Below are positions 1-64,000 of a DNA stretch of 64,000 nucleotides, in pieces (position 1 is the first letter of the stretch; each line of letters opens with the position of its first letter). This DNA is from Blastocatellia bacterium. Its GTDB lineage: Bacteria > Acidobacteriota > Blastocatellia > HR10 > J050. The position numbers and the translations under genes were made by a program. Below the pieces are notes generated by a model. The model was given only the letters and a program-made list of their open reading frames with translations. It made no database searches and was not told where the DNA came from. Location: contig JALSQX010000022.1 of assembly GCA_026985075.1 (NCBI GenBank), positions 1-64,000 on the forward strand. The letters run 5' to 3'.

Positions 1-1
1 T

Positions 2-511
2 GGGCACATGTTGCTCAAATATTACCCTCCCGAACCCCAGCACCTGGACCTGTCCAAATTGAGCGCGGCCCTGGGTGTTTCACTGACTCTGGAAACGATG
101 AAGACGACGGGCATCATCAATCCTTATCCCAGCGATTATGACAGTGTGTTGAGCGTATTCCCCAATTTCATCGTGCCCGACATTGTCAGCGTTCTCTCGG
201 TTCACCGGTTGACGCCAATAGCGCCGGATCGGACATTGCTCGAGATCACGATTCTTGGCGATCCGCAGGATTCACCGGAGTTTCGAGAGTTCCGGCTCCG
301 ACAGTCTACCGTCTGGGGTCCGGGAGGACGAGCGGGCATTGATGATATCGCCGTGGCGGAGAAGTGTCAGAAAGGCGTATGCGTCAAGGCGACGCCCGTT
401 TCGCTCATGGCCCGTGGCTCGAGTGATGATCGGGCAGGAATGATCTTCAACGAGTACACGATTCGAGGGTTTTATCGACAATGGCGCCACTATATGGAAT
501 GGAGCGCGTGA
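2..511 (+). CDS. Rieske ring-hydroxylating oxygenase alpha subunit, C-terminal fragment (cut by window edge)
   Basis: The reading frame is open to the left edge, so only the last ~170 residues are visible. They match the C-terminal half of the catalytic (non-heme iron) domain of aromatic ring-hydroxylating dioxygenase alpha subunits: a beta-rich stretch with a typical closing region in which an acidic pair (GIDDIAVAEKCQKG) precedes a short aromatic-rich tail (YRQWRHYMEW). The Rieske domain and the iron histidines would lie upstream, outside the window. A beta subunit follows 59 bases later in the same direction, which supports an alpha-beta pair. Family membership is fairly secure; the substrate cannot be read. 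Confidence 0.75.
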   Translation, partial: GHMLLKYYPPEPQHLDLSKLSAALGVSLTLETMKTTGIINPYPSDYDSVLSVFPNFIVPDIVSVLSVHRLTPIAPDRTLLEITILGDPQDSPEFREFRLRQSTVWGPGGRAGIDDIAVAEKCQKGVCVKATPVSLMARGSSDDRAGMIFNEYTIRGFYRQWRHYMEWSA

Positions 512-570
512 TGAACGAGGGAGCTGCTCCGTTAATACCGAGAGCCATGCAGGGTGGGAGGTGAGCCGAG

Positions 571-1041
571 ATGCATCGATCCATGGAAAAAGAAGCCATC
601 CTTGATCTCCTTCATCGCTACGCCTGGTTGATCGACGAAAAGAAGTTTGATGAGTGGCTCGATCTCTTCACTGATGATGCCACTTACGTCGTGACCACTC
701 AGGAAAATGCTCGCGCAGGCTTCGAATTCGGTCCGATCATGGAACGGAAAGACACGCTGCGCGAACGCATCGGCGAGTATGAGAAACTCTGGTGGGTTGA
801 TCCTGTGGTAACCAGTCACCTCATCTCCAACCCACTCATTGAGGTGGTGGATTCGACTCGCGCAGAGGTCAAATGTTACATCACGCTCTATCGGACCGAA
901 GAAGATCAAGTCACCGAACTCCAGGGGTGCGCCAAATGTTGGCTGACATTGGAAAAGCGCGATGGCGCGTGGAAGATTCGCTCCTTCAAAGCGGTATTCG
1001 ATGCAGCCATCGTGCCGGGCGTCTTGGACGTTCCCGTCTGA
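571..1041 (+). CDS. Ring-hydroxylating oxygenase beta subunit (NTF2/SnoaL-like fold)
   Basis: A 156-residue protein of the small-subunit family of aromatic dioxygenases. It opens with a helix containing LLHRYAWLIDEKKFDEW and DLFTDDATYVV, the usual start of this alpha+beta cone fold, and ends with a strand-rich half (WLTLEKRDGAWKIRSF). Beta subunits are structural partners in alpha3beta3 oxygenases and carry no metal. The start at 571 is preceded by gggaggtgag; an in-frame ATG at 583 is an alternative. It follows the truncated alpha gene and precedes the DszB-like gene. A stand-alone SnoaL-type protein is less likely given the neighbour. Confidence 0.8.
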   Translation: MHRSMEKEAILDLLHRYAWLIDEKKFDEWLDLFTDDATYVVTTQENARAGFEFGPIMERKDTLRERIGEYEKLWWVDPVVTSHLISNPLIEVVDSTRAEVKCYITLYRTEEDQVTELQGCAKCWLTLEKRDGAWKIRSFKAVFDAAIVPGVLDVPV

Positions 1042-1121
1042 AGGGGGCATCCGATTCTGCCGACCCTCAGACCGGGTTTTCATGGAACCGATCACTCTCC
1101 GTACTGATAAATGGCGTTGCC

Positions 1122-2183
1122 ATGCGGCCGGATCTCGTTTACAGCAATTGTCCCGTCCCCAACGCCCTGTTGCTCGTCCTCAGGCGCTTTCGGGGAGAGC
1201 TGGAACGGCGAGGATTACGATTCGCTTTGCTTCCTCCCGACCAGGCGGACGTCCATTTCACCTTCGCCCATCCTCGATACTTCCGTTTCGGGGGTGAAAT
1301 TCCTCCGCTCATCTCCGAGGGGGTGAGAGCGCCTGGGCGAACCCAGCTCATCGGCCTCACCCGGTGTCGCACCCTACAGGGCTTCTTCGTGCTCTGTGAC
1401 TCCGATATCGTAGAACCAGCGGATCTCAAGGGGAAACGCATCGCGCTCACGTCTAACGCGATTCGGGTACTCGAGCACTTGGAAGGCGTTTCTTACGAGA
1501 CGATGGAGCCGTGGGAACAGACGCAACTCGCCCTGGGCACCTGGGAGGCGCGGGCGCTCATTCATACGCTGAACACAGCGGGGCTCACCCCGACCGACGT
1601 GGAGTGGGTCCCCGTACCGAATCCGTGGGCTGCTCACGCTCATCACGCGGCGCGCGTTTCGTCATCGTTCGCGCCTCAGGATCTCTTCCCCGACGCCGCT
1701 TCACCCGAGGGGAACGCTCAGGTGGCTGCTCTCGTCAAGCGCCGCGTCGATGCCATTTTCTCATTTCTTCCTTACGCCGCCGAACTCGAGCGCCGGGCGA
1801 TAGCGCGACCCGTTCTCGATCTCCGTCAATTCCCCGAGGATGATTATGTGAGCACCTGGACGGTGAGTCGTCAGCTCGTCGAAGAAGACCCAGAGGTCGT
1901 CCAGACCGTCGTTCGGCTCGCCGTCGCAGCCGGTCGATGGGCGGCGAACCACCCTGATGAAGTCGCTGCCATTCACGCTGAGAACCTCGGCGTGAGCGTC
2001 GAAGCGGTCTGGCGGGCGTTCGGTCCTCGTTTCCACGAACAGCTCGTTCCCTGTCTCGATCCAGCGCTCATCGAGACGCTCGATCGCACGCAGGCGTTTC
2101 TCCTCGAGCACAACCTTTTGCCGAGGACAGTGAAGCTGGAAGAATGGATCGAGCCGAGTTTCCTCCAGAGCGTTCGGTGCTGA
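1122..2183 (+). CDS. DszB-like aromatic sulfinate desulfinase
   Basis: A 353-residue protein with strong similarity, recalled from known sequences, to DszB, the 2'-hydroxybiphenyl-2-sulfinate desulfinase of the 4S dibenzothiophene pathway. DszB cleaves the aryl C-S bond to yield sulfite. Seen here: YSNCPVPNALL with Cys10 where DszB has its nucleophile Cys27; VHFTF with His45; and RFGGEIPPLISEGVRAPGRT with Arg55. The His-to-Arg spacing of ten matches the DszB triad. Further blocks also match (GSWEARALLHTL-like, DLFPDAA, FLPYAAELE, TWTVSRQLV, RTQAFLLEHNLL). The fold is that of periplasmic binding proteins, but there is no signal peptide. The start chosen is ATG 1122; the ribosome site is weak and the open frame extends upstream. 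No DszA or DszC is nearby, so the true sulfinate is unknown. Confidence 0.88.
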   Translation: MRPDLVYSNCPVPNALLLVLRRFRGELERRGLRFALLPPDQADVHFTFAHPRYFRFGGEIPPLISEGVRAPGRTQLIGLTRCRTLQGFFVLCDSDIVEPADLKGKRIALTSNAIRVLEHLEGVSYETMEPWEQTQLALGTWEARALIHTLNTAGLTPTDVEWVPVPNPWAAHAHHAARVSSSFAPQDLFPDAASPEGNAQVAALVKRRVDAIFSFLPYAAELERRAIARPVLDLRQFPEDDYVSTWTVSRQLVEEDPEVVQTVVRLAVAAGRWAANHPDEVAAIHAENLGVSVEAVWRAFGPRFHEQLVPCLDPALIETLDRTQAFLLEHNLLPRTVKLEEWIEPSFLQSVRC

Positions 2184-2264
2184 AAAAATTTTGCTCGGAG
2201 GGGGTTGGGATTCGAGTCGACTGATGAGATGTGATCCGATCTCAGATGATTCCTGGAGGTGATC

Positions 2265-3401
2265 ATGGTCGGGGAGATGAGGCCGCCTTCGGGGAAGGAG
2301 CGTATCCCCGAATTGGGATTCCGGAACTATTGGTATCCGGCATTGAAGTCGAAAAAGGTGGGAAGGAAACCAGTTCACCTCCGCCTGCTCGGCGAAGACC
2401 TGGTGCTGTTTCGCGCTCGAGGGCGCCTATGGGCTTTGGAGGGGAAATGCCCTCATCGGGGGATGCCGTTGTGGTTGGGCCGATCGCATTTCCCAGGGAC
2501 GCTGAGTTGTGCCCATCACGGGTGGACGTTCGATCACCAGGGGCGATGCGTCGCGGCCCTGCTGGAAGGTCCAGCCAGTTCCTTGCCACCGAAAATCCGC
2601 CTTCGCTCCTATCCTGTGGAGGAGCGATTCGGCGTGGTGTGGATCTTCATGGGAGAGCAGACGCCACCGCCGTTGAACGAGGATCTTCCTCCGGTTCTGT
2701 TGAAGCCGGATCTGGTCGTGTGCACGGATATTCAAGACTGGCAGTGTAACTGGCGGGTGGTCATCGAGAACTTCATGGATCCTCTTCATGCTCTCTACGT
2801 CCATCGCCGGTCGTTGCTCATGCTTTTCGATATGGTGTTGAGCTCGGCTCGACTAGAAGTTCGGGATACCGATGATGGTCGAGGATTCCACCTGGAGTAC
2901 AGAGGAGATTCCTATCAGGATATCTATCCCGGATTGGGCCGGTACCCACGACGATGGTGGTGGCGTCGGTTGAAAGCGCGACTGTTCGGTGAGGACACAT
3001 TCTGGGAGCGAGGCTTCTTCGCCGAAGTGCGCCTGCCATCTCACACCAGCGTCAACCTGCCCGGCGGAGTGACATATATTCAATGGCTGGTTCCTCAAGA
3101 CAGAGAGGAGACGCGGAGTGTCGCGTTCACTGTCGTGCAGGCGCGCGGTCTCCGTGCTCTCAACTTCAAGTTCTGGTACTACGTATTGTTTCATTGGTTG
3201 GAGAATCGGGGGGCGTATTCGGTGTTGGGACAGGATCGCCTCATCTGCGAACATCAAGATTATCGGCATCCGGAGAAGTTATCGGTGACCGACGTCGGGA
3301 TCATTCGCTGGCGAAAGGAAGCCTGGCGGCGTGCTCGGAGGGCCGGAGGCGAAGAGCCCTGGACGACCGTCTGTCGGCGGTCGGAGGACTCGGCGAGGTG
3401 A
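2265..3401 (+). CDS. Single-component-type Rieske oxygenase alpha subunit
   Basis: A 378-residue Rieske oxygenase of the vanillate demethylase/phenoxybenzoate dioxygenase type. The N-terminal Rieske domain has Cys62-Pro-His64 and Cys82-Ala-His-His85, ligands of a [2Fe-2S] cluster. The catalytic domain has ENFMDPLHALYVH with His175 and His180 as likely mononuclear iron ligands. It is shorter than the naphthalene-dioxygenase type alphas in this window and has no beta partner of its own. These enzymes hydroxylate or demethylate aromatics and need an external reductase, which is absent here. ATG 2265 follows ggaggtgatc. It lies downstream of the desulfinase and upstream of a binding-protein-fold gene, probably in one transcript. 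Confidence 0.88.
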   Translation: MVGEMRPPSGKERIPELGFRNYWYPALKSKKVGRKPVHLRLLGEDLVLFRARGRLWALEGKCPHRGMPLWLGRSHFPGTLSCAHHGWTFDHQGRCVAALLEGPASSLPPKIRLRSYPVEERFGVVWIFMGEQTPPPLNEDLPPVLLKPDLVVCTDIQDWQCNWRVVIENFMDPLHALYVHRRSLLMLFDMVLSSARLEVRDTDDGRGFHLEYRGDSYQDIYPGLGRYPRRWWWRRLKARLFGEDTFWERGFFAEVRLPSHTSVNLPGGVTYIQWLVPQDREETRSVAFTVVQARGLRALNFKFWYYVLFHWLENRGAYSVLGQDRLICEHQDYRHPEKLSVTDVGIIRWRKEAWRRARRAGGEEPWTTVCRRSEDSAR

Positions 3402-3483
3402 ACGCCAGGAGTGGTTCCGCGCATCGAGGGCGATGTGACGCCTTCTCCCTTGAGTGCCGGGTGCTGTTTCCTGGAGGTGAACG

Positions 3484-4344
3484 ATGGCTGAACAAAAAGA
3501 GGTGAGCGTAGCCACAGCCCATTCGGGATTGACGGGCAATATCGTGTTCCTCAATCGGGAACCATACCAGCGGGAGGGATTGCGGGTGCAGCTCATCTGT
3601 CCGGGGACCGGCCGCGCTATCGTGGAGGCGCTGCTTCGTGGCGAGGCGGATTACACCAATGTGCTGGCGGGACCGATCATGGCAGCGGTAGGGGGAGCAC
3701 CGTTGAAGTTCGTTCTCGACTACCAGCATCGAGGGTGGGAGCTGTGGGCGCGTCCCGAGATCATGACCGTATCGGATTTGGTGGGTAAGACGATTGCTCA
3801 GACGTCTCCCCTCGCCGAGAAATATCTGCATGCGGCGCTCCAGCGACATGGCGTCGACCCTCGCGCTGTGCGCACTGGCCAGCCAGTGTTTTCACCTCAA
3901 GGTATCCTCGCCGGAGAAGTCGATGCGGCATTGTTGCTGGCGCCGATGACGGCGGAAGCCGAGCGCGCCGGTTTACGCCGTCTGCTGGGGGCGGCAGAGA
4001 TCGGTGATCCACCCACCTATGGATTGATGACCACCGATGAGCGATTGCGGAGCCATCCCGATGAAGTCAGGCGAATGATTCGAGCCACGCTCAACAGCGT
4101 CAGGCAACTCCTGGAGGATCCCACCCGGAGATTCGCTCTGGTCAAGGAATTGGGTACGCCCGACGAATTGGTCGAAGCCGCACTGGAGGCGACGATCGGA
4201 CATCTGGATGCCACGGGGGACATTCCTGCCGAAACACAGCGGCGATGGATAGAGATCGCTTGTGAAGCGACCGGCGTTCAGCATCCAGTTCCGCTCACTC
4301 AGGTGTTCGATTTCGGCATCCTTCACCAACTGGAGTCCGCCTGA
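3484..4344 (+). CDS. NMT1/THI5/SsuA-like binding-protein-fold protein without signal peptide
   Basis: A 286-residue protein with the type-II periplasmic binding fold of the SsuA/THI5/NMT1 group (GEADYTNVLAGPIMAA, LVGKTIAQTS, GEVDAALLLAP, hinge and lobe pattern). It lacks any hydrophobic leader: the N-terminus is MAEQKEVSVATAHSG, so it should stay in the cytoplasm. No ABC permease or ATPase gene is adjacent. The same fold is used by cytosolic enzymes such as DszB and, by recollection, 4,5-dihydroxyphthalate decarboxylase, so an enzymatic role is plausible. The start follows ggaggtgaacg. It sits between the Rieske oxygenase and the molybdenum enzyme. The function is not determined. Confidence 0.7.
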   Translation: MAEQKEVSVATAHSGLTGNIVFLNREPYQREGLRVQLICPGTGRAIVEALLRGEADYTNVLAGPIMAAVGGAPLKFVLDYQHRGWELWARPEIMTVSDLVGKTIAQTSPLAEKYLHAALQRHGVDPRAVRTGQPVFSPQGILAGEVDAALLLAPMTAEAERAGLRRLLGAAEIGDPPTYGLMTTDERLRSHPDEVRRMIRATLNSVRQLLEDPTRRFALVKELGTPDELVEAALEATIGHLDATGDIPAETQRRWIEIACEATGVQHPVPLTQVFDFGILHQLESA

Positions 4345-4414
4345 GCGGGAGCCAGACTGATCGGGCCTTGACGCTCGCGGCCCATCAACTGAGAAGTAGA
4401 GAAGGAGGATCAGC

Positions 4415-6649
4415 ATGAACGCATCATCCGTCAAGCGCGTCATTTGTTGTCATTGTCCGATGGCTTGTGGATTGCTGGCTCACATTGAGCGGGGGAAGGT
4501 CGTGAAGCTCACCGGAGATCCAGATCACGCCATCAGTCGCGGTTTCATTTGTATCAAGGGCGAACGAGCCGCCGAGTATCACGATCACCCCGATCGTCTC
4601 AATTATCCTTTGAAACGCGCAGGACGGCGTGGCGAAGGCAAGTGGGAGCGCATCAGTTGGGATCAGGCGATGGACGAGATTGCCGGGAAATTGCGTGCCC
4701 TTCGAGATCGCTATGGCCCCGAAAGTGTCGCACTGTTACATGGGACGTTTCATGGTCCTGAATGTGGGATCGGCATCCGGTTCCTCAATCTTTTTGGCAG
4801 CCCGAATTCGAGCGGTATGGGCATTCCTTGCGCCGGGCCAGCGATGGAGGCCGAAGCTCTGACCTATGGATTCGGACCGACATACATTTCGCCACCGACG
4901 CCAGGCGTCACCAGATGCATCGTCATCTGGGGGAGCCGGCCTTCGGCCTCTCAGCCTCCCGTATGGCTGGCTATTCGGGCCTGTCAGGAAGCGGGGGCGA
5001 AATTAATCGTCATCGATCCGATGAAGACCGAGGAGGCTGAGGCGGCCGATCTCTGGCTTCAGCTCAGACCGGGAACGGACGGCGCTTTGGCCCTGGGGTG
5101 GCTTCATGTCATCATCGACGAAGAGCTTTATGATCGGGACTTCGTCAGGCAGTGGACCCATGGATTCGAGGCGTTGAAGGCGCGCGTCCGGGATTATCCT
5201 CCGGAGAAAGTCGAAGCCATCACCTGGGTGCCGAGAGCGCAGATTGTGGAATCGGCGCGCCTGTTTGCTCGCCATCAGCCAGCCATTCTCAACTGGGGCG
5301 TGGCCAATGCGCAGTTGGGGCGTAACGCCATTCAGACGGAGCGGGCCAAGGCCATCCTTCGAGCGATAACCGGTGCGCTCGATCAGATGGGCGGAACATT
5401 GTTGCTCGGCCCGCCGAGCCGCGCTCGTATCATGCCCGACATGGAACTCTACGATCACCTCTCCGAAGCGCAACGGAAGAAAAAAATCGGCAGCGACCGG
5501 TTCCGGCTTCACGGCGAAGGATACGAGCGATTGAGTCGAGCCATGCGACGAGTGTGGGCCAAGGAGCGATTGCTCAGTCAACTGTGGGCAGCGGACGTTC
5601 CTTCGCCGCTCATATGGCGAGCTATCTTGCATGAAGATCCCTATCCCATCAAGGCCGTGCTCATTCAATACCATAATCCCCTTGGGGCGAGCGCCAACGG
5701 CGGCATCGTCTATGACGCGCTCAAGAACGAGAACCTGGAACTCTCGGTCGTTCACGAGTTGTTCATGACGCCGACGGCGGAACTGGCCGATTACGTCCTT
5801 CCCGCGTGCCATTGGCTGGAGAAGTCGGCCTTCTCGAGCTTCTTTGGATGGGCGAACATGGTGGTGGTTGGCGATCGGGCTGTTCCGCCGAGTCACGAGC
5901 GACATAATGATTATGAACTGTGGCGGGACCTCGGTCGTCGACTGGGCCAGGAGGCCTATTGGCCGGAGACGCTGGAAGCATTCTGGGATGAGATGTTACG
6001 ACCCGCCGGCATCAATTTCCATCAATTGGTGAATAGCGAACAACCATGGATCCTGGAACCCCCTGCTTTCCAGAAGTACGCCGAGCCCGATCCCCAGACG
6101 GGGCGTCCACGAGGGTTCGGAACGCCGACCGGGAAAGTGGAATTCGCGTCCACTATCTTGGAAGAGCTCGGTTATGATCCATTGCCCGACTATGAAGAAC
6201 CGCCAGAGAGTCCGGTCAATGATCCCGGACTCGCTCAGCAGTATCCGCTCATCCTCATCACCGGCGGCACGGTCATCGAATGTCATCATCAAGGTATGCG
6301 GCAGGTGACGTTCTTTCGCGAAAAGTACCCACATCCCGAACTGCGCATTCATCCGGAAACCGCCGCCCAGTTGAACATCGCTGATGGCGATTGGGTTTAC
6401 ATTGAAACCCGTCGAGGCCGTATCAAGCAGCGGGCTCGACTCACCGATCGCATTCATCCTCGTGTCGTGCAGGCGGACCGATGGTGGTATCCAGAAGAGC
6501 CGGGTCCAGAACCACATCTGCATGGATTCTGGAAGTCTAATGTCAACGTCGTCACGGCAGATGATCCGGAGGTTTGCGATCCCATGTATGGGACGTGGTT
6601 CAATCGCGGGAATCTGTGCCGCGTCTATAAAGTGGAAGATGAGGCGTGA
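4415..6649 (+). CDS. Molybdopterin oxidoreductase, DMSO-reductase superfamily catalytic subunit
   Basis: A 744-residue molybdenum/tungsten bis-MGD enzyme. The N-terminus has the [4Fe-4S] motif Cys11-x2-Cys14-x3-Cys18 with Cys46 in GFICIKG. A cysteine at 139 (GMGIPCAGPA) lies where the metal-ligating residue of Nap/Psr/acetylene-hydratase-like members falls. The C-terminal cap (LRIHPETAAQLNIADGDWVY, molydopterin-dinucleotide-binding domain) is complete. No twin-arginine signal is present, and no iron-sulfur or membrane subunit is adjacent, so it looks cytoplasmic and single-subunit. Candidates are acetylene-hydratase-like, transhydroxylase-like or S-/N-oxide reductase-like enzymes; the reaction cannot be read from sequence. 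A strong ribosome site (gaaggagg) precedes it. Confidence 0.85.
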   Translation: MNASSVKRVICCHCPMACGLLAHIERGKVVKLTGDPDHAISRGFICIKGERAAEYHDHPDRLNYPLKRAGRRGEGKWERISWDQAMDEIAGKLRALRDRYGPESVALLHGTFHGPECGIGIRFLNLFGSPNSSGMGIPCAGPAMEAEALTYGFGPTYISPPTPGVTRCIVIWGSRPSASQPPVWLAIRACQEAGAKLIVIDPMKTEEAEAADLWLQLRPGTDGALALGWLHVIIDEELYDRDFVRQWTHGFEALKARVRDYPPEKVEAITWVPRAQIVESARLFARHQPAILNWGVANAQLGRNAIQTERAKAILRAITGALDQMGGTLLLGPPSRARIMPDMELYDHLSEAQRKKKIGSDRFRLHGEGYERLSRAMRRVWAKERLLSQLWAADVPSPLIWRAILHEDPYPIKAVLIQYHNPLGASANGGIVYDALKNENLELSVVHELFMTPTAELADYVLPACHWLEKSAFSSFFGWANMVVVGDRAVPPSHERHNDYELWRDLGRRLGQEAYWPETLEAFWDEMLRPAGINFHQLVNSEQPWILEPPAFQKYAEPDPQTGRPRGFGTPTGKVEFASTILEELGYDPLPDYEEPPESPVNDPGLAQQYPLILITGGTVIECHHQGMRQVTFFREKYPHPELRIHPETAAQLNIADGDWVYIETRRGRIKQRARLTDRIHPRVVQADRWWYPEEPGPEPHLHGFWKSNVNVVTADDPEVCDPMYGTWFNRGNLCRVYKVEDEA

Positions 6650-6694
6650 GCGAAATCCGTAGGCGTACATTGTCATTTCACAGGAGGTGGGGAA

Positions 6695-8038
6695 ATGCCC
6701 GGAATGGATGGTCAAAGCGAGATTGAGCGACTTCTCGATGAGATGGAGCGCTCGCTGGAGCAGGGGCTCATCCCGGCCCGTATTTTCAATGATCCCGAAA
6801 TTCATCGATTGGAATTGGAGTGGCTCTTTGCCCGCGCCTGGGTGTTTGTGGGACACGAGACGGAGATCCCCCGGCCAGGCGATTACTGTCTCCGGTACAT
6901 CGGCCAGGATCCTTTCATCTTCGTTCGGGATGAGGCAGGCAGCGTGCGCGTCCTGTTCAACGCCTGTCGCCATCGTGGCGTTCAGGTCTGTCGCGCCGAG
7001 CGGGGGAACGCGTCTCATTTCCGTTGCGTGTATCATGGGTGGACGTACACAAACAGCGGTGAGCTGGTCGGGATTCCCGCCGCCGAAGAGGCTTACAGAG
7101 GATTCGACAAGAGCGCCTGGGGACTGCTGCCGGCCCCTCACGTGGCCTCCATTCATGGGCTCGTCTTTGCTGCGCTCGATCCTCAGGCCCCTCCATTTGA
7201 AGAGTTCCTCGGAGGGATGAAGTGGTATCTGGATCTCCTCTTCGGTCTCACCGAAGAGGGAATGGAAGTCATTGGCGAACCGCATCGCTGGATCCTGGAG
7301 GCCAACTGGAAAATTGCCGCCGATAACTTCGCCGGTGACGATTACCATACGCTCTATCTCCATAAGTCGATGTGGGACGTGAACGTATTCCAGGTGCCGG
7401 CTCGAGCTAATATGATGGGATATCACGTTCAGGCGGGGAATGGTCACACCATCAGCTTCTCCATGGCGCCCGATCCCAATGAGCCGGGCCCGACCTTCTG
7501 GGGATATCCGCCAGAGATCGTCGCTCGCTTTCGCCCCGACCGCGTGACCCCGGAGCAGTATGAGCTCGCCCGTCGATCTCGAGTGAGCGTGGGCACCATC
7601 TTCCCCAATCTTTCATTCCTGACCGTGCCGTTGACCGCCGATCCGGATCGCATCCCTCCGACGACATTCATGACGATCCGTCAATGGCAACCGAAGGGGC
7701 CAGATCGTATGGAGATCTGGAGTTGGGCATTGATGTGGGAAGGGGTCTCGCCCGAATTTCGCGAGCGCTCGTATCAAGCGTGTATGGCCAGCTTCAGTCC
7801 TTCGGGGATCTTCGAGCAAGATGACACCGTTCCCTGGCCGCTCGCGACGAGGACCGCGGGAACGTTTTTCTTTGGGCGGCGAAATGAGATGCTGAATTAT
7901 CAAATGGGGCTCAGCACGGGGACGGCACAACCGGTCACTGATTGGCCCGGTCCTGGCGTGGCGTATTCTCCTCGATATGAAGAGGGCGTGCAGCGTCATT
8001 TCTATCGACGCTGGCTCGAATATATGAGAGCGAGATAA
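6695..8038 (+). CDS. Rieske ring-hydroxylating dioxygenase alpha subunit
   Basis: A 447-residue large subunit of the biphenyl/naphthalene dioxygenase type. The Rieske ligands are Cys91, His93, Cys111 and His114 (CRHRG, CVYHGW). The catalytic iron triad is His218 and His223 (DDYHTLYLH) plus an Asp near 376 (FEQDD). The final residues (RHFYRRWLEYM) are typical of the family. The start follows caggaggtgg. Its beta subunit begins 199 bases downstream. Such enzymes add dioxygen across an aromatic bond to give a cis-dihydrodiol and receive electrons from a ferredoxin not encoded here. Overall similarity to the alphas at 11,735 and 23,047 is clear but only moderate. Confidence 0.92.
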   Translation: MPGMDGQSEIERLLDEMERSLEQGLIPARIFNDPEIHRLELEWLFARAWVFVGHETEIPRPGDYCLRYIGQDPFIFVRDEAGSVRVLFNACRHRGVQVCRAERGNASHFRCVYHGWTYTNSGELVGIPAAEEAYRGFDKSAWGLLPAPHVASIHGLVFAALDPQAPPFEEFLGGMKWYLDLLFGLTEEGMEVIGEPHRWILEANWKIAADNFAGDDYHTLYLHKSMWDVNVFQVPARANMMGYHVQAGNGHTISFSMAPDPNEPGPTFWGYPPEIVARFRPDRVTPEQYELARRSRVSVGTIFPNLSFLTVPLTADPDRIPPTTFMTIRQWQPKGPDRMEIWSWALMWEGVSPEFRERSYQACMASFSPSGIFEQDDTVPWPLATRTAGTFFFGRRNEMLNYQMGLSTGTAQPVTDWPGPGVAYSPRYEEGVQRHFYRRWLEYMRAR

Positions 8039-8238
8039 TGGAGAGTCGACACCGCTCGGCCGGTGGTCAACCTTCCATGCAGTGGCCGCGGGATGCCCTG
8101 TCTTTCAATAATGGTGAATCGGCAAGAGCCGATGTCTGATTGAGATACCGGCCAATCACAAGCTGGTGATTCGCCTGCTGCCTCTAGCAGTTGGAGGCCG
8201 AGAGTGAAGTGAATCACTCTTCGGAGGAGCACTCATCA

Positions 8239-8747
8239 TGTCCGATCAACATCCACCGCTCTATCACCAGGTCGTCGATTTCTTGATGCACGAGGCCGCT
8301 CTGCTCGATGACGGGCGGTTCCAGGAGTGGTTCGAGCTCTTGGCGGAGGACATCGTGTACCAGATTCCCGTCCGCACGACGCGCGATCGAGAAGCTGGGC
8401 GTGGATTCAGTCAGCAAGCGTGGCACATGAACGAGACTTGGGGAACGCTGAAGACGCGCGTGGCCCGTCTGGCGACGAAAGCAGCATGGGCGGAAGATCC
8501 ACCAACGCGAACGCGGCATTTCGTCACCAATATCCGCGTTCGGCCTGGCGACGAGGAGAATGAAGTTCGGGTCACGTCCAATGTGCTCGTGCTTCGGCAT
8601 CAGGGTGACTCGCCGTCAGCGCAATTCTTGTCTGGCGAACGCCATGACGTTCTGCGCCGGGAGAATGGCCGGTGGTGGTTGGCGCGACGGCTCGTTCTCC
8701 TCGATCAAACGACTTTGGGGACACACAACCTGGCCATCTTCATCTGA
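8239..8747 (+). CDS. Ring-hydroxylating dioxygenase beta subunit
   Basis: A 169-residue beta subunit of the 3-phenylpropionate/biphenyl dioxygenase type whose ATG lies at about 8238. It shows LLDDGRFQEWFELLAEDI, then YQIPVRTTRDRE, then WAEDPPTRTRHFVTNIRV and the characteristic C-terminal half with RRLVLLDQTTLGTHNL. It is a paralogue of the beta subunit at 24,451; the blocks AWAEDPP and TRTRHF are shared. The ATG is preceded by cggaggagcac and by a short inverted repeat (agagtga/tcactct, 8200-8219). It pairs with the alpha gene at 6,695. The fold is NTF2-like and structural in the alpha3beta3 hexamer. Confidence 0.9.
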
Positions 8748-8790
8748 TTCGCTATCTCGGTGGAGCCGCGCGCAAGGAGAGGAAAGTCCT

Positions 8791-9600
8791 GTGCCTCGAT
8801 TTATCACCAGAGACGGTCTCTCGATCCACTACCGGCGGTCGGGCGACGGTCCACCGCTCATTTTTCTCCATGGGCTCGGCGCCCATCTCTCTTGTTGGCG
8901 ACATCAGGAAGCATTTTTCTCCGCTCAGTACACCGTCCTATTGCTCGACTTGCGGGGATTCGGCGAGTCGGATAAGCCGCGGGATTCCAGGGCTTATGGG
9001 GTGAAATCCTTCGCCGAAGACGTACACCAATTGCTGGTTCGTTTGAAGATGCCCGGTGCTCATCTGGTCGGGACCTCGATGGGAGGATATGTCGCCGAGC
9101 AGTTCGCCCTCGAATATCCTGAGAAGGTGAAGAGTCTCGTCCTCTGCAATACGGCCTGCCGTCGCCAGGTACCTCCCGAGCTCTTGCGAGCGCGATTGGA
9201 GGCGCTGGAACGTTCGGATATGAGCCGTTATGCTCGCCTGGTGGCTTCACAAGCATTAGCTCCTGGAGCGTCCGATGCGCTCATTGCCGAGGTCACGGAG
9301 ATGATCGCCAGCAATGATCGCGCCGCCTATGAGACGGTCATCCGCTCGCTCACCTTCGACGTGTGCGAGCAGTTGGCATCCATTCGTGTTCCCGTTCTCC
9401 TCATAGGGTGCGACGAGGACATCGTCATGCCTCTTGACCGTCTCAGAGAAATACGTCGATGGTTGCCCCAGGCCCGGTTAGAGATCATCGAAAGATGTGG
9501 ACATCTCCCGTACATGGAGAGACCGGACGTTTTCAATCAGATCCTGGCCTCGTTCCTGGCCGAGATTTCACATGGAGGAGGGCGTGACAAGTCCGGCTGA
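8791..9600 (+). CDS. Alpha/beta hydrolase, possible meta-cleavage-product hydrolase
   Basis: A 269-residue alpha/beta-hydrolase starting at GTG 8791 behind aaggagagg. Oxyanion motif LHGLG (26-30), nucleophile elbow GTSMGG with Ser96, acid near Asp210 (CDEDIVMP) and His238 (CGHLPYMERPD) complete the triad. The size and motifs fit the BphD/2-hydroxymuconate-semialdehyde hydrolase and 3-oxoadipate enol-lactonase groups. Coming straight after a dioxygenase alpha-beta pair, hydrolysis of a ring-cleavage product is a reasonable inference, but esterase activity cannot be excluded. An upstream extension of the open frame overlaps the beta gene and is not needed. Confidence 0.85.
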   Translation: MPRFITRDGLSIHYRRSGDGPPLIFLHGLGAHLSCWRHQEAFFSAQYTVLLLDLRGFGESDKPRDSRAYGVKSFAEDVHQLLVRLKMPGAHLVGTSMGGYVAEQFALEYPEKVKSLVLCNTACRRQVPPELLRARLEALERSDMSRYARLVASQALAPGASDALIAEVTEMIASNDRAAYETVIRSLTFDVCEQLASIRVPVLLIGCDEDIVMPLDRLREIRRWLPQARLEIIERCGHLPYMERPDVFNQILASFLAEISHGGGRDKSG

Positions 9601-10084
9601 TCTTGACGATGGGACTCGGCGCGATTGACGCCCCATTCGAAGAGATCGAACGGCCAACGGGAGCGTCGCTCGATGAGCGGCGGCATTCACGATCGGTGGA
9701 ATGACACTCTCGGCTCAGTCACAGTTCAACAGTGGAGACGGTCGATGAGATCGCCTGGCTGAGGCACCCAGTTCTCATCCCGCACGTGAGTGAGAGCCCT
9801 TCCGGCACATAAGAAGGATCGGTATTGACGCCGCCCGTCAAAATCCTCTCTCTATTCTTCCATCTCATTGCTCATTCGGTTTGGAGAGGGCCGCTCGTCG
9901 TGGGGCGGTGAGCCGCGTTAATCTGCCTGATCGGTCAGGAAGTGTTTCCTTCCCGGCGCTGGGAGCGAACTCCCTGCAGTTGCCGGCTGGATGTCGAGTA
10001 CAAATGGGTGAGTCGAGGGCGGGATCGTTATTCTCGGATGCCAGCAAAAGCAACGCACCAATCGAGCGTTCGATGGGATCGCCT
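9601..10084. other. Intergenic region before the MFS gene
   Basis: About 480 bases without a convincing gene. The open frame of the MFS gene extends leftward to about 9881, but that part lacks membrane character and has no clear ribosome site. No strong promoter, terminator or repeat was recognised. Confidence 0.4.
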
Positions 10085-11464
10085 ATGATGCCCGTCCAAG
10101 AAAAGAGGAGGGAGACTCTTTCATCGAGCCAGCGGCGTTGGTTGACGGCTGGAGTGGTGTTGGGATTGCTCATGGTGGCCTGGGAGATGACCGCGGTGGC
10201 CACAGCGATGCCGCGGGTCGTACAGGCTTTAGAAGGCCAGCATCTGTATAGTTTGCCGTTCGCCCTCTATCTGTTGCTGGCCACGGTGAGTGGTCCCCTC
10301 TGGGGATATATGTCCGATCATTATGGTCGATCCCGCAGTTTCTTGACGGCCGTCGGTGTGTTTCTGGCGGCGGCACTGGGGGGTGCTCGTGCGCCATCGA
10401 TGATCTGGTTTCTTGGGGCGCGCGCCCTTCAAGGGTTGAGTGGAGGTGGGATACAGATCCTGACGATGACGATTCTGGCCGAACTCTATCCGCTGGTCGA
10501 ACGGTGGCGGGCCCAGATGGTCGTTGCGTCCTCCTGGGCGATGATGTCTCTGGTCGGTCCCATCGTCGGCGGATTCATCGTCGATCGGGTATCGTGGCCC
10601 TGGGTATTTTATGCCCATGTGCCCTTGGGGTTGATGGCCGCCGCGATCGTGGTGCGGTGGCGTCATGATCGCCGACCGGCGCGGGATCAGAGTCTGGATT
10701 GGGTGGGGGCCAGTGTGTTCGTCCTGTCGGCTGGAGCCCTCATCTATGGCTTGCAGGTTCGGCAGTGGGCGTGGATGCTCGTTGGAACGGTGGGATTAAC
10801 GGTCTTCATCTGGGTGGAGCGGGGACAAGCCACTCCCCTGGTCCCGTTTTCGGCGTTGGCTCGGCCATTGGCGTCGCGGACGACGGTGAGCAACTTCTTC
10901 ATTGGTATCTGTTTCTTCACCTTGACGGCTTATTTGCCCTTACTGGTGCAAGCCGGTCGTGGTGAGACGGCCACCCGGGCGGGCATGTTGTTGGCGCCGA
11001 CCATCATCGGATGGGCGGGGGCGAGCATTATCTCCACGCGGCTGTTACCCCAATTGGGCCCGCGGCGCCTGGCGCTCTGGGGAGCGGGAGCCATGGTTGG
11101 AGGGTTTCTCCTCTGGACGCTCACCCTGGAGGCGACGCTGACGGTCATGGCCATCGCTGGATTGATCAGCGGCGCGGGAATGGGATCGGTCACGCTCCCG
11201 TTGATCGTGAGTGCTCAGGAAGAGACATCCCGTGAGACGCTGGGCAGCGTGACGGCCGCCATGCTCTTCGGTCGAAACGTCGGAGGAGCCTTCGGATCAG
11301 CACTGATGGGAGCGTTGTTGGGGAGTTCACTCCAGCATGGCGGACAAGGGCTCATCGATGCTTTTTGGCGCGTTCCTGGCCTGGCAGCCGTTGTCTCCGG
11401 GATCCTCGTGGCCGTAGTTCGCGGCGTCCCCGCGCTGGCTCCCCGGCGCGCCGATCATTCATGA
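10085..11464 (+). CDS. MFS drug/solute transporter, DHA2 (14-helix) family
   Basis: An integral membrane protein of about 459 residues from ATG 10085; ATG 10073 is equally possible. It has multiple hydrophobic helices, the motif after helix 2 (GPLWGYMSDHYGRSRS) typical of MFS proton antiporters, and the long 14-helix layout of EmrB/QacA relatives. It probably exports or imports small organic molecules with protons. It stands alone between the first oxygenase block and the leftward alpha gene. Uptake of an aromatic substrate or efflux of toxic intermediates would suit the setting but is inference. Confidence 0.88.
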   Translation: MMPVQEKRRETLSSSQRRWLTAGVVLGLLMVAWEMTAVATAMPRVVQALEGQHLYSLPFALYLLLATVSGPLWGYMSDHYGRSRSFLTAVGVFLAAALGGARAPSMIWFLGARALQGLSGGGIQILTMTILAELYPLVERWRAQMVVASSWAMMSLVGPIVGGFIVDRVSWPWVFYAHVPLGLMAAAIVVRWRHDRRPARDQSLDWVGASVFVLSAGALIYGLQVRQWAWMLVGTVGLTVFIWVERGQATPLVPFSALARPLASRTTVSNFFIGICFFTLTAYLPLLVQAGRGETATRAGMLLAPTIIGWAGASIISTRLLPQLGPRRLALWGAGAMVGGFLLWTLTLEATLTVMAIAGLISGAGMGSVTLPLIVSAQEETSRETLGSVTAAMLFGRNVGGAFGSALMGALLGSSLQHGGQGLIDAFWRVPGLAAVVSGILVAVVRGVPALAPRRADHS

Positions 11465-11734
11465 GCCTCGGAGACGCCGCTCGCCGGGTGAACGGGACCC
11501 CTGGGGGGGCGGAGGTTCATCATCGTGGTACGGTGCTCGAGTAGGGCGGCGTCCAGGGATCGGGTCGGGCCTGGCGGAGATGCATCACCAGGGGATGGTG
11601 CGCTTCCTCCTCGAATGACCTCTTGTATCGTATTCCACTCCCCCGGGCTGTGGAGCGGCCCTGACGACGAGCTTCGCATTCTGGGAGGCCGGCAACCCGG
11701 CCGCTCGCGCCGGAGCGGGAAGATCAGCGCGCTG

Positions 11735-13069
11735 CTAAATCTCGTTCATCATGTACTGGAGCCACTGCCGAATGAAGGCTCTCTGGTTGGCCTCGGCGTA
11801 ATCCAACGGATACGCCTCCCCAGGCCCCGGCCAGGTGGGGTCCAGGGATAAATGATCCATGCCCATCTGGTAGTTCAATTCGTGTACTCGAGCCATGAGT
11901 CCTTTGGCCATTCGTGTGATGCTGCGCCAATTCTCAGTATCATCCTGTTCGAAGACGCCGGAGGTGCCGAACGTGTGCACATAGGTCTGATAGGACCGCT
12001 CCTTGAACCACTCCGGCGCATCCCGCTCCACCAAAAACCACGACCACACCTCCGTCCGATCCGGCCCCACCGGCCGCCATACCCGAAACGTCAACATCGG
12101 CGTCGGCGCCGACCGATGATCCTTGGCAATCATCACGTTCAACACCGAAAAATTGGGAAACACCGTCCCGTGGAGGAAGTTGATCCGCCGAGCCACCGCC
12201 ACCTGCTCGGGCGTGGGATAGCTCCGCTGCAACGACTGCACCATCTCCTCGGGATACCCCCAAAACGGCGGCAGCTCCATCCCCGGTGGCGCACTGATCA
12301 TCCCCAACCCGTGCCCGTTGCCCGCATGCACGTGCACCCCGTACATGGCAAACTTGGGATCGCCGGGAGCGAGCTTCAAGTCCACGGCCGAATGGTGTGT
12401 CATCAGCGTGTGATAGGCATCGCCAATGAAATTGTCCGCTCCCAGTTTCCAGTTGGCGTCCACAATCCACCGGTGCGGAGCGCCGACGACTTCCAGGCCC
12501 GCCTCGCTCCGTTTCGTCACCAGATCGAGGTACCACGTCATATCTCCCAGATACTCGGTGAGCGGGGGGGCATTCTCGTCAAGGGAGGCGAAGATCATCC
12601 CATTGTACACATCCCATCGGGGAACGGGTCGTAGCCCCCACTTCGCCTTATCCAGCTTGTCGCCATAAGCTTCTTTGGCTGCAGGCACGCCGACCAGTGC
12701 GCCCGTCGTTTTGAAGGTCCACCCGTGATAGGGACACCGGAAGTGCGTGGCATTTCCCATCTCTGCCCGGCAAACCTGCATTCCCCGATGACCGCAACAG
12801 TTGAACAGAATCTGTATCTTTCTCTGAGCATCGCGAACGACGATGAAACTATCATCGGCAATATACCGCACCACGTAGTCGCCAATATCGGGGATTTCTG
12901 ACTCATGTGCCAGGTAGATGTAGGCGCGGGCGAAAATGCGTTCTTTTTCCAGCTCGAAGATCTCAGGATCATTGTAGATCTTCGCCGGAACCCGCCCGTC
13001 TCGGATACTCGATTGGGCTCGTTCGAGAAGCCTCTGACTCGACCCCATCTGTTGAATCTCTGTGACCAT
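11735..13069 (-). CDS. Rieske ring-hydroxylating dioxygenase alpha subunit (orphan, paralogue of 23,047)
   Basis: A 444-residue alpha subunit. Rieske ligands are Cys92, His94, Cys112 and His115; iron ligands are His220 and His225 (GDAYHTLMTH) and the Asp of FEQDD. The start is ATG 13069, eight bases after ggaggt; the upstream ATG at 13090 would bury that site. No beta gene lies beside it, unlike the paralogue at 23,047, so it may borrow a beta subunit or work alone. The catalytic-domain stretch 11940-12169 is identical in DNA to part of the paralogue, while the N-terminal halves have drifted apart. A TATGAT element upstream in the leftward direction (near 13,095) may be a -10 box. Confidence 0.92.
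   Translation of the reverse strand: MVTEIQQMGSSQRLLERAQSSIRDGRVPAKIYNDPEIFELEKERIFARAYIYLAHESEIPDIGDYVVRYIADDSFIVVRDAQRKIQILFNCCGHRGMQVCRAEMGNATHFRCPYHGWTFKTTGALVGVPAAKEAYGDKLDKAKWGLRPVPRWDVYNGMIFASLDENAPPLTEYLGDMTWYLDLVTKRSEAGLEVVGAPHRWIVDANWKLGADNFIGDAYHTLMTHHSAVDLKLAPGDPKFAMYGVHVHAGNGHGLGMISAPPGMELPPFWGYPEEMVQSLQRSYPTPEQVAVARRINFLHGTVFPNFSVLNVMIAKDHRSAPTPMLTFRVWRPVGPDRTEVWSWFLVERDAPEWFKERSYQTYVHTFGTSGVFEQDDTENWRSITRMAKGLMARVHELNYQMGMDHLSLDPTWPGPGEAYPLDYAEANQRAFIRQWLQYMMNEI
11940..12169 (-). repeat. 230-bp perfect inverted repeat, copy 1 (inside alpha-subunit gene)
   Basis: Read on the minus strand, these 230 bases match 23950-24179 on the plus strand base for base; I compared the two in full. 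Similarity remains high, with scattered differences, out to about 12,360 and then falls to ordinary paralogue level. The boundary on one side is a third-codon-position difference (12170) and on the other the codon after QDD. Confidence 0.95.
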
Positions 13070-13403
13070 TCGTCGACCTCCTTCTCTCATGAATCATAGT
13101 GTCTGCTCGTCCAGGAGACTGAAAGGCTCCGTCGGGAACGGCTCCAGGCAGGGCCAGCACCACTGGTTGGCTTGAGGCGAGAGCCCGGCCCACTTCGAGC
13201 CGTCGGTTTTCGATGGCTAGGTGCATTCCCGACGCCCAATGTGCGCCAAATTGCCCACCCTCTGAACCCCCGTCTTTGCCCCTCAGGGGAGGCTGCAACT
13301 CACGTGCCGAACCCGATCGAACGATGGAGGAGAACTAACTCCTTGAATGGGAGTCGGTTAATAATGGGGATCAGGAGTGGCGGCCAACAGGCTGAATCTT
13401 TGT

Positions 13404-13445
13404 CGGGTGATATGCCCCAAGGGGCGGGTGATAAGACCCAAAGGG
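13404..13445 (+). repeat. 21-bp imperfect tandem direct repeat
   Basis: Two adjacent 21-base units, both opening cgggtgata, agree at 18 of 21 positions. Each unit contains a small inverted repeat (GGG-tgatatg-CCC and GGGT-gataag-ACCC). It lies about 270 bases upstream of the E1-beta promoter. It could be a paired protein-binding site; no function is shown. Confidence 0.55.
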
Positions 13446-13709
13446 AGGGAAGAGAGGCACTGCGGGATATCGATATGCCAGAGTGTCCAGTTGGCCTCTT
13501 CATCCGAAAGCGGTCATGCCGATGGGGGGATCGACCGGGTCGCGTCGGCGATCTCCTCTTTCACCGTCAGCGAGGGGCGAATCGGGTCCACCGGAATCAA
13601 TCCCTCTGGGCTCTCTGGGCTCTATACTGAGGTGAGAGAAACCGGTGAGTTTTCCGGAGGCGCGTCCGGCAGAGACATGGTGTTGGTTGATGCTGATGGT
13701 CGGCTACGG

Positions 13710-13738
13710 TTGACAGTCGTCCCGCGTTTGGCAATTAT
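13710..13738 (+). promoter_or_regulatory. Sigma-70-type promoter for the E1 genes
   Basis: TTGACA (13710-13715), 17-base spacer, AATTAT (13733-13738), followed 34 bases later by the start codon with gaggag as ribosome site. Confidence 0.6.
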
Positions 13739-13771
13739 TCACACGGAAGGGATGTTGAGGAGAATGGGCAC

Positions 13772-14746
13772 ATGGCGTATTTGACATATTTGCAGGCCAT
13801 TCGACAAGGGATTATGGAGGAGATGGCTCGCGATGAGCGCGTCTTCATTCTGGGAGAGGATATCGGCGTTTTTGGTGGCGCCTTCAAGGTCACCGAGGGG
13901 TTACTCGATCAGTTTGGCGAGCAGCGAGTGATCGATACGCCACTTTCCGAGATTGCCATTGTGGGAGCGGCCATCGGCGCGGCTTATCTCGGCATGCGCC
14001 CGATTGCCGAGATGCAGTTCATTGATTTCATCTCTTGTGCCTTCAGTATCATCACCAATTACGCGGCCAAGTCGCGATACCGATGGGGCGCTGGCGTTCC
14101 CATCGTTGTCCGCGGCCCGTGCGGAGGGAACGTTCATGGTGGTCCGTTTCACTCGCAAAACGTGGAAGCGTATTTTTTTCATACGCCGGGATTGAAAATC
14201 GTCGAGCCAGCCACAGCCTATGATGCCAAGGGACTGATCAAAGCAGCCATTCGAGACGAGGACCCCGTGCTCTACTTCGAGCACAAGTACCTCTACCGCC
14301 GCATCAAAGAGGAGGTGCCCGATGAGGACTATATCGTCCCCATTGGACGAGCGCGCATCGCCCGTCAAGGGCGCGATTTGACCATCGTCACCTATGGCTG
14401 GATGGTGCATCAATCATTGGCGGCAGCCGCCCAACTGGAGAATGAAGGAGTGGATGTGGAAGTCGTTGATCTCCGAACTTTGCTACCACTCGATGATGAG
14501 ACCATCATGGAATCGGTCCGCAAGACGAACAAAGTGTTGATCGTGCACGAGGACACGCGCACCGGCGGCATCGCCGGCGAAATCGCCATGCGGATTAACG
14601 AGCAAGCCTTCGATTATCTGGATGGGCCTATTCGCCGGGTGACCGCCCCAGATACGCCGGTTCCGTTTTCTCCACCACTGGAGGAGGCATTCCTTCCACA
14701 GGTTGATGATATCGTGAGAGCAGCTCGAGAGGTGCTCGCTTACTGA
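13772..14746 (+). CDS. 2-oxoacid dehydrogenase E1 component, beta subunit
   Basis: A 324-residue transketolase-type protein of the pyruvate/branched-chain 2-oxoacid/acetoin dehydrogenase E1-beta family. The N-terminus has VFILGEDIGVFGGAFKVTEG and TPLSEIAIVGAAIGAAYLG, typical of the TPP-pyrimidine-binding half; the C-terminal transketolase domain has VDVEVVDLRTLLPLD. It forms an alpha2beta2 TPP enzyme with the gene at 14,837. The beta gene comes first, the reverse of the usual order. No E2 or E3 gene is present in the window, so the pair must use subunits encoded elsewhere or an unusual acceptor. The 2-oxoacid is unknown. Confidence 0.9.
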   Translation: MAYLTYLQAIRQGIMEEMARDERVFILGEDIGVFGGAFKVTEGLLDQFGEQRVIDTPLSEIAIVGAAIGAAYLGMRPIAEMQFIDFISCAFSIITNYAAKSRYRWGAGVPIVVRGPCGGNVHGGPFHSQNVEAYFFHTPGLKIVEPATAYDAKGLIKAAIRDEDPVLYFEHKYLYRRIKEEVPDEDYIVPIGRARIARQGRDLTIVTYGWMVHQSLAAAAQLENEGVDVEVVDLRTLLPLDDETIMESVRKTNKVLIVHEDTRTGGIAGEIAMRINEQAFDYLDGPIRRVTAPDTPVPFSPPLEEAFLPQVDDIVRAAREVLAY

Positions 14747-14836
14747 GGGCAAGGAATCGGCGGTTGGCCTCTCCCGTGGAGTGGGTGATGGGACATCCTC
14801 TTCTCCCGGAGAGAACAGACGGATGAGGGATACGCG

Positions 14837-15841
14837 ATGACCACCAAACCACTCATCGACAAGCCTCGATTGGCAGAATTAAACGAGACGACCTTGCTCG
14901 ATTTGCTCTATTACATGAAGTTGATGAGAGCCGTCGAGCAACGCATAGAGCGCGTCCTCTACCGGCAAGGCAAGATACCTGGCGCCGTCTATTCGGCGCG
15001 CGGCGAAGAAGCCATCCCGGTAGGATCGGCGGCTCACTTGCGTCCCGATGATGTCGTCGTTTCATTACATCGGACCATGGGAATGTTTTTCATTCGGGGC
15101 GTTCCTCTGCGACGGATCATCGCTCAGTACATGGGACGAAAGGGTGGGGTGACCGATGGCCGGGACGGAAACATGCATATGGGAGATCTCGCTTATCATA
15201 TCATCGCTCCGATCAGTCACCTGGCAGAGACGGTGCCCGTGGCGGCAGGGGCGGCGCTGGCTATCAAGATGCGCGGGGAAGATCGCGTCGTGTACTGTTA
15301 TTTCGGCGATGGGGCGACTTCGACGGGGTCCTGGCACGAAGGGGTGAATTTCGCCGCCGTGCAACGATTGCCCTTGGTGCTCATCTGCGACAACAATCAA
15401 TGGGCCTATTCGACGCCTCTGGAGAAACAGATGGCCGTCGAACATATCGTGGATCGTGCCGCCGGATATGGCATCGCCACGGAGATCGTCGATGGAAACG
15501 ATGTTTTGGCCGTGCACGAGGCCACGGGTCGCGCCGTGGCTCGCGCGCGAGCCGGCGAGGGACCGACGTTGCTCGAATGCAAAACGTTTCGCATGACCGG
15601 GCACGCCGCTCACGATGATGCCCGTTACGTGCCCGCCCATCTCTTCGAGGAGTGGCGGGCCAAGGATCCCATCGATCGATATCAGCGGTATCTGCGGGAA
15701 CAGGGACTCCTGGATGAGGAAAAACTGAATGCCATGGAAGCGCGGATCGAGGCGGAAATCGATGAAGCGATCGCCTGGGCCGAGCGGCAACCCTATCCTT
15801 CTCCTGATGAGCTGGAACGGGGCGTCTATTACGAATCGTGA
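14837..15841 (+). CDS. 2-oxoacid dehydrogenase E1 component, alpha subunit
   Basis: A 334-residue E1-alpha subunit with the TPP/Mg signature running from GDGATSTGSWHEG to LICDNNQWA, about 30 residues apart as in the family. The C-terminal part includes the phosphorylation-loop-like RMTGHAAHDDARYVP region. It lies 90 bases after the beta gene and must pair with it. Pyruvate, acetoin or a branched-chain oxoacid are all possible substrates. In this region pyruvate from aldolase-type ring-fission products would be a natural source, but that is inference. Confidence 0.9.
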   Translation: MTTKPLIDKPRLAELNETTLLDLLYYMKLMRAVEQRIERVLYRQGKIPGAVYSARGEEAIPVGSAAHLRPDDVVVSLHRTMGMFFIRGVPLRRIIAQYMGRKGGVTDGRDGNMHMGDLAYHIIAPISHLAETVPVAAGAALAIKMRGEDRVVYCYFGDGATSTGSWHEGVNFAAVQRLPLVLICDNNQWAYSTPLEKQMAVEHIVDRAAGYGIATEIVDGNDVLAVHEATGRAVARARAGEGPTLLECKTFRMTGHAAHDDARYVPAHLFEEWRAKDPIDRYQRYLREQGLLDEEKLNAMEARIEAEIDEAIAWAERQPYPSPDELERGVYYES

Positions 15842-15844
15842 TGG

Positions 15845-15874
15845 TTGACAGGTGCCAATGGGGCGTGCTAGTCT
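15845..15874 (+). promoter_or_regulatory. Promoter for the sulfite reductase leader
   Basis: TTGACA at 15845-15850, an 18-base spacer and TAGTCT at 15869-15874, just after the stop codon of the E1-alpha gene. It would start a leader RNA of about 220 bases ahead of the reductase. Confidence 0.5.
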
Positions 15875-15884
15875 TCATGCTCAA

Positions 15885-16043
15885 TATGCGAGCCGTGATG
15901 GGCCACATCCGACGACAAACGATGACGGGAGGATCACCGGTGGCCGCGTGTATGTGTTGTCGGAGAACACATCCGCCACCGGTAGTGGGCCTCACGATCG
16001 CCGTGATCGCATAATTCAGCCGCACAGAGAATCAAGTGATGCG
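15885..16043 (+). promoter_or_regulatory. Structured 5' leader, candidate riboswitch or attenuator of unknown class
   Basis: The leader can form a closing helix TATGCGA (15885-15891) with TCGCATA (16007-16013). Inside is a hairpin with a 9-bp stem ACCGGTGGC/GCCACCGGT (15936-15944 with 15975-15983) topped by a second stem TGTGTT/AACACA. The 3' strand of the closing helix can instead pair with ATGCGA at 16039-16044, whose last base begins the terminator. This arrangement is typical of transcription-attenuating riboswitches. I could not match SAM, cobalamin, TPP or other consensus cores I know. The ligand is unknown. Confidence 0.5.
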
Positions 16044-16077
16044 AGCCCGCTATCGGACATCCGATGGCGGGCTTTTT
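16044..16077 (+). terminator. Intrinsic terminator in the sulfite reductase leader
   Basis: AGCCCGCTATCGGA pairs with TCCGATGGCGGGCT, including one G-U pair, followed by TTTTT. It lies 29 bases before the reductase start codon, so it would stop most transcripts from the upstream promoter unless an alternative fold forms. Confidence 0.85.
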
Positions 16078-16105
16078 CGCTATCGCCATATGGGGAGGAA
16101 GACGT

Positions 16106-17902
16106 ATGGTCGTTATCGCAAGAGATCTGGAGTTGGAGAGGGCGATTCAGGGCCTCCCGCCCGAGGTGCAGAAGGAGATTCGATGGTTCGCCGAGCACAT
16201 TGAGCGGTTAGAAGCGGGAGAAATCGATGAGGATGACTTCAAGCGCTTTCGATTGGAGAACGGCGTCTATGGTATTCGCGGAGCCCAGGATATGCACATG
16301 GTCCGCGTCAAAGTCCGGTTCGGTTGCATCACTCCGCATCAACTGGAGACCTTAGCGGCCATTGCCGAGCAGTTCACGCCGCATCACCGAGTGCATATCA
16401 CCACCCGTCAGGACATTCAATTCCACCATGTGAGGCGGAAAGATGTTCCTCTCGTTCTGGCGCGCATCGCCCAGTCCGGTCTCACCACTAGAGAAGCGTG
16501 CGGCAACACCGTGCGCAATGTGACGGCGTGTCCTTTCGCTGGCGTCTCTCCCTCCGAGGTCTTCGACGTGACGCCCTATGCCGATGCCGTTTCGCGGTAT
16601 TTCCTGCGCCATCCCATCACGCAGAACCTTCCTCGTAAATTCAAGATCGCCTTCGAAGGATGCCGGGAGGATCACGTCGTGCCCGCCATTCATGACATCG
16701 GAGCCATCGCCACCGTGAGACAGGAGAATAGGCGTGTGGAGCGCGGATTCCGTCTCTACATTGCTGGCGGGCTGGGCGCTCAGCCTCGGGCCGCCGAACT
16801 GTTGGAGCCGTTCACTCCCGCCGAACTCTTGATCCCCACCTGTGAAGCGGTCATTCGCGTGTTCGACCGACATGGCGAACGGCGTCCGGATCGACTTCAT
16901 CGGATGCGGGCGCGAATGAAGTTTCTGGCGAAAGATTGGGGCATCGATCGATTGCGAGAAGCCATTCTGACCGAGAGGCGCGCGCTGTTGCTGACGCGAT
17001 CTGGCCTGATGGAAGATGGGATCGAGCTCGTCGAAGAAGAACCGCCAGACGTGGACATTCCTCCTCTTCCATCGCCCGACTGGACACCGTCGCCGGAATA
17101 TGAAACGTGGCGTCGAACCAATGTTCGACCGCAAAAACAAGCCGGGTACGTCGTCGTAATCATACGGTGTGAATTGGGCGATATCACCAGCGATGGATTG
17201 CGAACTGTTGCCCGCGTGGCTCGTCGCTGGTGCGCCGGTCGCATCCGCACGGCGATCTCTCAAAACCTCATCTTGCGATGGGTGCCGGAATCGGCCCTTC
17301 CCTGGGTGTATCAAGAACTGAAACCGGCGGGTTTGGTTGCTCCAGGAGCTCATGGCCTTGCCGATGTGACGCGATGCCCGGGAGCGGATACCTGCCAATT
17401 GGCACTCACTCACTCCCGAGGATTGGCCGAGGCGCTCGGCGAGGTTCTGGCTCGTGATCTCACCGATTCCTCCGAGATACAGAACCCGTCAATAAAAATC
17501 TCTGGTTGCATGAACTCATGTGGACAGCATCATATCGCCGATATCGGTTTTTATGGAGCCTCGACGGAAATCGATGGTCATCCGTTGCCGCAATATATCG
17601 TCCTCGTCGGTGGCCAACCGGAGGGAGAACGAGTTCGGTTTGCTCGGCCTGTGGCCCGCGTCCCAGCTCGGCGGGCTCCGGAAGTCGTCAGGCGGTTGCT
17701 CGCCTTCTATCAGGCCGAGCGTAAACCGGATGAATCGTTCGTGGCCTTCGTCGATCGTCTCGGGATGAAGCCGATCAAGCGCGCGCTTGAAGATCTCGCC
17801 AGCGTGCCCCCATTCGAAGAAGCTCCAGAATTGTATCGGGATCTGGGAGCCGATGAAGAAACGTTCCGCGTCGAACTCGGTCCGGGAGAGTGCTCGGCAT
17901 GA
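16106..17902 (+). CDS. Siroheme nitrite/sulfite reductase (ferredoxin-dependent type)
   Basis: A 598-residue member of the nitrite/sulfite reductase family, with two ferredoxin-like half-domains and two siroheme/[4Fe-4S] domains. The cluster ligands are Cys424 and Cys430 (CPGADTC) and Cys468 and Cys472 (CMNSC). An earlier repeat contains TACPFAGVSP. The family performs six-electron reduction of sulfite to sulfide or nitrite to ammonia, and sequence alone does not decide between them. The nearby desulfinase and thiol dioxygenase favour sulfite; the NSC of the last motif is also seen in nitrite reductases. ATG 16106 follows ggggaggaag, just downstream of the leader terminator. A DUF4202 gene lies beside it on the other strand. 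Confidence 0.88.
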   Translation: MVVIARDLELERAIQGLPPEVQKEIRWFAEHIERLEAGEIDEDDFKRFRLENGVYGIRGAQDMHMVRVKVRFGCITPHQLETLAAIAEQFTPHHRVHITTRQDIQFHHVRRKDVPLVLARIAQSGLTTREACGNTVRNVTACPFAGVSPSEVFDVTPYADAVSRYFLRHPITQNLPRKFKIAFEGCREDHVVPAIHDIGAIATVRQENRRVERGFRLYIAGGLGAQPRAAELLEPFTPAELLIPTCEAVIRVFDRHGERRPDRLHRMRARMKFLAKDWGIDRLREAILTERRALLLTRSGLMEDGIELVEEEPPDVDIPPLPSPDWTPSPEYETWRRTNVRPQKQAGYVVVIIRCELGDITSDGLRTVARVARRWCAGRIRTAISQNLILRWVPESALPWVYQELKPAGLVAPGAHGLADVTRCPGADTCQLALTHSRGLAEALGEVLARDLTDSSEIQNPSIKISGCMNSCGQHHIADIGFYGASTEIDGHPLPQYIVLVGGQPEGERVRFARPVARVPARRAPEVVRRLLAFYQAERKPDESFVAFVDRLGMKPIKRALEDLASVPPFEEAPELYRDLGADEETFRVELGPGECSA

Positions 17903-18033
17903 ACTTTGGATGGCCATCGGAGGAAGTGACGCTCATCGGGCGATGAGCTCGGTGGGAGCATATTCCATGGTTGGCGTCCGCAGATGTGGGCACCTCGCAG
18001 ATGATGGCGAACGGGGAAGGGGACATCGTAGGA

Positions 18034-18645
18034 TCACAGTGATCTCTGGGCGATGGCTTTGTGAATGAGCGCTCGATCTTGAGGATCGAGATCGAGCTCC
18101 AGCGCCATCTGGCGAGCTCGAGGACTCATCTTGCGCCAGGTCTTTCGCAAGATTCTCAGCAGGTTTTCTTCCGGCGTCCTCTGGGCGAATTCGTGGAACT
18201 CGGTCTCCAGGAAGACCAGGCAAATCGCATCTTCGAGGAGTTGCATTTCCGGGTCGGTCTTGAGGTTCTCTTTGAGCAAGAGAGACCGAACGCGTTGAAT
18301 GGTGGACGGGGGATACCCCACTTCGGCCAGGATGTCTTCGGCTCGCTCGGCGTGGAACTCGGCGAGCGTGCGCCGCCAATCGAGATACCCCTTCCGGCCG
18401 GCGGGAAAGCGCTGGCGCGGAATCGTCCACCGCTCAATATGTTGACATCGAGCGGCCAGGAGAAGCTCTTCGGAGGGATTCGGTGCCAGGCGTTTCACCC
18501 AGTTGGTGAGACGTTGGGCGTAGAGAAGTTCTCGCGGATAGCTTCGTCCTCCCACTGTTTCTGTCCGAGGATCTCGTTGGTGGGCCTCATCGAAGGCTCG
18601 GATGGCGGCCCTGAATCTCTCGGTTTCGTGTTCCCTCTCCATCAT
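18034..18645 (-). CDS. DUF4202 family protein
   Basis: A protein of about 203 residues matching the DUF4202 family as I recall it: PRELLYAQRLTNWVKR, an AARCQHIERWTIPR block, YLDWRRTLAEFHAE, LLLKENLKTDPEMQLLEDA and LRKTWRKMSPRA. Conserved His, Glu and Asp residues suggest a metal-binding helical protein, but no function is established. Family members often sit near sulfite/nitrite reductase genes, by memory, and that holds here. It is the last gene of the leftward operon starting with the NicX-like gene, 22 bases after the aldehyde dehydrogenase. ATG 18645 or 18642 is preferred over an upstream start at 18696. Confidence 0.85.
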   Translation of the reverse strand: MMEREHETERFRAAIRAFDEAHQRDPRTETVGGRSYPRELLYAQRLTNWVKRLAPNPSEELLLAARCQHIERWTIPRQRFPAGRKGYLDWRRTLAEFHAERAEDILAEVGYPPSTIQRVRSLLLKENLKTDPEMQLLEDAICLVFLETEFHEFAQRTPEENLLRILRKTWRKMSPRARQMALELDLDPQDRALIHKAIAQRSL

Positions 18646-18667
18646 CGATTCCAGCACCTCTCCGGAA

Positions 18668-20134
18668 TCAATCCAGGTGATACCACATTTGCACATTCTT
18701 GATTTGCGTATAACTCAAAAGTTCCTCCAACGCTTCCTCCCGTCCAAACCCGCTCTGTTTCTGTCCGCCGAACGGAGCGCCTACGCAGTGGCGGCTGCTC
18801 CCATTGATCCAGATATACCCGGCTTCAATCTGCTCGGCCCAGCGCATCGCCCGGGCGAGGTCTGTGCTCAGGATAGCCGCCGTCAGTCCATAGGTGACAC
18901 CGTTGACGGCGGCCAAGAGTTCTTCTTCGTCGTCCCAGGTGAGGACCGAGAGAACGGGGCCGAAAATTTCTTCCTGGGCTATGGTCATATCAGGGGTCAC
19001 CTGATCGAACACGGTGGGTTCGATGAAATAGCCGCGCTCGAATTCCGGACCCGAAGGGCGCTTCCCTCCACAGAGCAAGCGCGCGCCTTCTCGCCGCCCG
19101 ATATCAATGTATCGCATGACCTTCTCGTATTGCTCGCGAGAGACGAGACTGCCCATCTCGGTGTCGGAGTCGGTCGGCAACCCCAGGCGAATCTGGCGCA
19201 CGCCGACGACCAAGGCCTCAATGAATCGATCATGAAGTGCTCGAGGGACGAACACACGAGAAGTCGAACCACAGGATTGCCCCTGGCACCAGCGAAAGTT
19301 CATCCCGTTGACGGCCACGGCAGCCGCTTTCTCTACATCCACGTCGGGGAAGATGATCATCGGATTCTTCCCCCCTAGCTCGAGCGTCACCACTTTGATC
19401 TGTTCGGCGGCTGTTCGGAGTATTTCCCGTCCAGTTTCTACGGAGCCGGTGAAGGCGATGCGGCGAACCTGAGGGTGCGCGACCAACGATGCGCCCGTTC
19501 GCGGACCATCGCCGGTGACGATATTGACTACTCCCGGAGGAAGCACATCGACGATCAGTGCACCGAATTCCAAAGCCGTGAGTGGCGTTTGTTCGGCCGG
19601 TTTGAGAACCACGGTGTTACCCGCCACCAGAGCAGCGGCAATCCGCGATGCGGCGAAGTAGATGGGATGGTTGAAGGGGATAATGCGCCCCACCACTCCA
19701 TAGGGTTCTCGAAGCGTGTAGTTCATTCCACCACGGAGAGGCATCGTCGCGCCCTGGACCTCGGCGGCCAGCCCGGTGAAATACTCCATCAGATCGGCCG
19801 CCATATGCACGTCGCCTATCATGCTGGAAACCGGATTCCCACTATCCAGTGCCTCGATATACGCCAGGCGCTCGGCCTCGGCTCGCAGTCGGGCCGCGAG
19901 CTCCGCCATCAGCTTCCCTCGAGCCCGCGGTTCCATAGCGCGCCAGTCAGGGAAGGCCTGCTGTGCCGCCATCACCGCTCGATCGATGTCGGCTGCCGTG
20001 CCCAAAGGAACCGTGGCCAATGTCTCCTCCGTGGCCGGGTTCAGCGTGGCCAGCGTTTCACCCGAAGCGCTCTCCACCCACTCGCCACCGATCAACATCC
20101 GGTACTCCTGGCGGATCTCATAGTTGCGGACCAT
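18668..20134 (-). CDS. NAD(P)-dependent aldehyde dehydrogenase
   Basis: A 488-residue ALDH-superfamily enzyme. Visible are the cofactor loop VGRIIPFNHP, ITGDGPRTGASLVAHP, the general-base motif VTLELGGKNP, catalytic Cys in GQSCGSTSR and the C-terminal FGGQKQSGFGRE. It oxidises an aldehyde to the acid. It follows a hydratase/aldolase-family gene by 30 bases; in naphthalene-type upper pathways this pair converts a ring-fission product to an aromatic aldehyde and then the acid. A semialdehyde substrate is equally possible. ATG 20134 follows gggaggtcac. Confidence 0.93.
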   Translation of the reverse strand: MVRNYEIRQEYRMLIGGEWVESASGETLATLNPATEETLATVPLGTAADIDRAVMAAQQAFPDWRAMEPRARGKLMAELAARLRAEAERLAYIEALDSGNPVSSMIGDVHMAADLMEYFTGLAAEVQGATMPLRGGMNYTLREPYGVVGRIIPFNHPIYFAASRIAAALVAGNTVVLKPAEQTPLTALEFGALIVDVLPPGVVNIVTGDGPRTGASLVAHPQVRRIAFTGSVETGREILRTAAEQIKVVTLELGGKNPMIIFPDVDVEKAAAVAVNGMNFRWCQGQSCGSTSRVFVPRALHDRFIEALVVGVRQIRLGLPTDSDTEMGSLVSREQYEKVMRYIDIGRREGARLLCGGKRPSGPEFERGYFIEPTVFDQVTPDMTIAQEEIFGPVLSVLTWDDEEELLAAVNGVTYGLTAAILSTDLARAMRWAEQIEAGYIWINGSSRHCVGAPFGGQKQSGFGREEALEELLSYTQIKNVQMWYHLD

Positions 20135-20164
20135 GTGACCTCCCTGTTGCTTCAGACCGGTCAA

Positions 20165-21070
20165 TTAGTCGGTGTTCGCCTCATCGACCCGCTCGAGGAT
20201 CGTTCGCAGAGTGTCGATGTCCTCTGAACTCAATGGTTGAGCGCGCCAGCGGGGATACATCTGGATGGGAAGACCGCGCAGTTTGAGGATCTCTTGATAC
20301 ACCGTGCGTCCGACTCGGCTCATCATGTCGAGAATCGCTGATTCCGCTTCGTTCAGCCGCGACTGGAGCGCGAACGCCCGACGATAATCTCTTTGCTGAA
20401 GGGCGTCCCACAAAGCGAGGTAGTGTTTGGGAAAGAACGTCGACAGAGGATCAACGCTCCCGCGAACGCCAAGTGGGACGGTGGCCGTCAGATAGTAATT
20501 GAAGCCTGCCAGGACGGTGAACTCGGGCGGCATCGCCTGGAGGTAATCGAGGATCGTTTTCATTCGATCCTCGGTGAGCTTCACGCCAGCGATCACAGGG
20601 ATCTCTCGGCGGAGACGCGAGGCCAAGCGCGCCGTGATATTCGTACCGCTGAGCGCCGGATTGTTGTAGAGGTAAATGGGGAGCGATGCCGCTTCGCTCA
20701 CGGCGCGATAATGCTCGACGATCTCGAATTCGGTGTGGCGATAGTAGTAAGGGGGGATCAGGGCTATGGCCGCCACTCCGAGTTCGGCCGCGTGGCGGGC
20801 CAGTGCCACGCTGGTTGGCGTATCGGCCGCTCCCACGTGGAGGACAATGGGGATCCGCCCGCGAGCCTGATCGACGATGATTTCGGCTGTCCGTCGCCGC
20901 TCATCGGGCGTCATCGCGGGTCCCATTCCCACCGATCCCAGCGGGAACAAGACATGAACGCCCTGTTCGATGAGATACTCGACGAGATCGCGGAGCGCCG
21001 GTTCGTCGACCGCTCCTCGTCGATCAAAAGGCGTGATGGGAGGAGCGAAAATACCTCTGAGTTCAGTCAT
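20165..21070 (-). CDS. DHDPS/N-acetylneuraminate lyase-family aldolase or hydratase-aldolase
   Basis: A 301-residue class-I aldolase of the dihydrodipicolinate synthase family. Lys164 in AGVKLTED is the expected Schiff-base residue and Tyr133/Tyr135 in IYLYNNP the family tyrosine. The pyruvate carboxylate loop, usually G-T/S-T-G-E, reads GSVGMG, so it is probably not a true lysine-pathway enzyme. The family includes the hydratase-aldolases of naphthalene and dibenzothiophene ring fission and sugar-acid dehydratases. Gene order with a ring-cleavage protein and an aldehyde dehydrogenase favours a pyruvate-releasing aldolase. Start behind caggaggaacc. Confidence 0.85.
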   Translation of the reverse strand: MTELRGIFAPPITPFDRRGAVDEPALRDLVEYLIEQGVHVLFPLGSVGMGPAMTPDERRRTAEIIVDQARGRIPIVLHVGAADTPTSVALARHAAELGVAAIALIPPYYYRHTEFEIVEHYRAVSEAASLPIYLYNNPALSGTNITARLASRLRREIPVIAGVKLTEDRMKTILDYLQAMPPEFTVLAGFNYYLTATVPLGVRGSVDPLSTFFPKHYLALWDALQQRDYRRAFALQSRLNEAESAILDMMSRVGRTVYQEILKLRGLPIQMYPRWRAQPLSSEDIDTLRTILERVDEANTD

Positions 21071-21115
21071 TGGTTCCTCCTGTTGGCGATGAGCATAGGA
21101 TGAGGATCCAGAGAG

Positions 21116-21697
21116 CTAGCTGACGGGGACGCGCGCCTGGATGATCTTCACGGCTCCCGTCTGAGGATCATAAATGCGTCGCCGAAGTTTGGAGAGATCG
21201 GCTCCATAGACGTGAATTTCCAGGGTCGGTTTGTCCGATGTGTTGACCACTCGATGGATGTCCTGATCCGGCGGGTACGAAATCATCACCTCTCCCTGGT
21301 GGACGATGCGCCGATCGACGACTCTGAGTTCGGCATAGTCGGGCTTCGATCGGTCGTCGATCCGTTCATAGCGAGTATCCTCGGTCTGATTCTCCATGAC
21401 GCCGTAAAGCCCCCAGACGGCGTGATCGTGGACCGGCGTTCCTTGTCCGGGAAGGAACACGGCCGACATGATGAGCAGTGAATCATCGGGCTCCTGGTGG
21501 AGGGTATAGACGGCAAACGTGTCCGGATCGGGCTGGCGAAATCGCTCGTCTAACCATTCTCGATGTCGGATGAGCTGCTCGAGGTACGGCTTCAACCTGC
21601 CCGGAATAGCTTTCTTATCGCGAGTGTCGGCGATGATTTGTTTGGCGATGGTGACGAACGCCTCCAGGTCAGAGATAGCTCCCTTTTGCTCGATCAT
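21116..21697 (-). CDS. Thiol dioxygenase (cysteine/3-mercaptopropionate dioxygenase-like cupin)
   Basis: A 193-residue cupin resembling bacterial 3-mercaptopropionate and cysteine dioxygenases, which add dioxygen to a thiol to give a sulfinate. The iron ligands appear as His90 and His92 (TPVHDHAVWG) and His148 (DIHRVVN); GLYGVMENQ and IHVYGADL are also typical. It sits 14 bases after the NicX-like gene and ahead of the aldolase-family gene. Producing a sulfinate would link it to the desulfinase at 1,122. The natural thiol is unknown. ATG 21697 follows ggggggagatc; longer upstream frames are rejected because they overlap the NicX-like gene. Confidence 0.8.
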   Translation of the reverse strand: MIEQKGAISDLEAFVTIAKQIIADTRDKKAIPGRLKPYLEQLIRHREWLDERFRQPDPDTFAVYTLHQEPDDSLLIMSAVFLPGQGTPVHDHAVWGLYGVMENQTEDTRYERIDDRSKPDYAELRVVDRRIVHQGEVMISYPPDQDIHRVVNTSDKPTLEIHVYGADLSKLRRRIYDPQTGAVKIIQARVPVS

Positions 21698-21711
21698 GAT
21701 CTCCCCCCATC

Positions 21712-22743
21712 TCATTCCACGAGATTTCCGTCCACGACGACGGGAACATCGTCCAGATACACACTGCAGTTCCGCATGGGTAAATCGAAATGGCAATGTG
21801 AGTGTCGGCCAGCAAATCGATTGGCTCCGCTGGAGAAAAGAAAATTCCCGGCAAAGGCCCGGGCCTCCATGCCCTCGGTCTCATGGGGAGGAAAGAAGGC
21901 GAATCCCGTCCATCGCGCCTTTTTGTTCAATCCCCAACCGACGTGGGACGTCGCATAGGCGTCTTTCTCTCCCCAACTGGCCATATAGTCCCGCATCAGA
22001 TGGGCGTGGGTGGAATGGCCTTCGATACGGGTGATGAAGTCATTTTCGATGGTGAGTTCGACCGGTCCATCGATGAGCCGCATGAAGTTCAAATCGATAT
22101 CCGCCGTATTGAGCACGAGCTTCCCATTGACCGAATCTCGGGCTGGATAAGCCGCCACAAACCCGGCGGGGAAGACATCGAGTCGACCGGGCTGGTCAGT
22201 GAATCCATAGAGACCATTGACCACCGCTCCGCGGAGATTGACGGTCAAATCGGTGCCCGCCTCCGACGTGACTCTCAGAGTTGAAGCCGCTTTCAGCTTG
22301 TTGACCGCCTCCTCAACTCGTTGGCGCAGGTCTTCATCGGGCAACAAGCGACACAAGATATCCGGATGCTCGGCAATGTGCAGGATGCGCGCGCCATTCT
22401 CCAACAGAGCATCACGCGCCGGATCGTGGATCAATCCTCCGAATGAGGTCGTGAGATCAACGATGAAGCCGGATTGTTGCAGGGCGAGGAGCGCAGGCTC
22501 GACCCGGTGGAGTTGTCCTTGGCCAATCTGCTCGCTTTGGCGGCCAGCACCAGCAGGTTCACCAACGACTTCGGGTAATACGATCTGGAAGACATGAGCG
22601 TCGAGCCGGAGGAGCGCTTCCACCGAAGCGGCTCGAAGATCATCTCGGGTTCCCCCGTCGGAGAGCACGGCGCAGACTTCTGCTTTTCGCACGCCACACA
22701 ACTGGAACTCGGCGACTAGCGTTCGAATCAATCGCTCGGCCAT
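21712..22743 (-). CDS. NicX-like (2,5-dihydroxypyridine 5,6-dioxygenase family) ring-cleavage protein
   Basis: A 343-residue protein similar across its length to NicX/Hpo, which cleaves 2,5-dihydroxypyridine, and more distantly to M29 aminopeptidases. C-terminal signatures are the best evidence: MRDYMASWG, TSHVGWGLN, ARAFAGNFLFSSGAN and HCHFDLPMRNCSVYLDD. The His of SHVGWGL and the His and Asp of HCHFD match the NicX iron ligands. It heads the leftward five-gene operon. No other nicotinate-pathway genes are present, so cleavage of another dihydroxylated ring, or an unrelated hydrolase role, is possible. Its promoter abuts an operator at 22806-22821. Confidence 0.82.
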   Translation of the reverse strand: MAERLIRTLVAEFQLCGVRKAEVCAVLSDGGTRDDLRAASVEALLRLDAHVFQIVLPEVVGEPAGAGRQSEQIGQGQLHRVEPALLALQQSGFIVDLTTSFGGLIHDPARDALLENGARILHIAEHPDILCRLLPDEDLRQRVEEAVNKLKAASTLRVTSEAGTDLTVNLRGAVVNGLYGFTDQPGRLDVFPAGFVAAYPARDSVNGKLVLNTADIDLNFMRLIDGPVELTIENDFITRIEGHSTHAHLMRDYMASWGEKDAYATSHVGWGLNKKARWTGFAFFPPHETEGMEARAFAGNFLFSSGANRFAGRHSHCHFDLPMRNCSVYLDDVPVVVDGNLVE

Positions 22744-22776
22744 ATTTACCTCACCTTTTTCAAGCCATTCACCTTT

Positions 22777-22805
22777 TGAATAACATATGCTGGAGAGCCT
22801 GTCAA
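22777..22805 (-). promoter_or_regulatory. Promoter of the leftward ring-cleavage operon
   Basis: On the minus strand, TTGACA (22800-22805), 17-base spacer and TATTCA (22777-22782). The operator at 22806-22821 touches the -35 box. Confidence 0.6.
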
Positions 22806-22821
22806 GGTCTAAGTTTATACC
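22806..22821. promoter_or_regulatory. Operator half of a matching pair (GGTCT-N6-ATACC)
   Basis: GGTCTAAGTTTATACC is an inverted repeat with 5-base arms and a 6-base centre, one mismatch from perfect. It has the same arms and spacing as the site at 22999-23014. The layout resembles GntR-family operators; no regulator gene is in the window. Confidence 0.55.
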
Positions 22822-22981
22822 TTAGTGAATCGCTCCTCGGTGCTCCGCACTGGCGCCGATAACGCCTATTGGGAAGGGAAACATGTGGAGTGACCGGCTG
22901 GTGGCTGCCCTCAGCGATGCGTAGGGAGGACGGAAGCATATGCAGGGAGACCCCTCTGGAAGCAACATTCGGTATCGCTCC

Positions 22982-23011
22982 TTGACGATCCTCATTGAGG
23001 TATGATATTAT
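22982..23011 (+). promoter_or_regulatory. Promoter of the rightward dioxygenase operon
   Basis: TTGACG (22982-22987), 18-base spacer and TATTAT (23006-23011). The -10 box lies inside the operator at 22999-23014, so a bound protein should block polymerase. Confidence 0.6.
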
Positions 23012-23014
23012 ACC
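22999..23014. promoter_or_regulatory. Operator, perfect inverted repeat GGTAT-N6-ATACC
   Basis: GGTATGATATTATACC has perfect 5-base arms around a 6-base centre and overlaps the -10 box of the rightward promoter. It is the better copy of the pair with 22806-22821. Typical of dimeric regulators such as GntR-family repressors. Confidence 0.65.
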
Positions 23015-23046
23015 AAACCACATTCGGAATCAAGGGGGTATCGAAC

Positions 23047-24384
23047 GTGACACTGAGTGTGGGTGATCGGGTCAACCAGGTCGAACAGCTCCTCCGTCGG
23101 GTCAAGCAAAATATTGATGAAGGTCGCGTGCCGGCCAAGATCTACAACGATCCTGATATCTTCGAATTGGAGAGAGAGCGCATTTTTGGCCGGGCGTACA
23201 TCTACCTCGGCCATGAGTCGGAGATCCCCCATCCGGGCGATTACATGGTGCGGTATATTGCCGATGACAACGTCATCGTCGTTCGCGATGAAGAAGGGCA
23301 GATCCGCGTCCTATTTAACTGCTGTCGCCATCGGGGAATGCAGGTCTGCCGAGCGGAGATGGGGAATGCATCCCACTTCCGGTGTCCGTACCATGGATGG
23401 ACGTACCGCAATACGGGGGAACTGGTCGGGGTGCCGGCGGGGAAGGAAGCCTATGGAGACGTCTTGGATAAAGGCGCATGGGGATTGCGACCCGTTCCTC
23501 GCATGGAGATCTATGACGGCCTGATTTTTGCCTCGCTCGATGCCCAGGCTCCATCGCTGAATGAATACTTGGGCGGGATGACATGGTATCTGGATCTGGT
23601 GACGAAGCGAACTGAGGCGGGCCTGGAAGTCGTCGGCGCTCCGCACCGGTGGGTCATGGATGCTAACTGGAAGCTCCCCGCGGATAATTTTGTCGGCGAT
23701 GCGTATCACACCTTGATGACCCATCGATCGGCAGTGGAGTTGGATCTGGCGCCCCGAGATCCCAAGTTTGCCATGTATGGGGTGCACGTGCATGCGGGCA
23801 ACGGGCACGGGTTGGGGATGATCAGTGCGCCGCCGGGGATGGAGTTGCCGCCGTTTTGGGGGTATCCCGAGGAGGTGGTGCGGGCGTTGCAGCGGAGCTA
23901 TCCCCGGCCCGAGCAGGTGGAGGTGGCCCGGCGGATCAACTTCCTGCATGGGACGGTGTTTCCCAATTTTTCGGTGTTGAACGTGATGATTGCCAAGGAT
24001 CATCGGTCGGCGCCGACGCCGATGTTGACGTTTCGGGTATGGCGGCCGGTGGGGCCGGATCGGACGGAGGTGTGGTCGTGGTTTTTGGTGGAGCGGGATG
24101 CGCCGGAGTGGTTCAAGGAGCGGTCCTATCAGACCTATGTGCACACGTTCGGCACCTCCGGCGTCTTCGAACAGGATGACGCCGAGAATTGGCGAGGGAT
24201 AACGCGGGTGGCCAGGGGACTGATGGCCCGGGACCACGATTTGAATTATCAGATGGGCATGAGTTTCTTGAAGCGAGATCCCACCTGGCCGGGGCCTGGG
24301 GAGGCGTATCCGTTGGATTACGCCGAGGCCAACCAGAGAGCCTTCATTCGGCAGTGGTGCGAGTATATGTTGAACGAAGCCTGA
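23047..24384 (+). CDS. Rieske ring-hydroxylating dioxygenase alpha subunit
   Basis: A 445-residue alpha subunit. The Rieske motif reads CCRHRGMQVC with a second half CPYHGWTY; the iron site is GDAYHTLMTH plus the Asp of FEQDD. The start chosen is GTG 23047 behind aaggggg; an ATG at 23002 lies inside the operator and upstream of the likely transcript start. It is the closest relative of the alpha at 11,735 and carries the second copy of the 230-bp identical block. A beta subunit, a small protein and an SDR follow closely, giving the most complete dioxygenase-dihydrodiol dehydrogenase operon in the window. Confidence 0.93.
   Translation: MTLSVGDRVNQVEQLLRRVKQNIDEGRVPAKIYNDPDIFELERERIFGRAYIYLGHESEIPHPGDYMVRYIADDNVIVVRDEEGQIRVLFNCCRHRGMQVCRAEMGNASHFRCPYHGWTYRNTGELVGVPAGKEAYGDVLDKGAWGLRPVPRMEIYDGLIFASLDAQAPSLNEYLGGMTWYLDLVTKRTEAGLEVVGAPHRWVMDANWKLPADNFVGDAYHTLMTHRSAVELDLAPRDPKFAMYGVHVHAGNGHGLGMISAPPGMELPPFWGYPEEVVRALQRSYPRPEQVEVARRINFLHGTVFPNFSVLNVMIAKDHRSAPTPMLTFRVWRPVGPDRTEVWSWFLVERDAPEWFKERSYQTYVHTFGTSGVFEQDDAENWRGITRVARGLMARDHDLNYQMGMSFLKRDPTWPGPGEAYPLDYAEANQRAFIRQWCEYMLNEA
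23950..24179 (+). repeat. 230-bp perfect inverted repeat, copy 2 (inside alpha-subunit gene)
   Basis: Identical to the reverse complement of 11940-12169. The surrounding stretch from about 23,760 is also nearly identical. Inside the tract the codons are unusually rich in G-ending forms (GGG, CGG, TTG, GTG) compared with the first half of the same gene. Confidence 0.95.
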
Positions 24385-24450
24385 GTCCGGCCGATGGAGG
24401 GGCCCGGAAACGCCATGGCCCGACTCTCGCCGTGAAGGAGGAGATGCATC

Positions 24451-24960
24451 ATGGTTGGTATCAGCGAAGAGGTATATCGGGAAGTGAGAGATTTTTTGCT
24501 CCGGGAGGCAGAGCTGTTGGACAATGGGTCGTACCGTGACTGGCTCGACTGTTTGACCGAGGATATTCGTTACCAGGTGCCCGTGCGCGTGACTCGCGAT
24601 CGAGGAGTGGAGTCTGAGTTCGTCAACGAGATGGGACATCTGGACGAAGATTATGTGTCCTTGGAGATGCGCGTCATGAGGCTGGAGACGGAATATGCCT
24701 GGGCCGAAGATCCCCCTTCCCGGACGCGACATTTCCTATCCAATATCCGCATTGAACCTGGGGACCGGGACGACGAGGTGCGGGTGAAGTCGAATCTCTT
24801 GCTCTACCGCACCCGAGGTGATGACCCTCACTATGATCTTTTATCGGCCGAGCGGCACGACGTTCTGCGCCGAGTCAACGGCCAGTGGAAACTGGCGCGC
24901 CGGTTAGTGCTGCTGGACCAGACGACGATCGGAACGCATAATCTGTCCATCCTTTTCTGA
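24451..24960 (+). CDS. Ring-hydroxylating dioxygenase beta subunit
   Basis: A 169-residue NTF2-fold beta subunit, paralogous to the one at 8,238. It has LLDNGSYRDWLDCLTEDI, YQVPVRVTRDR, AWAEDPPSRTRHFLSNIRI and RRLVLLDQTTIGTHNL. The start follows gaaggaggagatg. It lies 66 bases downstream of the alpha gene and 13 bases before the next gene, so co-translation in one operon is likely. It may also serve the orphan alpha at 11,735, which is the closest relative of its own partner. Confidence 0.92.
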   Translation: MVGISEEVYREVRDFLLREAELLDNGSYRDWLDCLTEDIRYQVPVRVTRDRGVESEFVNEMGHLDEDYVSLEMRVMRLETEYAWAEDPPSRTRHFLSNIRIEPGDRDDEVRVKSNLLLYRTRGDDPHYDLLSAERHDVLRRVNGQWKLARRLVLLDQTTIGTHNLSILF

Positions 24961-24973
24961 GGGGGGATAACCG

Positions 24974-25234
24974 ATGTCTGACGAAGTCATCGAGATCGGG
25001 AATGAATTCACCTTCGTTCGCGTTCGCAAAGTCCACACGCGCAATGGAGTGCGATTGGAGATACACTCGCCGCGACTGGGTTATCGCATCCAGTTGGATC
25101 CTCTGGAACTGGAAAGTCTGACCTGGCAGACGACGGAGACGTTCTCGCGGTTTTTGGAGACGCCATTTGGGCCGCGGGAGCGATTGATGCGCCCGTTGTC
25201 TGAAGCGCTCATTTGTGATCGCAGGGAGGAGTAA
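24974..25234 (+). CDS. Small conserved-looking protein of the dioxygenase operon
   Basis: An 86-residue protein, mostly beta-strand by appearance (FTFVRVRKVHTRNGVRLEI, SPRLGYRIQLDPLELESL) with a helical C-terminus (TETFSRFLETPFG). It has no cysteine pairs or other cofactor motif. It is tightly spaced in the operon (13 bases after beta, 3 before the SDR) with a good ribosome site (ggggggataacc). I recall similar short proteins beside actinobacterial ring-hydroxylating dioxygenases, sometimes labelled dihydrodiol dehydrogenase without basis. The function is unknown; an accessory or assembly role is a guess. Confidence 0.75.
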   Translation: MSDEVIEIGNEFTFVRVRKVHTRNGVRLEIHSPRLGYRIQLDPLELESLTWQTTETFSRFLETPFGPRERLMRPLSEALICDRREE

Positions 25235-25237
25235 CCG

Positions 25238-26062
25238 ATGGCATGGCTCGATGGAAAAGTGGTATTGGTGACCGGAGGAGGATCTGGGATTGGTCGAGGC
25301 GTCGTTGAGGCCTTCATTGGCGAAGGCGCCCGGGTGGGCGTGCTCGATCTGTCCGGAGAGAAAGTGGACGATTTGAAAACCAAGTTAGGCGATGCGGTAT
25401 GCGCCATTCAGGGGGATGCGACGCTCATCGAGGACAACGAGCGGGCCGTTGCCGAGACGGTCCGGGCGTTCGGAAAGCTCGACGTCCTGGTGACCTGCGT
25501 GGGCATCTTCGATTACTTCGTTTCGCTGCTCGATCTTCCCAAGGAGAAGCTGAGTCGAGCCTTCGATGAGCTGTTCTCCATCAATGTCAAGAGTTATCTG
25601 CTCAGTATCAAGGCCGCCCTTCCTGAATTGCTGAAAACGGAGGGAAATATCATCCTCACGCTTTCCAACGCGGCATTCTATCCGGCTGGAGGGGGGCCGC
25701 TCTACACGGCTTCGAAATTTGCCGCACGGGGTCTCGTGGCGCAGTTAGCCTATGAGCTGGCACCGAAGATTCGGGTCAATGGCGTGGCCCCCGGAGGGAC
25801 GGTGACCGATCTTCGCGGATTGAAGACGCTGGATCAGGGAGGCATGGCGCTGTCATCGGTTCCCCGCATCGAGGAACTCATTCGCACGACCAACCCCCTT
25901 CAAGTGGTGGGGAAGCCCGAAGATCATGCCTGGGCGTATCTCTACCTCGCCTCGCCGGAGCGCACGCGGACGGTGACCGGGACGATCATCCATAGCGATG
26001 GCGGCCTGGGCGTGAGGGGATTGACCAAGGTTGGTGGATTGGTCGAACCGAGCGAGGATTGA
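25238..26062 (+). CDS. SDR oxidoreductase, probable cis-dihydrodiol dehydrogenase
   Basis: A 274-residue short-chain dehydrogenase. The NAD-binding motif is TGGGSGIGRG near residue 12, an Asp follows beta-2 (GVLDLSG), and the catalytic Tyr-x3-Lys is YTASK. The size and the LSNAAFYPAGGG stretch before the tyrosine resemble BphB/HcaB cis-2,3-dihydrodiol dehydrogenases, which rearomatise dioxygenase products to catechols. The operon position right after alpha-beta genes supports that role. Start behind ggaggagtaacc. Confidence 0.9.
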   Translation: MAWLDGKVVLVTGGGSGIGRGVVEAFIGEGARVGVLDLSGEKVDDLKTKLGDAVCAIQGDATLIEDNERAVAETVRAFGKLDVLVTCVGIFDYFVSLLDLPKEKLSRAFDELFSINVKSYLLSIKAALPELLKTEGNIILTLSNAAFYPAGGGPLYTASKFAARGLVAQLAYELAPKIRVNGVAPGGTVTDLRGLKTLDQGGMALSSVPRIEELIRTTNPLQVVGKPEDHAWAYLYLASPERTRTVTGTIIHSDGGLGVRGLTKVGGLVEPSED

Positions 26063-26454
26063 GGTTCTCCGCTCATCAGCGAGTTCGCGGAGCCGGCGCG
26101 GGCTCCCTGCCCCTCGTCGATGGATGAGGCTGCCGGTTCGTAATCTTATGGAGGACGATCTCGGACTGGCGCCGTCGATCAAAAGAGTTCCCCAGCGGTG
26201 ATCATCTCACGCCAACCGGCGTCGCCTATTGCCCCACGATAGCATCATCGACGGTGACCCGTCCCATCACAATGAGTTGGAGGTGACCGCGTCGTCGGGG
26301 GGCGAAGGCACATGACATCGCACTCGAATCATCCCCCTCACCCCTGGTCGGTTCGAGGGCGATGTGGCCGACGTCCAGTTGACGTATCGAGACGTTACGA
26401 GATCATCGACTTGTGCTATACTTTCCCCGCCACTCATGGAGGACGAGAGAGCCT
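26063..26454. other. Intergenic region between catabolic and core regions
   Basis: About 390 bases. Two small inverted repeats follow the SDR stop (CTCCGC/GCGGAG and GGAGCC/GGCTCC near 26,066-26,110) without a T-run. A gatB promoter is at 26395-26422. No gene seen. Confidence 0.45.
26395..26422 (+). promoter_or_regulatory. Promoter of gatB
   Basis: TTACGA (26395-26400), 16-base spacer and TATACT (26417-26422), 32 bases before the start codon. Confidence 0.5.
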
Positions 26455-28942
<2,488 letters not shown>

Positions 28943-28967
28943 AGCTCTCGCCGTTCCATCTTCGGGG

Positions 28968-28995
28968 GCATCTCCGATATCGGGGCGATGCTTTT
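28968..28995 (+). terminator. Probable intrinsic terminator after mdh
   Basis: GCATC and GATGC enclose the inner palindrome CCGAT/ATCGG, and TTTT follows. It lies 26 bases after the mdh stop. Confidence 0.55.
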
Positions 28996-29060
28996 CAGAA
29001 CCTGGACCGGATCGATTTCCGTGCATGTTGTCAGGAGGGGAATGAACCAAGGAGGAAGCT

Positions 29061-29705
29061 ATGAAGAGCAGCGTCAAAGCCGTACTGACGGGGGCGGGGG
29101 TCATCCTGGGCCTGCAGTTGATCCTGTCGATCTTAGTGAAGATCTATGCTCAGGCCATCGCTCAGGCTCAGACCGAACCCCTCATCGCCGGTATCCAGTT
29201 TAACAACCTGTTCTTGGCCGTTTCACTGGGGACGTTTTTTATCGGCGGGCTCATCGTGGGATTCATGCAAGAGCGCCTGGCGTTGGGCGTGCCCATTGCC
29301 GTCGCTATTCTGGGTCTCGCCGTTTGTTCGTTCGTTTTCTCCGTGTTCAGTCTTCCGGACAATATTTTCCTGGTGGGCTATGCTCAAAAAGGCGCTTGGG
29401 GGTCGTTCATCGTGACCGTGGCTGGAGGGGTATTGGTGACGGCATTAGGCGCCTTGAGTGGCGAGCGCGTCAAGAGCCCCATCGAAGATGATCCGGTGGC
29501 TCGAACTGTTTTAGTCATCGCCCTGGGCGTCGTCCTGATGGCTCCGTTCTACTTCCTCATCCCCTATGGCCTGCCTTGGTATATCGCGGTGATTATCACG
29601 CTCGTCATCTTAGTGTTGGTGGGCATCGGCTACTATCTGTTTACCGAGGGCCCCACGTTCGAAGAGGATATCGAGGAAATCTCCATCAGTCCCGAACGTC
29701 GGTGA
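29061..29705 (+). CDS. Hypothetical multi-pass membrane protein
   Basis: A 214-residue protein with about five or six hydrophobic helices (around residues 8-28, 48-70, 76-98, 110-128, 147-165 and 170-193) and a charged cytosolic tail rich in Glu (FEEDIEEISISPERR). No family motif was recognised. Start ATG 29061 behind aaggaggaagct. It lies alone between mdh and the sdh operon; the mdh terminator separates it from mdh. A structural or small-transporter role cannot be judged. Confidence 0.75.
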   Translation: MKSSVKAVLTGAGVILGLQLILSILVKIYAQAIAQAQTEPLIAGIQFNNLFLAVSLGTFFIGGLIVGFMQERLALGVPIAVAILGLAVCSFVFSVFSLPDNIFLVGYAQKGAWGSFIVTVAGGVLVTALGALSGERVKSPIEDDPVARTVLVIALGVVLMAPFYFLIPYGLPWYIAVIITLVILVLVGIGYYLFTEGPTFEEDIEEISISPERR

Positions 29706-30303
29706 GAGGAATTGTAGGGCGTGGCGATTCCGCTGCCCCGGGATTGTTAAATCGAAAAGGGAGGCGCTCGCCTCGATGTGCTCGGCAGGGACCTGAGAGC
29801 GCGGTGGAGTCAGAGGGCGCTCGGCGAAGTTTCATCATCACCGGTGGGACGCAGTGGTGGAGGGAGCCAAAGGAGGAGAGACTTCCGCCGCTCATCGCCG
29901 TGAGATCGAGCCGTAAGGCCACCATGGCGAGAGGCGATCCACGATCGATCACCCGGCGTATCGGTCGATCCATGAGATGGCCGGAGATAATGAACTAAAT
30001 GGCCGATGAACGCGCCACCACGCAGGAGCGTGACGGCGTGCGAGCGACCGGATGGGACCACACTCTATCCTGACCCGGGTACACGAGTGCGTTTTTGAGA
30101 GGCCGTGGACATCGATTGACCGAAGCCCGAGCGGTGCTCTTTGAAGATGTTCATCTCGCCGGACATTTGTCCGAGGGAGCGGGATAGGAGTCCATGAAGC
30201 CGATGGGACGTTGAAGGCGCCCACCGGCGTTCTCCCCCGAACTTCTTGATTTCATGGGAATTACAGGCTGGTCGGGAGGGGTGATCTCTGGAGGGGGTAT
30301 CCC
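29706..30303. other. Long non-coding stretch upstream of sdh
   Basis: About 600 bases with only short, compositionally poor open frames. I see no conserved protein feature, tRNA-like fold or known riboswitch core. It ends in the sdh promoter. Possible decayed sequence or an unrecognised RNA. Confidence 0.4.
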
Positions 30304-30331
30304 TTGACATTTTTGGTTTAGAAAATATAAT
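30304..30331 (+). promoter_or_regulatory. Near-consensus sdh promoter giving a leaderless transcript
   Basis: TTGACA (30304-30309), a 16-base AT-rich spacer and TATAAT (30326-30331). The sdhC ATG at 30344 lies only 12 bases after the -10 box, so the mRNA would begin about at the start codon, and no ribosome site is visible. Confidence 0.75.
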
Positions 30332-30343
30332 ACCCGTTCAAAA

Positions 30344-31015
30344 ATGAACACAATCAGAGCGCTGTTCACCGTTTCTGTTGGAAAGAAAATCGTCATGGGC
30401 CTCACCGGGTTGTTCCTCTGTCTTTTTCTCCTCGTTCACCTTTCTGGAAACCTGCTTCTGTTCAAACATGATGGTGGGGCCGCGTTCAATGAATATTCGG
30501 CGTTCATGTCGACGAGTTGGGTGATCCGCATTATGGAGTTCGTCCTCCTGTTCGGATTCGCCTTCCATATTGTGGAAGGGGTTGTGCTCACCATCCAGAA
30601 CAGGAGAGCCCGGCCGCATCGTTATGCGCTCAACGATGCCTCCAGCAACAGTGACTGGACGTCGCGCACCATGTTCGTCACGGGCAGCATCGTGTTCGTT
30701 TTTCTGGTCGTTCATCTGAATACCTTTTTCGTCAGACATCGGTTCCTGCACGTCCAAGAGACGATGTATGACAGCGTCGTTCATGCTTTCCAGAGAGGGT
30801 GGAACGGATGGTACTGGGCATTCTATGTGGTGGCTATGGTGCTGCTCGCCTTCCACTTGCATCACGGTTTCCAGAGTGCCTTCCAGTCGCTGGGATTGAA
30901 CCATAAGAGATACACGCCGCTCATTAAGAAACTGGGATTGCTGTTCGCCATCATTGTGCCGGCCGGTTTCGCCAGTATGCCGATCTATTTTCATTTCCAG
31001 CAATTCGTCAAATAG
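30344..31015 (+). CDS. sdhC: Succinate dehydrogenase cytochrome b558 subunit
   Basis: A 223-residue membrane protein with five hydrophobic helices, matching the single-subunit cytochrome b558 type of succinate dehydrogenase/fumarate reductase. [15 protein letters not shown] at the N-terminus and His residues in the helices ([30 protein letters not shown]) would bind two hemes. It anchors SdhA/B and passes electrons to quinone. The start must be 30344, since the family-conserved SVGKK begins only ten residues in; this makes the mRNA essentially leaderless. Confidence 0.93.
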
Positions 31016-31022
31016 AGGAGCT

Positions 31023-32936
31023 ATGACACTCAATGCCAAGATTCCAGAGGGACCGATAGAGGAGAAGTGGACGCATCACAAGGATCATCTGAAGCTGGTC
31101 AGTCCCGCCAATAAGCGGAAATTCGATCTCATCGTCGTGGGTACGGGATTGGCCGGGGCTTCGGCCGCCGCCTCGTTGGCCGAGTTGGGGTACAACGTCA
31201 AGGTATTCTGCTTCCAGGATAGTCCGCGGCGAGCGCATAGCATCGCCGCCCAAGGGGGAATCAACGCGGCCAAGAATTACCAGAACGATGGGGACAGCGT
31301 CTGGCGGTTATTTTATGACACCATTAAAGGGGGAGACTATCGAGCGCGCGAGGCCAATGTCTACCGGTTGGCGGAATTGAGCGTCAATATCATCGATCAA
31401 GCGGTCGCTCAAGGTGTGCCCTTCGCTCGGGAGTATGGCGGATTGCTGGCCAATCGATCGTTTGGAGGAGCTCAGGTTTCGAGGACATTTTATGCTCGGG
31501 GACAAACGGGGCAACAACTGCTGCTCGGCGCAATCAGCGCCATGAATCGGCAGGTGGATCTGGGCCGGGTCGAGGTCTACCCTCGCCATGAAATGTTGGA
31601 CCTCGTCGTCGTCGATGGACGCGCTCGTGGAATTGTAGCGCGGAACCTTCTGACCGGGGAGATTCGCTCTTTCTCCGCTCATGCCGTCATCCTGGCGACG
31701 GGAGGGTATGGAAACGTCTATTATCTCTCGACGAACGCCAAGGGTTCGAACGCGACGGCCATCTGGCGAGCCTATAAACGCGGCGCTTTTTTCGGCAATC
31801 CGTGCTTCTCGCAGATTCATCCCACGTGTATCCCCGTCTCCGGCCATTATCAGTCGAAGCTCACTTTGATGAGCGAGAGCTTGCGCAATGATGGTCGCGT
31901 CTGGGTTCCCAAGAAGAAAGGGGATCGGCGTCCGCCCAATGAGATTCCCGAAGACGAACGCGACTATTTCCTGGAACGAAAATATCCAGCGTTCGGTAAT
32001 CTCGTCCCCCGCGATGTGGCCTCGAGGAATATCAAAGAGGTTTGCGATGAGGGGCGCGGCGTGGGACCCACGGGCATGGCCGTCTATCTGGATTTCTCTG
32101 ATGCCATCAAGCGGTTAGGCCGGGATGTCATCGAGCAGCGGTATGGGAACCTCTTTGAGATGTACGAGCGGATCACGGGAGAGGATGCCTATGAGACGCC
32201 CATGCGCATCTATCCCGCCGTGCATTACATCATGGGCGGCCTCTGGGTCGACTACAACCTGATGACGACCATTCCCGGCCTGTATGCTCTCGGTGAGTGT
32301 AATTTCTCAGACCACGGGGCGAATCGGTTGGGGGCCAGCGCCCTCATGCAAGGACTGGCCGACGGCTATTTCATCATTCCCTATACCATCGGAGACTACT
32401 TGGCCGATTTAGGATTCGAGAAGGTGGACACCGAACATCCCGCTTTCAAAGAAGCCGAGAAAGAGGTGAGAGAGAGCATCAAAAGGCTTCTGTCCATCAA
32501 CGGGCGGAGGACGGTGGACGAGATTCATCGCGAGTTGGGGAAGGTGATGTGGGATTACGTGGGGATCGTGCGCAGCGAAGAGGGACTCAACAAGGCGCTG
32601 GGCATGATTCGCGATCTTCGCGAGGAATTCTGGCGCAATGTGAAGGTGGTGGGCAGTGAGAGGGAATTGAATGCCTCATTGGAGAAGGCCGGACGAGTAG
32701 CCGACTTCCTGGAACTGGCCGAATTGATGGCCATTGATGCCTTGCATCGGAAGGAATCCTGTGGCTGCCATTTCCGGGTGGAGTATCAGACCGAAGAAGG
32801 CGAAGCCCAGCGAGACGATGAGCACTTCGCCTACGTGGCCGCCTGGGAGTATCAGGGGCCCGACCAGCCTCCTCGGCTTCACAAGGAGGAGCTCTCGTTC
32901 GAGTTCGTGACGCCGACACAGCGAAGCTATAAGTAG
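31023..32936 (+). CDS. sdhA: Succinate dehydrogenase flavoprotein subunit
   Basis: A 637-residue FAD subunit. Dinucleotide motif [18 protein letters not shown], flavin-linking His in [14 protein letters not shown], substrate motifs QIHPTCIP and [14 protein letters not shown], and C-terminal [11 protein letters not shown]. It oxidises succinate to fumarate in the TCA cycle. ATG 31023 follows gaggagct, seven bases after sdhC; an in-frame upstream start would overlap sdhC. The gene order C-A-B matches the cytochrome b558 type. Confidence 0.97.
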
Positions 32937-32947
32937 GAGTGGAACTC

Positions 32948-33697
32948 ATGGATCTCACACTCAAGATCTGGCGGCAGAAGGATGCTCAATCGGAGGGACG
33001 GTTCGTCACCTATCAGGTCACGGACATCTCTCCTGATATGTCCTTCCTGGAGATGCTGGACGTTCTCAACGAGGACCTCATCCGGAAAGGGGAAGACCCG
33101 GTGGCTTTCGATCACGATTGTCGAGAAGGAATCTGCGGGGCCTGTGGCCTTTACATCAACGGACGGGCCCATGGGCCGTTGAAGGGAACGACGACCTGTC
33201 AGCTTCATATGCGGCATTTTCGGGATGGCGACACGATTGTTGTTGAGCCCTGGCGGGCCGGTCCATTCCCGGTGATCAAAGACCTGGTGGTTGATCGCAG
33301 CGCGCTGGATCGTATTCTCAGGGCCGGGGGCTATATCTCCGTCAACACGGGTAGCGCGCCCGAGGCCAATTCCATCCCGGTTCCCAAAGAGGCCGCCGAT
33401 GAAGCCTTCGATGCGGCCACGTGCATCGGCTGTGGGGCCTGTGTCGCTGCGTGTAAGAACGCCTCAGCTATGCTGTTCGTCGCCGCCAAGGTCTCTCACC
33501 TCTCGCTCTTGCCCCAGGGTCAGGTGGAGAAACGTCAGCGGGTGTTGCGTATGGTGGCTCAGATGGATGAGGAGGGGTTTGGGAACTGCACTAATACCTA
33601 TGCCTGCGAAGCGGAGTGTCCAAAAGAAATCTCAGTCTCCCACATTGCCCGGATGAATCGCGAGTATTTGGCGGCCTTGCTGACTTCGGGGAAGTGA
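32948..33697 (+). CDS. sdhB: Succinate dehydrogenase iron-sulfur subunit
   Basis: A 249-residue iron-sulfur protein. The N-terminal plant-ferredoxin domain holds [15 protein letters not shown] with a later Cys in TTCQLH for [2Fe-2S]. The C-terminal domain has [11 protein letters not shown] and [10 protein letters not shown] for [4Fe-4S] and [3Fe-4S]. It links the flavin to the membrane heme subunit. ATG 32948 follows taggagtgg; GTG 32939 is a weaker alternative. It ends the sdhCAB operon. Confidence 0.96.
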
Positions 33698-34018
33698 TTC
33701 GTCGGATGCCCATTCCCGAGAGGGGGCCGTTTTCGTTCACACCTCTTCCTGCAAGGGAACCGGGAAGCTTCAAGCGATGAGAGAGCAGCTCCTCGTCGTC
33801 CAGGCCCGTCGAGAGTCAGCGCTCGCGTTCGATGATGAGCGGGTGATCGGGGAGGCGCACCCGCTGACGGAGGTTTACAAAAGCGACCGTTTGAGGATAT
33901 ATTCAATCCCTTTTGGCAGTCACCCTGAAAAGGCGGATGCGGCCGGGGCGATCATCCCATCGCCATGGACATCGAAGGTCCATGGGGGATTTCGGCGAAG
34001 AATTTTCAGGAGGGATGC
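33698..34018. other. Intergenic region before icd
   Basis: About 320 bases. A possible promoter is TTTACA near 33,875 with TATATT near 33,899 (18-base spacer). A short open frame here runs into the icd start and has no protein features. Nothing else seen. Confidence 0.4.
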
Positions 34019-35218
34019 ATGAACAGAGAAGCCATTGAGAAAGCGAAACGCCATTTCGAACAGATCTTGGAAGAGCAACTGGCGCGCGTCGAACGGCTGA
34101 AGCAGGATGAGGAATGGATTGACTATCAAGAGCTGAAACCCCTCTATATTGGCATCGTGGGAGGAGATGGTATTGGGCCTTATATCGCCGAACAGGCCCA
34201 GCGCGTGCTCGCCTTTTTACTGGCCAATGCCCTGGAGTCAGGGCGGGTCGCTTTCAAAGTGATCGAAGGCCTGACGATCGAGAACCGCGCCCGGGTGGGG
34301 AAAGCCATCCCCGATGATGTGCTCGAGCAACTGAAACAGTGTCCCGTCATTCTCAAAGGCCCGACAACGACGCCTCGGAAGGGTGACCCCTGGCCGAATA
34401 TCGAAAGCGCCAACGTGGCCATGCGTCGGGAGTTGGACTTGTTCGCCAATGTCCGACCGGTGCGCGTACCCCAAGAGGGGATCGACTGGATCTTCTTCCG
34501 CGAGAATACAGAGGGCGCCTATATGCTCGGCAGCAAGGGCATTGAGGTGACAGACGACCTCGCCATGGACTTCAAGGTCATTACCACGCCGGGAAGCGAG
34601 CGGATCATCCGGTTGGCCTTCGATTACGCCAAGAAGAACCACATCGACCGCGTCACCGCTGTGACCAAGGCCAATGTGATCAAGACGACCGATGGGAAGT
34701 TCTTGAGCATCTTCTACGAGATAGCCAAAGAATACCCTGAGATTCGGGCCGACGATTGGTACATCGACATCATGACGGCCAAGCTCGTCGATCCCCAGCG
34801 ACGAACGCAGTTCCGCGTCATGGTTCTTCCTAACCTTTACGGTGATATTTTGACCGATGAAGCGGCTCAATTCCAGGGAGGAGTGGGCACGGCCGGGGCG
34901 GCCAATATCGGGAAGCGCTACGCCATGTTCGAGGCCATTCATGGCTCGGCCCCTCGCATGGTCCAAGAAGGCCGAACGCAATACGCCGATCCCAGCAGCA
35001 TGCTTCGAGCGACGGCCATGCTCCTGAATCACATTGGATACGAGCATCTCGGACGTAAGCTCGATATGGCCTTGGACATTTGTGGCCAATATGAGAAGAA
35101 GCTGGTCATCACCGGTCGGGCCGATGGAGCGACTGGCGCGGCGTTTGCCGATTATGTCATGGATACGCTCAAGGATCCTCAACTGGAGAGTCGCTGGGAA
35201 CATTACCAGCAAGGGTAA
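34019..35218 (+). CDS. icd: Isocitrate dehydrogenase
   Basis: A 399-residue member of the isocitrate/isopropylmalate dehydrogenase family. GIVGGDGIGPYIAEQA opens the fold; FFRENTEGAYMLG, DRVTAVTKANVIKTTDGKF and PNLYGDILTDEAAQFQGG carry substrate and Mg2+ residues including the catalytic Tyr/Lys and Asp pairs. FEAIHGSAPRM ends the cofactor loop. It converts isocitrate to 2-oxoglutarate. The gene starts behind caggagggatgc. Cofactor preference was not resolved. It sits after sdh and mdh, forming a scattered TCA group. Confidence 0.93.
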   Translation: MNREAIEKAKRHFEQILEEQLARVERLKQDEEWIDYQELKPLYIGIVGGDGIGPYIAEQAQRVLAFLLANALESGRVAFKVIEGLTIENRARVGKAIPDDVLEQLKQCPVILKGPTTTPRKGDPWPNIESANVAMRRELDLFANVRPVRVPQEGIDWIFFRENTEGAYMLGSKGIEVTDDLAMDFKVITTPGSERIIRLAFDYAKKNHIDRVTAVTKANVIKTTDGKFLSIFYEIAKEYPEIRADDWYIDIMTAKLVDPQRRTQFRVMVLPNLYGDILTDEAAQFQGGVGTAGAANIGKRYAMFEAIHGSAPRMVQEGRTQYADPSSMLRATAMLLNHIGYEHLGRKLDMALDICGQYEKKLVITGRADGATGAAFADYVMDTLKDPQLESRWEHYQQG

Positions 35219-35591
35219 TTCCCAGGGCTCCCCGATCGGTCATCTTGGTGGATGGTATGGCTGAACGGAGAGAGAGAACCGCAAAACGGAGCCCGAATCC
35301 ACCACGCTCCTCCTGGGGGTGACGACGAAAGCCGGCGTGTTCCGAGAGGGCGTGCTCAGACTATCGGGTGGTACGAAACATACCTCCCTTTTTCCGCGCC
35401 CCCGAGGAAGGTGTCCCGTCCACTCCTGTCGCCCTCGTTGGGGGTTGCTTTCAGCTCGGTTGGGATACACAATTGTTGGCATGAGTCGGGACGCCAACTC
35501 GAGCGTGGAACCGGGCTGGTTCGCCTTCGTCTCTTCAGGATGGCCCGAATGGTCCTCGCTCTGCGAGAATAACCCCGTCAGATGAGAACAT
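35219..35591. other. Intergenic region between icd and rsgA
   Basis: About 370 bases with several overlapping short open frames but no protein features, no clear terminator and no clear promoter. Confidence 0.4.
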
Positions 35592-36530
35592 ATGGCCGAA
35601 CTCCCCACCGGGAAAGTTTTACGATCGATTCGCGGGCACTTCTGGGTAGCCGCCGGGAACGAGATCTATCATTGTCTGGCCCGGGATAGTGTGATGAAAG
35701 CGAGCAAGGGCTCGACGCCCATAACCGTCGGCGACGACGTCCGTTTTGAGCTCGTCGATGAAGCTGAGGGGGAAGGAATTATCGTTGAAGTTCTCCCTCG
35801 TCGGACCAAGCTCTCTCGAAAAGTCCAAACGAGTCCCTCCGAGAAGAGTGGTTACGAAGATGTCGTCGCCGCCAACGTTGATCAGCTCGTGATCGTCGCT
35901 TCGGTCCGACAGCCCCCCCTGAGGCCGGGGCTCATCGACCGCTATCTGGTCGCTGCTGGGAAAGGAGGACTCGATCCTCTCATCTGTCTCAACAAGATCG
36001 ACCTGGCCCGATCTGAAGAGGTCGAGCCGATCGTTGAGATCTATCGGAGTCTCGGTTATCCGGTCATCCTCACCAGCGCCCGATCGGGGCAGGGAGTGGA
36101 CGAGTTGCGCCATCATCTCAGAGACAAAATCTCTGTATTTGCCGGTCACTCGGGGGTTGGCAAATCGACCCTGTTGAAGCAGCTCTGTCCGGGCATTGAG
36201 GTCAAGGTGGCCGAAGTGAATCCCAAGACGGGTCGGGGGCGACATACGACCACCACTGCCCAACTCGTTCCCCTGCCTGAGGGAGGGTACGTCATTGATA
36301 CGCCGGGCATCCGGCAATTCGGACTGTGGGATTTGACCCCGGAAGATGTTCAGGCCTATTTTGTTGAAATTGCCGAGACTGCTCGAGAGTGTCGGTTTCG
36401 CGATTGTTCGCACACGGTTGAACCAGGTTGTGCTGTGCGCCAGGCCGTTCAGCAAGGCCGCATTCATCCACAGCGCTGGGAACATTTTCTCAAGCTTCGG
36501 GAGGAGGCCAAGCAAGCCCATACGTTTTGA
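35592..36530 (+). CDS. rsgA: Ribosome small-subunit biogenesis GTPase
   Basis: A 312-residue circularly permuted GTPase. Order of motifs is OB-fold N-terminus, then NKIDLAR (G4), TSARSGQG (G5), GHSGVGKSTLL (G1) and DTPGIRQFG (G3), the permuted order that defines RsgA/YjeQ. The C-terminal zinc site is CRFRDCSHTVEPGC. It acts in late 30S maturation. The start at 35592 is the first ATG of the conserved OB domain (GKVLRSIRGHFWV). Confidence 0.96.
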   Translation: MAELPTGKVLRSIRGHFWVAAGNEIYHCLARDSVMKASKGSTPITVGDDVRFELVDEAEGEGIIVEVLPRRTKLSRKVQTSPSEKSGYEDVVAANVDQLVIVASVRQPPLRPGLIDRYLVAAGKGGLDPLICLNKIDLARSEEVEPIVEIYRSLGYPVILTSARSGQGVDELRHHLRDKISVFAGHSGVGKSTLLKQLCPGIEVKVAEVNPKTGRGRHTTTTAQLVPLPEGGYVIDTPGIRQFGLWDLTPEDVQAYFVEIAETARECRFRDCSHTVEPGCAVRQAVQQGRIHPQRWEHFLKLREEAKQAHTF

Positions 36531-36614
36531 TGTGCTGTGAGTGGTGACCACCCCTCTCTCATCGAGGCGTGGGGGCTTCAGCAGTCTGGGCTCACATCAG
36601 ACAATCGGTACATC

Positions 36615-36643
36615 TTGACGAAAGGGAGTTGGTTGTGTACTTT
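36615..36643 (+). promoter_or_regulatory. Probable promoter of tRNA-Ala
   Basis: TTGACG (36615-36620), 17-base spacer and TACTTT (36638-36643), 14 bases before the tRNA 5' end. Confidence 0.45.
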
Positions 36644-36656
36644 TAATATTCCTGGT

Positions 36657-36732
<76 letters not shown>

Positions 36733-36784
36733 GCCTGGAATTCCCCTTTTGATCCCACCGTCTTCATCCCATCACTGGATTTCT

Positions 36785-37852
36785 TCAGAGAAGAGATCTT
36801 CCGCTGTCGCTCTCGTAGAAATGCGCGTTCTCCATGTGGAATGCAATATTGACCATGTCGCCCATGGTGAGGTTATGGTGGGGAGCGGCCACCAGGCTCA
36901 CGTGGGCTCCCTCGATGTCACAGATGATCACATCCTGATTCCCCTGGGGCTCGATCAGATACACTTTGGCCGGATATCCGCCCTGGCGGGCGAGCGTCAC
37001 GTGTTGGGGGCGGATTCCCATCTTGACGCGTGAGGCGAATCTCCGGGGCGTTCGCGATCGGGGAATCTTCAGGAGCAAGGCGCCGAGTCGCGCGTAGACC
37101 TCCTCACCCCGTTCTTCCAAGGCAACATCCAGGAGATTCATGGGTGGATGACCGATGAACTCGGCAGTGAACAGGGTTGGAGGGCGCTCATAGAGCATTT
37201 CGGCTGGACCGACGGCTTCCAACGCCCCATCCCTCATCACGGCGATGCGATCGGCCATGGTCAAAGCCTCGGTCTGATCGTGGGTCACGTAGATCGTGGT
37301 GATGCTCAGTTCCTTTTGCAGCCGCTTGATCTCCGCCCGCATGGTGACGCGTAGCCGGGCATCGAGGTTCGACAACGGTTCGTCGAACAGAAGGAGGCGC
37401 GGTTTCTTAATGAGCGCTCGACCGAGCGCCACCCTTTGCTGTTGACCACCAGAGAGCATGCCCGGTTTTCGATCAAGGACCTCGGTCAATCCCAGCATCT
37501 CGGCCATCTGTATGACCTCCCGGCGGATCTCGGTCTTGGGCTTTCTCTGAATCGTGAGGGGAAAGGCCAGGTTTTCGTAGACGGTCATGTGAGGATAGAG
37601 AGCATAACTCTGGAACACCATGCCGAGATGACGATCCTTGGCCGGGACGCGATTGACGATCCTCCCATCAAATTCAATTGTCCCCTCGCTCGGACGGTAA
37701 ATGCCGGCGATCATCAGGAGCGTGGTCGTCTTCCCGCACCCAGATGGACCGAGGAGAGCCATGAACTCTCCATCTTCGATATTCAGGTTCAAATTCTTCA
37801 CCACCATCGTGCCATCGAAGTTTTTGGATACGTTATTCAGTCTGACCCTCAT
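36785..37852 (-). CDS. Sugar-type ABC importer ATPase (MalK/UgpC-like)
   Basis: A 355-residue ATPase. Walker A is GPSGCGKTT, signature LSGGQQQR, Walker B LLLFDEPLSNLD and the switch His in YVTHDQTEA. A C-terminal MalK-type regulatory OB domain follows (residues ~240-355). It powers the two permeases encoded just upstream on the same strand. ATG 37852 follows gaggatcgcc; the in-frame ATG at 37864 includes that sequence. It ends a four-gene operon and converges on tRNA-Ala. Confidence 0.93.
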   Translation of the reverse strand: MRVRLNNVSKNFDGTMVVKNLNLNIEDGEFMALLGPSGCGKTTTLLMIAGIYRPSEGTIEFDGRIVNRVPAKDRHLGMVFQSYALYPHMTVYENLAFPLTIQRKPKTEIRREVIQMAEMLGLTEVLDRKPGMLSGGQQQRVALGRALIKKPRLLLFDEPLSNLDARLRVTMRAEIKRLQKELSITTIYVTHDQTEALTMADRIAVMRDGALEAVGPAEMLYERPPTLFTAEFIGHPPMNLLDVALEERGEEVYARLGALLLKIPRSRTPRRFASRVKMGIRPQHVTLARQGGYPAKVYLIEPQGNQDVIICDIEGAHVSLVAAPHHNLTMGDMVNIAFHMENAHFYESDSGRSLL

Positions 37853-37864
37853 GGCGATCCTCAT

Positions 37865-38740
37865 TCATGCGGCACCTTTGGTCCCCCCGCTGAAGATTCT
37901 CAGCAGGGATTTTTGCGCCAACAGGAAAAAGAGCAGGACAGGAATGAGCTGGAAGAGTCCCACGGCAGCAACCTGGCCATAATTGACGGGCGAGGTCGTG
38001 GAGATCATATTATTGAGATAAGTCGAGATCGTGCTTCGGGTTTGATCGATCATGAAAGAATAGGGGATCAGGAACGAGTAGTACCCCCATCCTTGGATGA
38101 AAGAGAAGATGGCCAGGGCGAAGATTCCCGGCCGTATTTGCGGCAGGATGATCGCCCACCAAGCCCGCAGGCGAGAGCATCCATCGATGAGCGCGGCTCG
38201 TTCCATGTCCCAAGGGACGTTGTCGAAAAAGCCTTTCATCAACCATATCCCCAGGGGAAGCTGCATGGCCGTGCTGACGAGCGTCACGCCTCCCAGCGTG
38301 TTGTATCCCAAGAGCCCACCGATGATCGGAACGGCCGAGATCCACCGGAGCACAAAGTAAATGGCGAGAAGGAGCGTGATGCTGGGAAAGGCGTGAAGGA
38401 GCAAAGTGAGCGTGAGCGTGAACCGTCGGCCGGGGAAGCTCATGCGAGAAAGGGCATATCCGGCTAACGCGGAGAGGAAAACCACTCCCACCGTGATCCC
38501 CAGGGCGAAGACGAGCGTATTGATCGTCACCTGCCAGATGAGAGGATCTTTGAGAAAGGACCAGTTCCGGAGCGTGAATCCGCCTAATTCCCCCCGCGCG
38601 TTCACCGGCATGAGGCCGAACGTTCTCAACGAAAATGTGGAAATCAATAACCATGCGTATCCCAGAAGAATGGGAAGGGTGACGACGACCAGGATGAGAA
38701 CCAGTGCAATTCGTGTCGTCCACTCCGAGAGCTTCTCCAT
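37865..38740 (-). CDS. ABC importer permease, MalG-like
   Basis: A 291-residue inner-membrane permease with six expected helices and the EAA-type loop MERAALIDGCSRLRAWWAIILPQIRPG near residue 195, which contacts the ATPase. It belongs to the carbohydrate (CUT1) group and pairs with the MalF-like gene beginning at 39,695. It sits 12 bases before the ATPase gene. The sugar is unknown. Confidence 0.93.
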   Translation of the reverse strand: MEKLSEWTTRIALVLILVVVTLPILLGYAWLLISTFSLRTFGLMPVNARGELGGFTLRNWSFLKDPLIWQVTINTLVFALGITVGVVFLSALAGYALSRMSFPGRRFTLTLTLLLHAFPSITLLLAIYFVLRWISAVPIIGGLLGYNTLGGVTLVSTAMQLPLGIWLMKGFFDNVPWDMERAALIDGCSRLRAWWAIILPQIRPGIFALAIFSFIQGWGYYSFLIPYSFMIDQTRSTISTYLNNMISTTSPVNYGQVAAVGLFQLIPVLLFFLLAQKSLLRIFSGGTKGAA

Positions 38741-38750
38741 ACGTCTCTCC

Positions 38751-39695
38751 TTACAGCGATTCGATCAGAGGCCGTTGTATGAGCGCCTTCAGGCGGAAAA
38801 ATCGAAGAGAGATCACCGAGAGCAAAACCCCGATGAGGACGAGAAGCGCTGCTAAAGCCGCCCCGAATCCCCACTGAAAATACCCCCAGTAGTTGTTCAA
38901 CGCCCGGTGATAGGCCCACAACGCCCAGACTTCCGTATTGTACGCTCCATCAGTGAGAATGAGGATCTGTTCGAAAGAAGTGAGGAGCGAGAGTGTTTGA
39001 TAAACGATCACGAAGAGAAGCGGCCACCGGAGCAGGGGAAGAACGACATGGCGAATTTGTTTCCACCGACTGGCTCCATCGACCATCGCTGCTCGGAAGA
39101 GGTCGACGGGGATGGATTGAATGGCCGAGGTGAAAATGATCATCCCGAAGGAAGCACCGATGTAGCCGTTGACCAGCACGATGGCCAGCAGAGGATGAGC
39201 GGCAACCCAATATCGGGGAGCAATGCCCAATGGCTCGAGGAATAGTTGATTGATCACACCATAGGGTGCATCAGCGGCGAGAAAAATCCACATCATGACG
39301 TAAACGACGGTGGGCGTCACCCGAGGAAGGAGCCATACAGCCCGAAACAGCGTACCCATTCTCGGCGATACGTATGTCGTCAAAATGGCCAGGAGGAGGC
39401 CCATCCCAACATTGAAAAAAACGAGCGTGAGCGCTACATACTGAAGGGTGAGCCAGAGGCGACTCATGGCTCTTGGACTGTTCAGGATCTTCGCATAATT
39501 GGCCAGTCCCACCCAGTGCCAGTGCCGAAATCCCGTGCTCGAGCTCATGTCCGTCGCGGAGAGGAAGCCGGTGATGACGACCGGCAGGACGAAGAAGAGC
39601 ATCACCAGGAGGAAACTGGGCAACAGGAATCCCATCGCCTCCCAGCGATCGCGTCGGCCAACATGTGCCTTTCGTGTTCTGAGATTGCCCGACAT
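38751..39695 (-). CDS. ABC importer permease, MalF-like
   Basis: A 314-residue permease with six hydrophobic helices and an EAA loop (LFRAAMVDGASRWKQIRHVVLPLLRWP) typical of CUT1 importers. The start ATG 39695 follows gaggttcttcg; an in-frame ATG at 39728 is an alternative. It heads the permease pair, just after the binding-protein gene. It forms the transmembrane channel with the MalG-like protein. Confidence 0.92.
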   Translation of the reverse strand: MSGNLRTRKAHVGRRDRWEAMGFLLPSFLLVMLFFVLPVVITGFLSATDMSSSTGFRHWHWVGLANYAKILNSPRAMSRLWLTLQYVALTLVFFNVGMGLLLAILTTYVSPRMGTLFRAVWLLPRVTPTVVYVMMWIFLAADAPYGVINQLFLEPLGIAPRYWVAAHPLLAIVLVNGYIGASFGMIIFTSAIQSIPVDLFRAAMVDGASRWKQIRHVVLPLLRWPLLFVIVYQTLSLLTSFEQILILTDGAYNTEVWALWAYHRALNNYWGYFQWGFGAALAALLVLIGVLLSVISLRFFRLKALIQRPLIESL

Positions 39696-39794
39696 CGAAG
39701 AACCTCTGAGTAATGAATCCCTATTCATCCGAGGAGCGGTGGATGGTTTTCCCTCGGGATGATGATCCGCGTTCCCCTGCCCATGGACGAGCCC

Positions 39795-41234
39795 TCATTC
39801 AATGATCAGCTCCTCTCCGAGTTCTGCACGAAGCTCATCCATGGCCGTCCGGGCGGCTTCTTCCGGCGTCGTCTTTCCCGTCTGAGCCATCAACATATTC
39901 TCCCACAGGATGTCGAAATAGAGCGGATAAAGAGCATGGTTAGGGAGAAAATAGTTCGACCGGAGCATGTAAGAAATGTCGCGGAGGAAATCGCGCCGCT
40001 GGCTGAGCATGGCGAAACGGGGATGGGACGGCGGTGGGAGATGATACATCTGATGTTTCAGAATCCCCAGATGCGTGCTTTCCAAAGCATGACGGTCATT
40101 CAACGCCGGCGTCGTCATTTTGGCCAGGAGGTGGAGGCTGAGTCGTTGATGCGCTTTGCCCGAAGCGCTCGCCGAGGTGATCATGTAAACGACAGGATGC
40201 GAGAGCGTCCCCGCCGGCCGCCCCCGAATGCCAGATGGGATCAGCGCATATCCGATATGCTCTCTGAGGAACCGCGCTCCACCGACATCGCTCAAGTAAT
40301 TCTCGGCCCAGTCGGCATAATGCCAGGATCCACCGTTCCAAAACAAAACCCGATTGTGGGCTACAGTATCGTGCCATATTCTCCAGGCCGTCCCAATGAG
40401 GTCATCAGGCGTCACGCCGGTGGTCACACAGCGTCTCTGAAACTGGTACCAGCGGATTAACGCCTCTTCGGTGATCACCAGTTTATCGAGGTCCGGATCA
40501 TAGAGCCGGCCACCATAGGCGACATAGAATTGCAAGAAATCGGCGCCGATGAGGGGACGGGGCCAGTATCCATGTCCGGGAGCAACGACGCCTCGCCGAA
40601 CGGCTTTCTCGGCCGTGGCGATCATATCGTCCAGAGTGAATTCACCGTATTGAATTCTCTCCGGCAGATGATCGATGGCGTCATCAGACCACCCCAACTC
40701 CTTCAATTTCGTTTTGCTGAAATACATCGGGCGGCACTCCACATCCTGTGGTATGGCCCATACTTTACCCCGCCAGGTGCAGGCCGTCCACAGGCGATCG
40801 AGGATGCCCTCGAATTCGGGATGGCGAGCGGTGAGTTCTTCGATGCTATCGGCAAGAGGAACGATGTATCCAGCCTGAGCCCAGATGGCGATGTCTTCAT
40901 GCCCGGACAAGATGATGTCCGGTCCCATCCCCGCCTCGGCGGCCATGACGAATTTTTTCTTGTAATCTCCCCAGGAGAGCGAGGCAGGGTCATTCACTGC
41001 CGAAACCGACATGGATCGAAAAACTTCCAGCGAGGTCTCTTTCTTCAAAGTCATCCAGGCATCATACGCATTGTCCGCTCGCCAATGCTCCGCCTGGCTG
41101 GCGAACGCCCAGATGACGAGTTGATTGGGATCATCGGGCGCCCGGGACGCACAGCCCGGCGAGGAGAATAGACAACAAATGGCGAGTAGATGTGCGACCC
41201 CCATCGCCGGCCAGCCATCCCCAACTCTTTTCAT
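39795..41234 (-). CDS. Extracellular solute-binding lipoprotein of ABC importer
   Basis: A protein of about 479 residues from the extracellular solute-binding family 1 group. Its N-terminus is a lipoprotein signal with lipobox SSPGC (Cys28 from ATG 41234). Motifs such as AAEAGMGPDIILSGHEDIAIW and YIVPLADSIEEL are typical of sugar-binding proteins. It delivers the solute to the permeases encoded downstream on the same strand. GTG 41249 is an alternative start. Substrate unknown; a sugar or oligosaccharide is expected. Confidence 0.9.
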   Translation of the reverse strand: MKRVGDGWPAMGVAHLLAICCLFSSPGCASRAPDDPNQLVIWAFASQAEHWRADNAYDAWMTLKKETSLEVFRSMSVSAVNDPASLSWGDYKKKFVMAAEAGMGPDIILSGHEDIAIWAQAGYIVPLADSIEELTARHPEFEGILDRLWTACTWRGKVWAIPQDVECRPMYFSKTKLKELGWSDDAIDHLPERIQYGEFTLDDMIATAEKAVRRGVVAPGHGYWPRPLIGADFLQFYVAYGGRLYDPDLDKLVITEEALIRWYQFQRRCVTTGVTPDDLIGTAWRIWHDTVAHNRVLFWNGGSWHYADWAENYLSDVGGARFLREHIGYALIPSGIRGRPAGTLSHPVVYMITSASASGKAHQRLSLHLLAKMTTPALNDRHALESTHLGILKHQMYHLPPPSHPRFAMLSQRRDFLRDISYMLRSNYFLPNHALYPLYFDILWENMLMAQTGKTTPEEAARTAMDELRAELGEELIIE

Positions 41235-41298
41235 ACTCACTGCATTCACCGGTTCTCTTGCTGAGTATCTCGTACTCCGGAACCGCCATTCTCATGCT

Positions 41299-41327
41299 TT
41301 TATTGACCATGAAGGGGACTCTGTCAA
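41299..41327 (-). promoter_or_regulatory. Promoter of the sugar ABC importer operon
   Basis: On the minus strand, TTGACA (41322-41327), 17-base spacer and AATAAA (41299-41304). Confidence 0.55.
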
Positions 41328-41538
41328 GGGCGATTGCGTCACTGTGGGGAACGTGGGGCCAAGAGGTGCCCGAGAGAACAGACGACCTATAGATTCTCCG
41401 CAGGGTCGAAGCCTCATCTTTGGCCCGCCCGCATCGAGGAAAGCCAGTATCGATGCCTGGCCAGTACACGTGCGGACGATGCCGGGTGATGGTGATGAAC
41501 TCTTTGACGACGAACTTTTTTCTTTCGAGAAGCCGATC

Positions 41539-41567
41539 TTGACTCTGCGCGACGCCGAGAGTAAATT
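41539..41567 (+). promoter_or_regulatory. Promoter of the acyl-CoA operon
   Basis: TTGACT (41539-41544), 17-base spacer and TAAATT (41562-41567), 38 bases before the ligase ATG at 41606. Confidence 0.6.
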
Positions 41568-41605
41568 TGTCGCTCCCGAACCTTGGTGAGCCGGTGCGAG
41601 AGGCC

Positions 41606-43207
41606 ATGAAGCGAGCTCAACTGACCCCTCTGCTGTTCAAACGTCGAGCGGCTGAACTCTTCGGAAGCAAAATCGGCGTCGTCTGTGGTGACCGAAGATT
41701 CACCTATGGGGAATTCGCCGAGCGGATCGATCGTTTCTCCAGGGCACTCGTCCAGTTGGGCGTTCGTCCCGGAGACCGCGTCGCGTTTCTCAGTTATAAT
41801 TGTCATCGGTTGCTTGAGGCGTACTATGGGGTCGTTCAAATGGGAGCCATTCTTCAGCCCCTGAATATCCGTCTCTCAGCGCGGGAACTGGCGTTCATTC
41901 TCAACGATGCTGAAGCCTCGGTTCTCTTTCTGGATCCGGAGTTCATCGAACTCGTTGAGCGCTTTCGCTCTGAGTTGAGGACGGTGAAGATGTTCATCGC
42001 GCTGGATGAGGGCCAGGAAGAAAAGTGGTTGTTCGGCGCATCCTATGAGAATCTCCTGACCAATGCGACGGGAGAACCTCCCGTTCATGAGATCGACGAA
42101 GATGATGTCGCCGAACTCTTTTATACCAGCGGGACGACCGGTGATCCGAAGGGGGTCATGCTCACTCATCGGAATATCTATCTCCACACGCTGAGCGTGT
42201 TGGCCGCTTATCCGGCCAAGGAGAACGAGCCCGAGATCATCCAATTGCACACCATCCCGCTATTTCACGTCAACGGGTGGGGGACGCCGCAGACGGTCAC
42301 CTGTGTCGGCGGCAAGCATGTGATGTTGAAGCGATTTGATCCCGCCACTGTGCTTCAGTTGATCGAGCGCGAGCGCGTGACGCGGTTTTCGCTCGTTCCC
42401 ACGATGGCCAATGCTCTATTGAACTTTCCCGATCTGGAGAAATACGACTGCAGCAGCGTGGTGAGCATCAATCTCGGCGGTGCTGCTCCCACGGTAGAAA
42501 TGGTGAAGGCCCTCGAAGAGCAATTTGATTGCGAAGCATTCGCCGGGTATGGGCTGACGGAGACGTCGCCCGTATTGACTCTCTCCGTCTTGAAGAGTAC
42601 ATTGCGGCATCTCCCCCCCGAGGAGCAACTTCGGCGGAAGGCGATGACTGGACTCCCCATTCCCGGCGTGGAATTGCGGGTCGTGGACGAGCGGGGTCGC
42701 GATGTTCCTCATGATGGTCGACATATGGGAGAGATCATCGTGCGTTCGGGAACGGTCATGAAGGGTTACTGGCGACGACCCGAAGACACGGCCAGAGTGA
42801 TCAAGGACGGATGGTTCTATACCGGCGATATGGCCACTATCGACGAAGAAGGATACGTGCTCATCGTGGATCGGAAAAAGGACATCATCATTAGTGGCGG
42901 CGAGAATATCTCGTCCATTGAGGTCGAGAAGGTCATCGCGTCTCATCCCGCCGTGTTCGAATGTGCTGTGATACCGGTTCCCGACGATCGGTGGGGGGAA
43001 GTGCCTAAAGCTCTCGTCGTCGTCAAACCGGGCCATCAGTTGAGCGAGCGCGAGCTCATCGAATACTGCCGCGCTCGACTCGCTCATTTCAAGGTTCCCA
43101 AGTCGGTCGAATTCCGCCCGAGTCTCCCTAAGGGGGGGACGGGAAAGATTCTCAAAAGGGAACTCAAGGAGGAATACTGGCGTGGGCGTGAACGCCGCGT
43201 GCACTGA
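41606..43207 (+). CDS. Acyl-CoA ligase (AMP-forming, medium-chain/aromatic type)
   Basis: A 533-residue adenylate-forming ligase. Motifs are YTSGTTGDPKGVMLTH (AMP binding), FHVNGWG, GYGLTETSP, YTGDMATIDEEGY and the C-terminal catalytic Lys in GGTGKILKRELK. It activates a carboxylic acid to its CoA thioester with ATP. It leads an operon of acyl-CoA dehydrogenase, SCP2, DUF35, thiolase-fold and MaoC genes, so it probably primes the acid for beta-oxidation-like breakdown. The promoter position supports ATG 41606; GTG 41594 is possible. Confidence 0.93.
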   Translation: MKRAQLTPLLFKRRAAELFGSKIGVVCGDRRFTYGEFAERIDRFSRALVQLGVRPGDRVAFLSYNCHRLLEAYYGVVQMGAILQPLNIRLSARELAFILNDAEASVLFLDPEFIELVERFRSELRTVKMFIALDEGQEEKWLFGASYENLLTNATGEPPVHEIDEDDVAELFYTSGTTGDPKGVMLTHRNIYLHTLSVLAAYPAKENEPEIIQLHTIPLFHVNGWGTPQTVTCVGGKHVMLKRFDPATVLQLIERERVTRFSLVPTMANALLNFPDLEKYDCSSVVSINLGGAAPTVEMVKALEEQFDCEAFAGYGLTETSPVLTLSVLKSTLRHLPPEEQLRRKAMTGLPIPGVELRVVDERGRDVPHDGRHMGEIIVRSGTVMKGYWRRPEDTARVIKDGWFYTGDMATIDEEGYVLIVDRKKDIIISGGENISSIEVEKVIASHPAVFECAVIPVPDDRWGEVPKALVVVKPGHQLSERELIEYCRARLAHFKVPKSVEFRPSLPKGGTGKILKRELKEEYWRGRERRVH

Positions 43208-43216
43208 GGAGGGCCT

Positions 43217-44362
43217 ATGATTGATTTCAGCTTGACCGATGAGCAACAGGCGATCAGGAAACTCGCTCATGAGTTTGCCGAGCAGGAGATTGTGCCCGTA
43301 GCCGCCGAATACGACCGGACGGCAAAATTTCCCTGGCCGATTATCGAAAAGGCCTTCGACGTGGGCCTCATGAATCTGAACATCCCGGAGGCCTATGGTG
43401 GAGCGGGGCTCGGATTACTCGATGAATGTCTCGTCGCCGAGGAACTCGCCTGGGGATGTGCGGGGATTAATGCCTCTGTCGGGCTCAACGCGCTGGCCGC
43501 ATTGCCCATCATCATTGCGGGGAATGAAGAGCAAAAGCGTCACTATCTGGGGCGGCTCGCGGCCGAGCGCCAGATGGCGGCCTATGCGCTCACCGAGCCA
43601 GCGGCGGGGTCGGATGTCGTTGGCATTCAAACTGTCGCCCGGCGGGTGGGCGACGAGTATATCTTGACCGGGACGAAAAATTTCATCACCAATGCCTCGG
43701 TGGCCAATTTTTACGTCGTTTTCGCTTACACCGACAAGTCCCAGCGTCATCGCGGGATGAGCGCATTCATCGTGGAACGGGAATGGCCCGGTGTCGCGCC
43801 CGGTCGAAAAGACGACAAGATGGGCCAACGAGCGTCGGACACGGCTCAGTTGATTCTGGAAGACGTCAAGGTGCCCAGATCGAATCTCCTCGGGCGAGAG
43901 GGAGACGGATTCAAAATCGCCATGCACGTGTTCGACCGGTCCCGTCCCGGCGTCGCCGCGGCCGCCGTGGGCGTCGCTCGACGTGCCATGGAGTTGGCGA
44001 TAGCCTACGCGAGGGAACGGACGACGTTCGGTCTCCCCCTGGCCGAGCATCAGGCCATCGGATTCAAGATCGCTCAGATGGCCATGGAGATCACCGCGGC
44101 CCGTCATCTGACCTGGCATGCCGCTTGGCTCGCCGATCACGGCCAGCGAAATACCTTGGAAGCATCCTACGCCAAGTGCTTCGCTGCCGATACCGTGATG
44201 AGAGTGACGACCGAAGCCGTGCAGGTGTTCGGCGGATACGGTTACATGAAGGATTATCCGGTCGAGAAATTGATGCGCGATGCCAAGGTCTTCCAGATTT
44301 ACGAGGGAACTTCGGAGATCCAGCGCCTGATCATGGTCCGGGAGTTGTTCAAGTCGGCGTGA
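43217..44362 (+). CDS. Acyl-CoA dehydrogenase
   Basis: A 381-residue FAD enzyme of the short/medium-chain acyl-CoA dehydrogenase family. It shows YALTEPAAGSDVVGI for the flavin/substrate site, TKNFITNA, DRSRPGVAAAAVGVARRA and VQVFGGYGYMKDYPVEKLMRDAK. The catalytic Glu lies in the C-terminal YEGTSEIQRL. It introduces the alpha-beta double bond into an acyl-CoA and passes electrons to ETF, which is not encoded here. Start behind aggagggcct, nine bases after the ligase stop. Confidence 0.95.
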   Translation: MIDFSLTDEQQAIRKLAHEFAEQEIVPVAAEYDRTAKFPWPIIEKAFDVGLMNLNIPEAYGGAGLGLLDECLVAEELAWGCAGINASVGLNALAALPIIIAGNEEQKRHYLGRLAAERQMAAYALTEPAAGSDVVGIQTVARRVGDEYILTGTKNFITNASVANFYVVFAYTDKSQRHRGMSAFIVEREWPGVAPGRKDDKMGQRASDTAQLILEDVKVPRSNLLGREGDGFKIAMHVFDRSRPGVAAAAVGVARRAMELAIAYARERTTFGLPLAEHQAIGFKIAQMAMEITAARHLTWHAAWLADHGQRNTLEASYAKCFAADTVMRVTTEAVQVFGGYGYMKDYPVEKLMRDAKVFQIYEGTSEIQRLIMVRELFKSA

Positions 44363-44556
44363 GGAGCAACGTCTCCCGTTCGGTTATCCGATGCCCGGGG
44401 TGAGCGCGCGTCGACCTGGAATTGAATGGCTATTCATTCAGTCGGTGGTGTGCTATAATGGCCGCCCTGTTGTGGTCGCAAGCGAAGGCCGAGATGATAG
44501 TCGAACGCACGAAGGCCAGGAAGGCCCATCGCCAGTCCGGGTGAAGGGAGGGACTT

Positions 44557-44985
44557 ATGAGTCACGTTTTTCCCAGTGAGGAATGGGTTGCGACTTTTAA
44601 GGAGCAAATCAATGCCAGTGAGGAGTATAAGCAGTCGGCGGCCGATTGGGAGGCGGGGGATGTCTGTTTTCACATCCAGGCGAATCCCGATATCGGATTG
44701 CCCCAGGATGGTTACATCTGGCTCGACCTCTATCATGGCCAGTGTCGCGACGCTCAACTCGTCGATGCTCAAAAAGGGGAGAGCGCACGGTTCGTCATCA
44801 CGGCGACGTATGACCGCTGGAAGCAGCTCATCACGGGCCAGCTCGATCCCGTCACGGCGATGATGATGGGGCAGATGAAGGTCAAAGGGAACCTCGGGGA
44901 GCTCATCAGGTACACGCGAGCGGCGAAGGAACTCATCGCTTGTGCCGGCCGCGTCCCAACCCGGTTTCTCGGAGGCGAGGGATGA
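44557..44985 (+). CDS. SCP2 sterol-carrier-like domain protein
   Basis: A 142-residue lipid-binding SCP2-fold protein: an N-terminal helix (EEWVATFKEQINASEEYKQS), beta strands, a FVITATYDRWKQLITGQLDP block and MMGQMKVKGNLGEL, all standard for the family. Such proteins bind acyl-CoAs or sterols and can present them to enzymes. A 194-base gap with its own TATAAT-like element (near 44,452) precedes it. Its stop overlaps the start of the DUF35 gene, so the two are translationally coupled. Confidence 0.85.
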   Translation: MSHVFPSEEWVATFKEQINASEEYKQSAADWEAGDVCFHIQANPDIGLPQDGYIWLDLYHGQCRDAQLVDAQKGESARFVITATYDRWKQLITGQLDPVTAMMMGQMKVKGNLGELIRYTRAAKELIACAGRVPTRFLGGEG

Positions 44986-45437
44986 GTGAAGAGGTCATCA
45001 TTCAACACACGGCCCTGCGGATTCCTTATTCGTGGGCGGCCGGGGCACACGCCACGCGGTTCTATCGTGAGATAGCCGAACACCGGAGGATCATGGGGAC
45101 TCGATGTCCACGGTGCGGGCGGGTATTAGTCCCGGCGAGAAAGAGCTGCAGTCGATGCTTTCAGGATACCACCGAGTGGGTCGAGGTGGGACCGATTGGC
45201 GTGGTCACGAGTTTCACCATCGTCCATTATTCCGAGCCTCAGATTCAACCGATGAAGCCGCCCTTCGCCATTGCCCTCATTCGTCTTGACGGCGCCGATA
45301 CAGCTCTCCTTCACCTGCTCGGAGAGGTCGAGCTTTCCAAGATCAGAACCGGGATGAGAGTGGAACCTGTTTTCGCCGATGAGCCGAAAGGTCATATCTT
45401 GGATATTCGATATTTTAAGCCGGTATCTATCGATTGA
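44982..45437 (+). CDS. DUF35/OB-fold Zn-ribbon acyl-CoA-associated protein (first copy)
   Basis: A 151-residue protein with a rubredoxin-like zinc ribbon (CPRCGRVLVPARKSCSRC, residues ~42-59) and a C-terminal OB fold (GVVTSFTIVHYSEP, then the ALIRLDGAD strand). DUF35 proteins form tight complexes with thiolase-fold enzymes, as ChsH2 with the Ltp2 aldolase in steroid side-chain breakdown. Here the thiolase-fold gene follows by 12 bases. ATG 44982 overlaps the SCP2 stop (ATGA). The role is inferred from family and context. Confidence 0.85.
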   Translation: MSEEVIIQHTALRIPYSWAAGAHATRFYREIAEHRRIMGTRCPRCGRVLVPARKSCSRCFQDTTEWVEVGPIGVVTSFTIVHYSEPQIQPMKPPFAIALIRLDGADTALLHLLGEVELSKIRTGMRVEPVFADEPKGHILDIRYFKPVSID

Positions 45438-45449
45438 GGACCAGCGGTG

Positions 45450-46598
45450 ATGAGCCAGCGCGTTGCCATTGTCGGTATCGCCCAGACGACATTCCAATCA
45501 GCAAAACGGGCACAGAACTACGCCGAACTCGTGCACGAGGTGGTCTCGGAGTTGTTCACGAAGACCGGGGCCACTCACGACGATGTGGACAATATCGTCT
45601 CTGCCTCTTCGGACTTCTGGGATGGTCGGACGATCTCCAATATGGCCATCCAGGATGTCGTCGGGGCCTACATGAAGTCGGAATCCAAAGTTTCGTCCGA
45701 TGGTACGCTGGCCGTCCTTTATGGGATGATGCGCATTCTCTCGGGACAGTACAAGACGACGCTCGTAGTGGCCCATAGTAAGGGTTCCGAGGGGACTCCC
45801 AACCTGATTGCCAACGCGGCCTTCGATCCCATCTATCAGCGTCAATTAGGCATCGATGGCCTCTCGGCGTCGGCGCTCCAGGCGCGTCGATACATGGAGA
45901 AATATGGCGTTTCCGAAGAGGAGGTCGCCCTCGTCTCGGTGAAAAATCTGGCCAACGCCAGGAAGAATCCCTACGCCCAGGTTGCCGGCGAGTTCACCGT
46001 CGATGACGTCATGCAATCGGGCTATTTGGCCGAGCCTATCAAGAAACTGGAAGCCTCTCCCATTTCCGATGGGGCCTGCGCTCTCTTGCTGGCTCGGGAG
46101 GACCTGGTCGATCGATTCACCGATAAGCCCGTTTGGCTGAAAGGCGTTGGGCATTGTCAGGATTGCTATTATCTCGGCGATCGAGATCTGGCGGAATCCG
46201 AAGCTCTGGCCGTCGCCGCCCAGCGAGCCTACGCCATGGCCGGCATCCGTGATCCTGGAAAAGAGATCGATGTCGCCGAAGTCTATGATGCTTTTTCCTA
46301 TCAGGAGCTCATGTGGACGGAAATCCTGGGCCTTTGTCCCAGAGGGGAAGGTGTTGAGCTCATCAGATCGGGAGTCAGTACCATTGATGGAACTCTGCCG
46401 GTGAATCCCTCTGGTGGAGTCCTCGCTGCCCATGCCGTCATCGTTGCCGGACTGGTGCGCGTGGCCGAAGCCGCCCTGCAACTGAGAGGCGAAGCGGGCC
46501 AGCATCAAATTTCCGGCGTGAAGACGGCGTTGGCTCATGGCAGCTTCGGGTATTGCGGGCAAATGCACTGTGTGTGGATTTTGTCCAATGAGAAGTGA
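45450..46598 (+). CDS. Thiolase-fold protein lacking the nucleophilic Cys (first copy)
   Basis: A 382-residue member of the SCP-x/thiolase superfamily. The N-terminal VAIVGIAQTTF and the C-terminal VNPSGGVLAAHAV are clear. Where classical thiolases have the acyl-accepting Cys, this sequence reads ESKVSSDGTLAVLYG, with Ser. The His of the NPSGG..H motif is kept and a Cys-containing GSFGYCGQ ends the protein. With the preceding DUF35 gene it resembles aldolase-type pairs such as Ltp2-ChsH2 rather than a ketoacyl-CoA thiolase. ATG 45450 is preferred to GTG 45447. Confidence 0.85.
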   Translation: MSQRVAIVGIAQTTFQSAKRAQNYAELVHEVVSELFTKTGATHDDVDNIVSASSDFWDGRTISNMAIQDVVGAYMKSESKVSSDGTLAVLYGMMRILSGQYKTTLVVAHSKGSEGTPNLIANAAFDPIYQRQLGIDGLSASALQARRYMEKYGVSEEEVALVSVKNLANARKNPYAQVAGEFTVDDVMQSGYLAEPIKKLEASPISDGACALLLAREDLVDRFTDKPVWLKGVGHCQDCYYLGDRDLAESEALAVAAQRAYAMAGIRDPGKEIDVAEVYDAFSYQELMWTEILGLCPRGEGVELIRSGVSTIDGTLPVNPSGGVLAAHAVIVAGLVRVAEAALQLRGEAGQHQISGVKTALAHGSFGYCGQMHCVWILSNEK

Positions 46599-46624
46599 GC
46601 GTGAATAATCCGAAGGGGTGAATC

Positions 46625-47773
46625 ATGCCCAAGAGCGTGGCCATCATCGGGAGCGGACAAACGAACCACACTTCGCGTCGGGCGGATGTGAACATCCCGG
46701 AATTGATCAAAGAGGCGGTGGATCGGGCGTTGGCCGATGCTGATCTCACTATTGATGACATCGATGCCGTGGTCATCGGCAATATGGAGCACTTCGAGGG
46801 GATCAATCTCTCTGACATGTGGGCGTCGGAGGGGTCTGGTGCGGTCATGAAACCGGCGATGAAGATCGCCACTGGTGGAACCACGGGAGCGTCAGTGGCC
46901 GCCTGTGCCTACTATCACTGTGCCTCGGGACTGTTCGATCGCGTGCTGGCCATTGGGTGGGAGAAACTCTCTGAGAGCGACACGACGACGGGCATCATCA
47001 CCGCCTTCGATCCCATCGTGGAGCGATTGACTTTAGCCGGAGCTGTAGGGGGACTGGCCATCGAGGCGAACCTCTACATGACGAGCTATGGAATCACCCA
47101 AGAACAGGTGGCCAAGGCAGCGGTGATGGCCCGAAAAAACGCTCAGAGGAATCCTCACGCCCATCTCAAGTTAGACCTGACCGTCGAGCAAGTGCTCCAC
47201 TCTCCCATGATCGCCTACCCCATCCATTACCTGGACATGTGCCCGACCTCCGACGGGGCTTGTGCGGTGATCTTCGCCAGCGAGGACGTGGCCCGGAAGA
47301 GCGCTCATCCCCCCGCCTGGGTCAAGGCTGCCGTCTGTCGGCATAATCATCCCTACATTGGGGACGTGGATTGGCGGAAGAATACGCTGGAGTCAGCAGC
47401 TATTGAGGCTTACCGACTGGCCGGTATCACCAATCCCCGCCGGGAATTGGATGTCATCGAACTGTACGATCCGGCGAGTTTTGCTCTTTTGTCCTGGATC
47501 GAAAGCTTGCACATCTGTGGTCCGGGGGAAGGAGGGAAGATGATCGACGCGGGGGCCATCACGATGGAGGGCGATATCCCGGTCAATCCCTCTGGGGGGG
47601 TGATATCGACCAATCCCATTGGTGCCACGGCTCTCATCCGGGTGGCCGAAGCCGCCCTCCAGATTCAGGGTAAGGCGGATGCCAGACAAGTCGAAGGTGT
47701 TCGGACAGCTTTGGCTACTGGATTCGGCGGATCGTATTGGAGCGAGGTCTTCATCTTGGGGAGGACACCATGA
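46625..47773 (+). CDS. Thiolase-fold protein lacking the nucleophilic Cys (second copy)
   Basis: A 382-residue thiolase-superfamily protein. It opens VAIIGSGQTNH. The nucleophile region reads MKIATGGTTGASVAACAY, again without the usual Cys, and the NPSGG motif continues VISTNPIG with Asn where the catalytic His would stand. The C-terminus is ALATGFGGSYW. It is followed, with ATGA overlap, by a second DUF35 gene, forming a second pair. Retro-aldol cleavage or a structural role in the complex is more likely than thiolysis. Start behind gaaggggtgaatc. Confidence 0.85.
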   Translation: MPKSVAIIGSGQTNHTSRRADVNIPELIKEAVDRALADADLTIDDIDAVVIGNMEHFEGINLSDMWASEGSGAVMKPAMKIATGGTTGASVAACAYYHCASGLFDRVLAIGWEKLSESDTTTGIITAFDPIVERLTLAGAVGGLAIEANLYMTSYGITQEQVAKAAVMARKNAQRNPHAHLKLDLTVEQVLHSPMIAYPIHYLDMCPTSDGACAVIFASEDVARKSAHPPAWVKAAVCRHNHPYIGDVDWRKNTLESAAIEAYRLAGITNPRRELDVIELYDPASFALLSWIESLHICGPGEGGKMIDAGAITMEGDIPVNPSGGVISTNPIGATALIRVAEAALQIQGKADARQVEGVRTALATGFGGSYWSEVFILGRTP

Positions 47774-48285
47774 GGCGAGAAGAAGGGAAGGAATATCTTT
47801 ACATCACCCTCCACACCGAGCTTCCATATCAGTATTCAGCGGGCCGCTACATGAGTCGGTTCCTCACGACCCTCCGGGATGAGGCCAAGATCCTCGCCTC
47901 TCGCTGCACCCAGTGTGGAACGGTGCTCGTGCCCCCGAGGGTGGTTTGCGGCAACTGCTTCGCCGAGATGAAGGACTTCGTCGAGGTTGGTCCTCGTGGA
48001 ACGCTGAAGACGTTCTCCGTCATCAACTTCCCATTCATCGATCCGTTCACCGGCGTCCAGCGCCCCGTACCCTACGGTTATGCCATTGTGCAGTTGGATG
48101 GGTGCGACAACTGGTTGCCCCATTTTCTTGACGAAATCGATGTCCAAAAGTTGCGCATCGGATTGCGCGTGGAAGCTGTTTTTAAGCCTCGGGAGGAGAG
48201 AGAGGGAGCGATGACCGATATTCTCCATTTCCGAGTGATCGGCGACCGATCGAGGGAGAGCAGCCCTGAGGGAGAGGTCTCATAA
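47770..48285 (+). CDS. DUF35/OB-fold Zn-ribbon protein (second copy)
   Basis: A 171-residue DUF35 protein. Zinc ribbon CTQCGTVLVPPRVVCGNC (residues ~47-64), followed by the OB-fold strands (GTLKTFSVINFPF, YGYAIVQLDG). ATG 47770 overlaps the stop of the second thiolase-fold gene, indicating coupled translation. The long charged C-terminal tail (RSRESSPEGEVS) is not conserved-looking. It probably forms a complex with the neighbouring thiolase-fold protein. Confidence 0.87.
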   Translation: MRREEGKEYLYITLHTELPYQYSAGRYMSRFLTTLRDEAKILASRCTQCGTVLVPPRVVCGNCFAEMKDFVEVGPRGTLKTFSVINFPFIDPFTGVQRPVPYGYAIVQLDGCDNWLPHFLDEIDVQKLRIGLRVEAVFKPREEREGAMTDILHFRVIGDRSRESSPEGEVS

Positions 48286-48303
48286 ACGGGCGAGGAGTGA
48301 GAA

Positions 48304-48750
48304 GTGCCGATGAGTAAGTATTTTGAAGACTTCAACGTTGGAGACGAATTCGAATCGCCGGGGAGAACGGTGACCGAGGCGGATATCGTCAATTTCGCTG
48401 GCCTCACCGGCGATTGGAGCGAGCTTCATGTCAACAGCGAATTCGCCAAGAAAGGGACATTTGGACGGCGGATCGCTCATGGGGCGCTGACCTTCAGTAT
48501 CTCCACCGGGTTAACGGTCCGGTTGGGGTTGATCGACGACGCACTCATTGCGTTCTATGGCGTTGATCGGTTGAGATTCGTTCATCCGGTCTTCATTGGC
48601 GACACCATCAGGGTGAGGAAACGAGTGGAATCAAAAGATAATAAAGACGAGCGGAGCGGTATTATCGGCTTCCGAACCGAGGTCCTCAATCAAAATGATC
48701 AAGTCGTTCTCACCTATCAGGACAAGGTGTTGCTCAAGAAACGTGGGTGA
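48304..48750 (+). CDS. MaoC-like hydratase
   Basis: A 148-residue hot-dog-fold hydratase of the MaoC/R-specific enoyl-CoA hydratase family. TVTEADIVNFAGLTGDWSELH contains the catalytic Asp and His, and GRRIAHGALTFS is the family's substrate-tunnel motif. It adds water to an enoyl-CoA. It ends the acyl-CoA operon, after the second DUF35 gene. GTG 48304 (gaggagtgagaa upstream) is chosen; ATG 48310 is possible. Confidence 0.88.
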   Translation: MPMSKYFEDFNVGDEFESPGRTVTEADIVNFAGLTGDWSELHVNSEFAKKGTFGRRIAHGALTFSISTGLTVRLGLIDDALIAFYGVDRLRFVHPVFIGDTIRVRKRVESKDNKDERSGIIGFRTEVLNQNDQVVLTYQDKVLLKKRG

Positions 48751-49122
48751 ACGATACGTCCAGTAGAGTTGCGGCTCATCATCGACCAAGATAGACGCTT
48801 GGCCTCCTCGCCCCGACCTACAGCAGGCATGATTCCTTCAAAGGGCGCCAGAGCCCATCCAGAAGAAAAGATGATCCGTGTGGCGGGGCCCGCGACAGTT
48901 CCGCAGGGACAAGCGCTCCCGGATCTGAAAGCTTCCTGGATGGGCTTTGGCAGGTGACGAGCGTGATCATCCCGACCCCGGAGCCAATCATAGCCGAGAA
49001 AAGGCGCGCCTTCCCGGCGGGAAAAACCCGCTCCTCGACACCAGGAAAGCGTTCGGCATTCAGTTGGATGGGGTCATGACCCGAGTGATTCAGGTTCTCT
49101 CTTCGTGCCGTTGGTTTTGATC
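48751..49122. other. Intergenic region between the acyl-CoA operon and the cold-shock gene
   Basis: About 370 bases with no gene, clear terminator or repeat recognised. Confidence 0.4.
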
Positions 49123-49329
49123 TTATTCTATTTTCACGACATTGGCAGCCTGTAATCCTCTCGGGGTTTCAACCAGCTCGAACTGAACGAGATCTCCCTC
49201 TGAGAGCGTACGGAATCCCTCCGCCTGAATGGCAGAAAAATGAACAAACACATCTTCACCATTGCTTCGTTCAATGAACCCATAGCCCTTCCGTTCACTG
49301 AACCATTTGACTCTTCCTGTTTCGTTCAT
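49123..49329 (-). CDS. Cold-shock/nucleic-acid-binding protein (CspA family)
   Basis: A 68-residue cold-shock domain protein: [17 protein letters not shown] holds the RNP1 motif KGYGFIE, and DVFVHFSAI holds RNP2. The length and the [10 protein letters not shown] end are typical. It binds single-stranded RNA or DNA as a chaperone. A spacing of about 175 bases to the next upstream gene start on this strand could hold the long 5' leader common in this family. It is not known whether it is cold-induced. Confidence 0.96.
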
Positions 49330-49531
49330 GCACTGACTCCTACTGATAAAAATCTCATCGTCTTTGTGTGGTCCAGCGTGGCGGCATCAGTCCCATCACC
49401 GTGTCGCCCCTCCGGGAGCAGGATCACGTCGCTACCCGTCGAGTCAGCTGGTCCACGCAAAAACAATCACGGCCCACAGCATACGGGAAAAGAGCTTTGA
49501 TGTCAATAATGTGCTGTGAAATTTTCCTTCC

Positions 49532-50305
49532 TCAGCGCCGTGGGGCACACTCGAGGAGAGCCTCGTGAATCGTGTGCCAGGCTGACTCGATGAGTTCATC
49601 GAGCCTCTCCAATCCATAGGTCGAGGCATCCAGGGGAGGATGTACAATGACTCGAATCGTTCCTGGCCAAACGCCAATCTGGCCCTTGGGCATGATCTCA
49701 TAGGATCCGGCAATGGTGACCGGCACGATGGGCGTTTGTGACTCGAGCGCCATATAAAAAGCCCCTTTTTTGAATCGGCGCATGTGCCCATCAGGGGTGC
49801 GCGTACCTTCGGGGTAGACGATGAAGCTCCGTCCGGCTCGGACCCGTTGGGCAGCCCGTTGAGTGCTCTCAATGGCCCGTGCCCGATCGCCTCGATCTAT
49901 GGGAACGGAACCCGTCCAGCGCAAACCGATGTTGAGGATAGGGACTTTGAGCAGTTCTTTCTTGGCCAGGAAAGCGAAATTCCGATCGAGGCAAAGGAGC
50001 ATAGCGGGGATGTCGAGCCAGCTCTGATGGTTGGCGACGAAAATATAATGTTGATCAGGTCGGATATTCTCCAGACCCCGGCATTCCAGTCTCACTCCTG
50101 TCATCCTCAAGCCGACACGGCAAGCGAGGCGGACGGGGGCATAAATGACGTTCAGTCGTCGCGTGAGGGCGAAAAGGAGCAACAGAATGGGCCCAACGAG
50201 AAGGAGCAGGCTCCCCCAGAACAGGATGAGAAGGCCGCCCCGAAGCATGGCATGGACGGATCCTCTTGTCATCGCATCTCGGTTTGATATAGAGTTAGCC
50301 TCCAT
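49532..50305 (-). CDS. plsC: 1-acyl-sn-glycerol-3-phosphate acyltransferase
   Basis: A 257-residue membrane-bound acyltransferase. The N-terminal hydrophobic helix (LILFWGSLLLLVGPILLLL) is followed by VANHQSWLDIP (catalytic NHx4D motif), the VPIDRGDR block and YPEGTRT. It makes phosphatidic acid in phospholipid synthesis. ATG 50305 is chosen; an internal ATG at 50272 is also possible. It is transcribed away from the M14 peptidase gene. Confidence 0.92.
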   Translation of the reverse strand: MEANSISNRDAMTRGSVHAMLRGGLLILFWGSLLLLVGPILLLLFALTRRLNVIYAPVRLACRVGLRMTGVRLECRGLENIRPDQHYIFVANHQSWLDIPAMLLCLDRNFAFLAKKELLKVPILNIGLRWTGSVPIDRGDRARAIESTQRAAQRVRAGRSFIVYPEGTRTPDGHMRRFKKGAFYMALESQTPIVPVTIAGSYEIMPKGQIGVWPGTIRVIVHPPLDASTYGLERLDELIESAWHTIHEALLECAPRR

Positions 50306-50331
50306 GATCAATCCACTCCAGGAGCGGTGAG

Positions 50332-52944
50332 ATGAAAGGAGCCATCAGAGTCGCCATCATCATCTGTTGTCTCTCCATTGTGGCCGGGTCGGTGGCCGGC
50401 CAAGGGGTGATTCCATCCCCAAAGTCGGTGCTCGGATTTGAGCCCGGGCAGGAGCGTCATCTGGCCAACTGGAGCGCCATCACTCGTTACTTCAAACAGC
50501 TCGCCGCCGCTTCGCCCCGAGTCGAACTCCAGGAATTCGGCCAATCCACGCTCAAAAGGCCCTTGATTGTAGCAGTGATCAGCTCAGAAGCCAACCTGAA
50601 AAAGTTGGACCGAATACGGGAAATTCAGCGGTTGTTGGCCGATCCCCGGCTCATCGTCGATGAGAACGAGGCCCGCCAGCTCATCGAAGAGGGAAAAGTG
50701 GTGGTCGCCATCAACTGCTCGATCCATTCCACGGAGATCGTCGCTTCGCAGATGTCCATGGAACTGGCCTATCAGTTGGCCACTGAGGATTCGGCCGAAG
50801 TGAAGCAGATCCTGGATCATACCGTCATTCTCCTTTTCCCTAGCGTCAATCCCGATGGGATCGATCTGGTCGCCGCCTGGTACGAGAAGACGCTGGGAAC
50901 GCCATTTGAGGGGACGGCGCCACCGGAACTCTACCATCCCTATGCCGGACATGATAATAATCGCGATTGGTTCATGTTGACCCAGGTGGAGACGCGAGCT
51001 GTCACGAGGCTCTTCTACCAGGAATGGTTTCCCCAGATCGTTTATGATATCCATCAGATGGGACGAAATGGGGCGCGGATGTTCGTTCCGCCGTTTTACG
51101 ATCCGCCCAATCCTAATATTGATCCCCTCATTTTGCAGGAGATCGCCCGCATAGGGAGTCATATGGGCCTCGCTTTGACGGCGGCAGGATTCAAGGGTGT
51201 ATTAACTCGCGCGCAGTATACGACTTGGTGGCATGGAGGATTTCGAACGGCTCCTTACTATCATAATGCCGTGGGGCTCCTCACCGAAGCGGCCAGCGCC
51301 CGATTGATGTCGCCAGTGGTCATTCGGTGGGATGACCTTCGAGGTCACCCGGCCGGATTCCCCAATCCGCACCAGCGTCGAACGAATTTCCCCGATCCCT
51401 GGCCGGGTGGGCTCTGGCAACCAAAGGATATCCTGGACATGGAGCTCATCACCTCGCGATCGCTCCTGCTGCTGGCCGCTCGCTATAAGGGGGACATCCT
51501 GCGGCACTTCTATCGTCTCGGTCAAAAGGCGATTGACCTGGGGCGAAGGACCCCGCCCTTCGCCTACCTCATCCCGCCCGAACAGCACGACCCACCCACG
51601 GCGATTCGGATGGTGAATATTTTAATGGAGCAGGGCATCGAGATCCATCGCGCCCGGCGCCCATTCGTCGTCGATGGCGTGCGCTATCCAGCGGGAACAT
51701 TCGTCATTCTCATGGCCCAGCCCTATCGGGCATGTGTGAAGGCGCTCTTGGACGTTCAACACTATCCGTTGCTGAGGTCATCCGCGGATGGAGGAGTCCA
51801 ACGACCGTACGATATCGCTGGCTGGACGCTTCCCATGCAAATGGGCGTGCGCGTCGTTCGGATTGATCGACCGTTCGAAGCGGATTTGAGGAAGGTTCAA
51901 CGGGCAACACTCTCTCGTGTGGGCATCGTTCCCGTTCCCTGGGGCGAGCCTCCGGCCCTGTGGATCGTTCGCCCTCGGGCCAACAACGCTTTCGCTCTGG
52001 TCAACGAGTTGATGCGCTCGGAGGAGAGCGTTCGGGTGGGACGACTCCGCCATGATATTGAGATCGATGAAAAACTCTATGAGCGAGGAAGTTTCGTTCT
52101 GACGCCGCCCGCTCATCGGCCGCTCTCGGTCGATCGGCGCATCGCTGAGCTGGCCGAGAAGTACATGGTGATGGTCTATCCGGTCAGACACATTCCTGAT
52201 GACGTCATCGCTCCCCTCTCGATGCCGCGGATCGGAATCTATCGGAGTTGGGTTCCCGTGACTGACGAAGGGTGGACGCGTTGGGTGTTGGACCAGTTCG
52301 GGTTCACTTACCAGAACGTGCGCGATGCCGATGTGCGAGAAGGGCATCTAGAGGATCAATTTGACTGCCTCATCGTTCCCGACCAGGCATACCGGCAAAT
52401 CCTGGACGGACATGCTGAGGGGAAATATCCACAGCCATATACGGGCGGATTGGGGCTCGCGGGGGTACAACAACTCCGAGCCTTTGTGGAGAGGGGGGGG
52501 ACGTTAATCTGTATCGGTCGCGCCTGTCAGCTCGCTTTGGAGCATTTCGATCTCATGGTCCGCAATCCACTCGCTTCTTTGTCTCGGGAGGAATTCGCCT
52601 GTCCGGGTTCCATTCTCGGTTTGGAGGTGGATAATCTGCATCCTCTGGGGTATGGAATGCCCACTCAGGCCATGGCCTTTTTCCGCAATAGCATGGCCTT
52701 CGATGTTCTGGAGGCGCCCGGAGATGCTTCTATCCGCGTCGTTGCTCGTTACGCTTCATCTGACGTGCTCAAGAGCGGATACCTCCACGGCGAGGAGCAG
52801 ATTGCCGGGCGGCCAGCCATCCTCGACATTCCCCTGGGTCGCGGGCGGGTGATCCTGATCGGTTTCCCCCCAGTGCACCGAGGTCAACCGCACGGAACAT
52901 TTAAGTTGTTGTTCAATGCCCTGTTGGAGAGTGCGCCTCATTGA
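50332..52944 (+). CDS. Secreted M14-family zinc carboxypeptidase
   Basis: An 870-residue protein with a signal peptide (VAIIICCLSIVAGSVAGQG) and an M14 metallocarboxypeptidase domain. Zinc ligands are His132 and Glu135 (IHSTE) with His241 (YDIHQMGRNG). The large C-terminal half (after ~residue 400) resembles the extra domain of the long bacterial M14 proteins, which end in a glutamine-amidotransferase-like segment. It probably digests extracellular or periplasmic peptides. The start follows ggagcggtgag. Confidence 0.9.
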   Translation: MKGAIRVAIIICCLSIVAGSVAGQGVIPSPKSVLGFEPGQERHLANWSAITRYFKQLAAASPRVELQEFGQSTLKRPLIVAVISSEANLKKLDRIREIQRLLADPRLIVDENEARQLIEEGKVVVAINCSIHSTEIVASQMSMELAYQLATEDSAEVKQILDHTVILLFPSVNPDGIDLVAAWYEKTLGTPFEGTAPPELYHPYAGHDNNRDWFMLTQVETRAVTRLFYQEWFPQIVYDIHQMGRNGARMFVPPFYDPPNPNIDPLILQEIARIGSHMGLALTAAGFKGVLTRAQYTTWWHGGFRTAPYYHNAVGLLTEAASARLMSPVVIRWDDLRGHPAGFPNPHQRRTNFPDPWPGGLWQPKDILDMELITSRSLLLLAARYKGDILRHFYRLGQKAIDLGRRTPPFAYLIPPEQHDPPTAIRMVNILMEQGIEIHRARRPFVVDGVRYPAGTFVILMAQPYRACVKALLDVQHYPLLRSSADGGVQRPYDIAGWTLPMQMGVRVVRIDRPFEADLRKVQRATLSRVGIVPVPWGEPPALWIVRPRANNAFALVNELMRSEESVRVGRLRHDIEIDEKLYERGSFVLTPPAHRPLSVDRRIAELAEKYMVMVYPVRHIPDDVIAPLSMPRIGIYRSWVPVTDEGWTRWVLDQFGFTYQNVRDADVREGHLEDQFDCLIVPDQAYRQILDGHAEGKYPQPYTGGLGLAGVQQLRAFVERGGTLICIGRACQLALEHFDLMVRNPLASLSREEFACPGSILGLEVDNLHPLGYGMPTQAMAFFRNSMAFDVLEAPGDASIRVVARYASSDVLKSGYLHGEEQIAGRPAILDIPLGRGRVILIGFPPVHRGQPHGTFKLLFNALLESAPH

Positions 52945-52984
52945 TGGGAATCGAGTCGGTTGGCGGGCGAGATCTCACAGGGGC

Positions 52985-53983
52985 TCACTGGTCCGCCCGT
53001 CCCGCGTAATACCCCCGTCGATAGCGAAGGCGAAGATCCTTGCGGGTGGGAATGCGAATCTCGATTCTCCGGAACGTTCCGTCTTGTTTAGGGTTAGAGG
53101 GATAATAAGCCACCAGGTATTGACTCCTCAGTTCGTCCTCGATTTGGCGGAAGGCTCGCATGAGTTCGTCAGGGTTCTTGGGGAAATAGGCCCGTCCTCC
53201 CGTCTCCTCGGTGAGTTTCTTCAGCGTTTTTTTATCCAGGCCGAAGCGGAAGCGATCGCCGATACCGATGGCGTAAACGGTCACCTCCGACCGGAGCGCA
53301 CGATCGATGGCATCAGACAGCCGGTAATAGCTCGTCGTGTCTTCGCCATCGCTGAGCAGGATAATCGTGTGGCGGCCAGCTTGCTCGGCGAGGAGATTCT
53401 GGCAGGTCACGTAAACGGCATCATAAAGGGAGGTCCCTCCGAATGTGCTCCGTCTGTCAGTCGTCGTACGCGGAGTATAGCGAATGCGAGCCAGAGCGTG
53501 CTCCAGTCGATCGACGGTGGAGGTGAAATCCTGGACGAGAATAGCTTCGTCGCGGAATTTGATGATCGCTACAGTGTCTTTCATCGGGCGCACGATGGAG
53601 CGGAGGAAGCGGCTGGCGGCGAATTTCTCGTCGGGGAGAGTGTATTGCTCACTGGCACTGACGTCGATGAGCAGCGCAATGGTCAAGGGGACGTCGGTCT
53701 GTCTTTTGAACATGAAGATCTCCTGGGGTTCGCCATTCTCCAAAACCTCAACCTCGTCTCTCCGAATATCGGTGATGAAAGCATTCCGCCTATCGGTGAC
53801 CGTGAAGAACACGTTGACCAGGCGCGAAGAGAGTTCCACCGTTTCGCCGGGTTCCTGACGTTGATCTTGTCGCCGAGTGACCGAGGGATCTGAAGGAGGA
53901 CGGTTGGACGCTTGACCAGAGGACGATGCAGCCACGATTCCGAGGGCGAGCAAAAGGCCGACGATGATGGTGATCTTGCTCAT
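52985..53983 (-). CDS. VWFA-domain protein, acidobacterial type (first)
   Basis: A 332-residue protein with an N-terminal signal-like helix (ITIIVGLLLALGIVAAS) and one von Willebrand A domain. MIDAS motif DVSAS follows TIALLI; a later TDRRSTFGGTSLYDAVY and ILLSDGEDTT complete the metal site. The sequence SRLVNVFFTVTDRRNAFITD before the domain is typical of the VWFA-related proteins of Acidobacteriota. Function is unknown; adhesion or complex assembly is usual for the fold. It lies just downstream of the second VWFA gene on the same strand. Confidence 0.88.
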   Translation of the reverse strand: MSKITIIVGLLLALGIVAASSSGQASNRPPSDPSVTRRQDQRQEPGETVELSSRLVNVFFTVTDRRNAFITDIRRDEVEVLENGEPQEIFMFKRQTDVPLTIALLIDVSASEQYTLPDEKFAASRFLRSIVRPMKDTVAIIKFRDEAILVQDFTSTVDRLEHALARIRYTPRTTTDRRSTFGGTSLYDAVYVTCQNLLAEQAGRHTIILLSDGEDTTSYYRLSDAIDRALRSEVTVYAIGIGDRFRFGLDKKTLKKLTEETGGRAYFPKNPDELMRAFRQIEDELRSQYLVAYYPSNPKQDGTFRRIEIRIPTRKDLRLRYRRGYYAGRADQ

Positions 53984-54027
53984 ACGTTCATCCGATGCCC
54001 GATGTGGGCCCATTGGTTGCACAACGC

Positions 54028-54978
54028 TCAAAGAAGCGACTCCCCGAGTGGCGCTTTGTATCCTCGTTTGGCGCGAACGTGAAGGCCATCGCGACCAACG
54101 ATCTTCACCTTAATTTTACGGAACTTCCCATCACGCTCCTGGTTCGTAGAGATGTAAAAGAGGATGTACTGGTTGTGAAGTTCTTCGCCGATCTCGGCGA
54201 AGATCTTATCCAGTTCGTAGAGGTCGGTGGGGAAAAAGGCTCGTCCTCCCGTTTCGCTCGCCAGTCGCTCCAGTTCCTTATTGCCCGGGGCTCCCTTGAT
54301 CCCGCGCGTCACGCCAAAAGGACCAGCATTCGTCGTCCCGATACAGTAGATGATGACCTCCGTCTTTTGGGCCATCTCGATGGCTTCGTCCAGTGTATGC
54401 TGGCTGGCCGTGTCCTCACCATCGGAGATGGCGATGATCGCCCGGCGCCCCTGAGCGGAGGGCATTTTTTCTTCGCAAACGCGATAGATGGCGTCATATA
54501 GCGATGTCGGGCCGCGAGCCTTCACCGAGTAGATGGCGTCCCGTAGATCTTCAAGATTATCGGTGAAATCCTGGAGCAACTCGACGCGAGAGTTGAAGAT
54601 AGCAAACAGAGCCCGATCCTGCCCTCGACGAACGACCGCGTCGAGGAAACTCATCGCCGCTCCCTTCTCAAACTTCAGTTTCGGTCGGACGCTGTTACTG
54701 GCGTCCATGAGGACGCCAATATTCAGGGGGAGATCGTCCTCTCGGGAGAGGGAGCGAATGAACTGGGGCTCGCCATCCTCATAGACTTCGAAGTTCTCCA
54801 GCGTCAGATCAGTCACCAGTCGCCCTTTCTTATCCACTACGGTCACCGGCAAGTTCACGCCGATCGTGCCTAATCGAATTTGTCCGGGCGCCTGAGGCGC
54901 CGATCTTTGGGGAGAGGAGGCCAGGATCACTGTCATGCTGAGGAAAAGGCAACCGACCAGTATGGTGATTCGCTTCAT
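54028..54978 (-). CDS. VWFA-domain protein, acidobacterial type (second)
   Basis: A 316-residue secreted VWFA protein. Signal-like N-terminus ITILVGCLFLSMTVILASS, then NLPVTVVDKKGRLVTDLTLENF and a MIDAS DASNS in GVLMDASNSVRPK. The domain ends with IIAISDGEDTAS. It has a strong promoter on the minus strand (55010-55039) and leads the two-gene leftward pair. Function unknown. Confidence 0.9.
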   Translation of the reverse strand: MKRITILVGCLFLSMTVILASSPQRSAPQAPGQIRLGTIGVNLPVTVVDKKGRLVTDLTLENFEVYEDGEPQFIRSLSREDDLPLNIGVLMDASNSVRPKLKFEKGAAMSFLDAVVRRGQDRALFAIFNSRVELLQDFTDNLEDLRDAIYSVKARGPTSLYDAIYRVCEEKMPSAQGRRAIIAISDGEDTASQHTLDEAIEMAQKTEVIIYCIGTTNAGPFGVTRGIKGAPGNKELERLASETGGRAFFPTDLYELDKIFAEIGEELHNQYILFYISTNQERDGKFRKIKVKIVGRDGLHVRAKRGYKAPLGESLL

Positions 54979-55009
54979 CGGTGATCCTTAACTTTGAGCT
55001 CGCCCATTA

Positions 55010-55039
55010 ATTATACGAAGCCTCTCCGAAGGGTGTCAA
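55010..55039 (-). promoter_or_regulatory. Consensus promoter of the leftward VWFA pair
   Basis: On the minus strand, TTGACA (55034-55039), 18-base spacer and TATAAT (55010-55015), with both boxes perfect. Confidence 0.75.
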
Positions 55040-55105
55040 TAACAGCGACCGAAGGACTTAAAGGCCCTGAGCACGCGTCCATCCGGTGAGTGCCTTGCCC
55101 CTCGC

Positions 55106-56236
55106 TTGAGACTATGCCACAATTGCACCGTGGGAGCTGACACTCAAGTCACCAGGAAATGGGGTCCCTTGTCGCTGAAGTGGTTCACGCTCATCGCCTT
55201 GATCGCCGTGACGGGTTCGGTCAGCGCGCGGGGCGATGGTGAGCGGTGGTCGCAGAATTCGGAGCAGGGAGGAGCGACCTTAGAGCTTCGGTCCGACCTC
55301 GTCTCGTTTACGGTCAGTGTTTCACTTCCCGGTGGAAAGGCCCTCACCACGCTCACTGCAGACAATTTCACCGTCTATGAGAATGGCCAGCGGCAAAAGA
55401 TCAGTTATTTTGCGACCGTGGAGACTCCAGTGGATATCGTCCTGGTCATCGATGACAGTGGGAGCATGCGGAATAACCTGAGCATGGTCAAGAGAGCGGC
55501 CGAGCAATTTGTGGATCGCATGCGAAGTCAGGATCGGGCCGCCGTGGTCGCCTTCGGTAGGCAAGTCGAGCTGCTCGCCGATTTGACGCATGACCGCGCT
55601 ACGCTGAAATCGGCTATCCGACGGATTCCACGCGGGACGGGGACGGCCTTCTATGACGCGTTGTACCTCGTAGCTCAGGAGGTTCTGAATGGCCCGACGG
55701 CCCGAAAGGCCGTCATCGTCCTCTCCGATGGAGTCGATTCCATCAGTTACTACCATTTCGAGCAAGCCAGTCGCGCGCTAGAGCAGAATGGCATCGTCGC
55801 TTACTTCATCGAGGTCGATACCCAGGAGTATATGATCCAGGGCTTGAAGAAGGAGAGATTCATCCTCTCTCCCTCTCAACTCGCTAAATATGAACGAGCC
55901 TTCCATCCCGAGGATCCTCGATTCAGCTTCGGCGACCCGCGATTGTTCACCGGCGAGGAGAGCGCCCAGATCGCTCTCGGCCTCTACCAATTGGCGCGAC
56001 GCGAGCTTCGTCGGTTGGCCGAGCGGACGGGCGGAAAGGTTTTCCCCCTCACGTCTTTCGCCCAACTCAAGAGTATCTACGCCCAGATTGGAATGGAGTT
56101 GGGGACGCTGTATAGCATTGGATACTATCCAACCAACACCAAACACGATGGAACGTGGCGCTCGCTGAGGGTGGAAGTGAACATCCCGGGAGCAAAAGTC
56201 CATGCCCGATCCGGCTACTGGGCCCCATCCCAATGA
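55106..56236 (+). CDS. VWFA-domain protein, acidobacterial type (third)
   Basis: A protein of up to 376 residues with a signal-like segment (WFTLIALIAVTGSVSA), then ELRSDLVSFTVSVSLPGG and TLTADNFTVYENGQ, MIDAS DDSGS in LVIDDSGSMRNN and VIVLSDGVDSIS. It is divergent from the other pair but the same architecture. The first start codon is TTG 55106; GTG 55130 is a good alternative. Function unknown. Confidence 0.87.
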   Translation: MRLCHNCTVGADTQVTRKWGPLSLKWFTLIALIAVTGSVSARGDGERWSQNSEQGGATLELRSDLVSFTVSVSLPGGKALTTLTADNFTVYENGQRQKISYFATVETPVDIVLVIDDSGSMRNNLSMVKRAAEQFVDRMRSQDRAAVVAFGRQVELLADLTHDRATLKSAIRRIPRGTGTAFYDALYLVAQEVLNGPTARKAVIVLSDGVDSISYYHFEQASRALEQNGIVAYFIEVDTQEYMIQGLKKERFILSPSQLAKYERAFHPEDPRFSFGDPRLFTGEESAQIALGLYQLARRELRRLAERTGGKVFPLTSFAQLKSIYAQIGMELGTLYSIGYYPTNTKHDGTWRSLRVEVNIPGAKVHARSGYWAPSQ

Positions 56237-56306
56237 GCGAAGATTGGTGCGGATGAACTGGGGACGTCCCCCTTCGCCGAGTGGTGATGATCGAGACCCG
56301 TTCTCA

Positions 56307-58982
56307 TCAGAGAAGCTTCCTTTGGAGTTCGATGAGCTTTTGTTTTGCCTGTTCGGGGGTGAGTTGGTCCGCATTCAGGCTGGCCAGTTCAGTGAGAACG
56401 GTGGACCGTACCTGATCGAACAATGACGGTTGTTGTTTCCAATCGGGACCTCGCGAGGGCAGGTGTTCGGCCAGCTTCGGTTTCCCAGTGGGATCGAGTT
56501 CGTTGGCTTCCAGGTTCTCCAGGATTTCCCCGGCCCGTTCGATGACGGATCGGGGCAGCCCGGCCAGCCGAGCCACTTCAATCCCATACGACTTGCTCGC
56601 CGTCCCCGGCACGATTTTGTGGAGAAAAATGATATCCCCTCTGGACTCTCTGACGGCAGCACGATAATTCCTCACACCGGGGAGGAGCTTGGCCAGTTCG
56701 GTCATCTCATGATAGTGAGTGGCAAACAGCGTCTTGGCCGCGTGATTGGCGTTGTTGTGGAGGTACTCGGCGATCGCCCAGGCCAGTGACAGACCATCGA
56801 ACGTCGCCGTCCCCCGCCCCACCTCATCGAGGATGACCAAGCTCCGCGGCGTGGCCGTATTGAGGATCTTAGCCGTTTCGATCATTTCAACCATGAAGGT
56901 GGATCGACCTCGCGTCAGACTGTCGGACGCGCCAACGCGAGTGAAGATGCGGTCGATGAGCCCGAGGCGCGCCTCCCGGGCGGGGACGAAAGAGCCCATC
57001 TGAGCCATGATGGCAATGAGCGCCGCCTGGCGAAGGAACACGCTCTTGCCGCCCATATTCGGTCCGGTGATGATGAGCAATCGATCGGTCGAATTATTCA
57101 TGTGCAGGTCATTGGGGATGAATCGATCTTGCACGACTTCCAACACCGGATGGCGACCGTCCTTGATATCGATTTCATCGTCGTCCCGGAGAATGGGGCG
57201 GCAGTAGTTTCGGCGAGCCGCTGTCTCGGCCAATCCCGCCAGGACATCGATGGCGGCCAGCGCCTTGGCCGATGCCTGTATCCGGCGGGTTTCTCCGGCC
57301 ACGCGCCGACGGACGTCTTGAAATAACTGCGCCTCGATTTCGGCCATGCGTTCCTCGGCTCCCAGGACTTTCGCCTCATACTCCTTGAGTTCGGGGGTGA
57401 CGAACCGCTCGGCCGAGACCAGCGTTTGCCGTCGCTCATAATCGGGAGGGACGAGATGGAGATTGGCCTTACTGACTTCGATGAAGTACCCGAATACGTT
57501 GTTGTACTTCACCTTCAGCGATTGAATGCCCGTCCGTTGCCGTTCGCGCTGTTCGAGCTGGGCGATGATCGCCTTGCTATTGGTGGCCAGCTCGCGTAAC
57601 TGATCGAGTTCGGGATGATAACCAGACCGAATGACGCCACCATCACTCAGAGCGGCGGGAGGATCGTCGTTCAAAGCGGTACCGATGAGTTCTCGAATGT
57701 CGGCGAGTTCGTCCAGCGTCTCTCTCAAAACCTCTAAAAGGGGCGCTCGAGCGGCGCCGAGGAGTTCCTTAATGTCAGGGATGGCGTCGCCACTGAGCCG
57801 GAGCGAGACGAGATCCCGGGGCGTCGCCGTCCCGAGATTCACACGAACGATCAGCCGTTCCAGATCGTGAATCTTCTTCAGCTTCAGACGTAATTGGTCG
57901 CGAAGAATGGTCGCCGTTTTGAGTTCCTCGACGGCTTCCAGTCGCTGGTTGATCTCGCCCAGGCGCATCAGCGGTCGCAGCAACCATTGGCGGAGGAGGC
58001 GGGCCCCCATCGGCGTTTGCGTGACATCCAGAACGTGGAGCAGGGTATGCTCCCGGCTTCCATCCAGAGATTGAATCAATTCCAGATTGCGCACCGTAGT
58101 CGCATCGAGAATGAGGTAGTCCGTGGGTTGCAAGAGGGAGAGTCCGGTGATGTGGGCGGCCTGGCTCTTCTGCGTTTGACGAATGTAATGAAGGATTGCT
58201 CCCGCTGCAGAGGTGGCGTGCTCCTTGTCCGTCAGGCCATATCCCTCTAATGAGGTGACGCCGAAGTGATCACAAAGGAGGGCATGGGCGTGCTCGGTAT
58301 TGAACACCCACTCATCCAGAGGCGTGAACACGGCCTGGTCGAGAGGTGGTCGTGTTCCTCTCCCTTCCTTATCTACGTCTGCGTTGGATTCTCCTTCAGG
58401 AGCACCTCGGGTGCGACGTCGGATGTGGGGTTCGAGCACCGAGGGATAGAGGACCTCCCGAACGGACCACGTATCGAGGTGTTCGAGCGCTTTGTCCCAG
58501 GCCTCATCGCCGTGGTATTCAGCGACCCAGAATTCCCCCGTCGAAGCGTCCAGGATACCGATGCCGACGGCGTTCGGCTCGCCACATATGGCCGCTAAGA
58601 AATTATTCGCGCCCGCCTCCAACACTTGACGTTCAATGGTCGTTCCCGGCGTGATGACTCGGACGACCTCGCGCCTGACCAACTTCGTAGAGGCGGTTGG
58701 GGTCTCGACCTGGTCGCAGATGGCGACACGATATCCCTTTCGGATCAACTTGGCGACGTACCCTTCGAGGGCATGGACGGGAATGCCGCACATGGGCACC
58801 GGATGTCCCCGCTCTCGGTGGCGCGCCGTGAGGGTGATATCCAGTTCCTTCGCTCCCAGGATAGCATCGTCATAGAACAGTTCATAGAAATCGCCCAGAC
58901 GGAAGAAGAGGAGCGTTCCCGGGTACTGCTTTTTGATCTCATGATACTGCTTGAGCATGGGAGTGAGCTTTTTCTGCTTCAT
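56307..58982 (-). CDS. mutS: DNA mismatch repair ATPase MutS
   Basis: An 891-residue MutS1. The N-terminal mismatch-binding domain begins KKLTPMLKQYHEIKKQYPGTLLFFRLGDFYELF with the Phe-x-Glu reading head in GDFYELF. The ATPase has Walker A TGPNMGGKSVFLRQ, Walker B ILDEVGRGTATFDG and a later FATHYHEM. The C-terminal dimerisation helices are present. Full-length and intact. It converges on the third VWFA gene and is divergent from tsaB. Confidence 0.98.
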   Translation of the reverse strand: MKQKKLTPMLKQYHEIKKQYPGTLLFFRLGDFYELFYDDAILGAKELDITLTARHRERGHPVPMCGIPVHALEGYVAKLIRKGYRVAICDQVETPTASTKLVRREVVRVITPGTTIERQVLEAGANNFLAAICGEPNAVGIGILDASTGEFWVAEYHGDEAWDKALEHLDTWSVREVLYPSVLEPHIRRRTRGAPEGESNADVDKEGRGTRPPLDQAVFTPLDEWVFNTEHAHALLCDHFGVTSLEGYGLTDKEHATSAAGAILHYIRQTQKSQAAHITGLSLLQPTDYLILDATTVRNLELIQSLDGSREHTLLHVLDVTQTPMGARLLRQWLLRPLMRLGEINQRLEAVEELKTATILRDQLRLKLKKIHDLERLIVRVNLGTATPRDLVSLRLSGDAIPDIKELLGAARAPLLEVLRETLDELADIRELIGTALNDDPPAALSDGGVIRSGYHPELDQLRELATNSKAIIAQLEQRERQRTGIQSLKVKYNNVFGYFIEVSKANLHLVPPDYERRQTLVSAERFVTPELKEYEAKVLGAEERMAEIEAQLFQDVRRRVAGETRRIQASAKALAAIDVLAGLAETAARRNYCRPILRDDDEIDIKDGRHPVLEVVQDRFIPNDLHMNNSTDRLLIITGPNMGGKSVFLRQAALIAIMAQMGSFVPAREARLGLIDRIFTRVGASDSLTRGRSTFMVEMIETAKILNTATPRSLVILDEVGRGTATFDGLSLAWAIAEYLHNNANHAAKTLFATHYHEMTELAKLLPGVRNYRAAVRESRGDIIFLHKIVPGTASKSYGIEVARLAGLPRSVIERAGEILENLEANELDPTGKPKLAEHLPSRGPDWKQQPSLFDQVRSTVLTELASLNADQLTPEQAKQKLIELQRKLL

Positions 58983-59050
58983 CGCTGATCTCGTCTCCCG
59001 TTCTTCGGGCCTCGAATTCAGAGCACGAAAAATATTATAATCGAGGGTTC

Positions 59051-59839
59051 ATGGTGTCAAACAGTGCGCCCAAAGAGGTGGGGGGACCCGTTCACGCTGA
59101 AGCCCCTCTCATCCTCGCCGTGGATACGACGTCAGCGCGGCGAAGCGTTGCGCTCGCCAGGGGGCGCCGGCTCCTTGGCGTCATTGGTGTGGATGCCGGT
59201 CCCACCCATTCGTGGAACCTCCATGATGAAATCGCCCTCTTGTTGGATAAGTGCGGATCACGCGTATCGGAGATTGACGTCCTGGGGGTTGCCATTGGTC
59301 CGGGCTCGTTCACCGGCCTGCGCGTGGGACTGGCTGCCATGAAAGGGTTCGCTCATACGTTAGCCAGACCGGTGGTGGGCGTCTCCTCATTAGAGGCTTG
59401 GGCGCGAAGGGCGGGAGTGAGCGGTCGCATCTGTGCCTGCATTGATGCCCAGCGAGGCGAACTCTACGCTCAGGTCTTCGACGTCGATGTTGCCGGAGCG
59501 GTGCTGCCGGTGACTGGCCCTCGCCTGATCCCTCCGCATGAGGTGTGCCGATGGTTGTCCGATCAGTCGACGCTCTTCTTCGCGGGAGATGGGGTGGGAC
59601 CGTCCCGAGCGCAGTGGGAAGCCTGGGGACGTGAACAGGGACGGGAAATTCACTTTGTCACCATCCCGCCCACTCATCCCCGAGGGTGGATCGCCATCGA
59701 GGCCATGGAGTTCCTGGCTCCAGCCGTCGTTTGGCTCGCCGAGCGAGAGTTTCGAGAGGGGCGCGCCCAAACGGCCGCTACGCTCGATGCCCTCTATGTG
59801 AGAGCTTCGGATGCGGAGATGAAGCGGCGGCCAGGTTGA
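59051..59839 (+). CDS. tsaB: tRNA threonylcarbamoyladenosine biosynthesis protein TsaB
   Basis: A 262-residue TsaB: LILAVDTTSARRSVAL, then IGPGSFTGLRVGLAAMKGF, the family signature, and VVGVSSLEAWA. It partners TsaD in making t6A37 in tRNAs. The ATG at 59051 lies only ten bases after a TATAAT (59036-59041), with gaggg between, so the leader would be very short. It is divergent from mutS. Confidence 0.93.
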   Translation: MVSNSAPKEVGGPVHAEAPLILAVDTTSARRSVALARGRRLLGVIGVDAGPTHSWNLHDEIALLLDKCGSRVSEIDVLGVAIGPGSFTGLRVGLAAMKGFAHTLARPVVGVSSLEAWARRAGVSGRICACIDAQRGELYAQVFDVDVAGAVLPVTGPRLIPPHEVCRWLSDQSTLFFAGDGVGPSRAQWEAWGREQGREIHFVTIPPTHPRGWIAIEAMEFLAPAVVWLAEREFREGRAQTAATLDALYVRASDAEMKRRPG

Positions 59840-60048
59840 TCCGTCGATGGGAAGGTGGTATCCGCAAAGAGGATCATTACCTTGTCAGCCCAAATATTTT
59901 GTACTACCATTGGTGAAGTGAAAATCGGTGGGTGCTTGAAGATCGTCAGCGGACATATTGATCGATGTCATTGGGGCTTTCGTCATCCAGAAGAACGACC
60001 ATCAATGAAACCTGACTGGGATATGATCTCGCCTTAAGGAGGAGCAGG

Positions 60049-60288
60049 ATGGGAGAGTATTCAACGGCGTCTCTGAAGGAGCATTTGATGGCAACGAATG
60101 AAGAGTTCAGAGAACTGGTGCGTCAGCATCAAGAATATGAGGCGCGACTGAACGAACTCGTTTCACTTCCTTACCCGACGGAGGAGGAGATGTTGGAGGA
60201 GACACTGCTCAAGAAGAAAAAACTCCTCCTCAAGGACAAGATGGAAGCCATCATCCATCGCTATAAACGAGAAATGGTCGGCAAGTAG
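60049..60288 (+). CDS. Small coiled-coil protein, YdcH/DUF465-like
   Basis: A 79-residue helical protein. EEFRELVRQHQEYEARLNEL and LKKKKLLLKDKMEAIIHRY give two amphipathic helices as in the DUF465 family, whose role is unknown. Its start follows aaggaggagcagg. It may precede psd in one transcript (83-base gap). A second in-frame ATG at 60088 is possible. Confidence 0.8.
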   Translation: MGEYSTASLKEHLMATNEEFRELVRQHQEYEARLNELVSLPYPTEEEMLEETLLKKKKLLLKDKMEAIIHRYKREMVGK

Positions 60289-60371
60289 TTCGCGATACAT
60301 CTCACGGGGCGGGACTCCCTCAACCGAGGCGGGGAAGGAGACGTGGCGCTCTTTCTCTTTGGCGGCAGAAG

Positions 60372-60992
60372 ATGATCGCTCGAGATGGATACCCATACAT
60401 TGTGGCATTAGCGGTGATAGCCGGCATCTCTTTTGTTATCGATTGGCGAGGTCTGGCCACCGGGGCTCTGATCGGGGCGGCGTTCATGGCGTTTTTTTTT
60501 CGCGATCCGGAGCGCTCCGCTCCTGAGGATCAACAGGCCATCGTTTCTCCCGCGGATGGAAGAGTCGTTCGAATCAGGTCGCTCCACCCGGATAACCCAT
60601 CCTCGCCGGTGCAAATCTCGATTTTTCTCTCCTTGTTTGACGTCCACATCAATCGCGCTCCCATCTCGGGACGGATTAAGGATGTCACCTATCGTCGTGG
60701 AGCCTTCAAAGCCGCATTTCGTGATGTGGCCTCGGAGGTTAATGAACAATCAGTCGTTACGGTGGAGGGCGATGGATTGGAGATCACGTTCAAGCAGATT
60801 GCCGGTGTATTGGCCCGGCGGGTGGTGTTTCGTAAACGGGTCGGCGAGTGGGTGAGGAAAGGAGAGCGGGTCGGCCTCATCAAATTTGGTTCGCGCGTCG
60901 ATGTCATTCTCCCGTCGGGCGTCCACGTCGTCACTCGGGTGGGGGAAAAGGTTTATGGTGGGACGTCGATCATCGCAAGGATACCATCATGA
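60372..60992 (+). CDS. psd: Phosphatidylserine decarboxylase
   Basis: A 206-residue small-type decarboxylase. N-terminal membrane helices (IVALAVIAGISFVIDW), then ADGRVVRIRSL, SIFLSLFDVHINRAP and the self-cleavage region LIKFGSRVDVILP, where the chain is split before Ser to form the pyruvoyl group. It makes phosphatidylethanolamine. Its stop overlaps the start of pssA (ATGA), a coupled pair. Confidence 0.95.
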   Translation: MIARDGYPYIVALAVIAGISFVIDWRGLATGALIGAAFMAFFFRDPERSAPEDQQAIVSPADGRVVRIRSLHPDNPSSPVQISIFLSLFDVHINRAPISGRIKDVTYRRGAFKAAFRDVASEVNEQSVVTVEGDGLEITFKQIAGVLARRVVFRKRVGEWVRKGERVGLIKFGSRVDVILPSGVHVVTRVGEKVYGGTSIIARIPS

Positions 60993-61909
60993 AGGCATCT
61001 CAACCGGAGCATAGGGAGTCGCTGAGAGGTGGCCGCCGCCGGATCTACATCGTGCCGGCGCTGTTTACGACGGCAAATCTGTTTGCTGGATTCTACGCCG
61101 CGGTGGCCGCCCTGAAAGGATATCAGCTCGTCCACACGGACTGGGAGGCGGCGGCGCGTTTTTTCGATAACGCCGCAAAAGCCATCGGATGGGCCGTTCT
61201 CTTCGACACGCTCGATGGGCGGATTGCCCGGATGACGGGGGCGACGAGCGAGTTCGGGCTGGAATTAGATAGCCTGGCCGATGTCATTTCGTTTGGAATC
61301 GCCCCGGCTCTTCTGGCCTACGCCTGGGGCTACGGATCTGCCCCACCTGCCTATGATCCACGATTCGCTGGATTGGCGTGGGCCGTTTCATTCATCTTCT
61401 TGATGTGCGGGGCATTTCGATTGGCCCGATTCAACGTTCATACTCGTCGGCCTATCCCGGAGTCGAAGAAAGAGCGACGACAGTTTGTCGGACTTCCCAT
61501 CCCGGCCGCGGCGGGGCTCATTGCGGCCATCGTCCACTTTGTGAGAACGCCTCTGCTGGCCACGTCCAGTCACGACGTATCATTGTCCGGCTTAAACATT
61601 CGCATCGATAGTTCGTTCTGGAGCCTCATGTTGCTCGTGCTGGTATTCTCGTTGGCCATGCTCATGATTAGCACGGTGAGGTATGCTGCCTCGAAATCAG
61701 TTGGAGCCAGCCGCATGAGCCCTCGATTGACATTTCTCCTTCTCTCGCTGCTGGTTTGTGGGATCTACTTTTACTCCCGATGGGTGTTGTTAGTCTTGGC
61801 TACGGCCTATGTGAGTCATGGGGTGGTGTCGAGAATCATCGGGCGGATAACGCGATGGCATCGTCGAGAGCATTCTCTTCATGAACCCGTCACGAGGGAG
61901 TTCTTTTGA
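60989..61909 (+). CDS. pssA: CDP-diacylglycerol-serine O-phosphatidyltransferase
   Basis: A 306-residue integral membrane enzyme of the CDP-alcohol phosphatidyltransferase class. The active-site motif runs DTLDGRIARMTGATSEFG then ELDSLADVISFG, giving the expected D-x2-D-G-x2-A-R-x8-G-x3-D-x3-D. It makes phosphatidylserine, the substrate of Psd. Multiple hydrophobic helices follow. ATG 60989 overlaps the psd stop. Its last 120 bases overlap the 3' end of the opposite-strand beta-propeller gene. Confidence 0.95.
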   Translation: MKASQPEHRESLRGGRRRIYIVPALFTTANLFAGFYAAVAALKGYQLVHTDWEAAARFFDNAAKAIGWAVLFDTLDGRIARMTGATSEFGLELDSLADVISFGIAPALLAYAWGYGSAPPAYDPRFAGLAWAVSFIFLMCGAFRLARFNVHTRRPIPESKKERRQFVGLPIPAAAGLIAAIVHFVRTPLLATSSHDVSLSGLNIRIDSSFWSLMLLVLVFSLAMLMISTVRYAASKSVGASRMSPRLTFLLLSLLVCGIYFYSRWVLLVLATAYVSHGVVSRIIGRITRWHRREHSLHEPVTREFF

Positions 61910-63052
61910 TTCCCGTTCGATGCTCGTTCTTCCGGGGGCATTCTGGCGCGGCAGGGAGAGCGGCGAGCGGGCGGCGACGATCCCCCGATCAGTGATCGTG
62001 ATCATCGTCCCATCGACGAGTGATGGCGGTCCGGCAATCTCGAATTCCTGCCCCAGTTCAATGGTGTTGGTTACTTTTCCATCCCGCGCATTGAGGACGA
62101 TGAGCCGATGATCTCGCAGCGCTGAGACGAGGACCGCGTCATGGCCTATCAGGGGATCGGCGACAATACGACCGGATAATCGAACCTTCCATCGGATACG
62201 TCCAGTGGATGGATGAAGCCCGTAGACGAAATTATCGTAGGAGGCGACGATGAGGTGACCACCGACCAGCGTCGGTTTGGCTTGAATGGCGGCTCCCGTA
62301 CGCATTCTCCAGGCTCGTTTCCCCGTTCGCTTGTTGACCGCATAGACCCAGCCATCAAATGAACCGAAGTAAACCAGCTTTGAACACGCTTCCACCGGTG
62401 ATCGGACCGGACCTCCTGTCTTGAATGCCCATCGGACAGTTCCGTCTGCCGCGTCGAGCGCGTAGAGATGGCCGTCATCACTGCCCACATAAATGGAGCT
62501 CCCCACTTGCGTCACTGGTCCGCGAATCGATCCCCGGGTGTGAAATTGCCAGATGGGCTGACCGGTCGATGAATTCAGAGCGTAAAGGACACCTCGGACT
62601 GTGCCCACATAGATCCTGCCAGCTTTCCCGGCGGGGCGAACCGAGAGCGAAGTGACCATCTCAGAATACGGATGCTGCCACAGAATGTCTCCTTTGTCGG
62701 CGGCGATGGCGACAAGCTGATAAACGGCCTCTCCGTCTGATCGACTTCGGTCGGCGAGAGCAGCATAGATGATCTCCTCGTTCATCTGAAGCCGAGTGGT
62801 GAAATCGCCTGGGTAGTTTTCCATCCACGCTGTTTCCCCCGTCTCGAGTTTCAGGGCGAGGATTCGGCCTCCGGAGAGAGGAACATAAACGTTTTCTCCG
62901 TTTGAGACCGCCGCGTGATAGGGAAGAGTCTCCGGGGTGAGATACGTCCAGGCCAGCGCGAACGGCGAGTTGAGGAGAGATTGAGCCAGGGAAGGCATCA
63001 GCAACTTCCAAAGGAATGTTGTCACAAGAACGAGCACGATCAACCTCATCAC
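61790..63052 (-). CDS. Secreted PQQ-type beta-propeller repeat protein
   Basis: A 420-residue protein with a signal peptide (LIVLVLVTTFLWKLLMPSLAQS) and about seven repeats of the PQQ/WD-like type, each with a blade such as IYVGTVRGVLYALNSSTGQPIW or VYFGSFDGWVYAVNKRTGKRAW. No enzyme cofactor residues are evident; such propellers serve as scaffolds or as BamB-like proteins. The last ~40 residues (after FMKRML) are low-complexity and lie opposite pssA, so the true end might be earlier. Confidence 0.85.
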   Translation of the reverse strand: MMRLIVLVLVTTFLWKLLMPSLAQSLLNSPFALAWTYLTPETLPYHAAVSNGENVYVPLSGGRILALKLETGETAWMENYPGDFTTRLQMNEEIIYAALADRSRSDGEAVYQLVAIAADKGDILWQHPYSEMVTSLSVRPAGKAGRIYVGTVRGVLYALNSSTGQPIWQFHTRGSIRGPVTQVGSSIYVGSDDGHLYALDAADGTVRWAFKTGGPVRSPVEACSKLVYFGSFDGWVYAVNKRTGKRAWRMRTGAAIQAKPTLVGGHLIVASYDNFVYGLHPSTGRIRWKVRLSGRIVADPLIGHDAVLVSALRDHRLIVLNARDGKVTNTIELGQEFEIAGPPSLVDGTMITITDRGIVAARSPLSLPRQNAPGRTSIERESKELPRDGFMKRMLSTMPSRYPPDDSRHHPMTHIGRSQD

Positions 63053-63227
63053 CGCCTTCCTCCTCCGGTCATCATCGATAAAGGTACTTCGGAGAATGCC
63101 TCAGAGGCAACTCCATGGATTCGCCACATGGCGATTCATCGCGATGTATCCAGAGACGGGCGGAAGCAAATCCTTGACGATGGACAGAGAGAACCATAAG
63201 ACGTTGAGGTGAAATCTCCCACATCGG

Positions 63228-63256
63228 TTGCCGGAGAGGCGGGGGTCTGGTATGCT
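63228..63256 (+). promoter_or_regulatory. Probable promoter of the desaturase gene
   Basis: TTGCCG (63228-63233), 17-base spacer and TATGCT (63251-63256), 67 bases before the start codon. Confidence 0.45.
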
Positions 63257-63322
63257 GTTAAGTGCACGTGGAAACCACCCGGTGGATATCCTCACGCACG
63301 ATTCACATCACAAGGATTTATC

Positions 63323-64000
63323 ATGGAAAACACATCGACGCTGGCTGAGCGGCTCCCCTGGGAACAACCATGGTGGCGTCCCGCACCCGGTCAGTGGGCT
63401 ACGTTTGGTTATCTGATCTCCATCCATATTCTCTCGCTCATCGGGCTGATTCTTTATCCCATTCCGTCAGGGAGCATCTTTGTCGTCGCCCTCTCCCTCC
63501 TTCTCCTTGGAGGATTGGGCACATCCGTCTGCTATCACCGTGCTCTGGCCCATCGGACGGCGAAGCTGAACGCCGTGGTGGAGCACATCCTCATCTTCTT
63601 CACCGTTTTTAACGGCTCTGGGTCCCCCATTCAATGGACGGCCAATCATCGCCACCATCATGCCCAAGCCGACACCATTGATGATGTTTCCAGTCCACGA
63701 TTCGGCGGGTTTTGGTGGGCTCATTTGAGGTGGCTCTATCAGTGGCCCCAATCGGATCCCCGACGGTGGAGTCCGGATCTGATGGGCAATCGGTATCTTG
63801 TCTGGTCCACGCTTCAACCAATGCTCGTGGGAGGATCCTTATTTTGGGGACTCCTCGTATTTGGCTGGGAGGGTTTTTTCTGGATCGGACCCATCCGATT
63901 GATGTACGCCCTTCATATGCAGTGTTTCGTCAACAGCCTCCTTCATCTCTCGCCGGACGCTCCCGAGCATACCGACTCTAGTCGAAATATTTGGTGGCTG
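63323..64000 (+). CDS. Fatty acid desaturase (acyl-CoA/acyl-lipid delta-9 type), N-terminal part
   Basis: The frame opened by ATG 63323 (aagga upstream) runs open to the window end, giving 226 residues. Hydrophobic helices (ATFGYLISIHILSLIGLIL, IFVVALSLLLLGGLG) surround the first histidine box HRALAH and the second HRHHH, di-iron ligands of membrane desaturases. The third box would lie beyond the window. It introduces a double bond into acyl chains. The gene starts divergently from the beta-propeller gene. Confidence 0.9.
   Translation, partial: MENTSTLAERLPWEQPWWRPAPGQWATFGYLISIHILSLIGLILYPIPSGSIFVVALSLLLLGGLGTSVCYHRALAHRTAKLNAVVEHILIFFTVFNGSGSPIQWTANHRHHHAQADTIDDVSSPRFGGFWWAHLRWLYQWPQSDPRRWSPDLMGNRYLVWSTLQPMLVGGSLFWGLLVFGWEGFFWIGPIRLMYALHMQCFVNSLLHLSPDAPEHTDSSRNIWWL

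Follow-up and report, generated by a model that had tools for sequence, protein, structure and literature searches.

What does the leader of a sulfite reductase gene in an acidobacterium sense? In the window, the 64,000-nucleotide stretch of DNA analysed here, this gene is preceded by a leader (15845-16105) that follows the stop of a dehydrogenase E1-alpha gene (14837-15841) and reaches to the sulfite reductase ATG (Table 1). A preliminary description took the leader for a riboswitch-like attenuator of a class that it did not recognise, built from a promoter, a closing helix, an internal 9-bp hairpin and a strong terminator, with the word ATGCGAGCC at two competing positions. The promoter, the hairpin and the terminator lie where they had been placed, the word does occur twice (15886-15894 and 16039-16047), and the two strands of the closing helix are present (TATGCGA, 15885-15891; TCGCATA, 16007-16013). 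Furthermore, the whole leader folds better than its shuffles (z -3.6, 1/200). The promoter is left uncounted by an automatic scan because of the scan thresholds; in a pairwise alignment with the sister species J050, the -35 box is kept and the -10 box reads TAGTTT.

The product of the gene contains LPRKFK, which aligns with LPRKYK of Mycobacterium tuberculosis NirA and LPRKWN of tobacco nitrite reductase. NirA functions as a sulfite reductase, and the lysine at this position presumably favours sulfite. In two related genomes (G004 and G006) the gene is accompanied by cysH. Two closely similar genes on opposite strands flank the region (11735-13090, minus strand, and 23002-24384, plus strand); by eye, their translations look like Rieske ring-hydroxylating oxygenases.

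The leader also contains a feature that the preliminary description overlooked, a 24-codon open reading frame (ORF) with a Shine-Dalgarno sequence and clustered cysteine codons (Cys-Met-Cys-Cys). The window's Cys run has three Cys codons only, with Met or Arg codons adjoining, which counts against a cysteine reading. This leader is the sole combination of a Cys-cluster ORF and a terminator on both strands of the 64-kb window, and clusters of W, H, M, F or Y codons followed by a terminator are found on neither strand.

Table 1. Features of the sulfite reductase leader and its gene (window positions)
Feature	Position	Strand	Details and basis
Promoter	15845..15874	+	TTGACA (15845-15850), 18-nt spacer, extended -10 TGC-TAGTCT (TAGTCT 15869-15874); from sequence, start site predicted
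5' copy of ATGCGAGCC	15886..15894	+	predicted fold
Shine-Dalgarno GGGAGG	15927..15932	+	7 nt 5' of GTG; GGGGAG in J050
1:2 (protector) hairpin, 9 bp	15936..15983	+	ACCGGTGGC 15936-15944 / GCCACCGGT 15975-15983; predicted folds
Leader peptide ORF	15940..16014	+	GTG to TAA, 24 codons, VAACMCCRRTHPPPVVGLTIAVIA; translation
Control codons TGT ATG TGT TGT (Cys-Met-Cys-Cys)	15949..15960	+	identical 12/12 in J050
Region 2, antiterminator 5' arm	15979..15990	+	CCGGTAGTGGGC, inside ORF, codons Pro-Val-Val-Gly
Region 3, antiterminator 3' arm and terminator 5' arm	16045..16056	+	GCCCGCTATCGG; folding and pairing computation
Intrinsic terminator (3:4 hairpin, 12 bp, then T5)	16045..16077	+	GCCCGCTATCGG-ACAT-CCGATGGCGGGC (16045-16072), then T5; dG -24
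Single-chain siroheme sulfite reductase (NIR_SIR family)	16106..17902	+	Pfam PF01077 1.5e-53, PF03460

Three helices connect the ORF to the terminator that separates it from the gene. The 1:2 hairpin covers the start codon and the Cys codons and takes CCGGT from region 2. Region 2 is also fully complementary to region 3 along a 12-bp duplex (dG -23.1 kcal/mol; z -5.5), a pairing matched by none of 500 dinucleotide shuffles (shuffle mean about -11 kcal/mol). Since region 2 is used by 1:2 and 2:3, and region 3 by 2:3 and 3:4, the three helices are mutually exclusive. Region 2 and the last Cys codon are 18 nt apart, about what a stalled ribosome would be expected to hide on the mRNA. In predicted folds, the RNA downstream of a ribosome on the Cys codons adopts the antiterminator when it ends with region 3; when region 4 is included, the energy of the terminator is equal or lower. 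The full RNA without a ribosome is predicted to form the 1:2 hairpin and the terminator. A ribosome at the control codons would thus free an antiterminator that excludes the terminator. In the same models, the 5' copy of ATGCGAGCC can join a putative 5' helix with GGGCCTCACGATCGC, also covering region 2, which would be a secondary element.

Taken together, the leader is very probably a transcription attenuator of the trp type, in which a ribosome gauges the supply of cysteine. RNA polymerase would start near 15881 and a ribosome would initiate the leader peptide at the GTG (15940). With Cys-tRNA plentiful, the ribosome would pass the Cys codons and region 2 would refold into the 1:2 hairpin behind it, leaving regions 3 and 4 to make the terminator, and transcription would halt ahead of the sulfite reductase gene. 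With Cys-tRNA scarce, the ribosome would stall on the Cys codons and hold region 1 open, so that region 2 could pair with region 3, the terminator would be blocked and the gene transcribed. The sulfite reductase gene is thus probably switched on when ribosomes stall for want of charged cysteine tRNA. Sequence and comparison show the ORF, its Cys codons, the three mutually exclusive helices with their conservation and covariation, and similar leaders before other cysteine genes; that cells translate the ORF, that ribosomes stall on it, that RNA polymerase terminates or reads through accordingly, and that Cys-tRNA is the signal, is inferred from these.

Comparison with J050 indicates which parts of the leader are kept. 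The J050 peptide is VAVCMCCQSTSPPPVVGLTIARIT, with frame, start, stop and length unchanged and no indel. Ten of the 75 bases of the ORF differ, none of them within the Cys run or region 2: the stretch bearing region 2 is identical (21/21), as is all but one position of the terminator with the upstream ATGCGAGCCC at its base (38/39), whereas 4 of the 12 bases in the codons separating the Cys run from region 2 are changed. The 1:2 hairpin is retained with one G-U. Therefore the Cys codons, the frame and the pairing arms are kept, and not the sequence of the peptide.

Could the leader instead be a riboswitch? Here the domain 15885-16013 would be the aptamer, binding sulfide, cysteine, siroheme or a similar metabolite. 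A long structured leader with a terminator and competing helices is what such a reading expects, and a 5' helix (GCGA..CGTGA/TCACG..TCGC) is retained in J050. However, the closing helix, considered as a possible switch, is broken there (TATGCGA/TCACGTA, one pair lost and one G-U), and it was rejected in this role. The stop codon of the leader peptide falls within the 3' strand of this helix, which is not seen in the HR10, G004 or G006 leaders; nor does any 5' 'aptamer' part show conservation between genera. An Rfam scan, one of the checks named in the preliminary description, gives nothing at gathering scores and, up to E 10, only a below-threshold antisense snoRNA; the leader matches none of the T-box models at E up to 10. 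The homologous leaders thus offer neither a known riboswitch class nor a domain conserved beyond the genus, whereas the Cys codons and the relation of region 2 to the terminator are kept, and the other cys-gene leaders of the genome lack such a domain. A metabolite-binding riboswitch is therefore very unlikely. Judged from sequence and comparison, the leader is a real transcription attenuator and most likely not a riboswitch: the preliminary description was right about an attenuator with mutually exclusive hairpins before the sulfite reductase gene, but the sensor is most likely a ribosome on Cys codons and not an aptamer.

Beyond the sister species, homologous leaders were gathered through the sulfite reductase protein, because a DNA search of relatives with the leader matches the sister species alone. 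Of the 13 near-full-length sulfite reductase orthologues of the class, 12 have upstream a leader ORF with a Cys run and, after it, a terminator (L003-L014; L008 was judged by eye); L015 and L036 have no leader of the Cys-run type. The run is CMC in HR10 and G004, CMCCC in G006 and CCCC(C) in other families, and a leader annotated as Terriglobia (L035) encodes MPSAIHNCCCPAAPMCRGGAAMAMCCSPLRMAEAVGHCGG. In most orthologues, a segment 1-20 nt past the last Cys codon complements the 5' arm of the terminator, with a sequence that varies: CCGGTAGYGGGC in the window's order, GGCGGTGGGCT in G006 and GGAACCG in two other families. Compared with shuffles, the 2:3 pairing stands out strongly in the order (J050, HR10, G006) and moderately in L035; distant families have a short helix and weak values, with z about -1 (positive for L013). 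Two attenuators are not clearly above shuffles in the automatic pairing test, the sulfite reductase leader of G004 (25/500) and the cysK leader of G006 (111/500). What is conserved is the set of Cys codons, frame, start, stop, region 2 and terminator.

Does the antiterminator covary? Another of the checks named in the preliminary description was applied to nine attenuators of the order, four before sulfite reductase genes, three before cysK and two before cysH. In the 2:3 helix 95.6% of the cells are paired and 5 of the 10 pairs are changed on both sides; 0 of 500 shuffles reach the covariation score, and in slid controls 33-68% of the cells are paired. The arms were hand-picked, with one bulged base dropped from one row, a choice that biases the result towards pairing. 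Exchanging the partners of regions 2 and 3 among loci gave no discrimination because the loci are related. Covariation is thus found for the antiterminator among order-level attenuators.

Is the arrangement confined to sulfite reductase? The regulon was sampled through four gene families (cysK, cysH, cysS and cysE). The window's genome carries two further such attenuators, one before cysK and one before an operon of a sulfite reductase paralogue and cysH, and both are kept in the genome of J050 (G001). The cysK leader (contig C4) has the peptide MLQRTVNHCRPINQECMCTCRGVGVTRCRCRAGADPPVVGPKARDGA, region 2 CGCCGGTAGTGGG and the terminator arm CCCACTATCCGGCG, and has in common with the window leader the PPVVG stretch, which is the antiterminator arm. 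The leader of the paralogue/cysH operon (contig C73) has the peptide MKTGGFQTRISFIASAGCMCCCMPVGGAREAAGFEATCMELNPI and a terminator of its own. All that both leaders share with that of the window is a Cys run and the way in which region 2 relates to the terminator. In G002, a member of the same family, the sulfite reductase finds no match and cysH a marginal one; this genome retains the cysK attenuator with a compensated 2:3 helix (CTGATAGTGGG/CCCACTATCAG). A cysK Cys leader is also present in G004 and G006, and in G021 a Cys leader precedes a siroheme methyltransferase-like/cysH operon. A uniform scan for a Cys cluster, an ORF and a terminator gives 50 matches in 1.9 million strand-bases of fetched loci; on our own reading, these precede sulfite reductase, cysK or cysH operons, save for a handful of weak ones. 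In the genomes sampled, no Cys-cluster ORF with a good terminator lies upstream of cysS, and the cysE search gave no true orthologue in most of them.

Some further observations concern these loci. The sequence CTAATGAGTCAGATT is conserved about 270-300 nt before the cysK match, ahead of the leader, in G000, G001 and G002 (L124 minus strand, L125 and L121), and is perhaps the binding site of a regulator. A Cys-rich short ORF with no clear terminator is conserved upstream of cysK before a peroxiredoxin-like gene in G033 and G018 (L119, minus strand, 544-606, and L120, 548-610; ends CPLTCSCCCR / CCCPCTCSCCCR). In G025, a Cys-run ORF (CICC) with a strong terminator lies about 1.2 kb before the NIR_SIR match (L018:190-342) and is probably another attenuator heading an operon.

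The spread of the arrangement bears on two other readings. With the downstream hairpin logic unchanged, a Cys-rich peptide or slow translation might sense something other than Cys-tRNA, such as an oxidant, or a metal, which neighbouring Cys residues could bind. The Cys-rich ORFs before the peroxiredoxin gene near cysK in G018 and G033 would suit such a role; however, the loci have Cys codons alone in common and no peptide motif, and they lead into sulfite reductase, cysK, cysH and a siroheme methyltransferase-like gene, which makes this reading less likely still than a riboswitch. The least likely, and very improbable, is a constitutive terminator with a chance ORF, combining the end of the upstream transcript with a promoter. 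The terminator could also serve the upstream pyruvate-dehydrogenase-like genes (14837-15841), but the promoter sits 5' of it, and across genera the ORF stays together with region 2 and the terminator, a set that recurs before cysK and cysH. Attenuation by a ribosome on Cys codons therefore remains the preferred reading.

Comparable leaders are found in a second phylum. Poly-Cys ORFs often lie upstream of Bacteroidota sulfite reductases, with up to 11 consecutive Cys codons (L090), and are often followed by a terminator; in three loci (L062:132-449, L090:1537-1849 and L042:445-835) two such ORFs stand in series, each with an intrinsic terminator. The strength of the region-2 pairing is variable. 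Of about 90 sulfite reductase loci, 24 have within 350 nt upstream an ORF in which 8 codons include 4 or more for Cys, a count that is slightly too low because minus-strand loci were not re-oriented; the reverse strand gives 0 and Markov sequences 13/1800. Some poly-Cys ORFs have a different layout, unlike those that hold region 2: the Cys run extends to the stop codon or close to it (CCCCCCC*, CCCCCCSC*). This layout is seen about 230 and 80 nt before the sulfite reductase gene in L077 and L088, respectively, and about 390-480 nt before it in L041, L050, L052, L060, L093 and L109.

How does this leader relate to known systems? It resembles the trp/his-type attenuators of Proteobacteria in its short ORF rich in codons for the end product and its exclusive 1:2, 2:3 and 3:4 helices, and differs from them in reading Cys codons, in preceding a sulfite reductase gene, in belonging to Acidobacteriota and in holding region 2 inside the ORF. 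In Rhodobacterales, the uORFC-8-2 motif before cysS is made up of a start codon, Cys codons in tandem and an intrinsic terminator, and ribosome-mediated attenuation has been proposed (PMC8632094). The window leader has these same elements and likewise precedes a gene related to cysteine, and the workings are alike; however, that motif regulates cysteinyl-tRNA synthetase and is confined to one alpha-proteobacterial order, whereas the gene here is a sulfite reductase of an acidobacterium. For the cys operons of Mycobacterium, Propionibacterium and Bifidobacterium, Cys leader peptides have been predicted, terminators were not found and Rho was suggested (PMC1262725). Mycobacterial polycysteine ORFs are cysteine-responsive attenuators according to Canestrari 2020, as cited in PMC13236596 and PMC9094748, and are leaderless in the title of that work as cited there. 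The Cys-codon runs in short ORFs preceding cys genes are alike in these Actinobacteria, but the window leader has a Shine-Dalgarno sequence and an intrinsic terminator with an antiterminator. The tandem attenuators of Salmonella mgtCBR, with two short ORFs per leader (PMC3641672), are comparable to the serial poly-Cys ORFs of Bacteroidota; they do not concern cysteine, and the window has a single attenuator. For a flavobacterium, leader-peptide attenuation of amino-acid operons is mentioned in general terms (PMC9723704). Cysteine leader peptides are thus known in mycobacteria and Rhodobacterales, and no report was found for Acidobacteriota or for this gene; a search of the literature on Acidobacteria or Bacteroidetes and cysteine leader peptides gave nothing further, with subscription journals little covered and an earlier mention possible.

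The principle of attenuation is known; its cysteine version appears to recur before cysteine-making genes within the same genome and in two phyla, and the regulon and its two-phylum spread are the more interesting part than the single locus. The list of orphan riboswitches becomes one candidate shorter. The control of cysteine synthesis is little described in Acidobacteriota, and the leaders provide a testable regulon of at least three loci within one genome, together with a search rule (an ORF with a Cys run, then some 5-20 nt further on a region 2 complementary to an arm of the terminator) that finds more, Bacteroidota included. On balance, it seems somewhat more likely than not that a cross-phylum regulon under cysteine leader-peptide attenuation, comprising the sulfite reductase, cysK and cysH operons of Acidobacteriota and many sulfite reductases of Bacteroidota (with Cys runs as long as 11 codons and, in some cases, two complete attenuators one after the other), is an undescribed main means by which these phyla control sulfur assimilation.
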